Shown here piece by piece: positions 1-64,000 of a stretch of 64,000 bases of DNA. The stretch is from Labia minor (lineage: Eukaryota > Arthropoda > Insecta > Dermaptera > Spongiphoridae), in contig OY720349.1 of assembly GCA_963082975.1 (NCBI GenBank), forward strand, positions 69,066,501 to 69,130,500, written 5' to 3'. A program made the position numbers and the translations under genes. Below the pieces are notes generated by a model. The model did not search any database, was not told where the DNA came from, and saw nothing but the letters and a program-made list of their open reading frames with translations. Each line of letters starts with the position of its first letter. Position 1 is the stretch's first letter.

Positions 1-53
1 ACAATTAAAATGAAAATTATTTCTTTTCATTTGGTTTAATATTATATAATTAA

Positions 54-1526
54 CTAGCTGCTCAGAGCGCCTTCGGCGCTCTTCACACCTAGACGGGGGC
101 TCCGCCCCCTGTACCCCCGAGTGGTACATAGTATTTGGTTGAAAGTAGTAAAAGGTTTTCATCCATTTTGTTTCAATCCGTATATTACATAAAACATTCA
201 TTTCTTTTTGTGTTCTTATTCAAAATCTATTTTAATTTAATCAGTAAATTAATTATATATATTATTATTATTGTATATGTTATATCTATCTATCTATGTG
301 GCTCAAAGAAACTCGAAAGTTCTTGGCCGCAACAACCACATTTCTCCAATTGTCCCTATCCTAAGCCCTTGTCCCATCTCTCTTACGTCCCTTCCTACGC
401 GTCATTGGTTTTCCAAGCGGACGTTTTCCAATCGGTCTCCCCACCAATATCTTTTTCCTCTCCCATTCTAGCCACGTGCCCTGCCTATCGCAGCTTTTTC
501 CCTTTTATAACCCTAACTATTTCTGAAGATGCAGAGAGACCATGCAATTTCTTGTTATGCTGTCTCCCCCATTCCCCGGTGACCTCATCTTTCTTTGGCC
601 AATAAATGCAGGGAAGAATCCTATTCTCAAATACTCTGAATCTACTCTCATCTCCCAGGGTCATAGACCATGCCTCCCACCCATATAATGCAACAGGCAA
701 AATAATTTTTTTATATATTCCCTTTGATAATAATTTTGAAGAGATAAGCCTCTTTATTGCAAGATAACAAGTCGTTTCCCGATTGCAACCCCGATTTAAA
801 TTCTTCTCAAATATTATTATCCTTCGTGATTACATTCAATTTTTCTACATATTCAAATTCTACATTTTGTATCTTAAGATTTTGTATGTTAATACTCTTC
901 CTCTTTGTTACTAAATATTTTTTCTTATCACTATTAATTTCAAACCTCCATTAATTTTTCCTCGCTATCTGCAATTGCAATTTCCTAATCTCCTATTATA
1001 TTTAAGTCGTCTGGGTAACCTAACATTTTACAATTGATTTCCGCATCTTATTCTTTCTTTACTACCTTCAAGACAAATTTGAAGATCAAAATTTGAAAAA
1101 GTTTATGCTGATCTATATTGAATCATGTGTATGTTTTACTAAAGTCTACAAATAATTAGTGAACAGAAATATTGAATTCGCAGTTTTTTTCCTAATATCT
1201 GTCATAATGAAAATATCTTAATTAATGTTGATCGATTTGGCCTGAACCCGCAATGATATCTCCTAATATTTCCTCCGCTTATGGTTCTTAAGTATTTTCT
1301 ATGTTATAATAGTGAAATAGAGTAATATTTCTTGATCATTACATTTTGATATTTTATTTTCATTGCTAGATTATTATTGAATATTTTTAATTATAATAAA
1401 ACTTGAGAAAATGCAAAAATAGAGACTTGAGACAATTTATAAAAATTAACGGTATAAAACTATAGATATATATTACCAATATATACATTCATTAATAGTA
1501 TTAATTTAAATTAATTGATTTATTTG
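54..1526 (-). mobile_element. Helitron-like element, family D copy 1, carrying a LINE RT tail
   Basis: Read on the minus strand, the element ends with a GC-rich hairpin (AGAGCGCCGAAGGCGCTCT), then GAGCAG and CTAG, followed by T of the flank. This is the known Helitron 3' layout (hairpin about 10 bases before CTRR, insertion ahead of T). A second GC hairpin, GGGGGCGGAGCCCCC, sits just upstream. The same sequence recurs at 2008-3481 with only scattered differences, and both copies stop matching at the same place (1526 and 3481), which sets the other end. The 5' terminus near TCAATTAATTTAAATT is AT-rich and less certain. Inside lies the C-terminal part of a LINE reverse transcriptase in the same orientation. 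No RepHel helicase is present, so the copy is non-autonomous. Confidence 0.6.
300..715 (-). pseudogene. LINE reverse-transcriptase C-terminal fragment
   Basis: The minus strand reads LYGWEAWSMTLGDESRFRVF followed by WPKKDEVTGEWGR and LHGLSASSEIVRVIK. This matches the common C-terminal segment of insect RTE/craft-like LINE polyproteins (LYGCEAW, GPKRDEVTGEWRR, SxDIVRVIKxRRLRWAGHVARM). The clean frame ends after about 71 residues (485-700); the rest of the tail, down to an NFRVS-like end near 310, is recognisable only across frameshifts. No RT catalytic motif (YxDD) is present. It is a relic carried inside the family D element rather than a gene. Confidence 0.75.
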
Positions 1527-1538
1527 ATTAATTTATTT

Positions 1539-2007
1539 GATTTGTCCTAAATCTGAATTAGAAGAAAATTATAAATTGCATTAAAATGTGACCTTTTAGA
1601 ATAAATTATTTAATTGAAATGATATTTAAATATAAGAATTTAAAAAAATATTACATTCTTTGTTTGGCAATTGTTATTTAATTATGTGCAACATGATTCG
1701 ACTTGCACAGAGCATCGTTATTTTTTATTAATATCACATAATAAAAATGAATCTTAAACATAATAAATAAAAAAGACATTTTAATAAATTTAAAAAATAT
1801 ACCCAATTTAAAAATGTCAAAAATTTAAAACAACTTTATATCATCATATTTTAATTTTTATATAATATATATATATATTTAGTAATTAATAATAGAGTAA
1901 TTAAATTAAAATAAAAAACAAAGATAATATAATTCAGTCATTTTAATTCAGGTTAAATAATTATTTTTTTTATTATTCAATTATTCAATGATAAAATTTA
2001 TATATTA
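1539..2007. repeat. Family G repeat, uninterrupted copy
   Basis: This AT-rich segment matches 3863-3903 plus 4917-5345 with a few percent differences by eye; for example both contain TTGTTATTTAATTATGTGCA. At 1579/1580 it is continuous, whereas the other copy is split by about 1 kb of foreign sequence, so this copy serves as the empty site. Its 3' side is cut by the second family D element. Motifs such as TTAGAATAAATTATTTAATT are shared with the family C repeats at 5.35-6.55 kb, so G and C are probably related. Confidence 0.6.
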
Positions 2008-3481
2008 CTAGCTGCTCAGAGCGCCTTCGGCGCTCTTCACACCTAGACGGGGGCTCCGCCCCCTGTACCCCCGAGTGGTACATAGTATTTGGTGGTTGAA
2101 TGTAGTAAAAGGTTTTCATCCATTTTGTTTCAATCAGTATATTACATAAAACATTCATTTCTTTTTGTGTTCTTATTTAAAAAATATATTTTAATTTAAT
2201 CACTATATTAATTATATATATTATTATTGTATATGTTATATCTATCTACCTATGTGGCTCAAAGATACTCGAAAGTTCTTAGCCGCAACAACCACATTTC
2301 TCCAAGTGTCCCTATCCTGAGCCCTTGTTCCATCTCTCTTACGTCCCTTCCTACGCGTCATTGGTTTTCCAAGCGGACGTTTTCCAATCGGTCTTCCCAC
2401 CAATATCTTTTTCCTCTCCCATTCTAGCCACGTGCCCTGCCTATCGCAGCTTTTTCCCTTTTATAACCCTAACTATTTCTGAAGATGCAGAGAGGCCATG
2501 CAATTTCTTGTTATGCAGTCTCCCCCATTCCCCGGTGACCTCATCTTTCTTTGGCCAATAAATGCAGGGAAGAATCCTATTCTCAAACACTCTGAATCTG
2601 CTCTCATCTCCCAGGGTCATAGACCATGCCTCCCACCCATATAATGCAACAGGCAAAATAATTTTTTTTATATATTCCCTTTGATAATAATTTTGAAGAG
2701 ATAAGCCTCTTTATTGCAAGATAACAGGCGTTTCCCGATTGCAACCCCGATTTAAATTCTTCTCAAATATTATTATCCTTCGTGATTACATTCAATTTTT
2801 CTACATATTCAAATTCTACATTTTGTATCTTAAGATTTTGTATGTCAATACTCTTCCTCTTTGTTACTAAATATTTTTTCTTATCACTATTAATTTCAAA
2901 CCTCCATTAATTTTTCCTCGCTATCTGCAATTGCAATTTCCTAATCTCCTATTATATTTAAGTCGTCTGGGTAACCTAACATTTTACAATTGATTTCCGC
3001 ATCTTATTCTTTCTTTACTACCTTCAAGAGAAATTTGAAGATCAAAATTTGAAAAAGTTTATGCTGATCTATATTGAGTCATGTGTATGTTTTACTAAAG
3101 TCTACAAATAATTAGTAAACAGAAATATTGAATTCGCGGTTTTTTCCTAATATCTGTCATAATGAAAATATCTTAATTAATGTTGGTCGATTTGGCCTGA
3201 ACCCGCAATGATATCTGCTAATATTTCCTCCGCCTATGGTTCTTAAGTATTGCATATGTTATAATAGTGAAATAGAGTATAATATTTCTTGATCATTACA
3301 TTTTGGTATTTTATTTTCATTGCTAGATTATTATTGAATATTTTTAATTATAATGAAACTTGAGAAAATGCAAAAATAGAGACTTGAGACAATTTATAAA
3401 AATTAACGGTATAAAACTATAGATAAATTATCAATATATACATTCATTAATAGTATTAATTTAAATTAATTGATTTATTTG
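2008..3481 (-). mobile_element. Helitron-like element, family D copy 2, carrying a LINE RT tail
   Basis: Near-copy of 54-1526 in the same orientation, with the identical terminal hairpin and CTAG end at 2008-2011. Differences are single bases and small indels, such as an extra GGT near 2090 and CAGGCG against CAAGTCG. It carries the same RT tail (best frame 2441-2656, minus). The two copies being close and similar suggests recent activity or a local duplication. Outside 3481 the flank differs from that of copy 1, so the shared block is an element and not one large tandem duplication. Confidence 0.6.
2256..2670 (-). pseudogene. LINE reverse-transcriptase C-terminal fragment (second copy)
   Basis: Same relic as in the first family D element: YGWEAWSMTLGDESRFRVF and KKDEVTGEWGRLHNKKLHG are visible in the 71-residue frame at 2441-2656. 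One residue (GRLHNKK here, GRQHNKK in copy 1) and several silent differences separate the two. Both share the same frameshifts downstream, so the damage predates their separation. Not a functional enzyme. Confidence 0.75.
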
Positions 3482-3862
3482 TTTTTTTATTATTAAGTTC
3501 ATTTATTAATTTTTTTAGATCATAGTTATTTTCCTTAAAAGAAACTTAAATTCTGTGGTGCTAGGGGATTTGAAAATTATTCGTCGCAATATGAAGATTT
3601 CGCTTACAGTTTCTGTCATGTCCGACCTCCATCCAACAGTTATTTTCTGTCAAGTTTTTTGCTTCTCTTAATCATGTGATCTATATATTTAATTTTTTTT
3701 GATTCATTATAATAAAATTTAAACAAATAAAAATTTTTACTTTGTTAATTTATATTAATTTCAATATAAACTGATTGTGAGTGATACGCTTAGCCAATAC
3801 TCTGAATAATTTGTGTACAAAAATATTGAATGTTCTTAGCGAGATTTGATATAATGTTGTAC

Positions 3863-3903
3863 GATTTGTCCTAAATCTGAATTAGAAGAAAATTATAAAT
3901 TGC
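3863..3903. repeat. Family G repeat, left part of the interrupted copy
   Basis: Forty-one bases beginning GATTTGTCCTAAATCTGAAT match 1539-1579. After position 3903 the match breaks and resumes at 4917, so an insertion of about 1.0 kb separates the halves. Confidence 0.6.
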
Positions 3904-4916
3904 CTCCTTTTCCAGCTCAATTCATTTACCCACCCATGTTGCATATGGCATCTAAATTTCTTAAAACTCCGTTTTTACCGACCGACGATAGTAAGGGAGG
4001 TATTGTTTTCACACCAAATTTCACATGTGGAGATTTTTACATATCTCCACGAATCATGCATTTTCTAAACAGAAAAAAGTATTTTTAGCATGATGTCTGT
4101 CCGTCCGTCTGTCCGTCTGTCCGTCCGTATAGATGTGTACAGCCTGAACGGCTCAACAGATTTTGATGAAATTTGGTATATTTGCTTAATGCATCAGTGG
4201 GATGAATTGATCAACTTTTGGTGCAATTCCGGAAACCGGAAGTGGTAGTATTAGCGATCGACGATAGGAAGGAAAGGGTTATTTTCACACCAAAGGAGAT
4301 TTTTTTATATATCACCACGAATCATGCACTTTGTATTGGTTTTATCCTCGAGAAAAATCATATTTATTAGTTTTTTCTTGATTTAAAATTATATGACGTC
4401 ATCCAGCCATTCATGACGTCACAGTCTGGTCTTACATATATATTATAAATAAAATAAAATTAAAAATATTTATGTTATATCCATATCTGTTTTTTATTAC
4501 ATTAATAGATATATGAAAATTATTTGAAATTGTTTCTGTAGCTGGAAATTAATTTATTTCAAACAGTCGGTCGGTTCGGACCTGGCCACAGGTCAACTTA
4601 TTTTAATTTAAAATAGAAGGAGAGAAAGAGTTTTAAATTATATTCGAATAGTCTATATATTCTATATATCAGTATTTTTTTTCTGAATTTAATAGCAAGT
4701 TGATTTTAAAAATTTTCCATTCTTAATGCATATGATTGATTACATGTGTTAAAATTTAAAAAAATTCAAATATTCTAATTTTTATATTTATATACAATTT
4801 AATATTATTTTTTATTAATATCATATCAAAAAACGAGAATTTATTAAAAATTAAAAATAAAAAAAGAAGCCTATTAATAAAAAATTGAATGGTGATTTAA
4901 ATATTTTATTAAATTA
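3904..4916 (+). mobile_element. Family F repeat, itself split by a family B element
   Basis: The two outer parts (3904-3975 and 4601-4810) match one continuous stretch at about 61186-61450: CAATTCATTTA, a CATGTT block and then AAAATAGAGGGAGAGAAAGAG. The 61-kb copy lacks the family B element, so it is an empty site. The family F element itself lies inside family G at the point that is continuous at 1579/1580. No coding potential was seen, and its termini were not resolved. Confidence 0.5.
3976..4600 (+). mobile_element. Helentron-like non-autonomous element (family B), copy 1
   Basis: It begins TACCGACCGACGATAG and ends with CGTCGGTCGGT, the hairpin GACCTGGCCACAGGTC and AACTTA. ACCGACCGACG at the 5' end is the exact inverse of CGTCGGTCGGT just inside the 3' end, with the hairpin beyond it. 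This is the asymmetric inverted-repeat plus 3' hairpin layout described for Helentron-associated elements. A (GTCC/GTCT)n microsatellite lies at about 4095-4130, and two TGACGTCA-type palindromes near 4395-4420. It interrupts family F within a run of T, and no target duplication is seen, as expected for rolling-circle elements. It has no coding capacity. Confidence 0.65.
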
Positions 4917-5345
4917 ATTAAAATGAGACCTTTTAGAATAAATTATTTAATTGAAATGATATTTAAATATAAGAATTTAAAAAAATATTATATTCTTTGT
5001 TTGGCAATTGTTATTTAATTATGTGCAACATGATTCGACTTGCACAGAGCATCGTTATTTTTTATTAATATCACATAATAAAAATGAATCTTTTAAACTT
5101 AATAAATAAAAAAGACATTTTAATAAATTTAAAAAATATACCCAATTTAAAAATGTCAAAAATTTAAAACAACTTTATATCATCATATTTTAATTTTTAT
5201 ATAATATATATATATATTTAGTAATTAATAATAGAGTAATTAAATTAAAATAAAAAACAAAGTTAATATAATTCAGTCATTTTAATTCAGGTTAAATAAT
5301 ATTTTTTTTTATTATTCAATGATAAAATTTATATATTATTATATA
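4917..5345. repeat. Family G repeat, right part
   Basis: Direct match to 1580-2007, beginning ATTAAAATGAGACC and running to ATAAAATTTATATATTA. It runs directly into the GACA-microsatellite repeat pair, which shares related sequence. Confidence 0.6.
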
Positions 5346-5350
5346 TATAT

Positions 5351-5766
5351 TATAGAAAAGAAGAAATATTCAATTAAATAAAAAATAATTTAAGATAAAA
5401 ATATGATCTAATAAATATTTTAATTAAATTGAGAACTTTTAGAATAAATTATTTAATTGAATTGATATTTGTATATTAGAATTTAAAATAAAAAGGGAAA
5501 TATTATAATAATTCTTCGATTGGGAATCTCTATGATAATTCATTGTTTGAAATGATTCCGCTAGGCCGACAGTGAGCCGCGAGCTGCTCTTGAATGAACA
5601 ACACGGAGAATTATATAAACTTTAAAAAATTAATTTCTGCGGTTATTGATAAGATATTAATAAAATTTATAGCCTATGTTACTCTAGGGGTATATAAGAA
5701 TATTGTGATGTAATTTCAAAGAAATCGGTTCAGCCAATTCTGAGTCTATAAAATAGTAATTTTCCG

Positions 5767-5825
<59 letters not shown>

Positions 5826-5940
5826 GTGAAAAATTCTAAAGTCACTTTTGGATTCTAGAGGTCATGAAACGCGAAGATATGCAAAAATTTTTAAATTCTG
5901 AGCAATGTGCAGACAAAAACCTTTTTTTATATATATAGAT
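5351..5940 (+). repeat. Family C repeat, first unit of a tandem pair
   Basis: A 590-bp unit starts TATAGAAAAGAAGAAATATT and ends CTTTTTTTATATATATAGAT. It is followed head-to-tail by a second unit starting with the same bases. It contains a (GACA)n tract at about 5767-5825 flanked by TTTTCCG and CGTGAAAAATTC. The two units look near-identical outside the microsatellite. No ORF. An inverted, more diverged relative lies at 13667-13990. Confidence 0.75.
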
Positions 5941-6356
5941 TATAGAAAAGAAGAAATATTCAATTAAATAAAAAATAATTTAAGATAAAAATATGATCTA
6001 ATAAATATTTTAATTAAATTGAGAACTTTTAGAATAAATTATTTAATTGAATTGATATTTGTATATTAGAATTTAAAATAAAAAGGGAAATATTATAATA
6101 ATTCTTCGATTGGGAATCTCTATGATAATTCATTGTTTGAAATGATTCCGCTAGGCCGACAGTGAGCCGCGAGCTGCTCTTGAATGAACAACACGGAGAA
6201 TTATATAAACTTTAAAAAATTAATTTCTGCGGTTATTGATAAGATATTAATAAAATTTATAGCCTATGTTACTCTAGAGGTATATAAGAATATTGTGATG
6301 TAATTTCAAAGAAATCGGTTCAGCCAATTCTGAGTCTATAAAATAGTAATTTTCCG

Positions 6357-6435
<79 letters not shown>

Positions 6436-6548
6436 GTGAAAAATTCTAAAGTCACTTTTGGATTCTAGAGGTCATGAAACGCGAAGATATGCAAAAATTT
6501 TTAAATTCTGAGCAATGTGCAGACAAAAACCTTTTTTTATATATATAG
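5941..6548 (+). repeat. Family C repeat, second unit of a tandem pair
   Basis: Near-identical to the preceding unit. The clear differences are a longer (GACA)n tract (about 6357-6435) and GAGGTAT for GGGGTAT near 6278. Head-to-tail pairs are typical of rolling-circle elements but could also come from unequal crossing-over. Confidence 0.75.
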
Positions 6549-6549
6549 A

Positions 6550-9500
6550 AGATTACTAACAGTTGAATTATCGTTGGAAAATCGGTATTTGATGATATTC
6601 ATGGGCAACCGATGCAATATGCATTTACTACATAATATATTTATAGAATCTATTCATATGATCATTCTCTCTAATAAATAACAACACTCATTACATTCCA
6701 GATGTATTAGAGAGAAAGGGGAAACAACTGTTGTTTAGTCGTATTTTAACAACAGATAATTATTAATTTTTCTTTAATGAATCTGTCAGTATGATGGGAA
6801 TTTTGAAAGCGTGCTCCGGGGGATTTGTGTGAATTTAGAGAGGTGGATTTGGGTTGGGTTTGTTGGGAAGGGGGGGGGGGAGGAGGGTTATAAAAATTAT
6901 CATTTTTAATGACAATTTACTAGCGGTGTTGAAGTAAATCCATGTTAGAGTATTAACCAGAAAAAGAGTGATGAAGAGGCAATAAATTTTTGTAGAATCT
7001 GTCATTTAAAAAAAAAAAAATATTATTGTGTGTGAAAAATATATAATAAATAAATAAAAGAGAAACTCGATGAATATTATTAAAATAAATGACTAGATAT
7101 ATATTTTCATTTTCTTTTTTTTATGAATTGAAATTTTTTAAACAAAACACCGTAGTGATAAATAATTGAACCAGTAGTAATACATTTTAAAGTTAATAAT
7201 ATATAAGCAAATATAAAAAGATAGTATGAAGAAATAAATTTTATATATTAAAAAAAATAAATTTTTTTTCATTGTTCCTTTCATTTCTATCACTTATAAA
7301 TCTTATAAATCTACTCCTTTAGCACCACCGCCTTCTTCTTTAACATTATTGATAATATCATAGACAATGATCCACTCAAGTACTAATAATTATGCTCTAA
7401 TAAATATTTTTTTTTTTCATGGGGACATAAATGTAAACGAAACTTTGAGACTGCCGTTCCCTTAATTATATTTTCATTAAAGTGCTTCCAAACCACCAAT
7501 GACGGGGAGACATTAACAGTACGTACATATCTTTTTTTTTTTTTTCTTTTTTTTCTGGCGATCTCTTAAATAATTTATCACAATTATTTGGAGGCCTATA
7601 AAAATGCATTTAATTATTTAATTAGTATTAAGAGTTCAGACGCGGTGTGAGTGAGAGATAGAAATCGAAAACACCTCGTTTTTCGGCAATTTATGATCCA
7701 TAAAAACGGCCGGTTGGGTCTTCCCTTGCCTGCCACTTGCCATTGGTTTTAAGGATTTTGAAATTCATTCTGGCAAGCAATGCGGGCGGGCTGTTTATAG
7801 TTAGAAGGGGGTTTTTGAAATTATTTATATTATTTTTACAAGTGAACGAACTTTCCAATACATTGCGACGGCAGGATTTTATAGAAGCAATTATATATTG
7901 TATTTAGTTATTATAATATATTTCAAAAATTAATCTGATTTATTTTATTTTTTAAAAATAATTATAATTAAATATATTTTTTACCTTAAACAGAAATAAC
8001 AAAAAATAAATAAATAGTAACGGTCAAATATTATTGTCCTGTTCTCTGGACCTTAAGGATGTAAGATCAAAGTTTTAATTTAACACGAAATTAAAAATCA
8101 ACTGAAAATGAATAAAAAAATATAATGTCTCAATAGAGAAATGATGACTTTACGTAGATACCCTAATAATCTTAAAACCTAATCTAAACTCGGACTTTCT
8201 TAACCTCTCTAATCTCAATCCAAGTTTTCATCGCCCCATTCGGCTTACAATCAAATCTAATAATGTACAATATTTTGAGCATTTTGGATTTTGTTTTTAA
8301 ATTAATTAAAAAAAAAAATGACAAATCAATAATTTTTCCCATGGGGGGGGGGGGGTCACTCCTTAATCGCTGTCTTAACTTAAACAAAAATAAAATAAAA
8401 GGAAACTCATCTGGATTTCTGGAAATATTTTAAAATTTTAAAGTAATTTCTATACAGAGTTTATTTCTATTTGTTGTTTTATGTAAATCTATTTAAAATA
8501 TTGAAATTAGCACTCAGAATAAGAGATTTAACTCAGATACTTTATTTTTAATTAATTTCTCAACCATTGTACTTGTTTTTTTATCATATATATTATTTAC
8601 TTAAATAAAATATTTTTCCTTCTTTTTTTTTTAGTCAACACAATTTTTAATCAGTATGATTTAAATCCCAGACATAATTCGACTTTTTAGTATATTTTCA
8701 ATTATAATTTTTAATTTATTCTCAATTTGGAAATAAACAATATTAAAAAAATTAATTATATAATGCCCGTAGAAGTAAAATCCATCTTCATCAATAAAAA
8801 TAAAATTTTAAAATTTAAAAAAAAAAATAAATAAATAAAAATAAAAATTAATTTTACTCTGATAGAGTTTTGTTATTTTACACTGAGAGTGAAGCAACTT
8901 TCCTTTTAAATTTTAATTTTGTTTTAGTGAAATAGAAAGAAAACTCATACAAGGTGTACTTTATTATTTTATAATTATCTTAATTAAATTTTAGATTGAA
9001 AATCATATTAGAAAAATTAATAAGAAAATTCCAAACCTGTTGAGTGATTCGCCAAAAGATCATTTCAAATTGTGAGATGAGATACTTACCTGAAACACAA
9101 AAACAAAAATAAATTTACTATTAAAAATATTTAATAAATAATTAATTATAAGAAATTAAATAAATAAATGACATTTTTAAGTAATTAATGTTTAAAAAAA
9201 TTAATATGTAATATTTTGTGTAACGTGGAGTCAACAAAGATAATAATTATAAGTAAAGTTTTCATTTTTTATTTTTTAAATGATGAAAAAAACATACATT
9301 AATAATTTTATTGTTATAAATGATCCCAGATCTAATCATTGATTGGAATTGAAACCACCTCGATTAACTGTTATACAATTATTCTAAAAATCTAATGGCA
9401 TTAAAGTAGTTTGTTAATATAAACAAATTTCTGTGAATATATTTTATTTTTTTATCAAAGTAAAATTAATTTAAAAAAATGTTTTATAATTATAATAGAG

Positions 9501-10667
9501 TAAAATTGTGCCTGAAATGAATATTGCATCTATGAATCTGTCATCAGTAAGCATCCCACTGGGAAGAGGCAAAAATTGTCGTTTTTAATCATAATTTACT
9601 AGAGATAGACTAAATTGTGCATTCATTTGCTATTTATTCGCAATGCAGTCCTCTGCAATAAAACAAGTGCATTTTTCTATCGCATAATAAACCAGACAAC
9701 ATATAAATAAAATAAACGTGTGTCTCTCTCGGGGTGACTCCAAATCCTCTCCCTACTCCTTCCCATATGGCCAGCATCACGTATTCGATCCATTTGAATT
9801 TATAAGTAGTGATTTGCATTCGGATTTTGTTTCAGCCATTGTACACCGTGCAATTTGATAGAAATTCAATTGTAATTCTATAATTAATTTATTTATGATT
9901 AAAAGAAAATTTATTATGCAATTTTTTTTTTTTGTTGAAATTTAATAAAATTAGATTATTCAATTCTATCTTAGACGTGATATTGGTAGGAAATGAACAA
10001 TAAAATTTATTTAATATGAATATTTATTTTAAAAGTGCTTGTACATATGAAACTCATTAAAGATTTTTGAAGACTATTACAATATACCTAAGTTATTAAA
10101 TTTTTATTTTTAAATATAGATTTATTTTTATATATTAAATCTTTTTTTAAATTTATGAACAACGACTCGTCCTCATTTTCTTTAACGTTACCATTTAAAT
10201 TAGGATTAAAGAGATTAAGGATTTTGAATAATTAAATTTGAGGATAAGAAAAAAAAATAGGAAATACTTTCCAAACTATTTGAAGGTTAAAATTTTGAAA
10301 ATGTAAATAAAAATCAAATGACATGAATAAGAAACGAATTTTAAATAAAATTTTATCTAGGAAAACTAAATGATAATCTCCAACTGGGTGTTCAAAAACA
10401 CAAAGAAGAAAATTAGGTGAAATGAGATCCAGAAGTAATAGGTGGTTCGAAACAATAGATTTTACTTTAATTTGTTTTAAATAAAATTTTAGTTGAATTT
10501 TGAAGAGAATAAGATCAAAAAATAAATAATTAATAACAAAATAGACCATTCAAAAGATATTTGATATTTTATCAGGGAGTTGTATATAAACTTCTAGGCA
10601 AAGTTAGACAACATAGTTAGTGTAATAACTATAATGAACGATGAATGACAGAACATGTATTTTTAAT
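6550..10667. other. AT-rich interval without genes
   Basis: No ORF here resembles a known family. Two non-repetitive, more mixed-composition islands stand out: about 6770-6965 and about 7620-7815 (which contains AACGGCCGGTTGGG and GCAATGCGGGCGGGC). A third lies at about 9500-9880. Homopolymer G runs occur at 6870-6880 and 8345-8355. The small ORFs at 8184, 9634 and 10232 on the minus strand have random-looking composition. Confidence 0.5.
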
Positions 10668-10675
10668 CGTTAAAG
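10668..10675. repeat. Left 8-bp target-site duplication of hAT element
   Basis: CGTTAAAG precedes the CAGGGCTTCGAACCG terminus and is repeated exactly at 11858-11865. Eight bases is the hAT superfamily value. Confidence 0.9.
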
Positions 10676-11857
10676 CAGGGCTTCGAACCGTTATTTTTTT
10701 CGTTTCGGTTTTCGTTCCGGTTCAATAAAAAAAAAAAATATCAGTTCGGTTCCGGTTTTCGTTCCGGCAAAAATAACGGTTTTTTTCGGTTTTCGGTTTT
10801 CGGTTCAGCTCCGATTAATTAATTTTAAAGACCTTTTATTTGTATTAGAAATTTAGGTCGGGGTATGCCGAGTCTGCCATAAATATATAAAAATATTTCT
10901 TGCTACCACCCTAAATCATACTACATGAATTGATACAATATAATATAAATAATAATAATTAATTAAAGGTATAATAATTAGAAGTATATAATATAAGATG
11001 TTAATATAATTTATTAAACGAAACAAATAAGTATGAATATTTTTTTACATCCTTTTACTTTCAAACACTCAACAAACGAAACAAATTCGTATATTTAATG
11101 TTAAAGTATACAGGATTCTTGGATATATTTACTTATAATTATAACTAGAATTATAAAAGATGAAAATTATACCTCTAATTATTAAAATATCTTCTAATAT
11201 ATTTTCATTTAAACTATTTCTATTGTCTCGTAAAATAAATTTTAAACCAGAGAAAGCTCTTTCAACACTAACTTGTGTTGCAGTATCTCCTAAAACCACC
11301 ATTGCAATTTTGTTAAAATGAGGATATGTATTTTTATTTTCCTCCCAAAATTCTAAAATAAGTTTTTTACTGTCTAATCTTCGTACTTGGTCAAAGTTAT
11401 ACAATATTTGTTTAAATTTATTTAATAATTTTATTTATATTTATGAATCATTTTCTTTATATCAATACATAACCCTGTAACAAATGGAATAAATAATTTA
11501 AAAAATTAATACTATCATTAAATCAAAATATCAGTATTAAACAAACCATGAAAACATTAAATTCTGTATTGCGACTACGAGACGCTGCCAACACAACCGA
11601 AGGGAGAGTATGACTAGGACACTAATTTTTGAAACAAAGTTTTTAGCGACACCATGCAGTGCGAGGCATAACTAATTGAAAAAAATTCGGGCTTGGGTGT
11701 TGCCAAAACACCTCTTGTGGCAACTCTGGATTGAACACGTACTGAACCGAAATAAACCGATATTATTTTTTTCGGTTCAGCTCCGGTTTTCGTTCCGACA
11801 AAAATAACGGTTTTTTTCGGTTTTCGGTTTTCGGTTCAGTTCCGGTTCGAAGCCCTG
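10676..11857 (-). mobile_element. hAT transposon derivative, copy 1 (1182 bp)
   Basis: Terminal inverted repeats CAGGGCTTCGAACCG at 10676 and CGGTTCGAAGCCCTG at 11857 are flanked by the perfect 8-bp duplication CGTTAAAG. Inside the ends are many copies of a CGGTTTTCGGTT-type motif in inverted orientation. The coding remnant on the minus strand is only the C-terminal hAT dimerisation segment, so this is an internally deleted, non-autonomous element. The second copy near 59.8-63.1 kb has the same internal structure once its insertion is removed (about 1183 bp). The family therefore spread as this deleted form. Confidence 0.92.
11129..11404 (-). pseudogene. hAT transposase C-terminal dimerisation domain remnant
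   Basis: The 91-residue frame contains LILEFWEENKNTYPHFNKIA, then VSVERAFSGLKFI and LNENILEDILII. These match the hAT family C-terminal dimerisation domain (W…FP.L…A…ILS.P.ts..sER.FS…………l……E…..i). The BED finger, the DDE catalytic regions and the alpha-helical insertion domain are all missing. It starts at an internal Met and is flanked by AT-rich sequence. It cannot transpose itself, although such a dimerisation fragment could in principle bind intact transposase; that is speculation. Confidence 0.8.
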
Positions 11858-11865
11858 CGTTAAAG
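11858..11865. repeat. Right 8-bp target-site duplication of hAT element
   Basis: CGTTAAAG directly follows the right terminus and is identical to 10668-10675. Confidence 0.9.
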
Positions 11866-12519
11866 AAAAGTTAATGTCAATTAAAATTTTTTCAACTAAT
11901 TCTGATTCAAGGGATTGATAATAAATTAAATAAATTCTAATTTGATAATCGAGCAATCTCAAAATAAATAAATATAAGAAAAGTGATGATAAAGTGATAT
12001 ACTGAAAATTTAAAAGTCGATGTGATATTAATTAATTTTAATTTTAATATTCCTAACTGTCTCCAAGTTTATTAATTATATTTAAGTATAAAAGTATTCA
12101 TCTCTAATATAGTAAAATCATTTATCCAAGGGTTCAAGTGTTCATGTAGTTTAAGTGGCATACTACTCAGCTAAGTACTTGAGATCAAGTATATTCAAAA
12201 TTTACCAAATTCATAAATATTTAAAAATATGAAATATTATAAATGTTGACAAAAGATAATTAATATAAATATTTTCTATAATATGGATGAACTTGTTATA
12301 CAACTCAAAAGTTTTGAAAAATATTAACAAATTCATTGAAATAAGTTAAAATTAACTTGCGTTGATTAATTATATTTGTATTTGAAATCGACATTTGGTT
12401 TAATGAAAAAAGTTACAAATTAAAATTTAAAATTTTAAAATTTTATATTTTTGTTTAAACTGTGTTTCTATTAATTTCTTTCCTATTTTCATTCTATCAC
12501 TTAATAAATATATATATCT
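11866..12519. other. AT-rich interval, no gene
   Basis: No coding sequence was recognised. A stretch at about 12126-12195 (TAGTTTAAGTGGCATACTAC) is reminiscent of a tRNA-type box A but lacks a good box B. Confidence 0.4.
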
Positions 12520-12750
12520 ATAAGGACATTTTGTAAATAAATCCACATATTGATATTTTTTATTGTAAATTTATTAAAAAAAAAAAATACAAAAAATACA
12601 CAACGTTTCGTTTGCTACTTCTGCAATCGTTATCAAGCGACTGCAGATGTAGCAATCGAAACGTTGTGTATTTTTTGTATTTTTTTTTTTTTAATAAATT
12701 TACAATAAAAAATATCAATATGTGGTTTTATTTACAAAATTCCTTTATAA
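12520..12750. repeat. Large near-perfect palindrome, possible Penelope-like terminal structure
   Basis: The left arm (about 12520-12628) is the reverse complement of the right arm (about 12636-12750): ATTTTGTAAATAAA, CCACATATTGATATTTTTTA and AATACACAACGTTTCG all reappear inverted. The arms contain facing A and T runs and meet around TTATCAAGCGACTGC. Read outward, each arm runs GATTGC, AGAAGT-like, GCAAACGAAACGTTG. This resembles the hammerhead-like ends known in Penelope-like elements (stem plus GAAAC). No reverse transcriptase is nearby, so this could also be a foldback MITE or two head-to-head element ends. Confidence 0.7.
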
Positions 12751-13666
12751 ATAACAGCCACCAAAGCTTTAATTAATATATATATATATCATTTCTCATC
12801 GAATTCAAATATTTTCAAGTAATTGTGGCTTTTATCAGAAAATTCATGATAAAGTGTGTTTTTCTGTTTATTTTTCGAAATTAATTCCACCTCTCCGCAC
12901 TTCAAGCTTTCCTCTTTCTATACATAATAATTCCACTTGATATTATCTATAATTTCTATCTGAATTCATTCATTTAATCATATGTCATTGATTTTTTTTT
13001 CCTCAAGTCACGATATTCCATGAGAATTGAAATTAACCAACCACCCTTTATAATGTTCGATTTTTATTTGTTACAATTTTTCGTGGGTGTTATTGGGGAG
13101 GACCCCAATCCTCGCCTGTTGCGCCTTATTCAGACAGGCAGCAGCGCCTGCACTCTAGCGGCAAGTCCTCACACTTGTCAACTCAACTGAACATAAATCC
13201 TTAAGGTTGTTTACTTATTTAGAGATCTAGTGATAGACCTACGAATGACCTGTCATTTGACAAGCCCAGAGACAGCTCTTATTTTAATATTTATTCGGGA
13301 ATAAAAAACAAAAAAGATGCCCGAATAAATTGAAGTGACAGTGAAATTCCGATTTCAATGGAATACTAAATTTAATAGTCTAATTGGATTATAATTCAAT
13401 AGATTCATTGAGATTCACAGATAAAAGAAATGAGGTCACGTAAATCGTAGATTGTTCAACAAGACAACACTAAAATGTCAACTTTATTTCTATATGCTTC
13501 TCTTAATTCAATTATCAACTTTTTATATCATTAGTTTATTTTTAATTTCAAAAAGTATTTAAAAATGCATCGATCATTAAATTCTTTTTATTTTAAATTG
13601 GAAACAAAAAGTACTTATCTTCTTCTTATCTCTCTCCCCCTCTCTCTCTTTTTGCAAATCTTCACG
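12751..13666. other. Intergenic interval with one GC-richer island
   Basis: About 13083-13400 is more GC-rich than its surroundings and contains a short hairpin (TTGGGGAGGACCCCAA) and CAGACAGGCAGCAGCGCCTG. It has no ORF of note and matches nothing else in the window. It could be an old element terminus or a regulatory island; the sequence alone does not decide. Confidence 0.4.
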
Positions 13667-13990
13667 TTACATGACCCCCAGAATCCAAAAGTGACTTTAG
13701 AATTTTTCATGTCTGTCTGTCTTTATGTAATTATTATAATTATTATTTATGTTCGGAAAATTATGACGTTATAGACTCAAAATTAATAAGCCTAGCAATT
13801 CCAACACAAAGAATAATTAAAATATTTAAATTTTTATTCAAATATTCAAATATCATTTCAAATATTTAATTTATTGTATAAGTTTTCATTTTAATTAATT
13901 TAATAAAATATTGCCATCATATTTATTAAATTGTTATTATTTTTTTTATTATTCTTATTTTATTGAATATTTCTTCTTTTCTATTCAAAA
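13667..13990 (-). repeat. Family C repeat, diverged inverted copy
   Basis: On the minus strand it parallels the units at 5.35-6.55 kb: GAATCCAAAAGTGACTTTAG, a short GTCT microsatellite, a TTTTCCG-like block and CTTTTCTATTCAAAAG. The microsatellite is reduced to three repeats and there are many substitutions, so it is an older copy. Confidence 0.6.
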
Positions 13991-15470
13991 GTAAAGGATA
14001 TAAATTTTATCCAAGTTTAATAAAAAACAACAAAAAAATTATTTTTTTTATTCTTTCATGAAGACAAAAATATTTTTAAAACGTAAATCAAATTGTCTTT
14101 CGTTTTACTTTTAATCTAATTATTAAATTTTTTAATTTGTTTTAAATTCAAATGATTTTATATTCTATTTAAGTAATATAAATGTTTAATAAATTCTCTT
14201 TTGTGATTTTATATTGATAAAAAATAATATTCAATTGTGTATGTGTGTATATAAATTTAAAAATTAGAACATTGAATTGATTGAATTTATTTAAATTTGT
14301 TTAAATTAAAATATTGTTTCAATCATATGCAAATAAATTATAAAATTTTGAAAATGAACTTACTATTAAATTTAAAAATATGAGTTCAATTATAATACTT
14401 CAAAATTTGAATATTTAATTATAATATTAAAATATAGGTATTATTTGACACTATTTAGAATAAAATTAGATATTGATAAACTTAGGTATAAACAATTTCC
14501 TATTAATAATAATACACTATTCGTATATTTATAATTAGAATCTCTCTCTATATTTTAAATTAAAAAAAAACAGAAATTGTTCTAGCCCAGAGGTTCCCAA
14601 ACTTTTTCGGTATACGGCTCCAATCACTGTTCTAGCCAAATTTAGAAAATTAGATATCTAACAATATAAGACAACTTGGATGAGTAAATGAATTGACCTC
14701 TTGCTGGATCCAACTTATAATTTTTTTCTAATCTTAGATTAGTAGAATATAAATTAGATAAAGGCCAAATCGGACAACATTAAATCAAATCTAATAACGC
14801 TGAGAACATTCAATATTTCTAACCACCAATTGTTATCACACACAAGTTTATAATTGTAATTATAATTGTATTTAAATTTAACGTAAATAAGGGAATTGAT
14901 TTATGCGCTTGAGCATATTTTCAATTGGGAACTCCTTTTAATAATCATCAAAAACAACTCATTTTCTTTAGCGGCTTTGAGCACTTTTTACAAAATTTTA
15001 CATATTTGCCATATTAAATATTATTATTTATATTTACATTAATAATCAGTATTACTAAATTATGTATATATAAAATAAAATATTTTAATATATTATTATA
15101 TGTTAAATTATATTAAATTAATTTCTAATATATTTAAAATTAATTTCAGAAATATATATATATATTAAATTATATATTAAACTATATATAATATATTATA
15201 TAATATATATTTTAATAAATTAATTTTTAATTATATGCATATATAAATATATAAATATGGAAAAAATCATTTTTTTATATTTTCGGCCAAAAGACAATTT
15301 TCGAATTATATTATATTCATTGTCAATTGAAAATGAACGACTTTCTTTCTATTTTAACTATTCTGCTATTTCCTCGTATACCTGATCCAAGACAATAGGC
15401 TAATTTTATATTAATATTAAATATATTAATATATTATTATATATTTTATTTATTTATTGCCATCAAATTT
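13991..15470. other. AT-rich interval without genes
   Basis: Nothing coding was recognised. TA-rich tracts occur at about 15060-15250. One isolated hAT-like terminus lies within (14588-14610). Confidence 0.4.
14588..14610 (+). repeat. Relic hAT-type terminal inverted repeat
   Basis: CAGAGGTTCCCAAACTTTTT matches the widespread hAT MITE terminus CAGNGGTTCCCAAACTTTTT. I did not find the partner end, so this is a truncated relic. Confidence 0.5.
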
Positions 15471-15479
15471 AACTAACTT

Positions 15480-15985
15480 AACTTAATGTCGGGATTTATA
15501 TTGTTTCTGGATCTGAGGCGGGAATTCCAGCTGTTTGTGCGATCAACTTTGTTAGTGGCAAGTTTTTTAGGAGTTTGTGAATTATAATGCTTGGAGATGA
15601 GGTTGATTGAGTTTGAGTTTTGAGCCCCGCCCACAAGAGTACACAAAAGCCCACTGCGCATGCGCAGCTAGCAAGCTCAGGTAGAGTCCCAAGCATCAGT
15701 CCTCAGTTGGCCTCGGACTGTTGTCCAGTGCGGACGTGTGCCGGTCTCAGGATTGCCCAGGATTCTCCGGAGCTCTACAGCAACGCAGTGAGTACAAAAC
15801 CACCCATTCTATCAACCCAAAATCCCGATATTAACCCTTGATCACACAGACTAAGACCCAGAATCCCAAAAATAATCCCACCTAAATAATATCTTGAAAA
15901 TGGCGCCAAAATGGGTGCCGAAACGTCGAGAAAACAATCTCACAAAAATACGTGATTATATTCCTGATAAATCTGATAATATATA
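15480..15985. other. GC-richer island, probable mobile-element terminal region
   Basis: This 0.5-kb block is distinctly GC-richer than its flanks. It contains the palindrome TGCGCATGCGCA (15655) and, near its end, AATGGCGCCAAAATGGGTGC followed by CGAAACGTCG. The last phrase resembles untranslated ends of Penelope-like elements, where GAAAC belongs to a hammerhead-like fold. Overlapping short ORFs on both strands (15473-15841) show no family resemblance. The identification is tentative. Confidence 0.4.
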
Positions 15986-16009
15986 TATATATTCAACGTT
16001 TCATTTATT

Positions 16010-17436
16010 TTTAATAAATAAAAAAGTTTTATTAAATCTAATATAACTGTAGATGATTGTTATATAACTTTTGAGATTAATATTAAATACATTAGGAAAT
16101 TGTTTGACATAGAAACGTCATTTTTTGTTGCAGTCAATATTATTTAATACTATTTAATATAAGCATTAGTGATGAATGTACCTATAAAATTAATATTTGT
16201 TGTATAATTAGTTTACAATTTATCAAAAACATTATTATATAATAATTAAAGAACTCGATCTGATTTAGATATATGTTAGTTTTGTAAACTAATTCTTTAG
16301 ACAAAAAATTGAGTAGAAGCCATCATATTAAATATCTATCTAATTAAATTTTTATAACCTTTAAGATTACATGAGTTATTTTTATATTTTTCAATTTTTG
16401 ATGAAAGAAATTTATTCGGATATTCAGTGACTATTATTAAGATGATTAAAAAGTTAGTGGAATCTCTCGCATTCCTGATTTGTTTTTCACATATTATTGA
16501 AAAAATAACATTTTAATTACAGCTTCAAATAGTTTATGTGAAATGATGATAATATTTTGAAAAATTATGCATACTTTCAAGAAAAAAAAACAAGAGCTTT
16601 CGTTAGATGGAACATGAGCAGTAATACCAGTATAATCCTAAAATTTGTAAAGAAAAAAGTGTTTTTTAAAGGGAGTTTAGAATAAATATTATTTATAAAG
16701 GAAAATAAATATTATTAAAATAATTAAATATTTTTCATAAATCTTATATTTTTTACTTATTATGTTAATTAAAAATTCTAAATAATGCAATAAAATATAT
16801 ATAATCAAATTAAAATGAAAATTTCATCAATTAAAAAAAGAATTTAGGTACTCATTAAATGTTGATATTTTTTTAATATTTTGGATTTTTGTTATTTTAA
16901 AATGAATATAATTCCAATTGTGGACAGAGCTTGGTATATCAAAATATAATTTATAATCGTATTATATTACCTATAAACTTCAATTCAATATTATATATTT
17001 AGTAATATAATATAAATAAACACATTTTGATTGATTTATTACCGATATACTGAGTGGGTAGTGATATTTCGTAGTTTCTATATAGAGAAAGCTAATTATA
17101 TACAATTTAATCGAATTTATATTAAAATAAATTATTTGTAAAGAAATTATAGAAATAACAAGTATTAAATAAATCAAATTATATAATATATATAATAGAT
17201 ATTATAATTCGGTCAATATGCTATTCAAATGAGGTAGTCATTATAGATTAAAAAGTTATTATTATTTGAATATATTAAATTAAATTAAACCTATTATATA
17301 ATATATATATTATGACTATTTAAATATTTATCAATATTATTCTATTTTATTTTTATACCATTAATTAGATTATTTTAGTTTTCGATTTTCGATCTTTATA
17401 TTGAAAACTATTTATTTAAATTGTAAAAAATAAATA
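16010..17436. other. AT-rich interval without genes
   Basis: No coding sequence, repeat match or RNA gene was recognised. The small minus-strand ORF near 16980-17177 is almost only I, Y, L and S and is not credible. Confidence 0.4.
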
Positions 17437-17441
17437 TATGT
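17437..17441. repeat. 5-bp target-site duplication, left of LTR element
   Basis: TATGT lies directly before the left LTR and again directly after the right LTR at 21396-21400. Confidence 0.7.
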
Positions 17442-17799
17442 ATAATAATGATCTATCTATTTTAGTGGGTTTTATATGAAATGAAAGACTTAATTGCGTT
17501 TTCAATCTGAAAATCAGTAGCTGAAATTCAGAAGTTTTTTTATTATTATAATTAAGATAATAAAAACAAATATATAAAGTTTATTATAATATTACCTGAA
17601 ATTCAGAAGAAACAACATTTAAAGCCTTTTATTATATTTTGTTTATTTAAATATTGCTTCTTCAAGATTAGGAACATTATCACAAATTAAACTCAAATAC
17701 TTCTGTCAAATATAAAAATTTTAACTCCTCTCTTTCTATCCAATCAGAGCGCCACCATCGGTGCGCGGGGAATATTCAAAATAATAGAGTAATATTACA
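17442..17799 (-). repeat. 3' LTR of minus-strand retroelement (358 bp)
   Basis: Identical by eye to 21038-21395 over 358 bases. On the minus strand it begins TGTAATATTACTC and carries a GC-rich patch (CCCGCGCACCGATGG) and an AATAAA-type signal. It is preceded on the minus strand by a polypurine tract. Its end (ATTATTAT) lacks the usual CA. Confidence 0.88.
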
Positions 17800-17810
17800 T
17801 CTCCCCCCTT
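17800..17810 (-). promoter_or_regulatory. Polypurine tract
   Basis: The minus strand reads AAGGGGGGAGA directly ahead of the LTR start TGTAAT. This is the position and composition expected for plus-strand priming in LTR retroelements, and it sets the element's orientation. Confidence 0.8.
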
Positions 17811-17859
17811 AAGGGAGAACGTAGTTCGAATTAAGAATCAAGTGTATTTAACAATGGGG

Positions 17860-18830
17860 TCAGTTTCTGTTTCTTATTTTTCTTTCTTTGCCTTTAGCTT
17901 CAGCATCTTCTTCTTCTTTCTTTGCTTTAGCTTCGGCTTCTTCTTTTTCTTTCTTTGCCTTAAATTCGGCTTCTTCTTTTTCTTTCTTTGCCTTAGAATC
18001 GGCTTCTTCTTTTTCTTTCTTTGCCTTAAATTCGGCTTCTTCTTTTTCTTTCTTTGCCTTAGAATCGGCTTCTTCTTTTTCTTTCTTTGCCTTTAATTCG
18101 GCTTCTTCTTTTTCTTTCTTTGCTTTAGCTACAGCATCTTCTTTTTCTTTCTTTGCTTTAGCTTCAGCATCTTCTTTTTCTTTCTTTGCTTTAGCTTCAG
18201 CTTCTTCTCTTTCTTTCTTTGCCTTAGAATCGGCTCCTTCTTTTCCTTTCCTTGCTTTAGCTTCAGCTTCTTCTTTTTCTTTCTTTGCCTTTAATTCGGC
18301 TTCTTCTTTTTCTTTCTTTGCTTTAGCTACAGCATCTTCCTTTTCTTTCTTCGCTTTAGCTTCAGCATCTTCTTTTTCTTTCTTTGCTTTAGCTTCAGCT
18401 TCTTCTCTTTCTTTCTTTGCCTTAGAATCGGCTCCTTCTTTTCCTTTCCTTGCTTTAGCTTCAGCATCTTCTTTTTCTTCTTCCCTTTTTGGTACTTCTA
18501 TCTTCTCTTCTTCTTTCCTGGTTCTTCTATCTTCTCTTCTTTCTTTTCTGGTACATCTATCTCTTCTTTTTTTTTTATATTCAATTCTTCTATTAAAATA
18601 TTATCATATTTTTCTTTATATTCGATTTCATTTTGTTCCACTTCTTTGAATTGCATGTAAAGTTGATTAATAGTATCAAGGTCTCTCACAATATTAGCTT
18701 TTTTATCGTTTAAATCGTTTAAGATTAATCTAAATTGATTGATAGATAGTTTATTGTTTTCATCAATTTGATTTATATCCAATTTAAAATTCTTTAGTTC
18801 GTTTAATAGATTTATTTTTAATTTCATCTC
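17860..18830 (-). CDS. Coiled-coil protein with 18 eleven-residue repeats (element-borne, one frameshift)
   Basis: The C-terminal half encodes about 18 tandem 11-residue units of the type KAKKEKEEAEF/KAKKEKEEADS (17894-18487), ending at TGA 17862-17860. Charged and alanine-rich 11-mers are hendecad coiled-coil (KEKE/LEA-like) repeats. Upstream (18498-18827) the sequence is also predicted coiled coil: FKLDINQIDENNKLSINQF and LNDKKANIVRDLDTINQL. A single-base indel near 18500-18520, within a repeated GAAGAGAAGATAGAAG motif, separates the frames; without it the reading frame would be continuous. The position between pol remnants and the 3' LTR is where accessory or env-like ORFs usually lie. No signal peptide, membrane span or known enzyme motif is seen. 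Function unknown. Confidence 0.5.
17894..18487 (-). repeat. 33-bp tandem repeat (about 18 units) with a 198-bp higher-order repeat
   Basis: The 33-bp units encode 11-residue repeats on the minus strand. By variant order, units at 18092-18289 recur as 18290-18487 (six units, 198 bp). Distinctive variant units such as the one containing CTCCTTCTTTTCCTTTCC appear in both, showing recent block duplication inside the array. The plus-strand frame 17888-18649 is only the antisense shadow of this array. Confidence 0.85.
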
Positions 18831-18897
18831 ATCAAAACATTGAAAGTACTGTTTAAAATTAAGTCGGATTGATTAAAAATTTCTAAATCTTCGGAAA

Positions 18898-19234
18898 TTA
18901 AATTATTTTCAAGATTTTTAGGCAATGAATTATAAGTTGATACGTTAGTAACATCAAAGTCTTGTTATCAATAAGTTTTTGTTTTACATTTTCATATTCT
19001 TCAATGTCTCGTAACAGGTTATTATTTGTAATTTCTAAATCCACAATCTTTTCATGTATACCTTGCGAATGATTATTTTTTTCTTCCATTAATTCAGTAT
19101 TTAATTCTTCTAATTTTAAAATCTGTTCTAAATGTCTTGTGTTTTCATTATTTAAGTTGATATATTTATTTTCTAATTCAATTTTTTCTAATGTAATTTT
19201 GTTCAAATCATCATGTAATTGTACATGACTTTCA

Positions 19235-19238
<4 letters not shown>
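18898..19238 (-). CDS. Coiled-coil segment of LTR-element ORF
   Basis: The minus strand reads from FESHVQLHDDLNK into ITLEKIELENKYINLNNEN, then LEELNTELMEEKNNHSQG and VDLEITNNNLLRDIEEYENV. It is rich in E, K, L and N with heptad-like spacing of hydrophobic residues, so a long parallel coiled coil is the likely structure. It follows an A tract (19239-19281 on the plus strand as T) and continues the same type of sequence seen further upstream. A frameshift near 18960 breaks it before the next coiled-coil block. Partner and role are unknown; there is no enzymatic motif. Confidence 0.5.

Positions 19239-19281
<43 letters not shown>
19239..19281 (-). repeat. 43-base A tract in element sense strand
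   Basis: Uninterrupted T on the plus strand. It is read as a lysine run between NHL and KFLKV on the minus strand. Confidence 0.95.
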
Positions 19282-19285
<4 letters not shown>

Positions 19286-19610
19286 GGTTGACTGTTTCTA
19301 TTGAAAATTGTTCTTTCTTTTCGAGATCATTTTGTAAAAGCGTTATTTCACCTTGTAATTTTTCAATTTCTCCTAGATAATATTTTTCTTCTTGTAACAC
19401 TTTAAGGTTTCTTTGCAAATCATATACTTTTTGTTTAAAGTTTTCTTCCAATTCATCACTATATTCTTTAAATTCATCTAGTTTATTAGTTAATAAAGTG
19501 TTTTCCTTTTCAAGGTCATCAACTTTTTCTGTGAAGTCAGAAAGTTCTTTATTATTTATATTTATTATTTCACACTTACCATTCACATCTTCTAATCTAA
19601 TTAATAAGTT

Positions 19611-19611
<1 letters not shown>
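19282..19611 (-). CDS. Coiled-coil segment of LTR-element ORF
   Basis: Between two long A tracts the minus strand encodes NNLLIRLEDVNGK, KVDDLEKENTLLTNKLDEF and LQGEITLLQNDLEKKEQF. Leucines recur every 3-4 residues amid E and K, typical of a coiled coil. The frame runs from lysine codons of one A tract into those of the next. Similarity is to generic coiled coils (golgin- or myosin-tail-like by composition only); no specific family is claimed. Confidence 0.5.

Positions 19612-19658
<47 letters not shown>
19612..19658 (-). repeat. 47-base A tract in element sense strand
   Basis: Uninterrupted T on the plus strand, between QENIQLLQ and NNLLIRLE on the minus strand. Confidence 0.95.
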
Positions 19659-19659
<1 letters not shown>

Positions 19660-19876
19660 AAGTAATTGAATATTTTCTTGAATTATATTGTGTTGGTGAA
19701 GCAATTCTTCATACTTTAATTTATGATTATTTTCTTCTTTCTCTTTTATCTTCGATTGTGCATCCGTATGAACGTTTAGAACAATATTCGTCTACCATCG
19801 ATATGTGCCTCGTAATCTTTTACAGTTCCACTATCGTATTTGTCTTTAGCAAAGATTGATTTATATGTATCAATTA

Positions 19877-19880
<4 letters not shown>
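19659..19880 (-). pseudogene. Truncated start of a gypsy-type reverse transcriptase joined to coiled coil
   Basis: The minus strand reads FLIDTYKSIFAKDKYDSGT then VKDYEAHID, the conserved entry to the RT domain in one group of gypsy-type Pol proteins. The frame then shifts near 19790, after which an EYCSKRSYGC-like stretch is seen. Instead of the RT fingers, palm (YxDD), RNase H and integrase, the sequence passes within about 30 codons into coiled-coil sequence (LKYEELLHQHNIIQENIQLL). The join marks a deletion or recombination that removed the catalytic Pol domains. It cannot encode an active polymerase. Confidence 0.65.

Positions 19881-19916
<36 letters not shown>
19881..19916 (-). repeat. 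36-base A tract in element sense strand
   Basis: Uninterrupted T on the plus strand, separating TKYKF from FLIDTYK on the minus strand. Confidence 0.95.
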
Positions 19917-19923
<7 letters not shown>

Positions 19924-20600
19924 TATTTTGTGTGATTTTTTAAATTTTCATCTTGATTTAATTTGAACTCCTTTATACAGTCTAGTCCAATTAGAAAATC
20001 GTAACTAAAATTTCTATCTTCTACGATGAACACATTCATGTATTTCTCAATATCATAAATCTTTATTTTTAATTTTACCATTCCATCTGTTTTCCTCTCA
20101 CCATTAATTGTCCTCAAGTTAACTAATTTTAAATCACATGTCAATAATTTCTTTTTCTTTTTAACTTCAATTACCAATTTTTTGTATTCATATCTTTATT
20201 TTAATATAATATGTTATTATATGCATATACATACTATAAATAAAACTTTATATATAATTTTAATCAATTTTCTTCATTTTATTTGCTTTAGGAAAAACAC
20301 ATTTAATGTTAAATATAAACTATAATTTTAACTTGCTTTAAATTAAAGGGTATTATTATGATTATTAATAAAATTATTTTTAATTTATTATTGAATATTA
20401 TTAATGTAGAAATATGTTTTTTTTTTTTTTTTTTTTTTTCAATAATTTCGAATTTATTAATGACACATTTGCTCCTGAGTCATAAATTGCTGTAACTTCC
20501 GTTGAGTTATTTAATAGTAACTTGATTTTAATTAATGGTGGCACTATAAAATTTTTGGGTTACCTTCATTTAATTCGACTTCTAACTCTGAGTGGTTGGC
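19917..20600 (-). pseudogene. Retropepsin-like aspartic protease remnant of the LTR element
   Basis: The N-terminal part (about 20440-20570) reads STEVTAIYDSGANVSLIN, with the DSGA catalytic motif. A 23-base A tract and AT-rich DNA then interrupt it. The C-terminal part (19917-20177) reads NVFIVEDRNFSYDFLIGLDC, containing the hydrophobic-hydrophobic-G pattern (LIG) that closes retropepsin folds. The intervening flap region is lost or replaced. The order and spacing fit a gypsy-type protease split by the insertion. Upstream, CWFKNTNSENLNRDQLH suggests the end of a gag zinc knuckle. Confidence 0.65.
20417..20439 (-). repeat. 23-base A tract in element sense strand
   Basis: It begins within the lysine codons that follow NSKLL of the protease remnant. 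Confidence 0.95.
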
Positions 20601-20927
20601 AGTATGTAGTTGATCTCTATTGAGATTCTCACTATTTGTATTTTTAAACCAGCAAATTGATTACTTGGTTTAATGATTTATATTCACTCGTTTTTCTTTT
20701 ATTATATTCCTTTTTCATGTCTTCTTTTAATGAAATTATTTCATCTTTTAAACATTTATTATCTTCTTTTAATGAAATATGCTTGATTCTATTTGTATTT
20801 TTATTTATTTAGTTTTAATTTTATTTATTATTTATTTTAATTCCACTTTGATTTATTTCAATTTTATTTATTATTTATTTTATTTACCTTAATTATTAAT
20901 TATTTTGATTTATATATATTTAGTCAT

Positions 20928-20978
<51 letters not shown>

Positions 20979-20993
20979 TCTTAGCTTTTCCAT
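20600..20993 (-). pseudogene. gag remnant of the LTR element
   Basis: ATG at 20993-20991 opens MEKLRS, then runs straight into a 46-base A tract. Beyond it are AT-rich stops and a short coiled-coil-like piece (ISLKEDNKCLKDEIISLKED, about 20700-20770). A possible zinc-knuckle end (CWFK, about 20650) follows in another frame. Most of gag is missing or unreadable. The ATG is only about 45 bases from the 5' LTR, a very short leader. Confidence 0.45.
20930..20975 (-). repeat. 46-base A tract in element sense strand
   Basis: Uninterrupted T on the plus strand, directly after the MEKLRS opening codons. Confidence 0.95.
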
Positions 20994-21037
20994 TATTTTT
21001 ATTTATTTATATTTTATCTTGGCAAAAATGTTGTTTT

Positions 21038-21395
21038 ATAATAATGATCTATCTATTTTAGTGGGTTTTATATGAAATGAAAGACTTAATTGCGTTTTCA
21101 ATCTGAAAATCAGTAGCTGAAATTCAGAAGTTTTTTTATTATTATAATTAAGATAATAAAAACAAATATATAAAGTTTATTATAATATTACCTGAAATTC
21201 AGAAGAAACAACATTTAAAGCCTTTTATTATATTTTGTTTATTTAAATATTGCTTCTTCAAGATTAGGAACATTATCACAAATTAAACTCAAATACTTCT
21301 GTCAAATATAAAAATTTTAACTCCTCTCTTTCTATCCAATCAGAGCGCCACCATCGGTGCGCGGGGAATATTCAAAATAATAGAGTAATATTACA
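21038..21395 (-). repeat. 5' LTR of minus-strand retroelement (358 bp)
   Basis: Identical to 17442-17799. It is followed on the right by the duplicated TATGT. Identity of the two LTRs implies a recent insertion. Confidence 0.88.
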
Positions 21396-21400
21396 TATGT

Positions 21401-23100
21401 ATAATTTTTGTAAACTCATATTAAATGAACTTTCTTACATTTTTATACAAACTTTCTGGATTCACTTGCTTAAGTAGTTCTAAAGTAAACAATGGATAAT
21501 AACTAGAAATGACCATTTCTAGAAAATGTAAATACAATGGATGTAAGTGTATAATATTCTGGGTTCGTGATGTGAGAAGTTGAAAGTATTCTGCGCATGC
21601 TCTTCTTTCAGTCGCACAATTTACGTCACTCAAGTAGCAGGTTATAAAAAATACCATAAGCGCTAAGTATGTATTATTCTTATAATTTTTATGCTACCTA
21701 ATTAAATTTTCCGTGGATAATAAAACTTGAAATTTTATTTTAAATAAACAATTAATGAAATCAATAAATAACATATAGAATTGAAAAATACTAGTAAAAA
21801 AAAAAAAATAATCAATCAATTGATCAACAAATCTATATTAATATATTTATTGAGTTATTTCAAAATAAAAATAAATAATTATATTAATTAGCGTCATAAT
21901 TTATATTTTGTAATGTTTTATAATTTCCTATTTATTTATTTATTTATTTTTTTAAATAATTGTCTTTTACATAATGAATGCATACATATATATAGATTAG
22001 ATAGAGCTAATTTTTTAAACTAGGTATCAAAATCTTGAAGAGAGCAAAACTAGATCTAGAACAGCATAAGCTTCTTTCACATTTACTCACACTTCTATAT
22101 TCAAGCAATGATATAACATACTAATGTTTGTTTATGGACGTTTCACTTGCTATAATAAATACTCTCATAAGCAAACATGAATGGCTTTCAGTTTGTTTAT
22201 GCCATTTGTGTGCAATGAATCCCACATGCTGTACTGCCTTAACTGCTCCATTAAAATTTGTCACTAGGAAAAAATTCATTGAAGGCCAATAACATTTCAA
22301 AATACTAAAATATCAATATCCAAAGTAATATCCTCCTTTCCCTCTAAACATCATCAAAATCAACTTTAACAATATATATATATATATATATATATATTTT
22401 TAAATATTTATATTTTATAACTTCAAGTTTATTTTGTTATAATTAGAATATATGTATATCCTATATACACGTATTTATCTAATATTTTGATAATTTTTAT
22501 TTTATTATCAAATATAATATTATTCCGCTTCAATGGCTATTTTCCATTTTCGCTTTTAAATATTTATCTATCTTTTTATTATTATTAAACGAAATATAAT
22601 ATTATTTGATTTCAGTTATATATATATATTGCAATGTTTTGTAGATATATATATATATATATATTAATTTTTTTTTATTTAATATGGTCTTTTAGGAAGA
22701 TTAAAACATATTGAATTCAAATATAACTTTTAATTCAATTAAGTTCAAATATATTAAAAGAATATATTTTTTTATATCAACATTATTATTATTATTATTA
22801 TTATTATTTATATTGTATGTAATATATATTATAATATGAAATACTAATTAATATAATTTTGTTTTTACATTATTTTCAATGATTAAAACAGACGATTTTT
22901 AAAAAATATATAATAGATCTAAAGAGAAGGATAATTGTCAGTAAACGGTCTAAGCTGGTATTCATTTTAGGTCATAACCCACCCTCACGCAATCCTCCCC
23001 ATTCACCAACACGCAATCACAACACAGAGTATATTAGAGTATTCATTTATTAGATGAAAAAATTTTATTATTTACATTATATTTATCGTATTATTTATAT
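21401..23100. other. AT-rich interval with one unique island
   Basis: About 22060-22260 is mixed-composition, non-repetitive and ORF-free, with several forkhead-like motifs (TGTTTATGG, TTGTTTATGC, GCAAACA). The rest is TA-rich with microsatellites, including (TA)n at 22372-22396 and (ATT)n at about 22785-22808. The 78-residue minus ORF at 21421-21657 has no recognisable family. Confidence 0.45.
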
Positions 23101-23105
23101 TAAAA

Positions 23106-23380
23106 TTCTGCGAAGTATCTGGGCATGACGCTAGATGCTAGATGCCAAACTTCATTGGAAAGAACACATAAAAATTAAAAGAAAACAACTAAACGTAGTG
23201 AGATCTAAAATGGAATGGCTTATCCGTGTCGTAATTCCAAACTCTCGAAAAACAACAAACTACTGTTGTACAAACAAATTCTGAAACCTGTTTGTAGGAT
23301 TGTAGTGCAAAATTAAATATAAAACTGATTCAAACACCTTCTTAGAAGAGCAATAGAAACCGTAATACAAATGGTAGAAT
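23106..23380 (+). pseudogene. Jockey-type LINE reverse-transcriptase fragment
   Basis: The plus strand reads AKYLGMTLDAR, then after a frameshift LHWKEHIKIKRKQLN, RSKMEWLIR, and after another shift LSKNNKLLLYKQILKPV. This is the thumb/C-terminal region of jockey-clade reverse transcriptases (KYLGMTLDxRLxWKxHI … KxxLYKxxLRPxxxYG). At least two frameshifts and stops make it a dead fragment. It directly abuts a DDE transposase remnant on the opposite strand. Confidence 0.75.
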
Positions 23381-23393
23381 AATTATTTATACA

Positions 23394-23700
23394 TCAAAAG
23401 ACACAGAAAATCTTAAACTTTTTTATGTACTCTAAAAAGTTTCGATGTGTGCTCGCTCCTCCAGTCATACGACAGACATCTAGCCGATAATCAATCTCCC
23501 GCCAAGTGTTTTGAAGCATTGCAGGAGTCGCAGTTGCAATGCCTGCGTGAATTCTTTCTTTCAGATGCTGAAGATCACGATTTTTTTCCACATAAACGAT
23601 GTTCTTCTAGGCCACAAAACAGGTCCATTCCTCCCAATCCAACCGTCAGGAAATCATTTGTTGAGAGCATCTTGGACGATTAGGTTATATTGACTGGGAG
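23394..23700 (-). pseudogene. DDE transposase C-terminal remnant (Tc1/mariner-like superfamily)
   Basis: The minus strand reads DLQHLKERIHAGIATATPAM, LQNTWREIDYRLDVCRMTGG, preceded by WIGRNGPVLWPRR in another frame. This matches the C-terminal end of a widespread arthropod DDE transposase (RWIGRxGPVxWPPRSPDL … DVCRxTxGAHIE). The segment normally between WP and the LKxxVY block, which carries the last catalytic acidic residue, is deleted. A frameshift separates the halves. The element's ends were not identified. Confidence 0.7.
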
Positions 23701-23779
23701 CCCACTGACTTCGAGTAAATGCTACTCAATCTCTCGTTAATTTCGTGTTGATAACGAGTGTTTATTTATCGAAAAGTTG

Positions 23780-25193
23780 TACAACAAAATCCCGTCCACA
23801 TTTTTGTGTGATGACGCTGTACTTAATTTAAGTTAATTAATTTTTTTGTAATTAAAATAAGAAATTTATTAATCATATCTTAATTATTTTATAAGACAAA
23901 ATTGTTTAAATAAATTTAAATTTTAATTTTTATATAAAATTATTCTTTTAAATTTATAATATTATTGAAATGATATATATATATATATATATATATAAAA
24001 TTCTTTTTAACTATCTTGTGTGTGTGTGTGTGTGTGTGAATGAAATTTTATTTATTTATATTGTTAGATTTTTTTTACATTTCAGTTGTTTTTGATTTTA
24101 TTTGGCGTTTAGTGTAGAATCGTGCTTTTATTTGTGTGTCTGCAATTCTTAAGAGTAAATGTTCAAAAACTATTCGCAGTGACTTTCTTTTTAAATTTTC
24201 AACTTAAATAAACGAACAAATAAAATGATTCTATTGGATAGTATCCAAACGCGTACAAGCCAGCCTCCTCGTTGACATTTTTACATTCGAGACATTTATT
24301 TATACTAAATTCTCTTATTTTATTATACATATTTTATATTATTTGTTCAAATCTGGTTAAATGTTTATTTTTTCGAGGCAAATTAGTTGTAAACAAATGG
24401 ATTGAATACATCTGTAGCCGGTGAATTTAAAAAAATTCATTATATAATTGCCTTTAGTCGAATTGTTCATAAATGTCCACTGCATAAATAAATAATCACA
24501 AATTCACCATATTAATATATTACGAGATCAAAAACGAAATTTATTATTTTAAAATCATAGAAATCTTATTATTGGTTGAAAATCCTTATTATAAATGTAC
24601 AAAATTTAAAAAAAAAATTAAAAAATTTGAATAAAAATAAGCAAAACTGCTTGTAAAATTGTTAAAATTGAAGAGAACGTACTTTAACAGAATCGTGAAT
24701 CAAAATCTTCAATCCTCCTTCTAAGATAGTACAAGATAGTACATGAAATAATAATATGTATTTTTATATTGGTGAGAAATATCTTTGATTATTTTTATAT
24801 GGAGATTTTATAAAATTTTTAAAAAATAACAAAAAATATATTGAAATCTATTAAGAATCTAATAAGTCATTTAACCCTTTATATTCCAAAATCTTACCTT
24901 TCCAGAATTCAAAAATTAAAAATCTGATTATATGATTTTAATTTGTATGTAAGTATATAAATTTGTTATCAATTTTGCAAAATCTGTGATAGTAGCCCTT
25001 TTTTCCTTAACCTAGTTTTGAAACATATTTTTTTTTGTTTTTTTTTTAAATAATCCTAAAGAATGATTGATTAGTTGCTGAGAAGATCATTCATTGAAGA
25101 ATTCAAAATTCCTTCGTTTACAGTTTCAAGAAGTAACATGCATAAAACAAACGAAAATTAACATATTTGTTACAAATGAGTTCAAATATATAC

Positions 25194-25227
<34 letters not shown>

Positions 25228-25536
25228 CATATTGTAAAGGCAATAGGGAAAGGGAAGGAAGGAATGCAGCAGAGTTTATTAAATAAAACAAATAGCAATG
25301 TGGCAGGGTGGTTGGGCAATTGAAGGCTTGGCATTATATATCCAGGCTAGGTCTCTCGTTGGGTTTGCCTGGCTTTCCTCTTATATATATAGCTATAGTT
25401 TAAATGTGGCTGTTTCTTTAATTACCGCCGCCCGTAAGCCTCCCTCTGCTTGCCGTTATATTTCACGATTAATTAATCCAGCAAGCGAGAGCATTCTAAT
25501 GACGGGCGCACCAGGCAAATTCACAACAAACATCAC

Positions 25537-25572
<36 letters not shown>

Positions 25573-26029
25573 TGTCTGGGATCCCCACAGAAGAGTAAGA
25601 ACAACAGTACTTTTATGAACTACCCTATTTAAAAACAACCACCATCAGCATTGTATTTTTCTATTGAAGGAATAATGAAAGAACTTTGAAAATTCACACA
25701 CACACAGTTCATTAACATTTTATAATTACTTATATTAGAGATGCACTACATTAAATAAAATGTATAAAATCTATATATAAACAGTTATATTTGTTTAGAT
25801 ACTTTATCAAAATTAACTACTTATTTTTAATTTCAATTATTATTATCGTTTATACTTCTTTATAGAAAAGAAAATATAATAATATAAAAAATTATTTTAT
25901 TTGAAATAAGCAATGATATATTCTTATGTCAGTATTTACATTTCAGTTAAACTATTTTAATTACTTAACAATTTCAAAGTAAACATACTTAAATAAAAAG
26001 TCATATTAACATGAAATTTGTTTATTATT
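23780..26029. other. AT-rich interval without genes
   Basis: No gene was recognised. Microsatellites: (TA)n about 23970-23996, (TG)n about 24017-24038, (TA)n about 25197-25224 and 25542-25570. A GC-richer island at about 25290-25530 has an ORF in each direction, but both run through the (TA)n tract (YIYIYI) and are not credible proteins. Confidence 0.4.
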
Positions 26030-26147
26030 ACTATCTCGCCAGAGCGATCATGAAAATTTTAGATGTCGAGATTTTGATGTTTTTATACAAGTGAAAACCC
26101 CTGAGTCATTATCACTAAGGTTGAGAAAAATGTGTGTGTGTGTGTGT

Positions 26148-26188
<41 letters not shown>

Positions 26189-26743
26189 AGACAAGATTAC
26201 GCAAAAACGATTTGAGCTAGAATAATGAAATTTGGTACATGGGCATTATTCAAAATTCGTAGTTTTCTATCAACTTTTGAGAAATGTAGCTCATTCGAAA
26301 GAGAACCATTACCTACCACGTCTTCATTTTTTTTCCCTCTAAACTGGCCATAAAAATTAAGATATATGTTTGATAGTTTTTCACATGATTAAAAATTGTA
26401 TAAAACTGCTATAAACAGAATTTCAGCTTAATTGAACTTTATCTTCAAGTGACGTGTTAGTGTATGGATGAATGCAAACCTATTTTGTCTAATTTACTAA
26501 AAGTTTTATGTAAACTGATTATAAATAGAAAATAAATATGAAAAATAAAAATTTAATATATGGTAATTAATTATTTTAATTTAAAAACAACGATATACTT
26601 TAAATTTAAAATTTTTAATTAATTAATTAATCCAATTCAATTAAACTTAATTTATAATTTAATTATTTAAATTTAATTTAAATATAATATATGTTAATTA
26701 ATTAAAATCAAATTTACGTGATAGTCGAGTGGGGACACTCCAG
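26030..26743 (+). mobile_element. Helentron-like non-autonomous element (family E), copy 1
   Basis: The 5' end ACTATCTCGCCAGAG has its inverse near the 3' end (here GTGATAGT, intact as GCGAGATAGT in copy 2). A hairpin CGAGTGGGGACACTCC and CAG follow. A (GT)n microsatellite lies at about 26131-26184. Conserved internal text includes GATTTGAGCTAGAATAATG and AAATTTGGTACATG. No ORF. The layout parallels family B with entirely different sequence. Confidence 0.6.
26131..26184 (+). repeat. (GT)n microsatellite inside family E element
   Basis: Nearly pure TG repeat with one GG interruption. The minus-oriented copy at 46.3 kb has only a few CA units at this place. Confidence 0.9.
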
Positions 26744-27609
26744 ATTATTTTTATATATTGTAATGTATTAGGGAATTTAAGAAATATAAGAAAAAGTTAA
26801 TTAAAATTACGTATTTATTAAAATAATAATCAAAAAATTAAAAAAAAAAAAAACAAAAAACAAATAGTTAACATATTGTTAGATGCGAATTTTCATAAAC
26901 TTGTTTATAAGAAAATATATTTGATTTTTTTTATATACTTCAGGTATTAACAGATTAGGGGATAATAACTGATACCAAAAAATCCTTTATATATAGAAAT
27001 AATAATAATAATTATTTCATCATTCAATATTATTTAACTATCTTTTTATAGTTTATATTATTTTTTTTTTAAATTCATTTTAATAATTTATTAGAAACAT
27101 TATAACCAATTTAATAAATAATATATTTTCTATTTAGTTTATACAATACTATTTATTATATAGTATAATAAAATTTTTTAATATACTTTATGGCAATTTC
27201 ATTTTTAGTTATTTTCTATATTGCTTATTTATATGGTAAATATTTAAATATATATATACTTTTATAACAATAATAAAATTTTCTCCCAATAATAAATATA
27301 AATTATTATGAAATTTTCAGTAATTAATAACAATTTTCATTGAAATAATAACAATAATTCATAGGTTTCTCTGGTAAATTTTTATAAATAAATACTACTT
27401 ATATATATTTATATATACTGTAATGATATTTTAAAAATATCATTAATCTTTAAAAAAAAAGAAAGAAGAAAATTTATTTATTTATAAATAAATTTATTTG
27501 TGGAAAAGATTATTGTAATTCGTTTCCCGAGAAGAGAATAAGTTTTGAAAAGTCAGACAACGGCACGAAGAGTTAGCGTCCAGAGAAGACGGACTTTAAG
27601 GAAAGAAAA
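26744..27609. other. AT-rich interval, nothing recognised
   Basis: No gene, repeat family or RNA was recognised. Very AT-rich with A and T runs. Confidence 0.4.
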
Positions 27610-28210
27610 TAAGTTGACCTGTGGCCAGGTCCGAACCGTCCGACGGTTTGAAGTAAATTAATTTCCAGCTACAGAAACAATTTCAAATAATTTTAATATA
27701 TCTATTAATGTAATAAAAAACAGATAGGCATATAACATAAATATTTTTAATTTTATTTTATTTATAATATATATATGTAAAACCAGGCTGTGACGTCATA
27801 TAATTTTTTATCAAGAAAAAACTAATAAATATGATTTTTCTCGAGGATAAAACCAATACAAAGTGTATGATTCGTGGTGATATGTAAAAAATCTCATGTG
27901 AAATTTGGTGTGAGAATAACCCTTCCCTTCCTATCGTCGATCGCTAATACTACCACTTCCGGTTTCCGGATTTGCACCAAAAGTTGATCAATTCATTCCA
28001 CTGATGCATTAAGTAAATATACCAAATTTCATCAAAATCCGTTGAGCCGTTCAGACTGTACACATCTATACGGACGGACAGACGGACAGACATCATGCTA
28101 AAAATACTTTTTTCTGTTAAGAAAATGCATGATTCGTGGAGATATGTAAAAATCTCCACATGTGAAATTTGGTGTGAAAACAATACCTCCCTTACTATCG
28201 TCGGTCGGTA
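27610..28210 (-). mobile_element. Helentron-like element (family B), copy 2
   Basis: Inverted copy: it starts TAAGTTGACCTGTGGCCAGG and ends CTATCGTCGGTCGGTA. It carries GGACGGACAGACGGACAG (short microsatellite) and the AATTTGGTGTGAAAACAATA block seen in the others. The TGACGTCA pair is reduced to one. No coding sequence; the minus ORF at 27950-28228 is a repeat shadow. Confidence 0.75.
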
Positions 28211-28397
28211 AAAAGGACCACCATTCACCAGTTCACTGATTATCGCTTATATAAGCACCGGCTACATCATTAACAAGAAATATTGTTTTTTTAAGGAGTT
28301 TTTTTTTATTATTAATTTTTATTTTTAATTTAAGAATTAAAAAAATATTTGATTCACAATAAATATTGGTGTCTCTTGATCATGTATAACTTCTTTT

Positions 28398-28753
28398 TAC
28401 CGACCGACGATAGGAAGGGAAGGGTTATTTTCACACCAAATTTCACATGAGGAGATTTTTTTATATATCACCACGAATCATGCACTTTGTATTGGTTTTA
28501 TCCTCGAGAAAAATCATATTTATTAGTTTTTTCTTGATTTAAAATTATATCACGTCATCCAGCCATTCATGACGTCACAGCCTGGTCTTGCATATATATT
28601 ATAAATAAAATAAAATTAAAAATATTTATGTTATCTGTTTTTTATTACATTAATAGATAGAATAGATTAAAATTATTTGAAATTGTTTCTGTAGCTGGAA
28701 ATTAATTTACTTCAAACCGTCGGTCGGTTCGAACCTGGCCACAGGTCAACTTA
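28398..28753 (+). mobile_element. Helentron-like element (family B), copy 3, internally deleted
   Basis: It has the family B ends (TACCGACCGACGATAGG and GGCCACAGGTCAACTTA) but lacks the microsatellite and about 250 bases, apparently by a join between the two near-identical GACGATAGGAAGG phrases. It lies only about 190 bases from copy 2 in opposite orientation, so the pair could form a large hairpin. Confidence 0.75.
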
Positions 28754-29214
28754 TTTTTCTTAAAGAAGCTTTCTTGTCTTTCTCATAGAAATAATGCAAA
28801 ATATAATTAATTTTTCTATATTTTCTTTAAGTTTAAACACAAATCAATTTCGATGTTTTTTATCACTGTTTGTTACTCTCCAAGTGTCACCTTTCTAATG
28901 AGCTTTAGTGCTGGTATTACGATCAGTATTTCCGGTGTAATTTGAATTGGTTTATAGATAAAAATGCCGTGCCCATTAGTATATACAAAGTATCTTTTTA
29001 TCTTAACTTGAATTAGAAGCCCATACTTTGAATCTTTCTATATTTGCTGCTAAAAATTATAAATACATATACATATTTAGAGAAAAATCCATCAATATAA
29101 AAATAGATAAGTAATTAGATTCTTGTTTGTGTTCGGGTATTTTATTATGCTTTAAAAATTGTTGATGAGTAAATATTTAAATGATGTTTTTGTGTACAAA
29201 ATTATATTCTAAAC
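28754..29214. other. Intergenic, mixed composition
   Basis: About 28860-28990 is unique and less AT-biased (GCTTTAGTGCTGGTATTACG, ATGCCGTGCCCATTAG). No ORF and no repeat match in the window. Confidence 0.35.
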
Positions 29215-29245
29215 ATGAAATCTATCTATGTGTATCTCTGTGGCT

Positions 29246-29830
29246 CTACGGTACTCGAAAGTTGTTGGCCGCAGCAACCACTCTCCTCCAAGTATCCCTA
29301 TTTTGAGCCACAACCCTCCAATTCCTACCCTCTCCCATCTCTCTCACGTCCCTTCCTACCCACCCACCACGTCCTTGGACTTCCAAGCGGTCGTTGCCTA
29401 TTCGGTCTCCCCACCAATTTTTCACCATTCTTTCCTCTCCCATTCTAGCCACGTGCCCCGCCCATCGCAACCATCTTGATTTTATAATTCTAACTATATC
29501 TGGAGATGAATAGAGGTCATGCAATTCCTCGTTATGGAGTCTCCGCCATTCTCCGGTGACCTCATCTTTCTTTGGCCCAAAAATGCCTCGCAGAATCCTA
29601 TTCCCAAATACCTTAAATCTAGTCTCGTCTTCTAAGGTCATAGACCATACCTCACACTCATATAATACAACCGGTACAATAATTGTTTTTTTTTAATTTT
29701 TATCCCCTTTGATAATAATTTTGAAGCGATAAGTCCCTTTAGTGCATGATAACAGGCGCTTCCCGATTGCAACCTCGCTTTAAATTCTTCTCGAATATTA
29801 TTATCCTTCGTTATTACAGAACCTAAGTAA
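29246..29830 (-). pseudogene. LINE reverse-transcriptase C-terminal region (best-preserved copy)
   Basis: The minus frame 29246-29641 encodes 131 residues: FKVFGNRILRGIFGPKKDEV, TGEWRRLHNEELHDLYSSPD and IVRIIKSRWLRWAGHVARMG, ending DTWRRVVAAANNFRVP and a stop. The frame extends upstream through YECEVW. This is the typical end of insect RTE/craft-like polyproteins. The middle (NWWGDRIGNDRLEVQGRGGW) looks frameshifted from the usual GKPEGKRPLGRPRRRW. No catalytic RT motif is included: a 5'-truncated LINE. Unlike the copies at 0.3 and 2.4 kb, it is not followed by the Helitron hairpins, so it represents the LINE outside family D. Confidence 0.8.
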
Positions 29831-29839
29831 AATTAATTC

Positions 29840-30983
29840 ATAGGAATTGTAATAATTTTTTATTATCTAAAAAAAATTTATCAAGTTATCAAACTGATAA
29901 ACTTTTTTTTCTAATTTCCCTCGAAGACATGAAGGAGTAAAGATTTATTATTTCATATCTTATTCCAAATTTAACTCATTTTTTTAAAACAAGCATTGCT
30001 ATAGTTAGATATTTAAATAAAATTATTTATTATATTTTTGTTTTTCAATTTCAAAAGTTCCTCATTAGGCGTATTTTGTTTTTAAAAGAGTGTTAATTCG
30101 TTTGAAAGTTTTTTTTTTTTTTTTAACTACACATTCATGGATTTTAATCACGACAACCAAAAATACATAACATTAAACCATCTTTAATTATAATAATTAT
30201 AATATAAAGAATAAATAAATGTTACTTCGACATGCGAAAAAATTAGCAAGATTTCTTTTTTTTTAATACAATGCCTGTCGTTGATTAAATAAAAAAAAAG
30301 TTGAAAATTTCGAAAGCGATTTCGGTTGTTATTATTAATTTGTTGATATCTTGATTAAATAAAGAAGATTAAAAAATGAGCCATTTAATTACATTGATGT
30401 TATCTAATTTTATTTATAAGCGTTAATAACGAGGTTCGCCACTGTCATTAAAGAATTGGCCGTATAGGGATGAAAAAATCGGGAGGGGTAGGGATGTTGA
30501 AACATTTTCAAACAACCATTAAACTTTTAATAGAAATATTGGAATTTATTCTCGCCATCATATCTTATTGATTGTATGTTAATATAATAATTTAAAAGTA
30601 ATTTTGTCTTTCGTATTCTTTTGTCATGGTAAGAAGAAAGTTTATCATGTTTGCCAAATAGATTCGGAGAAGAAAGGATTATTCATGGAAATTTTAACTT
30701 CTGGTACTTTTATAATAGTAGAACTTTAATGTAATGTAATTAACAAGCAACGTATTTACCAGAACAGCCTTACATTAAAAAGTATTTTCTAAATATAATA
30801 TAATCTTGAATAAACTAAAACTATATAATTTATAAAAGACTTTCGAATTCTTCTCAAAATGTCTTATATTTATAAACATTTAAAAGATGCTGTCGAAAGT
30901 CAGAAAATATAAAGATAGCTGTGAGGGAATTTGGAGAGGTTGAAAAATGGTCGCATATATAGAAATGTATATACTAGATAAAA
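29840..30983. other. AT-rich interval without genes
   Basis: Nothing coding. A small unique island at about 30415-30505 (GAGGTTCGCCACTGTCATTA) stands out from AT-rich flanks. Confidence 0.35.
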
Positions 30984-31609
30984 TAAGTTGACCTGTGGCC
31001 AGGTCCGAACCGACCGACGGTTTGAAGTAAATTAATTTCCAGCTACAGAAACAATTTCAAATAATTTTAATATATCTATTAATGTAATAAAAAACAGATA
31101 GGCATACATAAATAATAAATATAAACATTTTTAATTTTATTTTATTTATAATATATATGCAAGACCAGGCTGTGACGTCATGAATGACTGGATGACGTCA
31201 TATAATTTTAAATCAAGAAAAAAACTAATTAATATGATTTTTCTCGAAGGTAAAACCAATACAAAGTGCATGATTCGTGGTGATATATAAATAAACCTCC
31301 TCAGGTGAAATTTGGTGTGAAAATAACCCTTCCTTTCCTATCGTCGATCGCTAATACTACCACTTCCGGTTTCCGGATTTGCACCAAAAGTTGATCAATT
31401 CATCCCACTGATGCATTAAGTAAATATACCAAATTTCATCAAAATCGGTTGAGCCGTTCAGGCTGTACACATCTATACGGACGGACAGACATCATGCTAA
31501 AAAAACTTTTTTCTGTTAAGAAAATGCATGATTCGTGGAGATATGTAAAAATCTCCACATGTGAAATTTGGTGTGAAAACAATACCTCCCTTACTATCGT
31601 CGGTCGGTA
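30984..31609 (-). mobile_element. Helentron-like element (family B), copy 4
   Basis: Full-length inverted copy from TAAGTTGACCTGTGGCCAGG to CTATCGTCGGTCGGTA, with 11-bp asymmetric inverted repeats (ACCGACCGACG and its inverse), both TGACGTCA-type palindromes, and a short GGACGGACAGAC tract. No ORF. Confidence 0.8.
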
Positions 31610-33136
31610 AAAATGTAAATAGATTTATATTTTAACAAATTATTAAATAATTGTTTTTAATATATTTATTTTGATTGAAATTTTGATCTCAATTTTTTGT
31701 TTTAATTCTTTTTTAAATAATAAATTAATGAAAGATTCCTTATTATTTCTCTATACGTTTTAGATTGAGTACTCTTTCTAATTATTATTAAAATTTATTA
31801 TTATTAAAACACCCTACAGATGAAATTTAATTAATATCCAATTAGTTAGAATATATAAAAATAAAATCTAGGGTGTATTTATTACTTTTTCAATTCAATT
31901 TTTTTATTTAAATTTTTTGTTAAAGATTTATTAGCATAACTTTTCTAGTTAGATTAATTCCATTAAAATTATTTAAAAAAATATACAATTCGTTTCTCAG
32001 TTTCACTTAATATATGTACATTACTACTCAAAAGTCTCAATAATAATTATGTAAACTCCACACGCCTAAATTATCATAAACTTCCATCATAAAAATAAGA
32101 AGAAAAAAAAAAGTTAAAATATGATATTAAATTTAATATCCATAAAGATAAATACCGAAACTTGGTATAGATTTATATTCCGATTAAAGAATAAAAAAAA
32201 AAAAAAAAACATTAACAATATATGAATATGATTATAATGTTCTTAATCTCCTTTTTTTTGAAATGCAGATTGTTAATTAAAAATCTTGATCGAGTGATTT
32301 ATAAATCAAAGCATGAATAATTAAAAGCTTTAAGATTTTAAAAAATGATAGGAGAATGCAACCCTTCTACACGAGTTAATGACGAACCCTTGTAATCCGC
32401 CCTAGTCCAATATAGTGAACTAAATAAAGTACCCGCTCACCCCTTTATACATTTAAACGAAGCCATTTTCATTTCATATTTTAACCAATCAATATAATAT
32501 ATAATAGAAAACAAAAATCTAAAAGTGGTTTCAAATTCAGGTTGTAATCATAGGGAATGTCAGATAAAGCGTTTTAGATAACCTAGCGTTGTTGGTTAAT
32601 GTCTATTTAGATAATTGGCAGACGGCATAACAATTGATTATATAGTAAGTTGAAAGAATGGCTTCTAAATGTATTTATGATTTATAGTTGAAATTATACT
32701 GATAAAATATTAATATCAGTATCCTTGATGAATATATATGTAGATTTCATCATCACACTAAATAGTTAATCCACATAATTTGGCATCTACATATTTTAAG
32801 TTGATAAAAATTCATTTTTTATTAAGATCGTTAAATAAAATAATTAAAATTAATAAAAGCCTATTGCCTATAATAATATATACTATTTAAACAATTTTCA
32901 AAGGAATTAAAGTTACTTGAGTTTTTACAATATTTGAATAATATCTAACTAAAGTCCTTATAGTCTTAGTCTCCTTATATTCTCTACTTTACTTTACTTT
33001 ACTTTACTATTAACTTTTTTGAAAATTTCAAAATAATTACCGTCATATTCCTAATAGTACTATTTAATTATTTTTTTTCTTAAGTTATCATTAACTAAAA
33101 ATTCTCACTGAATAATTTTTTTATATTTAGGATTTT
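31610..33136. other. AT-rich interval with two small unique islands
   Basis: About 32370-32480 (TAATCCGCCCTAGTCCAATA) and about 32530-32660 (TAATTGGCAGACGGCATAAC) are non-repetitive. There is no ORF of interest. Confidence 0.35.
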
Positions 33137-33738
33137 TACCGACCGACGATAGTAAGGGAGGTATTGTTTTCACACCAAATTTCACATGTGGAGATTTTTA
33201 CATATCTCCACGAATCATGCATTTTCTTAACAGAAAAAAGTATTTTTAGCATGATGTCTGTCCGTCCGTATAGATTTTGATCAACCGATTTTGATGAAAT
33301 TTGGTATATTTACTTAATGCATCAGTGGGATGAATTGATCAACTTTTGGTGCAATTCCGGAAACCGGAAGTGGTAGTATTAGCGATCGACGATAGGAAGG
33401 AAAGGGTTATTTTCACACCAAAGGAGATTTTTTTATATATCAACACGAATCATGCACTTTGTATTGGTTTTATCCTCGAGAAAAATCATATTTATTAGTT
33501 TTTTCTTGATTTAAAATTATATGACGTCATCCAGCCATTCATGACGTCACAGCCTGGTCTTGCATATATATTATAAATAAAATAAAATTAAAAATGTTTA
33601 TATTTATTATTTATGTATCCATATCTGTTTTTTATTACATTAATAGATATATTAAAATTATTTGAAATTGTTTCTGTAGCTGGAAATTAATTTATTTCAA
33701 ACAGTCGGTCGGTTCGGACCTGGCCACAGGTCAACTTA
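33137..33738 (+). mobile_element. Helentron-like element (family B), copy 5
   Basis: Plus-oriented, from TACCGACCGACGATAGTAAG to GGCCACAGGTCAACTTA. It resembles copy 1 closely, including the shared CCAAAGGAGATTTTTTTATA, a deletion variant missing in copies 2 and 4. The microsatellite is short (GTCCGTCCG). Copies 1 and 5 therefore form a subfamily. Confidence 0.8.
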
Positions 33739-34500
33739 TTTTTATTTAGGATAGAGATAGTTGGAGGAATATGGTTGATGTGCCCAAAATCTTTCGAGTT
33801 TCATAATGTCATAAAGATAAATAAGTATATACATAGATACAGATAGAAAATAAAAAAAACAAAAAAAAAAAAAACAAAGTTATATTGATTAACCACTTTA
33901 AGAACTTTTTTACTATATCGACAGAGATAGAGAGTTATTCCCGGGAAAACCCTTCAATTTTTATTTCCCGGGAAAAAAAATATTTTTCATGCTGATAAAA
34001 ATGATGTCGACACCGAATTTTTTGTTTGTTAACTGAAATAGTCGTAATAAAAATAAAATACAAGTATACATACATACATTTGTGTCTTTTGTTATAATTT
34101 TTTTTTTCTTTTCTTTCTTTCTCTCCCTTTAATTTTTCTTTATAATTTTCCTTTTTTTTGATTTTTTTTACAGTAAACTCTGGCAACCGGCAGTTGCCAT
34201 TGCCAAATTATTTTGCATTTAACTTGTTTTTGTATATATATATTTATATATATTTAATAGAAATTGGCATAAATTGTAAGGGTTCTTTATAAAATGGCTA
34301 TTGAATAGGTAACAATAATAAAATAAGCTATTAAAGTTGACCATTTGGAAAGAAAGTAATTCTCCTCCCATGAAACTAACCCCTCTCCATCTCCTACCCC
34401 TTAACTTGAATTAATATAAATATACAGTCGTTGAGATCGAGTAAGGCAAAGACATAATTATATTTTTTGATAAATAAATATTATTATTATTTTCCGAGCT
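33739..34500. other. AT-rich interval, nothing recognised
   Basis: The lysine-rich minus ORF at 33935-34186 and the small ORF at 34411-34662 are low-complexity or overlap the LINE fragment downstream. No gene. Confidence 0.35.
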
Positions 34501-34960
34501 GTTACACTTACTCGGCACTAGGTGCCGGTAAAGTTTCACCTGCCCTTTCAGCTTTCTTTTTCCTGGGCTAGGTTCGGCCGATACGGAGAGGGAGTTCACC
34601 CTAACCCATACGCCTTGGATAATAACAATTTTCATCCGAGGAACTTCCGGACGATATGGCATGTCTGGAGCATAACTGCTCTTTGGCCTATCCTTATGAT
34701 GTTGGTAGGCAGGTCCAGTTCCTCGATTATCCTTTTTAGCTTGTTAGACACAATGCCCTCTGCGGAGATGACTATCGGGAGTATCCTCATCTCATCTAAT
34801 TTCCATATTTTTTTGATTTGGACAGCCAGTTCCTCATATTTGATCACTTTTTCGGTTTCCGTTTTTTTTATATTCGTTGAGAGAGGAACCGCAATTAAAT
34901 TGATTATTATTATTATTATTATTGCGAGATTGCGACCTGTGAGGGCTGTGTAACAGTGTG
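34500..34960 (-). pseudogene. LINE polyprotein C-terminal fragment
   Basis: The minus frame 34632-34847 reads KYEELAVQIKKIWKLDEMRI, then LPIVISAEGIVSNKLKRIIE and a RAVMLQTCHIVRKFLG ending. This corresponds to a domain at the end of many non-LTR retrotransposon polyproteins, where [K/E]YxDLxxEIxxxW…V.PIVIGALG…LLxTxxIxRKxL is conserved. About 130 further bases downstream, including a GTGCCGAGTAAGTGTAAC ending, may be its 3' UTR. The rest of the LINE is absent. The family name is uncertain. Confidence 0.6.
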
Positions 34961-35139
34961 ATCCGTGCTTGAGGACTTTTAATCAAAAAGTAAGTAGTTT
35001 TTAATTGATTATTATTATTATGATAACTATAAGTGTCAAAATAAAATTAATTATAACTTATGACATCGTTATGATATATTATTAATTTTTATTATATTAT
35101 TAATTTTTCTTGTAGAGAATAAAATCAACAAGAAAACGT

Positions 35140-36324
35140 AGCGATGGCAGATTCATTGTGGACATACTACATTACGACATTTTTCACAAAAGAAAAAAAA
35201 AGCAAAATGCCTAAAGTGTCTAAATAAATATTTAAGTTGTAAGTAAGTTGTAAGGGATCGTCAACTAGTGGTCTGATAAGACATTTGAAACATGTCCATA
35301 AAATAAATATATTAAAACGGAATGCAAATGATGATCAAGTCGCTGGTCCAAGCAATACAGGAAATTTTTCCACAAAATCAATAAATCAACCTCTAATATC
35401 AACTTTTATTAAAAAGCAATCTATGTCTGAAATATTAGCCGGACTTGCAGCCGTTGATGGATTTTCAATTCATGGAATTTGCAAAAGCGAATTCATTTGT
35501 CAAGCGTTGTCTGATAAACAATATAATTTACCAAAGAACAAAAATAATGTAATGAAATTAATTCACGAGTAGTACAAGTTTGCAAAAGATCAAGTAATAA
35601 GTAGAATTAAATCTCATCAAGACCCTTGTGGAAAATTCAGTCTCCCATTAGATGAGTAGACGAGTTTACGGAACCGGAGGTATTTGAATATAAACATTCA
35701 TTTTAATAAAATATATATTAACTTAGGATTATTAAAAATTGCAGCTGATAAAATAATTAATTTGATAAATTCAAAATTATCTGATTTTAACATAAATTCA
35801 TCAGATGTAGTTCCATCAACTACCGATGCTGCTGCTGTTATGGTAAAATTTGGAAGATTGTCTGAATTGATTCACCAATTATGTTATAGCCACGGCATAC
35901 ATTTAGCAGTAGCAGATGTAATTTATAAAAAAACAATAACAAAAGCGAAAACGATACCAGTGATAATGGATCTAGCTCATCTAGCTGATATGACTTTTCC
36001 GAATCTGATAATGATAATGAAGATGGGCCAAATGATGGTGTAATCCATTTATGTGAAGTAGATGATATAAAACCTGCTTTAGAGATGGTAAGGAAAATTT
36101 CAAAGTTTTTTAAAATTTCTCCCCCTCCCCCCCCCCCAAAAAAAAACTCGATATTACAAGAATATGTCAAGGAAAAGCATGGGACAGAATTAAGTCTACT
36201 TTTAGATTGCAAGACTAGATGGACCATGGTCGAAAGATTTTTGAAAATTGTTGACTCCGTTTCATTGGCATTAAAAGACTTAGGATCTGGAACATTTATG
36301 AATGATGATTCATTTCTTATTTAA
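35140..36324 (+). pseudogene. hAT transposase (ZBED-like), truncated and broken
   Basis: Pieces in order on the plus strand: a BED zinc-finger remnant (CLKC near 35208, then GLIRHLKHVHK); NQPLISTFIKKQSMSEILAG (35285-35572); after a stop, a DEWTSLRNRRYLNINIHF-like segment; NSSDVVPSTTDAAAVMVKFG (hAT TDGA motif region); IHQLCYSHGIHLAVADV (hAT CxxHxLxLxVxD motif); and KHGTELSLLLDCKTRWTMVE (hAT TRW motif). At least four stops or frameshifts occur, and a proline run (about 36121-36140, C tract) interrupts it. The C-terminal dimerisation domain is missing. After 36324 the sequence joins the 3' UTR of the family D LINE tail, so it was truncated by another element. It is a different family from the CAGGGCTTCGAACCG hAT. 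Confidence 0.8.
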
Positions 36325-36780
36325 AATATATTTTAATTTAATAAGTAAATTAATTATATATATATATTATTATTGTGTATCCGCTTGATACATCGAATAG
36401 AGGCTTGTAAGACCTAAAAAATAATAGAAAGCTATTGTTCCTGAAAATTGAAAGTGGGAGGAAATGGAAGGGGATGAATCCTTAATATATATCAATTTTG
36501 CTCGAAGGCTAAAAAGAGGAATTAATATAATATTGCGATAGTTACCTCTTCTCTTCTATCGCACCTTGAAAATTAAGTGGACTGTATTAGAGGTCTATGT
36601 TTAATATATTAAGAATTTGGAATTGAAAAAAAGCTCGCTAAATAAACACTGTAATCAACTTTTATAATCTTTAATTAAATTAAAATTAGGTTCAATGTAA
36701 ATGGATTAATTATATTTAGGGTCACCTAAATATTTTTATATATCAACTTAAATCTAAATTTTAAGTCTAAAATTAATATA
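36325..36780. other. Intergenic, short LINE 3'-end match then AT-rich DNA
   Basis: The first about 60 bases (TTTAATTTAATAAGTAAATT) match the stretch downstream of the family D RT tail. The remainder shows no gene. Confidence 0.4.
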
Positions 36781-36789
36781 GTTCAAAGT

Positions 36790-37270
36790 GTTCATAAGTG
36801 CACTTATCTGACCACCGGGAATTGAAATAAATGGGAGTTTACGCGGCCGTTCGCTGTCTGGATGTCTTCTCTGCTGGTTTCGCAATTGATCCAACGATCA
36901 ATTGGCTCTGGACCCTCCTCGAGTCGAATGGACCACCACGGATCCAAAAGTAGAGATGATCCCCTTCAGTAATCACTGGGTTTGCCCCCTCGGAACAAAC
37001 TCTGGAGCACAGGACCGGCGGCTGCAATCTGTAGCCTCGTCGACGACCCCAAAAGCACCGCGTTCGAGTCGTAAATTCGAACGGGTCGAATAAGGCGTCG
37101 GTGGGCCAAGGAGCCCCAGTAATCAGTGGACGAGCAGATAAAAACAACAGGCAGCAGCGACAGACAAAGGCAATAGCACTTGGGCGACAGGTACAACAAC
37201 AGGGGGGCTTCAGAGAGCTCGGCCTGTTTTTTTATATGTAGGTAGTAAGGGAGGGGGGTGGTCAACCTCA
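36790..37270. other. GC-rich island of unknown nature
   Basis: About 480 bases with roughly balanced composition in an AT-rich setting. It contains an inverted pair (TTCGAGTCGTAAATTCGAAC), GACGAGCAGATAAAAACAAC and purine-rich CAGGCAGCAGCGACAGACAA. ORFs on both strands (36839-37271) cover it but show no family resemblance. An untranslated leader or LTR of a retroelement is my best guess, at low confidence. Confidence 0.35.
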
Positions 37271-37436
37271 TGAATTTATGACAATAACAATTAAATATTT
37301 AAAACTATAAATGAAATTAACTTAAAAATATTAAATTACACTATATAATTAATTAACACTAATATTTATAAATATTAACTTAATTACTATTTAAACATAG
37401 TCAGAGGGCGGGAATTCAAATTTATTTGAATTCAGG

Positions 37437-38070
37437 TTCCATGCGGAAACATTATTGTATATGTTATATCTATCTATTTATATGGCTCAAATATACTCGA
37501 AAGTTCTTGGCCACATTTCTCCAAATGTCCCTATCCTGAGCCCTTGTCCCATCTCTCTTACGTCCCTTCCTATGCGTCCATGGTCTTGATTCCCTTTGAT
37601 AATAATTTTGATTGATACCTCGATTTAAATTCTTCTCAAATATTATTATCCTTCGCGATTACATTCAATTTTTCTACATATTCAAATTTTACATTTTGTA
37701 TATTGTAGGAAATAATTTAAATGATGGCGCTGTGTGAAGGCTATGTAAGCGACACCTATGCTATAATGTTTGCAACCTGTGGTTGTTTATGCTCTGCCCC
37801 ACTCTCTTGTATAAAGTTGAATGTGGCGGACGGTTTATGTTTGTGTTTGTTTACAATAAAGGATTGTTAATTTTGTTTTTGATAATTAATTATTTTATTA
37901 AGTAATATCCTATAATATTAAGATTTTGTATGTTAATACTGTTCCTCTTTGTCACTAAATATTTTTTCTTATCACTATTAATTTCAAACCTCCATTAATT
38001 TTTCCTCGCTATCTGTAATTGCAATTGCCGAATCTCTTATAATATTTAAGACGTCTGCTTAGCCTAACTT
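37437..38070 (-). pseudogene. Degenerate LINE RT-tail copy, interrupted by a candidate solo LTR
   Basis: It matches the minus-strand RT tail and downstream part of family D (GAAAGTTCTTGGCC, GTCCCTATCCTGAGCCCTTG, TTCTCAAATATTATTATCCTTC, then AAGATTTTGTATGTTAATAC). A deletion removes most RT codons near 37587. A 211-bp block at 37704-37914 has no counterpart in the other copies, so it is a later insertion. Confidence 0.65.
37704..37914 (+). mobile_element. Candidate solo LTR (211 bp)
   Basis: The insertion into the LINE relic begins TGTAGGAAATAA and ends TATCCTATA, with imperfect terminal inverted repeats (TGTAGGA/TCCTATA). It is flanked on both sides by ATAT (37700-37703 and 37915-37918). It contains a CAATAAAGG polyadenylation-like signal near 37855. 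Size, TG start, inverted ends and a 4-bp duplication suit a solo LTR of a Ty3/gypsy-type element. It differs from the 358-bp LTRs at 17-21 kb. The duplication is low-complexity, so it is weak support. Confidence 0.5.
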
Positions 38071-38689
38071 TTCAATTTTTTTGTTTAATTGCATTTCGAG
38101 TGATTTTTTCCCAATTTGTGTAATCACTTACTCACAACATGCAACATATAATTGGCCGTGGGAAAAACATCTCACAATATATTAAGATCATATAAATTGG
38201 AATTATTTATTAATTATTATTAATTATTTATGTCAACTTATTTAAAATTTGATATGCACATTCATTTCATCCAAAGAATATGTATATAATATTTATAATT
38301 TTTATGTTTTATTTATATTTATAATTTAATTTTGTTTTTGTGTTTTCTTTTAATAAATAATTCTAATATTAAAAATGCGTAGAGGACGTCTAAAAAATCA
38401 TATTTTAATTTTTATATAACCAAGAAATCATTTTTTCACTCATTTTCAATTGGCGTTTTGAAAATAATTTTGTATTCATAAAAAAAGAGAATTTACAGAT
38501 TAAATTAAAATATATTAAAAGTAAGAATACAAAATTAAAGATTATATGAATAAGTAATTTTAATTTTAATCTCATAATTGGATTTCCTTTTTCAAGTAAG
38601 TATATAAGATATTAATTACAATATAATCAATAGCTAATATATAATATTAAAAATATATTTACGGATTCGTTCTATAATAAATTGATGAT

Positions 38690-39078
38690 GTCATTTAATT
38701 CTCCTACTATATATCGAATCGAATATAAAGATAAATCTTCTTTTAAACGTTGTGTGAAACAATTTCAAATAATTTAAATTTATATCTATTAATGAAATAA
38801 AAAAAAATCAAATATGAATATAATATAAATATTTTTAATTTTATTTTAAGAATACAGTAGATATATATATATATCTCACAGGCGGGGGTTGTGACGTCAT
38901 CCATATATAAATTTAAATTAAGAAAAACTAATAAAGATGTACTTTTCCAGAGATATGATCAATAAAACTCAATTTTTCTTTATAAATACTATATCTAGTG
39001 TGAATTTCAAAAAAATCGTTAGAGCGGTTTTTGAGAACCCATGGCCAAATATATATATATACAATTTTTACTCGTATA
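38690..39078 (-). mobile_element. Family A Helitron-like element, diverged partial copy
   Basis: It shares TTTCTTTATAAATACTATAT, CTAGTGTGAATTT, ATCGTTAGAGCGGTTTTTGA and ACCCATGGCC with the family A copies near 50.4 and 62.7 kb. It lies in the same orientation and runs up to a (TA)n joining a family E fragment. The GC-rich 3' terminus is not found. Confidence 0.55.
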
Positions 39079-39088
39079 AGAAGATAAG

Positions 39089-39127
<39 letters not shown>

Positions 39128-39343
39128 ATTTCCGTTTGATTAATTCGCTGAAAGTACCGGAATTAATTTTTTAACACGACTGCAAATCACTCACCAGCAC
39201 GTAACGTGGTGCCATCAACAAAGAGCCAAAGACGCGCTGGTCTAATATATATATTTATTAATTTTAATTTATAATTTAAATATAATATATGTGTTAATTA
39301 ATCAATTCAAATTTGCGAGATAGTCTAGTGGAGACACTCCAGA
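39079..39343 (+). mobile_element. Family E element, 5'-truncated copy
   Basis: The 3' part of family E: after (TA)n and a GA tract, CCGTTTGATTAATTCGCTGA, CAGCACGTAACGTGG, GCGAGATAGTC and the hairpin AGTGGAGACACT with CCAG. The 5' half is absent, replaced through the (TA)n by a family A copy. Confidence 0.6.
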
Positions 39344-42087
39344 TTTTTTTAAAATACAAAACTTTATTAATTTTTTGAACTAAGTAAAGTTTTCAACATC
39401 GTTTTCAAATTCCATAGCTTAATTGAATAAAAAATAGATTAGATAAATATAATATTATTAAAAAAATAGTTTATTTCTTTAACCGAGTTGTTTTTTGTTT
39501 TTTTTTCAAGCTCTATGGCCATATATCGAGTTGAAAGAATCTTAATGATATTTAATAATAATTTAATAATATCATATCTTGTTATATTAAATGGCTTGCT
39601 GTTCTTATAAATATAATATACGTATATAGATATATAATTTCTATATATAAATAAATATCTATAAAATATAACATTTTCTCTATATAAGTCAACATCTCGA
39701 GCTCATTAATCTTATTTTATTAACATTTCTTTTGACATGATGGCCAGATTTATGACATGCTTCCCTCAACCCCAATAGATTACACCGTCTGTTATCTTTA
39801 GCTCTCTGGTTAATTCAACACAAGCGATAGGAGACCTATTCATGTCTCTATCGTAATCGCCTTAAAATGTTTTAATCGGTTGTAATTTATTCAAATTGCC
39901 AATAAGTAGACTTTCAGAGAGACGATGCTAATAAAGTAAATTTATATTTATATATATTTACAAATTATTTCAATTAATTTTTCATTGAAGAAGCATGATT
40001 AAAAGAATTACAATGTGCTTTGTTCAGGGTTTATCAACAAATGTACACAGTTGGTTAACGTCCTTCTTACCCCTTAACACATTGGACTTTCAATAAAATT
40101 TATTTTACTCAAAAAACTACGATTTTTAAAAAAGAGAAAATATCGTTAATGGTAAAATATATTTTATTTTTATTTTATAAAACTTTTACGTAGTTGTTTG
40201 TATTCAAAATATACATATATTCTGAATATTTAGCTATTTATAATTGTTATTAACCATTTAAAATATAATAATATATGCTTGTGGCATTCATTAATTCCAA
40301 TTATATTTTAAGTAGTATATAATATAATAGATGAATTATATACATAATAATACTGTAATGTATGTAGTTCCACAAATAAACTAAAAGTGACTAATGATAT
40401 TATCAAAACAATAGGGCGACAATATTTCATGAACGTATTTGTTACAGAAACTACAAATTATACGCTTCAACTAAGCCAGTGCAGAATATTTTCGAAAATT
40501 TAAGAGTTTATTCATTTTGTAATTTATTAAAAAAATAACCACTTTTAAATAATTAAGAATTTATATTTTTTTTCAGAATTTGAAAATAATTATTTAATAA
40601 TACTTCCATTTTTAATGTTGTTCATTAAAATTGTATATATTTTTTTTTTTTTGAAGGTTCAAGCCTCCTGAGAGAATATCTCTCCATACTGACTCCCTTG
40701 CCACTAAACTTTAAATTTTTCATTAAGGTACATAAAGATCACAATCATGTTTATTTTCTATCTCGGCTACAAATAATTTTTTTTTTTCTTAAAATTGATT
40801 AGTTAGTTTAATAATTCTTAACCTCAAAGAGGAAAAAATATCAATTGATGATTATTATTTTCAATGACCGAATTCATTCACCTTTCGAATATTTTATTGC
40901 AGATATTCAACTCCTGTTTGACCTTTCGGTATTTAATTTCAATTCATGCATTTTACTCTATATAATAATATATGTATATTATATATCTATTGTTTTTTTG
41001 TTCTATTTTTTGTGATATTCATTATCATATTTTTAATTAAAACACTTGAATATTGTATCATTTAATATCAAAATTATTTAATTCAACTACCGAATATTAT
41101 TTCTATTTCGGCAGACAAAAAAAATTTTAATCAATATGGAAATATAACATATTATCTATAATATGTGCAAATGTTTATATAGATATATGTATACTGATCG
41201 CGAAAGGTTGTGACCACTCCCACTAAATTAAAATTTCCTAATTTAACTTATTTTAAAATTATTTATCTTAATATATTACAGATCTGAGAGTATATTAAGT
41301 TAAGTTGGTAAAAATATTTCTTTATTCTAAATAAAATCTATTCTGGATTTTTTTTATGATTATAAGTAATTTAAATTCAAGTATAATTCAAAAATGAATT
41401 TAAACAAAGAAATTTAAATAAGAAATAAAGTTATATTTTGAAGTTAAAAAATTATACATTTTTATTGATTTATAATACAACGATAATTTTAATATAAAAT
41501 TATGTTTCCAATGATTTTTTATACAATCCTCAATTAATAAACAATTCACAAACTGACATATAATACGATCATCAATGATTCTATAATTATGTTTGCTTTC
41601 ATCTTATATGTTTATTTTCTGACCTATGCTACCTTTAATAAATGAAATATATGTGTATTCATTCAATATATATTATTAGTAATAATATAAAGATATATAT
41701 AGCGTATGAAAGCTATTAACCCTGAACAACGTATATCTTATTAAATTAGAATCTTTATATAATAATATATAAATTAGAATTTATTTGACACGTTCAAGTA
41801 ATTACTTTACCTATATAATAAAATATTTTTAGAGTTATTGACTAAAACTGTTTTTAGTCTTATTATCAGAGAAAAATTAGAAAAGTAGTTTTGTGGTAGT
41901 GGTAGGCATTAAATAAATTCAATATAATAAAACCATCATTTTTCTTTGTAGGATAAAATATTTATTTGACTAATGAAAATGTTTCAAAAAATTTATTAAT
42001 TAATTAATTAATTTTTTTTTTATCATAAAAAGTAGATGATTAATAAATATTTAAAAAATCAATTTCTGTCATAATAACATATAAAAT
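39344..42087. other. AT-rich interval without genes
   Basis: No ORF of interest. A unique island at about 39700-39930 has mixed composition with GATTTATGACATGC and GTAATCGCC. A tRNA-like relic is annotated separately at 40644. The rest is AT-rich. Confidence 0.4.
40644..40720 (-). ncRNA. Possible tRNA-derived SINE or tRNA-like relic
   Basis: On the minus strand, TTTAGTGGCAAGGGAG resembles an internal box A, and AGGAGGCTTGAACCTTC, 30-odd bases later, resembles a box B. GAGAGATATTCTCTC between them can form a hairpin. The acceptor stem does not pair well and no poly(A) or second copy was found. Confidence 0.3.
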
Positions 42088-42545
42088 TTACAAGATAAAT
42101 AAATAAAAAACATTTTTAAGATAAAAGGAGTGGTTCGGAAAATAAATTTGCGGTGTTTTTGCTTTTGAACAGATTTGTGAACGGACAGGGTACAAGGAAA
42201 GTGATAATCTTATCCGTCCGTGACAGTTTGCGTTTACCAGCCAATTGACTTGAGAGGACAGCTGAGACCAGACCTTATAGAAAATGTCACGTGGAGACTT
42301 TTTAAATCCTAAAAAGTGTCCAAGGCGAAAATCCATCTTCCTCCAAGATGCTAGGGACGGAAGTAATGGGGGGAGGGGGGAGAGATTCCTGAGTGAAGAG
42401 AGAAGGAAAGAGGAAAGATAAAAAAAAAAAAGAGGAAAGAGAAACAAGAAAAAAGCCTCCTCCCACGAGACCTGTCGCGACCTACGATCGAATCTTCCTT
42501 GCGACAGGCTCAAAGAGAATGTAAGCCATTTCCAACAGTAAATAT
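42088..42545. other. GC-richer island with a long but doubtful minus ORF
   Basis: Unique block with purine-rich tracts (GGGGGGAGGGGGGAGAGA at about 42368). The 141-residue minus ORF (42088-42513) owes its length to lack of stops in CT-rich antisense sequence. Its residues (LFPLFFFYLSSFLLSSL) look like translated pyrimidine tract followed by unremarkable sequence. I see no family, signal or conserved motif; it could still be an exon, but I do not call it. Confidence 0.35.
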
Positions 42546-43213
42546 TTTAGTATATTCGCATCCGGTAAAGATACACTCTTCGGAATAAAAGAAACGCCAA
42601 GCGAATTTATTAAATCGTATCTTCTTGAGAGTTATATTTTTAAATCTGTGATGGGCCCAAAGAGACAAAGAGAAAAATCGTTGAGTTGTTTAAGATGTCG
42701 AGAATGATGAGGAGGACGAAGAGAAGCTTTCGGAGGAGAAGAGATAGAAAAAAAGGGAACAAAGCATCCCATCCCAAGCATCATTTCATATCATACACAC
42801 CCTTTCTCTGCAGACCAAAAAAATTGGAAACGTTTATTTGTAATGAAATTACTTTTATTTAATTATTATTTTTTTCTATTTTGATTCATTCATTATTTTA
42901 CTTATTAAAAATATTCGAAATAACAAGGTTTCTTGCACGTGACCCCCACCTCTTGCTTATTTAACTCTGCTGATGGATGAATGGAAAAATTGCGTGAATT
43001 TCAGTGGAGCGTTACTTTGTGAAGGAATCGTGAAATTTCCACCCTTTTTTTTGCCTAGGAATTTTCTAAAAATAAACTATTTTATTAATAAAAATTATGA
43101 AAAAATAAACAATAAAACATATTAATTTTCGATAATCAATATAAAATAATATTTTATCTTCAAAAAGATATAGAACAATGCCAAAATTAAACTTTCATAA
43201 CATAATAAAAATG

Positions 43214-43253
<40 letters not shown>
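42546..43253. other. Intergenic
   Basis: Mixed-composition sequence to about 43060 (ACGAAGAGAAGCTTTCGGAG), then AT-rich with a (TA)n tract at 43216-43246. No gene recognised. Confidence 0.35.
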
Positions 43254-43254
43254 T

Positions 43255-43580
43255 AATAAGTACTTGGAACACCGAGCTATTTATTATAAACTTTAAAAAT
43301 TTTACAATTTTTTTAATTATTTATTACAATTGTTAAATGGGTTTTCTAAAAATGACCCATGAAAAATTTGTTTCCTGAAATGGTACAAATTAATTTAAAT
43401 AACTTGATTTTAATTTCGATACCTGGGACACCGAGCTATCAGCTATCGCTCGACCCTTTAACAATTTATTATTATATTCTTTAAAAATTTTACAATTTTG
43501 TAATTATTTATTACAATTGTGTTTGGCTGGTAATATTAATACCTGATTCACCGAATCGCCATTCAAATAATTTTAAAGAA
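43255..43580 (-). repeat. Stacked family A 3'-end fragments
   Basis: Three related phrases occur in the same orientation: TTGGAACACCGAGCTAT (43263), CTGGGACACCGAGCTATC (43423) and CTGATTCACCGAATCGCC (43544), each followed by similar AT-rich text (TTTAAAAATTTTACAATTTT). They resemble the region next to the family A 3' end at 49.97, 60.77, 61.66 and 62.26 kb. Repeated termini like this are typical of rolling-circle elements. Confidence 0.5.
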
Positions 43581-43883
43581 CATACACTATACCTCTATTT
43601 TTATCAATAAATATTCAATAACGCGTGTTGTTTAAGTTATAAATAAAATTAAAACTAACTGAATAAATACATATTATAGATAAAAAAAAAGTATAAAATT
43701 ATAATTATCAAAAAATTTATATTTCTTTTCACACAATATATAAGTATAAGATATACTTAAATATAATATTAGAAAATATTTTGCAATTAAATTTATTTTC
43801 AAAGAATTTTGTGATTCCATTTTAAGCGTTTTATTAATTAAATTTTATTATTTTTAATTAACTTTTTTTTATTATTTTTTTTT

Positions 43884-43960
43884 TTTAACTTATTGGTGAG
43901 GATTGAACTCTCATTGTCAGTTCCCATAATTCACCACTTTACTAAAACCTTAGTTGAAAA
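43884..43960 (-). ncRNA. Possible tRNA-derived SINE or tRNA-like relic
   Basis: On the minus strand, TTTTAGTAAAGTGGTGAATT resembles box A and AGAGTTCAATCCTCACC resembles box B (GGTTCRANNCC) at roughly tRNA spacing. GGTGAG-type acceptor pairing is incomplete. Single copy in the window. Confidence 0.3.
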
Positions 43961-45825
43961 TTAAATTAAATTAAAATTTTATTGTTCGATGTACTATTAT
44001 CAATTAAAATGTTTTCTTAAAAACATTGGTGGTTTTAATAAATTAATATCAACAAAAAATAAAACCAAATATTTCTCTTAAACTATTTTAATTTTAAATA
44101 TAATATTTATCTCAATATTTTAGAATATATATATATATATATATATATGTTGAAAAAAGCAAATTCCCTTCATAAGTTGAGAAAATAGACCTCCAATCAA
44201 TTCATTTATAAAATATTTGTTTAATATATTCTCATTGTGCATTGCATTCCTTACTAAAGTATATATGTAATTGAAACTGTTTTTATATTATAACCATTTA
44301 AACTTGATGTTATATAAGATTTTATTAAATAACTATGGAATATACATATTTTATCGTTTACTTTTTAGAAGTATATGTTTTGTTTTTTTTTATAATATAA
44401 GTGAAAATATCTGATAAGCTTTGAGGGTTATATATAAATACCCACAATTGTTATTTCGATAATTACGAATAAAACGAGTTAATATCCAAAGATAAGCAAT
44501 AGCTGGTATCATTGAAAAAATAATATGATTATTATATTAAAAAATAAAATAAAATTAAAAAAATATAGTTACCTTTGGCGCAGACAAAACGATTTTAATA
44601 ATTGAACTGTCTAAAATGATAAAGTCAAGAACAATAAAAATAAAAATAAAAGAGAATAACTCCAGTAGCAGGTATGCTTTTGAAATGTTAATTAGATTAA
44701 ATATAATTCTCCCTTTTCCCCATACTTCTTTACACACACTTTCATCAAATGAAGTAAACAAAATTCTAATATTCCTTTGTTTAGTCCTATCGAGAAATAA
44801 AATCAAGAGCTTTTGTTTTAATCTTCTGTTTTTATGTGTTTATATAATATTTGTCTTATCGAAATAATAAAATAATGAATAATTTTATACTTATAATTGG
44901 ATAAAATATTATTATGTGTAGTTAGTTATATATGATGAAAAAGAAAGAAAAAACTGCCTTCTTTTAACCCAAAAAAAATACAAAGAAAATGATATAATAT
45001 TTGTATTAAAGCATATAGGCATATATATTATTTTTTTTTAAAAAGTAATGAGATAGAAGATTTTACTATATATATATATATATAGTATTGGTAAATTATT
45101 TTATTATTATAAAACTTTGAAAAAAAAGTTTTTTTTATTTTAAAGAGGTCTTCTGAAAGAGATTCATAAAATATTAATAATTTAATGATAAAAAAATCAT
45201 GAAATATAATAATGAGAGATAATGTTAATATAAAAAGAGATGAAACTAAAACTAAAAAAAGAACCTAGAAAATATATTTAAAGGAGAATATCTATCTATA
45301 GAGGAAGTAGGACAAAATGCAAAATTTAAGGGTGAATTCCTCAGCATTTTAACTCCACTTTCATTCTTTTCCCTCAAACTTCTACAACTTAATTTGAATT
45401 TGAAATATAAATCTCTATTTTAATTAAGAAAGTATTTCTAATATTTTTTTTATATCTTATTATTTTAAATATAATGAATACTAGTAATGCGTGATGGAGT
45501 CTGTCTGTCTGTCTTATATGAAATATCTCTAAAGATAGCAATTTAGAAATGTTATATATAATATCATTAAATAAAAAATTAAAATAAACTATATATTTTT
45601 TGTTATTATTACTATATTAAAATTTACCATTCAACTCAATTTCAAATTTCAATTTAATTTTCAAAAAAATAATTATATTTAGGTTTGAATGTTTAATTTA
45701 AAAATTCCCTTCCATAATTATATAACATAAAAACCGGACAAGTACACCTGTCCCCCTTTTTACACGGTACTTTTTTGCACGATTTTGATTTTACACGGTT
45801 TATAAATTAACGGATTTCAAATAAG
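43961..45825. other. AT-rich interval without genes
   Basis: Overlapping 83-residue ORFs on both strands (44555-44867) have no family resemblance and are chance frames. (TA)n occurs at about 44124-44148 and 45069-45084. Confidence 0.4.
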
Positions 45826-46403
45826 CTGGAGTGTCTCCACTCGACTATCTCGCAATTTGTTTTGGATTAAATAACATAATATATTATATTTAAATTAAAT
45901 TTAATTAATTATAAATTATAAATTAAAATTAATAAATAATATTTATTAAACCACCACGTTACGTGCTGGCGCGTGATTTGCAGTCGTGTTAAAAAATTAA
46001 TTCCTGTACTTTCAGCCATTTAATCAAACTGAAATTCTCTCTCTCTCTCTCTCTCTCTTTATATATATATATATATATATATAATTTTATACAATTTTTA
46101 ATTATGTGAAAAACTATCAAATCTATATCTTTATTTTTACGGTCACTTTCAAAACCTTGTAGGTAATGACCCTCTTCCGGTTGAGCTACATTTCTCAAAA
46201 GTTGATAGAAAACTACGAATTTTGAATAATGTCCGTATACCAAATTTCATGATTCTATCTCAAACCGTTTTTGAGTAATCTTGTCTACATACACACACAG
46301 ACATTTTTCTCAACCTTAGTGAAAATGATTCAGGGGAACCTTCCAAACGTATAAAAATATCCAAATCTCAACATCGAAAATTTTCGTGATCTGGCGAGAT
46401 AGT
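45826..46403 (-). mobile_element. Helentron-like element (family E), copy 2
   Basis: Read on the minus strand: ACTATCTCGCCAGATCAC at the 5' end, a short GTGTGTGT tract, AAATTTGGTATACGG, GAGAGAG and (TA)n tracts, CAGCACGTAACGTGGTGG, then GCGAGATAGT, the hairpin CGAGTGGAGACACTCC and AG. The 10-bp 5' repeat ACTATCTCGC is the exact inverse of GCGAGATAGT, located just inside the terminal hairpin. The minus ORF at 45989-46243 is a repeat translation. Confidence 0.75.
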
Positions 46404-47453
46404 AAAAATTCAGATTTCTACCCTCTCTCATTTCTCACATTATATTGTGATTTTACATTACCTACCAAATCTTTTTATTTATTTTGATTAATAACAAGAA
46501 TATCAATTTTTAGATAGAGTCTAAATTATGTCTAACTCTTTGTATAAAACATTTTTTAATCGTTATTCTGAAATTTTTTTTTTTCTTTTTTTCTTTTTAA
46601 AATAAAACTTGACAAATTTATTATCATTTAATCAATCACAAGTAAACTGAGAAAGACATTTAAATAAAAAAACTTTCCTATTAATTTTAATTATTAATTA
46701 TTCTGAATAACTATTTAATATTTCTATTCTCTTAAAATTGTAAAATTATTTTTCCAAATTTTCTTATTTTATTTATTTAATTATTTATTTATCTATCATA
46801 TCTATCATTGAACATTGCCCCTCTTAGTGTATACAAAAGAGAAGAAAAGACAAAAAAAAAAATGAATCTAACTTTTCATATTAGGAAGTAAATTCTTGTA
46901 ATTAGATTATTTTTAATTTCCCAAATTTGACTTTTAATATTTAATTAATTGGATTTCGATTACTAATTGTTTAATGATTATATAACGATGTCTAATCAAC
47001 AATTTGAAAACGTAGCAAAAATAAAAAAAAAAAAAGATGTAAAGGGAAACGAGCGACCAAAGGGTGGAATTATTAAAGGCAGGGATTGGTCGTCGTGTCT
47101 CGATGCATCTCTTATTCAGGAGCCCTCGTGCGAATAAAGATTGTCCATTGCATGTTTTAGGAGCTAACTTTTCACATGTGCGCCTCCTTCCCCATCCACG
47201 TCACTCCGAATATTTATCATTTTTTTTTTATGCCAGATAACATTTTGAATATTTTATTTATATAATGACCGAATTTGATATATACTGTTTAAAAATCCTA
47301 TATTTAACACAATATTTTAAGAAAATATTATTATATTTCTACCTGGATAAATATCTTTTTCATTATTATTCTTTTTTTCTTCAAAACAAATAAAAAATAA
47401 ATATGTAGAATTAATATTGATAATAATTGCTTATAGCTTTCAGTTTTATTTTT
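46404..47453. other. AT-rich interval with one unique island
   Basis: About 47038-47215 is mixed-composition and unique: GGATTGGTCGTCGTGTCTCG, GGAGCCCTCGTGCGAATAAA, ACATGTGCGCCTCC. It has no ORF. Confidence 0.4.
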
Positions 47454-47759
47454 TACCGATCGACGATAGGAAGGAAAGGGTTATTTTCACACCAAATTTC
47501 ACATGTGGAGATTTTTTCACATATCTCCACGAATCATGCACTTTGTATTGGTTTTATCCACGGGAAAAATCATCTTCATTAGATTTTTCTTAATTTAAAA
47601 TTATATGACATCACCCAGCCCTTCATGACGTCACAGCCAGCTCCTACTTATATATTATAAATAAAATTAAATTAAAAATATTTATGTTATATCATTTTTA
47701 TTGCATTAATAGAAATATTAAAATTATTTGAAATTGTTTGAAATTGCAAGGTCAACTTA
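47454..47759 (+). mobile_element. Helentron-like element (family B), diverged copy 6
   Basis: It begins TACCGATCGACGATAGG and ends GCAAGGTCAACTTA. Both palindromes near 47610-47630 are altered, and the 3' inverted repeat with the left arm of the hairpin is deleted. It resembles copy 7 (59 kb) in the CACGGGAAAAATCATCTTCA-type phrase. Confidence 0.65.
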
Positions 47760-49341
47760 TTTATTCTTAAAATCCTTCAATGATCTTGATGGTTAGTCGG
47801 TCATTCCAGTTGGTGGATGGATCACACACACAAATTTATTATTTTAATTTATTTATCATTATACTGTGAAAAATAAAAAAAAAGAGTTTAATTTATTTTC
47901 TATATTTTTCCGTTATTTAATAATTTTTATATTTTCTTTTTTTTTAAAGCATAGAGATATTTCTATATTTGTGTCATCTTCTCACTCTGACATATTAATT
48001 TACATAAGAAAATTGAAATAATACCTTAGAATTAGATGCGACCCAATCGAGGAATTGAGAAAAATCTTGATTTTTTTTGAACAATAAATTTTTAAATTTA
48101 CCTTTTCTAATTTTGAAATTATAAATATTCCTTTCTCCATGTTAATATATAGGACAGACACCATTTTCTCTAGCTTTTCATTTAATCGCTCTTTTGATCT
48201 AAGCTAAGGGTCGACAACCTTTATATAATATTATATGAAGAGTATCCTCGTTGGTTTATGACTTAGGTCACTTTATCTTAATTTTCTGAGAGTTGAGGAG
48301 CTGTGAACTACAGTTAAATGAAGTATATTATATATATATATATATATATATTATAGTTACATATATTAATTTAAAGATAATGTATTAATTTAAAATTATA
48401 TACTATAGTAATAAAAGTGGTCCATTCGTTAACATTTTATGTTCTTTTTTTAAAACAAATAGTTAACAAATTAAAATAAATTTGAGTTCTCTATATTAAA
48501 AAATTTATAAATTAAAAATAATAAATCTATAATAAAATAAAAATACCAGTATCCTTTAATATATATAATAAAATTAATATATATATATATATATTATAGT
48601 TGGCCCCGGGCTGTCGTGCCAACCAAACGTGTTATAATAGTACCATAGCTATATTATTATTATTATTATTATTATTATATTGGATATTATTATTATTTTA
48701 GTTATAGTGCTGAAGAGGAGTGCTTTACAATATAATAAATAATCAAAGATATGTATCTTTACTCACCAAATCCACCTAAAATCACAACATTAACTCCTGG
48801 GCACAGAATTTAAAACCCGAATCTCAAAAAGTTCTTCCTAAAAAGCTCTCTTGAAATGGTACATAACTGGGCCCTGACTTCTCACTAAATATATACTTTA
48901 TATATATATATATATACAATAATAATAATATTTATTTAATCAAAAATTATTAAAAAATCTTTGATTTAATTTAAGAGCAAACAATTTTGATTGAGATTGT
49001 CTTATTTGTTAAGTTTCCTAAATCACCATTTGTACTTTAAAATATTTCTATATACAACCTTTCAGAGATTATTTAATCCCTGATCTAAGGATCCAATGTC
49101 TATTCATAAATAATTTTCATGCGAAATTAATCAAAAATAAAGGATGGCCAAATCTATTGCATAAAATATATGTATGTATGTATACATATATTCGAAATCG
49201 CTCCACGAATAGATAGGGGAGGGGATAGGCGATGTTGGATAAGAGTTAGGGGATGGGACGTTGTGTTTTATTTAAAGTCAACTCGTACCGGGGAGATAAA
49301 GAACCCCTTGAATTTATGGCACACACACTCACATGACCATG

Positions 49342-49380
<39 letters not shown>

Positions 49381-49883
49381 CCCTATATATGAACTCAGCA
49401 CCCTTTAATAAAGTTTTAAATAAATATGATCAAATAGATTTGATATTTGGAAACTATTTTAAGAATAAGAATGCGAATTAAAAGAGAGAGAGAGTGATGA
49501 GATTTCACAAGAGAGTTAGTTATCTATAATAATAAACCCTCTAAAAATTCAATATTATTTCAAATTAGTATAAGATGTAAATTATGCATTAATATATTAT
49601 ATTTGTTTATAGTTTAGGTAATTTTTTATTTATTTAATTTTATTTTAATATTAAAACTAACAATTAATTAATTTATTTTTATTAATTGTTTATATAATAA
49701 GTTTTACAAAATAGATATTAAAATGTTTAAACGATTAGATTAGGTTAAATTCTTTTAAAATATTTTTCTCATTTTAAATTTTATTAACAGTTAAGTACAT
49801 GAAAATATGTAAAATCTATTATACTTGATATACAAATCCACATTCACACATTTACAATTAAATGTATTTAAATAATAATATAT
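47760..49883. other. AT-rich interval without genes
   Basis: Several (TA)n tracts (48328-48350, 48578-48596, 48899-48917, 49343-49378) and (ATT)n at 48653-48677. A relic hAT-like terminus AAGGGTCGACAACCTTTA lies at about 48207-48224. The ORF at 49170-49379 ends in the (TA)n tract and is not credible. Confidence 0.4.
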
Positions 49884-50510
49884 AAGTACCGGGACCCCGA
49901 GCCTCGGCTCGGTACTTAAGTTAAAAAAAATAATTCATTATTATTGGGTTTGGCTGATAATATTAATACTTGAGACACCGAGCTGAAATAAAATTCTTTA
50001 ATTATTTATTACAATTATTAAATGTTGCATCAATGCATCAATCTGAATAAAATGAATGGAACTTGGTGTCCTCAATAATACATAAATATGTATTATTAGG
50101 TATGTTTCTAAGTGAATGAATATTTTTTTTTATTGGAAGAATGATAAATATATATCGTAATTTATAATTATAAAATATTATTAAAATATATATTTTTAAT
50201 TTTATTTCGAAATTAAATTAAAAATTTTAAAATATTTTAAATATAAAAAAATATTAATATAATAACCTTTAAAAAAAGGCGGCAGTCAAATTTCAATATG
50301 GATGCCATTTTTGACGTCTCCATATATAATTTTAAATTAAGAAATAAATAATTAAGATGTATTTTTCCTGAGTTGTGATCAATAAAAATCAATTTTTCTT
50401 TATAAATACTATATCTAGTGTGAATTTGAAAAAAATCGTTAGAGCGGTTTTTGAGAACCCATGGCTATATATATATACAATTTTAGCTAGCATAATAAGA
50501 TAAGATAAGA
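49884..50510 (-). mobile_element. Helitron-like element (family A), copy 1
   Basis: On the minus strand it starts TCTTATCTTATCTTATTATG-CTAGCTAAAATTG after an A and ends near GTACCGAGCCGAGGCTCGG-GGTCCCGGTAC, a GC-rich hairpin in AT-rich DNA. TC start, 3' hairpin, A flank and no duplication suit the Helitron group. Inside are AATCGTTAGAGCGGTTTTTG and ATTATTGGGTTTGGCTG, shared with the 60-62 kb copies. No ORF. Confidence 0.65.
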
Positions 50511-50626
50511 TATATTCAAAGTAATTGAGTTTTTTTTTTTTTTTTTTAAAATATTAATGATATATACATATGTATATTTTTTAGTCCGTGATAAATTAAA
50601 AATTAGAAATTATAATATTTATTATA

Positions 50627-50668
<42 letters not shown>

Positions 50669-50690
50669 TAATTACAAAAGGTTCACTATA
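50511..50690. other. AT-rich spacer with (TA)n
   Basis: T run at 50530-50547 and a (TA)n tract at about 50634-50665. Nothing else was seen. Confidence 0.5.
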
Positions 50691-50694
50691 TTTA

Positions 50695-51520
50695 TTTATT
50701 CTAGGCTGAATTTTTATTTTCAATCTTCTATTTTGTGGCTACGTGGCTAATTATTAATAGGGTCAGTTTGGTTTCACTTTTTATTTGTCGAAGCCTATTA
50801 GCCTATTAGGCTAATACCACCAGCATCATCTAAGTGTGTTTTTTGACCCATCTTGAGCTTTGGTTAATCAGAGGGGACAAGCGGCTCTGTTCATCGGCCT
50901 TGGATTGAGAATTAAGCCTGCCTGGTTGGACTGTCATTTGAAATGGGAGAATGTGTTTGTGTGTGCTAATCACCTCGGCCTGTGTTTACGATGCATCGTG
51001 TATAGCCCTGGCGCGTAGATTAGTTAGTTTATCACCTGAGGGGATTCTCATGTTTTTAGCTCCCCCCCCCCCCTAAACCTTACTCCCCACCCAATAGCCG
51101 TTCGTTAGCAATCCGGAATCTACAATTAGCCCTCCGGATCCAGATGGTATAAAAGGGGTTCATCGTAGCCATCTATTCACCCATTGCCTGATGTGGTCCA
51201 GTAACTAATTCCCATTTACCTAAGCGCCGTGCACCACTTTTCAATTAATGCATCAATCCTTTGCTATCTATTGGCTGAAGATTTTATGGTGATTGGAGCC
51301 CAAACGAATCGCTGAAATAGTGAGAGATTGAACCGGTTGTGGGAGGATGGGAGGATGGGAGGAGGAGGAGGAGAAGGAGGTACGGATGCGCTCGGGATTA
51401 ACATCCCAGGGTGGTCGTAAATTATAACTTCGGACCTTAGAGGATGAGTTTCTCTTGGGGGCTTGTGGTTGAATTGGCGGATCATTATCAATGATTTAGG
51501 ATGCCAAAAAAATCAATAGA
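50695..51520. promoter_or_regulatory. Unique GC-richer island, candidate conserved non-coding region
   Basis: This is the longest non-repetitive, mixed-composition block in the window (about 0.8 kb). It matches no repeat here and has no convincing ORF; the 75-residue minus frame 51264-51491 is proline-rich by chance of a GGA tract. It contains TAATTA-type and GGGGACAAGCGGCTCTG text, an inverted TAGCCTATTAGGCTA, and GTTTACGATGCATCGTGTA (palindromic ACGATGCATCGT). Composition unlike its neighbours and absence of decay-type repeats suggest selective constraint. Enhancer, non-coding exon or untranslated region are all possible. Confidence 0.35.
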
Positions 51521-52440
51521 TCTTAGTCTTACCTCTCCCTACTTAGAATAGAAAATCTATTTAAATTTGCACACAAATCTACTACCTTTCTACGATATAT
51601 GGAAATATATGTATAATTGGATTGAAACTCAACTTAAGTGAAGTTTTTAACATTCCCATTTCATATGAATAAATATCTGAAAAATAATAGAACCAACTTA
51701 ATATAATGAATAATAAATTATTATATTTATTATTAAAATACTATTTTTGAATTTCGTATTTTCGTTAAATTTTGTATAACTAATTATTATTTAGTTAATC
51801 AAAGAAATATATAATAGAAAAATTATATTTTATCATCAACTATTGAAAACTTAAAAAATAAATATTGAAAACTATAAAAAAATATAAAATGTATTGATGT
51901 GGATGTGGTTTTTATAATTTTAGTATAATTAATAAGTACACGCGTCTCAGTGCTTTAAAAATAATGAAAAATAAATATTCATATTATTTTTTTAAACTTT
52001 TTTATTATATTCTTTATGTAGTATCTTTTTATAAGCAAACACTTTCATAGAACAATTTTTTTTTCTTTAACATTAAAAAAAAAAACATTTATCCAGTTTT
52101 AAAAATAATTTTACATATTTTGAGATTTTTACATATATAAGACTTATGTATATATTATATGAAAATATATTGTAAGTATATATATATAATAATTAAAATA
52201 TGAATAAAATCAAACAAATAAAAATTAAACGTAATTGAAAATTTATTAATAATAATACTTATTCTAAGATCAGGATCATTATTTAAATATTTTTATAAAA
52301 TAATTATCTACGTTGCTGAATGAGTCCTAAACTCTCAAGGTTAAGTAGCTCAATAGTTTTTTTGTTATTTACATATATTTTATTTAATAATTGATTATTA
52401 TTAATTATTTTTTTTTTTTCAAAATATGACAGATTAATTA
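51521..52440. other. AT-rich interval, nothing recognised
   Basis: No gene or repeat family was recognised. Confidence 0.4.
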
Positions 52441-52597
52441 GAGCCAAACACGCGCTGGTTTAATAAATAAATAATTGTTTATTAATTTTAATTTATAATT
52501 AATAATTAATTAAATTTAATTTAAATATAATATATTATGTTAAGTAAGTAATTAATCCAATTCCAATTTGCTAAATAGTCGAGTGGAGACACTCCAG
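52441..52597 (+). mobile_element. Family E element, 3' fragment
   Basis: AGAGCCAAACACGCGCTGG, AT-rich text, then TAGTCGAGTGGAGACACTCC and AG: the last about 160 bases of family E, with the inverted repeat decayed (GCTAAATAGT for GCGAGATAGT) but the terminal hairpin intact. Confidence 0.65.
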
Positions 52598-55508
52598 ATT
52601 ATTTAACTTCAAAAATGGTATAATAATATTATCAATACTAATAATGATTAAAAATTCCATTTGAATAATTTTATGTTTTCTAGTTTAATTGATAAGCTAC
52701 TTATGTATATCATTGAAAAGTTTTGGGATTTCAATCTTTTGATATATATGTATTATTATATTACTATAATTGTGAAGGAGTTAAAAAATATATAAGCTAA
52801 AATCAATAGATCCCTTTTGGAGTTAAAAAAATCTTTAATAAATTAATTTCTAAAAAACCTTAAAGTCATTATAAAAATCAAAGGTATATGTGAATAGGTA
52901 TGTAGAAATTCACGATATACAATTTTTCCAAATAACTTAATACAAATAAAATTAAAAAATATACACTACTTATTTATACATTTACATATGTCTAACACCA
53001 ATTGTAATTAAATAATTGATCACAAATACAGTCCACTATATGTAGATCTCCTCCCTCTGATCAACATTATTAGTAATTACCCTTTTCGGTCTAAAATTTA
53101 TTTGAAAATCAATAAACTTTTATCATTAAAATGAAATCTGCATTGGTAACGTAATAAAATCAATTAATTAAAATCAAAAATAACTTTCTCATTCCACTTC
53201 ACTAATATATATCTTTCATGTGTACTTTAGATTTAAATGCAATTTGAATAAGTATCTATCTAATTTCATATAACATTACATTCTACATTTAAAAAATCTA
53301 TATTTATCTTTTCGAATTTAATATGCATTTCTATTATATTTAAACTTTAATTAAATTTCATTTACATTATATTAATTAAACATATTCCAGAAAAAAGTAC
53401 ATATCTAGAAATTCAATTACTATATTATTATATAATATATATTTAATATATATATATATATATATTGAAATATCAATTCAATCTAAATATTGTATATATT
53501 ATATGTGTGCTTGTCTAATTAATATTAAACAATGAGAGCAGACTCAATATTTAAAATTATATATGTATGCTTATATTATTAATCAATGCTATTGCTAGGA
53601 CTATTTAGAAACTTAAATCAACACATTTATATAATGCTTTTCAGAATTGCCTTTAGAATAATTGCTCCAAGCGAGTAATTAGTAATAAATTTCAGCGAAT
53701 ATTAGATTGCGCGACTGGACTCTATAACTCATCAATCTAATAATAATAGAGAAGGTTAACAATAATGTTTTGCTTGGCTTGTATATTCACATGGTCGTCG
53801 AAGTTACATATTTATATATATTAAATATTTGATTTAGAATCTTGAATAGAATTAATAAAATCCAAATATAGGTAAGTAAGATTATCCTATATATATATAT
53901 ATAGATATATAATATAACCTCTTATTAATTTATACTATATATATATATTATTAAATTACAATTTTTTTCATCATTATTATTAATTCAAGCTTAATAAAAA
54001 AAATGAATCATGAATTTTTCTTTGGTATAAGAACTACTCCAGAGGATATTTAATAAACTATTAAAGACGCACAGCTCAATAGCAAGATAAGAGAATGGAG
54101 AAAACATGTTCCAGGCTTGTTCACCTCTTCAGTTTCCTAATTAACTTCCTTTAAAACAGCGAAGTGGAGAAGAGATACTCCTCGAGTCTTACTTCCATAC
54201 TCTAATATGTATATAGAAACCATTTTTACATTTTTTTTATAAAAATGAAAAACATTTATTGAAATCTTCTCTTTCGCATATAATACTTCACTCATTTCTT
54301 ACAATGTATTCGTAAATTAAAATACCCCCCCCCCTCCCACCCTTACCTAAGTCTCAACTCACTTTTTGTTGTTGTATAAAGTGGAATACAAATTTAATTC
54401 ACTTTTATTAAGTTCCAAATTAATTTCTTAGACATACACAACTCCTCATAGAAGAATATACATACATGTATTATTAAATATAATTATTTTATTATCCATA
54501 TAAAATTCAATTTAACTTTTCTAATGTTGTGTATATATCATAGAAATTTAATAAATGTTTCTTATTATGATTATAATTAGTCTTATCAGGCTTCGCATCA
54601 TGTTAACTTGAGCATGGTGGGTAGTTAATTGAATTATATACAAAATATTTGGAAAGGTGAGAACAAAGTTGGAAGGGTCTCAACTTTAAAAAAAATTGGG
54701 GGATATTTAAAATATCATAAAATTTAAATGAGATGCTGTAAATATGAGATCGACTCATCTTTAGTTTATAGCCTATCAGCCATATTTAAAGATCACAATA
54801 AATTTAATGAGATCTTTAACAAATTACAATGTATTATAATTATAAAAACAAATTATAATTACAAAATAGTCATCTCCATGTTTTTTAAAAACAATTGCAT
54901 TACAATGACACAATATTTTTCTTAAACAACATTCTATTATAACAATTTTATGAAATATCCATAAAATAATATATTGCCCAATGTTTACATAATTTTGAAG
55001 GTATATTTATTTATTGAATTGTTGCATTCTATATAAATAAGGGAAGTTAATTTATTGGTAAACAAACAATAATAGAAGTTGACAAGTCAAACAGTAACGG
55101 TGTGTCTTAGGTAACTAGAAGAACAGAATATCCAATTTTCTCTTTACCTAGAAATTCCTATTATGTTGTAGATATTTCGGATGCAGTAAATATTTACGCA
55201 CCACTTTGAAGAAAGAGTATAATTAATTAACAATTCTATTTATTTGGTTTAATGGTAATATTAATAGAGTCACCTTGGTTAAAAAAAATAGAGAAGTAAG
55301 AGAAGAAAAGAGAAAAAAATGGAAGATAAAAGATAATGGCATGTGGAATGTTACAAAAATTAATAACAGAAAATAGGAATAAGAAGTATCATTATACTTA
55401 TTAAATTCATATCATTAGTTCAAGTAATGAGAAAACTTATTTGTAATAGTATAGTTTTGTCGAAGATGTGCCCTCAAAACTGCAATATACATTGTAATTA
55501 GCTAAATA
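52598..55508. other. AT-rich interval without genes
   Basis: Nothing coding was recognised. Slightly more complex, unique stretches at about 53640-53800 and 54050-54200, and TTGACAAGTCAA palindrome at about 55079. The 65-residue ORF at 54728-54925 is not family-like. Confidence 0.4.
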
Positions 55509-56336
55509 CGAAGTATCTTCAAAAGAAAAGGTGAATTTTAAATTTTCGCGGAATGTGTACATTCGATTATCGGGAATTTTTTTTTTGTTATGTTGGTACA
55601 CATATGTTTCTCACATGTTGACATTATCAGCCATTTTAGATTAGTAGTTTGTTTTTGTCAACTGAAAAAGTTAGTCACGTCGTTGCGTGTTCTTCGATTT
55701 TTTACTTAAAAAAATGGATCAAAGAACCTGTATTAAATTTTGCTTTAAAAATGGAATAAAGTGCTCCAACGCATTTAAAATGTTGACTATGGCATTTGGT
55801 GCGTCTACTTTGTCTCAAAAAAATGTTTATAAGTGGTACAAGGTCTTTAAAAAAGCACGCCAAGTTCGATCAAATGTGAAGGTTTTCTTTGATTACAATG
55901 GCGTGATGCATCTGCAGTTCTTGCCATCAGGTCGTATTGTTAATGAGGAATTCTATAAAGAAGTTATGTATATAACGTTTGTGTGAAGCAATACGGCTCA
56001 AACGATCGATATTGTGGAAAAACAAATCCTGGATTCTGCATCACGATAATTGTTCGTGATTTTTTAACAACGCAATCATGCCGCAACTTGCTCCCTGCGA
56101 CTTTTTCCTATTCACTAAACTGAAGAGACCAATGAAAGGCCACAATTCATGGGATAAAGTCGGAAACGAAGAACGAGCATTTCTGAAGTGCGTCGGGGAT
56201 TGGAAGAATCGCTGGCATAAATGCTTATATCTGAGGGGAATTAAATTACTTTGAAGGGGACAAAATTGATATTGATGAATAAATAAATACTTTTCGAAAT
56301 AATTCAAAATTCACCTTTTCTTTTGAACAAACCTGG
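55509..56336 (+). mobile_element. Mariner transposon, internally deleted (828 bp)
   Basis: Imperfect terminal inverted repeats sharing TTCAAAAGAAAAGGTGAATT begin just inside TA dinucleotides (55507-55508 and 56337-56338), the mariner target. The outer bases are CGAAGTATC on the left and CCAGGTTTG (inverse of the right end). Full-length mariners are about 1.3 kb, so about a third is missing. The enclosed transposase reads on the plus strand. Confidence 0.85.
55713..56281 (+). pseudogene. Mariner transposase, catalytically dead
   Basis: MDQRTCIKFCFKNGIKCSNA with TLSQKNVYKWYKVFKK is the N-terminal helix-turn-helix region of mariner transposases. It is joined in frame to VKVFFDYNGVMHLQFLPSG, a junction that skips the linker and the first catalytic aspartate region (TGDEKW). 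A stop after about 99 residues is followed, in other frames, by LHHDNCS (second aspartate motif) and QLAPCDFFLFTKLKRPMKGH. The third aspartate motif PYSPDLAP is reduced to QLAP, so its aspartate is deleted. It ends with YFEGDKIDIDE. Two of three catalytic residues are gone. Confidence 0.85.
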
Positions 56337-56339
56337 TAT

Positions 56340-57817
56340 TACATACTTTGAATTGCTTTAAAATAATGCAGGTGAATAATCTTATTGATTCAATTTTGAA
56401 TCCAATAAGATCATAGAAACATACCATGTAAATACTATATTAGCAACTAATTATATATTTAGTTCATAATTATTCATTTATTATTCAAATTAATTTCCAG
56501 TATTCATTATTTTTTTTAAAAAAAAATACTTCGAAAATAATTATTAATCATAGATATGATATTATTTTAAATTTGCTAATGAATTATATTCAAATTTAAT
56601 AAAACATTTATTATGATATTCGTATATATTTTTTATTTAAAATAATAATTTATCATCAAATGAAAACTTTTAATATTATAATGTGATTTAAATTAATAGT
56701 AATTTTAGAATTGAGAGAAAAATAAGTGGAAAATAATAATAGATTTCAATGCTTGTATAAATAAAATAGTGAGTTTATAAAACATTTTATAACCATATGA
56801 GAAAAATTATTTTCGAGAAAATTTTTATAATATTATGTATATATTTTAAATTTCAGTAATTATGTTTTAATGATTAAAGAATATTGGATAATAAGTTTAA
56901 AAAAATTCAATATAGGTATATGTTGGTTTAGATTTCCGTGAATGTTATTATTATTATTATTATTATTATCAGATATTGCGATGTTTAATAGTATAGATTT
57001 AGGTAATATTTCGGGTTTCTGTCTGGAAGCTAATTTATATTTACATACGCTATACTCTTGAACTTTTAATTGAATGTTTACAAATATTATTATAATTAAT
57101 AAATATTTTTTATTTTTAACAAATGAATGATAAAATAAAATTTCCAAATTCATATCTTCAATATAAATGATTTTTTATAAACTATTTAATATATTTCAAT
57201 GTGATCAAAATAAAATGAGGATTATTAGCTATTTTCTTTTCTCGATATCCTCAGGCGAATATTATTTAATGTCTTGAGGAACTAAAAAGAAAAATGATAT
57301 TAAAAAAAACAAACGAAAACGAGCTAAAGAATAAAAGAAGAAAAAACTCATTAAAATTCTCTATTTAGCTACATATTTAAATAGATGATAACTTCGATGA
57401 TATAACTTACTTCTCAATAAGAATTTAAAAAAGAAACAATGACTTCTTTGTTACTCTAGAAACATTTTTCTTTATTTATAAAGTTTCTCTACTCTTTTAG
57501 CTTTTGAAATTATCTTTATCATTATTATATTATTTCAAAAAAAATTATATATACCTATATTAAAATATTTTCAATTTTTTTTTTTTTTACTTTTGAAACT
57601 TAAAATAACATAATTTGATCACGTATTAGACTGAAAATATTATTGTTGACAAGGCAATATTCAAACAAATTTTGCAGATTAGCTTTGAAAGAATTAATTA
57701 CAATGTGACAAGATGAATTGACTTGAATATTGAGAATACTAGACTTTATTTATAAAATATGATTTATCAATAATGCTAAATTTTATATATTAATTAATAC
57801 GTTCAATATTTTTATTG

Positions 57818-57850
<33 letters not shown>

Positions 57851-58349
57851 ATATATATATATATATATAAATTAAAATTTTATTTTTTCAATTAAATTGT
57901 TGCAATAAGAAACTTGATTGATTATTCTATCATAAATTTATTACACTATTATTTATTAACCTGAAGATATTTTGATAATATAAATTAAAATACCAATGTC
58001 AGGGCCTTTTATTATATATATAATAATATATTACAAATTTTGATGACATTTAGGAAACTAATTGAATAATAATAAACTATATATAATGAATAATACCTCT
58101 ACAATAATAATACATAAATATTTTAATATTTTTGCATAAATGATAATATATTATAAATTGTTTTAAGTATTGTGGAAAAGTATATTTAAATAATTCTATT
58201 CGTTTTGTTTTTTTCAGTATTTTTTATTAAAATTGTTTTTTTAAATTTGTAATTTTTTGTATAACTTGTAAGGTTTGAATCTTTAACTTCAAGTTAGTAT
58301 AGTCAGGACTATATCATTTAAACATTATATATATATATCTTATAAATAA
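56340..58349. other. AT-rich interval without genes
   Basis: No gene. (ATT)n at about 56945-56968, and (ATCT)n followed by (AT)n at 57821-57869. The 97-residue minus ORF at 56860-57153 spans the (ATT)n as an N run and is not credible. Confidence 0.45.
58262..58320 (-). ncRNA. Possible tRNA-like relic
   Basis: The minus strand reads AATGATATAGTCCTGACTAT then AAAGATTCAAACCTTACAAG, with a box-B-like GATTCAAACC about 30 bases after a weak box A. No good acceptor stem. Confidence 0.25.
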
Positions 58350-58850
58350 AAATGACTTTTGTAATTGCATCACTCAATAACGCCTGGACCAATTTTGACA
58401 ATTCTTTTTTTAAAATGTTCGTTGAAGTCCAAGGATGGTTTTTCCGGCGAGAAAAAATCGAATAATTGTCGGGAAAACCCTAAAAACAGCCCTTTTCTTT
58501 ACATTTTCTTATTGATGACGTCACAGCTAGGGAGGACGAACATTTGGAATAAAAGTTGTTGCTTATCTGACCTCCCTACCTCCCCGAGAAATTCTCACTA
58601 AAAATGTTTATAATATTTTTATTTATTAAATCAAACTAAATATTATTTTTTATTTCAATATTTTTTTAATGTTAATACAATAATTTTTATTTTATAATCT
58701 ATAAAATAATTTAATTATTTTAAAAAACGGCGGTCTTCATTTTTTTTACTCTCTACTGACTGTGACTGTAAGGATGATCTGTGCTGTGAATCCCTTCCTT
58801 CTCAGTGTCGAATAGAAATAGATGATATTACTTGGATAAATTTTTAAGAA
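58350..58850 (+). repeat. Family H repeat
   Basis: The stretch from CTCCCTACCTCCCCGAGAAA to AATAGAAATAGATGATATTA recurs as the reverse complement at 60940-61185 with moderate divergence. The first part (CAATAACGCCTGGACCAATT) resembles Helitron-type non-coding ends but has no match here. The plus ORF at 58365-58601 is not family-like. Confidence 0.55.
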
Positions 58851-59184
58851 AATTAATTAATTTTTTCAAATAAATATCTAATTATTTCCAGGTAATTTTA
58901 TATATATTTTAATATTATTATTATAGTTTTAATTTTTTTAAGTAATTTCTTTTTATTTTAATTTTTATATTTAAGCTAAATATCATTTAATATTTTTTAA
59001 ATTTATTAATTTAATTAAATACATTTGTTTAAAATTGTTTTTCATAATATCAAATAGTTTGAATTTCTATTTAAAACGTTTTATTTATTTAATTTAATTT
59101 TATTTATTTTTTGATCATTTTATTTGTATTTTTATATTAATAATTGTTTTTTTAGATAATTTAAAACATTTCGATTCCCTTTTT

Positions 59185-59561
59185 TACCGACCGACGATAG
59201 TAAGGGAGGTATTGTTTTCACACCAAATTTCACATGAGGAGATTTTTTTACATATCACCACGAATGTATTGGTTTTATCCTCGGGAAAAATCATCTTCAT
59301 TATGTTTTTCATAATTTAAAATTATATGACGTCACCCAGCCCTTCATGACGTCACAGCCTCCTTATTATAATCACGGGCAACGCCGGCTACTTCAGCTAT
59401 ATATTATAAATAAAATAAAATTAAAAATATTTATGTTATATTTATATCTGTTTTTTATTACATTAATAGATATATTAAAATTATTTGAAATTGTTTCTGT
59501 AGCTGGAAATTAATTTATTTCAAACCGTCGGTCGGTTCAGACCTGGCTACAGGTCAACTTA
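59185..59561 (+). mobile_element. Helentron-like element (family B), copy 7, with an inserted fragment
   Basis: From TACCGACCGACGATAGTAAG to GGCTACAGGTCAACTTA. The microsatellite-bearing middle is deleted. At about 59362-59398 it contains extra bases, CACGGGCAACGCCGGCTACT then TCAGCT, absent from the other copies. CGGGCAACGCCGG-type hairpin plus CAGCTA is itself a common rolling-circle 3'-end motif, so this may be the tip of another element. Confidence 0.7.
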
Positions 59562-59675
59562 TTACTTGATTAATTTTGAATTTTGATTTTATTTATTTAT
59601 TTACTTAAAAATTTAATTTTATTAAATAAATATCTAATTATTTTCAGGTAAGTTTATATATTTTTTATTTTTTAA

Positions 59676-59740
59676 TCTCATTATGCTAGCTAAAATTGTT
59701 TGTTTGTATTAATGGTTTCGAGGCAGGAAAAGTGATGGGG
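59676..59740 (+). repeat. Family A 5'-end fragment
   Basis: TCTCATTATGCTAGCTAAAA follows an A, as at the family A 5' ends elsewhere, but in plus orientation and without the rest of the element. Confidence 0.5.
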
Positions 59741-59764
59741 TTTGAAATTAATAGTGATAATGCA

Positions 59765-59772
59765 AAATAAAT
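59765..59772. repeat. Left 8-bp target-site duplication of second hAT element
   Basis: AAATAAAT before the hAT terminus, repeated exactly at 63081-63088. Confidence 0.85.
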
Positions 59773-60224
59773 CAGGGCTTCGAACCGGAACTGAACCGAA
59801 AACCGAAAACCGAAAAAAACCGGTATTTTTGTCGGAACGAAAACCGGAGCTGAACCGAAAAAAATAATATCGGTTTATTTCGGTTCAGTACGTGTTCAAT
59901 CCAGAGTTGCCACAAGAGGTGTTTTGGCAACACCCAAGCCCGAATTTTTTTCAATTAGTTATGCCTCGCACTGCATGGTGTCGCTAAAAACTTTGTTTCA
60001 AAAATTAGTGTCCTAGTCATACTCTCCCTTCGGTTGTGTTGGCAGCGTCTCGTAGTCGCAATACAGAATTTAATGTTTTCATCGTTTGTTTAATACTGAT
60101 ATTTTGATTTAATGATAGTATTAATTTTTTAAATTATTTATTCCATTTGTTACAGGGTTATGTATTGATATAAAGAAAATGATTCATAAATATAAATAAA
60201 ATTATTAAATAAATTTAAACAAAT

Positions 60225-60503
60225 ATTGAATACCTTTGACCAAGTACGAAGATTAGACAGTAAAAAACTTATTTTAGAATTTTGGGAGGAAAATAAAAAT
60301 ACATATCCTCATTTTAACAAAATTGCATGTTGGTGGTTTTAGGAGATACTGCAACACAAGTTAGTGTTGAAAGAGCTTTCTCTGGTTTAAAGTTTATTTT
60401 ACGAGACAATAGAAATAGTTTAAATGAAAATATATTAGAAGATATTTTAATAATTAGAGGTATAATTTTCATCTTTTATAATTCTAGTTATAATTATAAG
60501 TAA
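60225..60503 (+). pseudogene. hAT transposase C-terminal remnant, frameshifted copy
   Basis: Same dimerisation-domain remnant as at 11.1-11.4 kb: DQVRRLDSKKLILEFWEENK, then one inserted base (TTGCATGTTGG against TTGCAATGG) shifts the frame before VSVERAFSGLKFI. Dead. Confidence 0.8.
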
Positions 60504-60680
60504 ATATATCCAAGAATCCTGTATACTTTAACATTAAATATACGAATTTGTTTCGTTTGTTGAGTGTTTGAAAGTAGAAGGATGTAAAAAAATATTCATA
60601 CTTATTTGTTTCGTTTAATAAATTATATTAACATCTTATATTATATACTTCTAATTATTATACCTTTAATTAATTATTAT

Positions 60681-60931
60681 TAGTACCGGGCCCCGAGCCT
60701 CGGCTCGGTACTTAAGTTAAAAAAAATGATTCATTATTATTGGGTTTGGCTGGTAATATTAATACCTGAGATACCGAGCTGTCGCTCGACCCTTTAAAAA
60801 ATATTAATATATAATTCTTTAATTATTTATTACAATTATTAAATGTTGCATCATTGCATCAATCTGATTAAAATGAATTGAACTGGGGACCTCAATAATA
60901 CAAACAAACAATTTTAGCTAGCATAATAAGA
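60681..60931 (-). mobile_element. Helitron-like element (family A), copy 2, internally deleted
   Basis: On the minus strand it begins TCTTATTATGCTAGCTAAAA and ends GGCTCGGGGCCCGGTACTAA before T. Here the 3' end satisfies CTRR (CTAA). It lacks the TTTAGAAACATACC-to-GAGCGG middle present in copies 1 and 3. Confidence 0.65.
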
Positions 60932-62170
60932 TTAATCCAAGTAATATCGTCTATTTCTATTCGACACTATTTTCAGTTATGAAATGAACAGTCAGTAGAG
61001 AGTAAAAAAATTGTAATTGAACACCGCCGTTTTTTAAAATAATTAAATTATTTTAAAGATTATAAAATAAAAATTATTGTATTAACATTAAAAATATTGA
61101 AATAAAAAATAATAGTTTGATTTAATAAACTAAAATAAAATATTATAAACATTTTTAGTGAAAATTTCTCAGGGAGGTAGGGAGCCCAATTCATTTAACC
61201 ATCCATGTTACATAAGGCAAAATAATGTCTTAACACTCCCTTTTTTAAAATTTAAAATAGAGGGAGAGAAAGAGTTTCAATTATATTCGAATAGTCGATA
61301 TATTCTATATATCAGTATTTTTTTTCTGAATTTAATACCAAGTTGATTTTCAAAATTTTCTATTCTTTATGCATATGATTGATTACATGTGTTAAAATTT
61401 AAACAAATTCAAATATTCTAATTTTTAAATTTATATATAATTTAATATTATTTTTTCGAGACTAATGGCAAATACCGGTGGCCCTAATCAGAGCAAGAGA
61501 AGACACCTTAAGGTAGCGGCCCAGTCGATGATGTTATATGGATCGGAGATTTGGGCTTTACAACAATATTTTAAGTGAAAAAATGATTTCTTGGTTATAT
61601 AAAAATTAAAATATTATTCGTTATATCTTTATTATACAGAAAAGTAGGCGTGTTAATATAAAATATATACTTGGGACACCGAACTATCACTCGACCCTTT
61701 AACCAATTTACTTATACAATTTATTTTTATATACTTTAAAAATTTTACAATTTTTTAATTATTTATTATAATTGTTAAATGGGATTTCTAAAAATGACCC
61801 ATTCAAAATTTGTTTCCTAAAATGTTTCAAATTAATTATATCAGTGTGTCTGTTTCTCGATTTTTTAAATTTTGATTTTGGATTCGATTAGAGTTTAAAA
61901 TGTGTAAATGTAAAGTGTGGTCTTGGTTTTTTAAAATTCATTTGGGAACATGGTCAAATCGGCGGTCAAAGTTGAAAATTCCCCCATATATTATAACTAC
62001 TGTAATTAGTATTCTTATAATGTAAAATTATAAAGAAAAAATACTTAGATATTATTGTAGACATTTTCATTCTGTAAATTAAATAATTTTATTTCATTTA
62101 AATAAATATCTATTTTTAAATATTTTTTTCTCTATACATTATTTATCTAATTCTCACAATATATTAAGAT
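60932..62170. other. Material between two family A ends: family H, F and LINE pieces
   Basis: It contains family H inverted (60940-61185), family F without its family B insertion (61186-61450), a LINE fragment (61459-61563) and a diverged family A 3' region (about 61664-61850). How it came to lie between two family A elements inside the hAT is unclear: either one large composite family A element or serial insertion. Confidence 0.5.
61459..61563 (+). pseudogene. R1/jockey-type LINE reverse-transcriptase fragment
   Basis: The plus strand reads RLMANTGGPNQSKRRHLKVA then AQSMMLYGSEIWALQ, in one open frame of 35 codons. It matches the segment after the RT palm in R1/jockey-like LINEs (RLMPNxGGPxxxKRRLLxxVxxSxLLYGAExW). 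It is cut on both sides, so it is a small captured or truncated piece. Confidence 0.75.
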
Positions 62171-62805
62171 CATACTGGGACCCTGAGCCTCGGCTCGGTA
62201 ATTAAGTTAAAAAAAATTAATTCATTATTATTGGGTTTGGCTGGTAATATTAATACTTGGGACACCGAGCTGATATACAATTTTTTAATTGATTTATTAC
62301 AATTATTATCATTGCATCAATCTGATTAAAATGAATGGAACTGGGGTCCTCAATAATACATAAATATGTATTATTAGGTATGTTTCTAAGTGCATGAATA
62401 TTTTTTTTTATTATAAGAATGATAAATATTTATCGTAATTTATAATTATAAAATATTATTAAAATATATATTTTTAATTTTATTTCGAAATTAAATAAAA
62501 ATTTTTAAAATATTTTAAATATAAAAAAAATATTAATACAATATCCTTTAAAAAAAGGCGGGAGTAAAATTTCAAAATGGATGCCATTTTTGACGTCACC
62601 CATATATAATTTTTAATTAAGAAATAAATAATGAAGCTGTATGTTTCAAGAGATATGATCAATAAAACTTAATTTTTCTTTATAAATACTATATCTAGTG
62701 TGAATTTGAAAAAAATCGTTAGAGCGGTTTTTGAGAACCAATGGCTATATATAGAAATATAGATATATAGATATATACAATTTTAGCTAGCATAATAAGA
62801 TAAGA
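62171..62805 (-). mobile_element. Helitron-like element (family A), copy 3
   Basis: On the minus strand it runs from TCTTATCTTATTATGCTAGC to ACCGAGCCGAGGCTCAGGG and TCCCAGTA. It is close to copy 1 (49.9-50.5 kb) across AATCGTTAGAGCGG, the TGACGTCA-like site and GGTATGTTTCTAAG. Its right end is the exact junction with the hAT (AAATCTTATC on the minus strand). The 60-residue minus ORF inside is random. Confidence 0.65.
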
Positions 62806-63080
62806 TTTATATTATATTGTATCAATTCATGTAGTATGATTTAGGGTGGTAGCAAGAAATATTTTTATATATTTATGGCAGACTCGGCATACCCCGACCT
62901 AAATTTCTAATACAAATAAAAGGTCTTTAAAATTAATTAATCGGAGCTGAACCGAAAACCGAAAACCGAAAAAAACCGTTATTTTTGCCGGAACGAAAAC
63001 CGGAACCGAACTGATATTTTTTTTTTTTTATTGAACCGGAACGAAAACCGAAACGAAAAAAATAACGGTTCGAAGCCCTG

Positions 63081-63088
63081 AAATAAAT
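63081..63088. repeat. Right 8-bp target-site duplication of second hAT element
   Basis: AAATAAAT, identical to 59765-59772. Confidence 0.85.
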
Positions 63089-63109
63089 AGTATCAGAGCG
63101 AATAATATT

Positions 63110-63560
63110 TGCAAAGAATTTAAATCGAGGTTGCAATCGGGAAATTATTATCAAAGGGGATCAAAATTAAAATATATAAAACAATTATTTTTTCTGTTGT
63201 ATTATAGGGGTGGGAGGCATGGTCTATAACCCTGGGAGATGAGAGTAGATTCAGAGTATTTGAGAAAAGGATTCTTCCCAAGATTTATGGGCCAAAGAAA
63301 GATGAGGACACCGGGGAATAGCGGAGACTGCATAACAAGGAATTGCATGACCTCTATGCATCTCTAGATATAGGTTATAAAATAGAGAAGGCTGGGTTCG
63401 GCAGGGCACATGGCTAGAATGGGAGAGGAAAAATATATTGGTGGGGAGTTCGATTGGAAAACGTCCGTGTGGAAGACCAATTGTGAACAGAGAGGACATT
63501 GTAGGAAGGAACGTGAGAGAAATGGGACAGGGTAGGAGTTAGATGGTTATAGCTCAGAAT
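63110..63560 (+). pseudogene. LINE reverse-transcriptase C-terminal fragment (third family D copy)
   Basis: On the plus strand, GMVYNPGR-type damage precedes FRVFEKRILPKIYGPKKDED; then TGE and a stop, HNKELHDLYASLDI, and later GRPIVNREDIVGRNVREMGQ in another frame. It matches the RT tails at 0.3, 2.4 and 29.3 kb but with several frameshifts and a stop at GE*. It ends at QNRDT and passes straight into the family D terminal hairpins. Confidence 0.7.
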
Positions 63561-63654
63561 AGGGACACTCGGGGGGTACAGGGGGCGGAGCCCCCGTCTA
63601 GGTGTGGAGAGCGCCGAAGGCGCTCGGAGCAGCTAGTTGATAATAAAAATTTGT

Positions 63655-64000
63655 TCTTTGTTACTTTCCCGCATACTTCGTATAAGGGAAGTATTGGAAT
63701 CGTCAAAAATTTCGACTTCGAGATTTCGATAGATCTTGACGTTTTAGACCTCCCTGAGTCGGAAAATACCATTTTTCGAATTATGTCTGTGTGTGTGTAT
63801 GTATGTATGTATGTATGTAATGTCTGTGAGCAAATTTACTCAAAAACTAATTAAGCTAGGACTTCGAAATTTGGTACACCGATATTATTCACAGTTTGTA
63901 GATTTCTATCAAAATTTCGTCAAAATCGGTTAACCGGAAGTGGTACTTTACCTACACTGGTTGCGTTTACCTTTCAAGTAAAGTTCCAGTTTGCTTCGAG
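63655..64000 (+). repeat. Repeat with microsatellite and GGTAC motif, incomplete at window end
   Basis: After CGCATACTTCGTATAAGGGA it contains GTGTGTGTATGTATGTATGT, then AACTAATTAAGCTAGGACTT, CGAAATTTGGTACACC and TCAAAATCGGTTAACCGGAA. The order (microsatellite, then GAGCTAG, AAATTTGGTAC and ATCAA.TTTTG) parallels family E internal sequence, but the ends differ and the right side runs off the window. Probably another Helentron-like family. Confidence 0.5.

Follow-up and report, generated by a model that had tools for sequence, protein, structure and literature searches.

Host coiled-coil sequence very probably transduced by a non-autonomous Ty3/Gypsy family in Labia minor

LARD and TR-GAG elements are non-autonomous, LTR-flanked elements that retain cis signals. 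TRIM elements fit the same description (PMC10886601). The Labia minor family reported here is likewise non-autonomous and LTR-flanked, with cis signals, but against these types, as far as they are described there, it is not minimal, is not purely non-coding by origin and, in the element analyzed, lacks an intact Gag. Host-gene sequence within an LTR element is known from maize Bs1 and from LTR-mediated retroposition (Tan et al. 2016), with template switching at short similarities (PMC5408686). The element described here also carries host-gene sequence. Unlike Bs1 in that account, it holds one host gene in several permuted pieces together with sequence from a probable second gene, and it has been amplified to dozens of almost identical copies; the same genome also contains an autonomous relative and a recombinant. 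In bdelloid rotifers, the TelKA2n element keeps an env-like ORF (PMC5408684); compared with the element as presented in that source, the extra sequence here is host-derived and broken rather than an env-like ORF.

The donor gene, the passenger family, the autonomous relative and the recombinant coexist in one genome. Because all four survive and are little diverged, the way in which an LTR element captured a gene can be followed nearly stage by stage. The same material suggests that reverse transcription is self-primed in Gypsy families, among them one with no recognised chromodomain, and that A-tracts have lengthened within an LTR passenger. A literature search by title and abstract covering coiled coils, TA targets, gene capture, Tf1 and slippage, with preprints and most subscription journals outside its coverage, found no equal case.

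The element and its family

The element, a recent insertion, occupies positions 17437-21400 (minus strand) of the window, the whole 64,000-nt stretch of DNA analyzed (Table 1). It has an LTR pair, a short target duplication and a polypurine tract that abuts the LTR start TGTAATATTAC, and on its sequence it is a non-autonomous member of Ty3/Gypsy. An earlier note on this DNA had described two identical LTRs, and no difference was found across the 354 bases compared. The TATGT duplication it proposed is TATG, the fifth base being gained only if the last base of the LTR is counted. The polypurine tract and the protease and RT-start motifs are present as it stated, with DSGANVS, by reading of the sequence, as the protease active site. 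The reported loss of the RT core, RNase H and integrase is also confirmed, as positions 2207-4584 of the autonomous relative (locus L041, described below) align to nothing in the element. Gag begins with a start codon at 20991-20993 and, mapped against L041, is mostly deleted, in contrast to the intact Gag of TR-GAG elements. At 19732-19744, the alignments to L041 and to the host donor overlap. Pfam searches with the six frame pieces of the element gave only matches below cut-off, including Asp_protease at E 0.046. A PDB search with the protease piece and an Rfam search of the window gave no match.

Table 1. Features of the LTR element, in window coordinates
Feature	Position	Strand	Remarks
Target-site duplication, left copy	17437..17440	.	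TATG (CATA on element strand)
3' LTR	17441..17799	-	354-base core same as other LTR
Polypurine tract AAGGGGGGAGA	17800..17810	-	same tract in L042, similar one in L041
Final codons of relative-type Pol and polypurine tract	17800..17867	-	matches L041 element from 4585 on
33-bp (11-aa) K/E/A-rich repeat array	17868..18570	-	probably second host gene (L061, 83-89% DNA identity)
Host-gene piece, donor aa 1319-1410	18571..18844	-	97.8%
Host-gene piece, donor aa 1218-1261	18838..18966	-	99.2%
Host-gene piece, donor aa 1166-1181	18961..19005	-	91.7%
Host-gene piece, donor aa 1455-1740, interrupted by poly-A tracts and by internal deletions	18996..19744	-	79.6% over the alignment, including gaps
Poly-A tract 5, 43 A	19239..19281	-	
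Poly-A tract 4, 47 A	19612..19658	-	
RT N-terminal start	19732..19890	-	L041 element 2043-2206, 91.6%
Poly-A tract 3, 36 A	19881..19916	-	PR-RT linker kept here in L020
Protease C-terminal half	19896..20138	-	L041 element 1658-1899, 95.9%
Insert splitting protease	20139..20424	-	matches all short, found in six loci
Poly-A tract 2, 23 A	20417..20439	-	
Gag end and protease N-terminal half with DSGANVS	20425..20662	-	L041 element 1414-1651, 95.4%
Poly-A tract 1, 46 A on element strand	20930..20975	-	after Gag start codon
Presumed primer-binding site AAACAACATTT	21026..21036	-	complementary to LTR interior
5' LTR	21037..21395	-	354-base core same as other LTR
Presumed self-primer AAATGTTGTTT in 5' LTR	21206..21216	-	complementarity to site and predicted fold
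Target-site duplication, right copy	21396..21399	.	TATG

The element belongs to a family and is not the one-off rearrangement that the earlier note had kept in view. Its structure is found in 20/20 two-LTR copies read in the genome, and their LTR pairs show zero differences over 354 bases, except for one 1-nt gap. Of 61 rows matching the coil, 27 were read, and every one lies within an LTR element. Integration appears to be mostly into (TA)n sites. In the copies mapped, the RT core, RNase H and integrase are missing, yet the insertions are recent. The recency asserted for a defective element stands, and because the mapped copies have no Pol of their own, we infer that the family moved in trans. 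Most likely it used the machinery of an intact relative to reach its dozens of sites.

An autonomous relative, a recombinant and probable self-priming

The search for an autonomous relative found L041, a Ty3/Gypsy element without the coil that has identical LTRs, a gag of 387 aa and a pol of 1033 aa. It shows Pfam matches to RVT_1, RNase H, integrase, SH3_Tf2-1 and Asp_protease in the order PR-RT-RNaseH-IN, those to SH3_Tf2-1, Asp_protease and rve falling slightly under Pfam's own cut-offs. Its best PDB match is the Ty3 Gag-Pol, and no chromodomain was found in its Pol at E 0.001. In the autonomous copy read, about 30 bases separate the pol frame from the LTR, too little for the coil. L041 may not be the immediate helper, because its LTR is only 87% identical to that of the window element over ungapped columns.

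A second element, L042, is by its sequence a recombinant of the autonomous and passenger types. It is 100% relative-type at element positions 401-2000; beyond 2401, each of the 200-base stretches tested is 98.5-100% window-type, and L042 also has window-type LTRs and a gag frame of 387 aa. Such a recombinant points to co-packaging of both types. Together with the cis signals held in common, it suggests mobilisation of the passengers by proteins of the relative.

Minus-strand synthesis in these elements is probably self-primed, as in Tf1. The Tf1 self-primer is 11 nt long. In the L041 relative and three other Gypsy families, a site beside the LTR is complementary to the element's own LTR (11, 11, 13 and 11 nt in the four families), and the primer pairs with the site in both predicted folds tested (2/2). 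A tRNA-type primer site, with TGG adjoining the LTR, was not seen by eye in the window element, L041 or L042. Priming would use 11 nt of the element's own RNA, paired with the LTR-adjacent site. Tf1/sushi elements are self-primed Ty3/Gypsy elements with an LTR-adjacent site complementary to their own RNA (PMC6317226, PMC3601003), and the site found here is alike in this respect. The present elements differ from Tf1/sushi, as portrayed in those sources, in that the L041 Pol has no chromodomain match and the sequence of the site varies among families while complementarity is kept.

Probable origin and capture of the coiled-coil cargo

The proposal that a host-derived coiled coil stands in the place of Pol is supported: the captured pieces match a host frame, and the region from the RT core to integrase is missing. 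The host-gene search led to locus L050, which has no LTRs and carries an open coiled-coil frame of 2325 aa with no N. All captured coil pieces fall inside this single open frame, and their order in the element is permuted, with aa 1455-1740 followed by aa 1166-1410. A second giant host frame, at L061, is the probable source of the 33-bp repeats. Three other long frames with these repeats, of 1012, 1061 and 965 aa, are spurious, being produced by runs of N in L057, L058 and L060. The repeat search also gave long-frame candidates of 1826 aa at C5:6028803 and 932 aa at C4:61583123.

Very likely, this family belongs to Ty3/Gypsy, is non-autonomous and has transduced sequence of the host. The host pieces and repeats are enclosed by ends of the relative type (LTR, primer-binding site, gag end, protease, RT start, Pol end and polypurine tract), which places host-gene sequence inside an LTR element in the manner of Bs1. 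At work on retrotransposon RNA in a virus-like particle, RT would jump to host mRNA and later return. The resulting chimera would retain the cis signals and could then be copied and integrated by the Gag and Pol of the autonomous relative.

Homology at the junctions appears clear at two of the four and weak at the other two. The 1740/1166 junction shows an exact 10-nt homology in 4/4 other copies tested (L015, L043, L052 and L054); in the window element itself, only 4 nt are common. The relative/host junction has about 7 nt of homology, read directly, the exact test having hit the wrong place in L041. At 1181/1218 and 1261/1319, the exact test gave 0 nt, and direct reading that tolerates one adjacent substitution gave 3 and 6 nt. 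Alignment overlaps of 13, 10, 6 and 7 positions, considered as junction homology, shrank under the exact test.

The permuted order could also come from one circular RNA, back-spliced near donor aa 1740 to 1166, instead of several template switches, as it amounts to a simple circular permutation. This is unlikely, given that the 1740/1166 junction is internal to a single open frame and has the exact homology just described rather than splice-site ends, and that the gaps at 1181/1218 and 1261/1319 would require extra events. Capture at the DNA level, by ectopic recombination or insertion with later amplification, is quite unlikely. It would accord with the limited homology at two of the four junctions, and intron loss is no guide to an RNA step because the donor pieces sit in one open frame. 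However, several joins among sources, all in sense and with the cis ends kept, fit better with reverse transcription, and L042 resembles the product of one such switch.

It is distinctly improbable that the 2325-aa frame is itself part of another mobile element, the coil having passed between elements. Such an origin would suit the search results, in which Pfam gave nothing for the donor ORF at E 0.001 and a length-bound protein-database search with donor residues 900-1700 scored 7990 candidates without a match. Against it, the frame is the only one of its kind among 61 rows from 104 scored candidates, and the 9.9-kb locus has no other frame of at least 150 aa.

The frames of the cargo are broken. 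The earlier note saw a coiled-coil ORF of more than 1.5 kb. The coding origin and the coil hold, and the single ORF does not: the cargo consists of five frame pieces behind a sixth (protease and RT start), split by frameshifts and poly-A tracts. In one sense frame, each of these six contains 0-1 stops (where there is 1, it is the end of the piece itself) versus 4-29 in the other two, and a near-stop-free sense frame in each piece indicates coding origin. Of the five cargo pieces, three show a significant 3.5-residue hydrophobic periodicity (p 0.001-0.007); the remaining two do not (p 0.58, and p 0.87 for the 33-bp repeats). A length-bound protein-database search with the coil gave 8 candidates, none at E 0.001.

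In 7/7 copies tested, the host-derived pieces carry new stops (1-8) and frameshift gaps (2-19), and dN/dS against the donor is 0.69-1.35, from simple, uncorrected counts on non-independent copies with small synonymous counts (4-16). Because the frames are broken in this way, the cargo fits passenger DNA that does nothing as protein, one of two roles the earlier note had offered, rather than a gag-like factor. A working accessory or gag-like protein under selection in the family is very improbable and was rejected on the frameshifts, stops and dN/dS, with most window/L015 substitutions altering amino acids and the space behind pol in the autonomous copy read being too short for a coil, even though each piece keeps an open frame, some copies retain open frames of 251-384 aa across the coil end and repeats, and all 20 two-LTR copies keep the cargo.

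A-tracts as probable sites of change

A-runs of 4-8 nt in the source sequences correspond to A-tracts of 12-85 nt in the passengers (7 elements mapped). Several A-tracts match the donor on one side only (near 84, 2532, 5424 and 6000); these matches resemble chance hits and were set aside. In passengers free of coding constraint, A-runs would grow, probably by RT slippage, and the expanded runs could then serve as sites of deletion and recombination. The Alu A-tail has been shown experimentally to expand by L1 RT slippage (PMC3415434). The lengthening proposed here similarly affects A-runs of a passenger RNA, but the runs are internal to an LTR passenger, whereas the evidence in that source concerns the tail. 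A wider reading, which we hold only tentatively, is that A-runs are the joints of a modular system in a self-primed Gypsy lineage, with RT lengthening them and jumping between them to reassemble passenger, helper and host RNAs into new mobile mosaics.

Individual copies differ at these tracts. L010 lacks the sequence that runs from A-tract 1 to within A-tract 2, and L020 has the linker lost at A-tract 3 in the rest of the 20 two-LTR copies. Two observations count against the expansion scheme: the LTR's own A7 run shows no expansion in the 20 two-LTR copies or L042, and L044, from another autonomous family, carries one A27.

A young family and its target sites

The source assembly comprises 604 Mb in 71 contigs. 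The LTR pair of the window element is flanked by TATG, or by TATGT when the last LTR base is included, and a polypurine tract adjoins the 3' LTR on its 5' side. The earlier note had proposed a recent LTR element with a coiled-coil cargo, and that observation stands. A genome search with the LTR returned 173 first-look candidates, of which 40 were scored, all at 100% identity after rounding. Twenty loci were fetched, 14 listed with two LTRs and 6 with one; two LTRs were present in 14/14 and 5/6, which with the window element gives 20 copies (L027, with one LTR in 9.9 kb, was excluded). These further copies uphold the view that the element belongs to a family with cargo and is not a one-off rearrangement.

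Internal identity among the 20 copies is 97.8–100% in ungapped columns, and they fall into groups of ten, eight (including the window element) and two. LTR cores are without difference within 19 of them; the sole difference in the pair of the remaining copy, L023, is one 1-nt gap, to which a shift causing its 81 raw mismatches is ascribed. The 5' LTR of the copy L013 does not have TGTAA as its five outermost bases. TATATA adjoins the insertion in 19/20 copies, compared with 5.5% of random window positions; the only copy without it is the window element, whose target is TATACATA.

Features in the window and at selected loci elsewhere in the genome
Feature	Location	Strand	Remark
LTR element, 3.96 kb	17437–21400	−
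LTRs	17441–17799 and 21037–21395	−	identical across 354 compared bases
AT-rich insert, 286 bp	20139–20424		splits protease
LINE-like fragments	29246–29692 and 485–829	−	by eye
hAT-like transposase fragment	35660–36324	+	by eye
L043, related passenger	C1:10327300–10331800		donor segments absent from the window copy
L051, tandem form	C2:76541000–76546000		tandem LTR-cargo-LTR-cargo-LTR; primer-binding site to coil end nearly all deleted
Coil-piece match in donor locus L050	C1:25488110		inside open frame without N
L061	C6:1558000–1561000		part of 3930-aa open frame; 11-aa K/E/A repeats

Mosaic order and sources of the cargo

The window element begins with the LTR, the gag start, a poly-A tract and the gag end with the N-terminal half of the protease (95.4% identical to L041, an autonomous Ty3/Gypsy relative), followed by the insert, the C-terminal half of the protease (95.9%) and the RT start (91.6%). 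Pieces of a host frame come next, at residues 1455–1740 (79.6% with gaps counted), 1166–1181 (91.7%), 1218–1261 (99.2%) and 1319–1410 (97.8%), and the element closes with 33-bp repeats, the end of Pol and the LTR. The copy L015 carries the same host pieces at 94–100%, with one 79-nt piece at 82%. The host order is common to eight of the nine elements tested. One of these eight, L020, lacks the 1166–1181 match. L051, the exception, is a tandem form with deletions in which 1363–1410 is all that remains of the host sequence. The 1740/1166 junction has 10 nt of exact homology in the copies L015, L043, L052 and L054, whereas the window element has 4 nt there. Exact homology in the window element is 0 nt at the 1181/1218 and 1261/1319 junctions, or 3 and 6 nt in an alignment reading that allows a neighbouring substitution; the relative/host junction has about 7 nt, likewise taken from the alignment.

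The donor of the coil was found as an open frame of 2325 aa at L050, through a genome search with the coil piece in which all 104 candidates were scored, giving 61 rows. The frame encodes a long coiled coil in which about 10 repeats of 74 aa can be made out by eye, and its A-runs are spaced 222 nt apart. It had no match in Pfam, its residues 900–1700 had none in the protein database, and the 9.9-kb locus holds no further frame of at least 150 aa. Of the remaining 60 rows, those read number 27 and come from 26 elements (L043 among them, truncated by the end of its locus); 27/27 lie in LTR elements. The 33-bp repeats match the 3930-aa frame at 83–89% over 609–709 bases; the array probably derives from that frame, a source that is only probable because both are repeats. 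The reading of L061 covers 3,001 bases of this second giant repetitive frame, without N. N stretches at L057, L058 and L060 (2500, 2037 and 1563 N) start within the 33-bp array, the latter two truncated by the locus edge; they are either gaps in the assembly or withheld sequence.

The host pieces suggest that the cargo has no function as a protein. Compared with the donor, all seven copies tested have 1–8 new stops, 2–19 frameshift gaps and a dN/dS of 0.69–1.35, the lowest value being that of the window element. For the relative-derived part the ratio is 0.22–0.53 in six copies and 1.05 in the seventh, interpreted as a sign that the relative's lineage has been under constraint. An argument against a functionless cargo is that open frames of 251–384 aa span the coil end and repeats in some copies. 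The inference of the earlier note is half correct: the coil is host-derived and its family was probably mobilised in trans, but given the stops, gaps and dN/dS it travels as a passenger and not as a structural protein.

The autonomous relative and probable self-priming

The search with the protease piece scored 150 of 636 candidates, so its counts are lower bounds: family aside, at least 15 places match at 92–93%, and at least 12 of these relative-type places lie inside open frames of 1033–1034 aa. L041, the one of 12 long-frame relatives that was read, represents the autonomous relative. It has identical LTRs, a gag frame of 387 aa and a pol frame of 1033 aa matching protease, RT, RNase H and integrase, with only about 30 bases from pol to LTR. 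Ty3 Gag-Pol is its top hit in the PDB, and a scan for a chromodomain, made in L041 among the four families, gave no match. The window LTR is 87% identical to that of L041 in ungapped columns (74–77% with gaps); the gag-end and protease parts stand at 95–96% and the RT start at 91.6%.

L042 combines both types. Its LTRs are window-type, its element positions 401–2000 are 100% relative-type, and from 2401 to the end it is window-type at 98.5–100% per 200 bases. Positions 2001–2200 match the relative type at 92.7% and the window type at 99.4% (over 167 bases), and 2201–2400, which contain an A-tract, are 88.9% window-type. The switch lies close to the A-tract of the PR–RT linker. A single change of template from one RNA to another within one particle would explain this mosaic, and we infer that relative and passenger RNAs are co-packaged.

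Directly 3' of the 5' LTR, AAACAACATTT is the exact complement of LTR-internal AAATGTTGTTT in the window, L041, L042 and L051–L054; L043 has the site, its LTR end having been missed by the test. In a simulation for the AAACAACATTT site only, the 11-mer occurred in 30/50,000 simulated LTRs. The predicted fold pairs primer with site in the window (z −3.45, equalled by 1 of 200 shuffles) and in L041 (z −2.00, equalled by 7 of 200). One published account describes self-priming for Tf1/Sushi, Tcn1 and TAR elements (PMC6317226). Three other Gypsy families, L044, L045 and L046, have own-LTR complements of 11, 13 and 11 nt as the best of 20 offsets tried, and site sequences differ among them and L041. 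Each of the three is inserted in (TA)n.

Poly-A tracts

On the element strand, 26 elements hold 132 A-runs of at least 12 and no such T-runs, with none in L051 and 11 in L043; the rest of the window (60,043 bases) has 19 A or T runs of at least 12, the longest 18. Lengths are as assembled, with assembly error possible, and the sites are common to copies. Alu A-tails are described as lengthening through slippage of the L1 RT (PMC3415434). Three observations run counter to a simple slippage law here: A-seeds are many in the sources and T-seeds hardly present; the A7 run of the LTR shows no growth in the 20 two-LTR copies and L042 (its pattern had no match in L043 and L051–L054, which are hence outside that count); and an A27 occurs in L044, another autonomous family. 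In the seven elements mapped, wherever a tract site has a credible source, that source is an A-run of 4–8 in the donor or the relative. In the copy L010 the sequence running from tract 1 into tract 2 is missing. At tract 3, 19 of the 20 copies have lost a linker of about 167 columns, which L020 retains.
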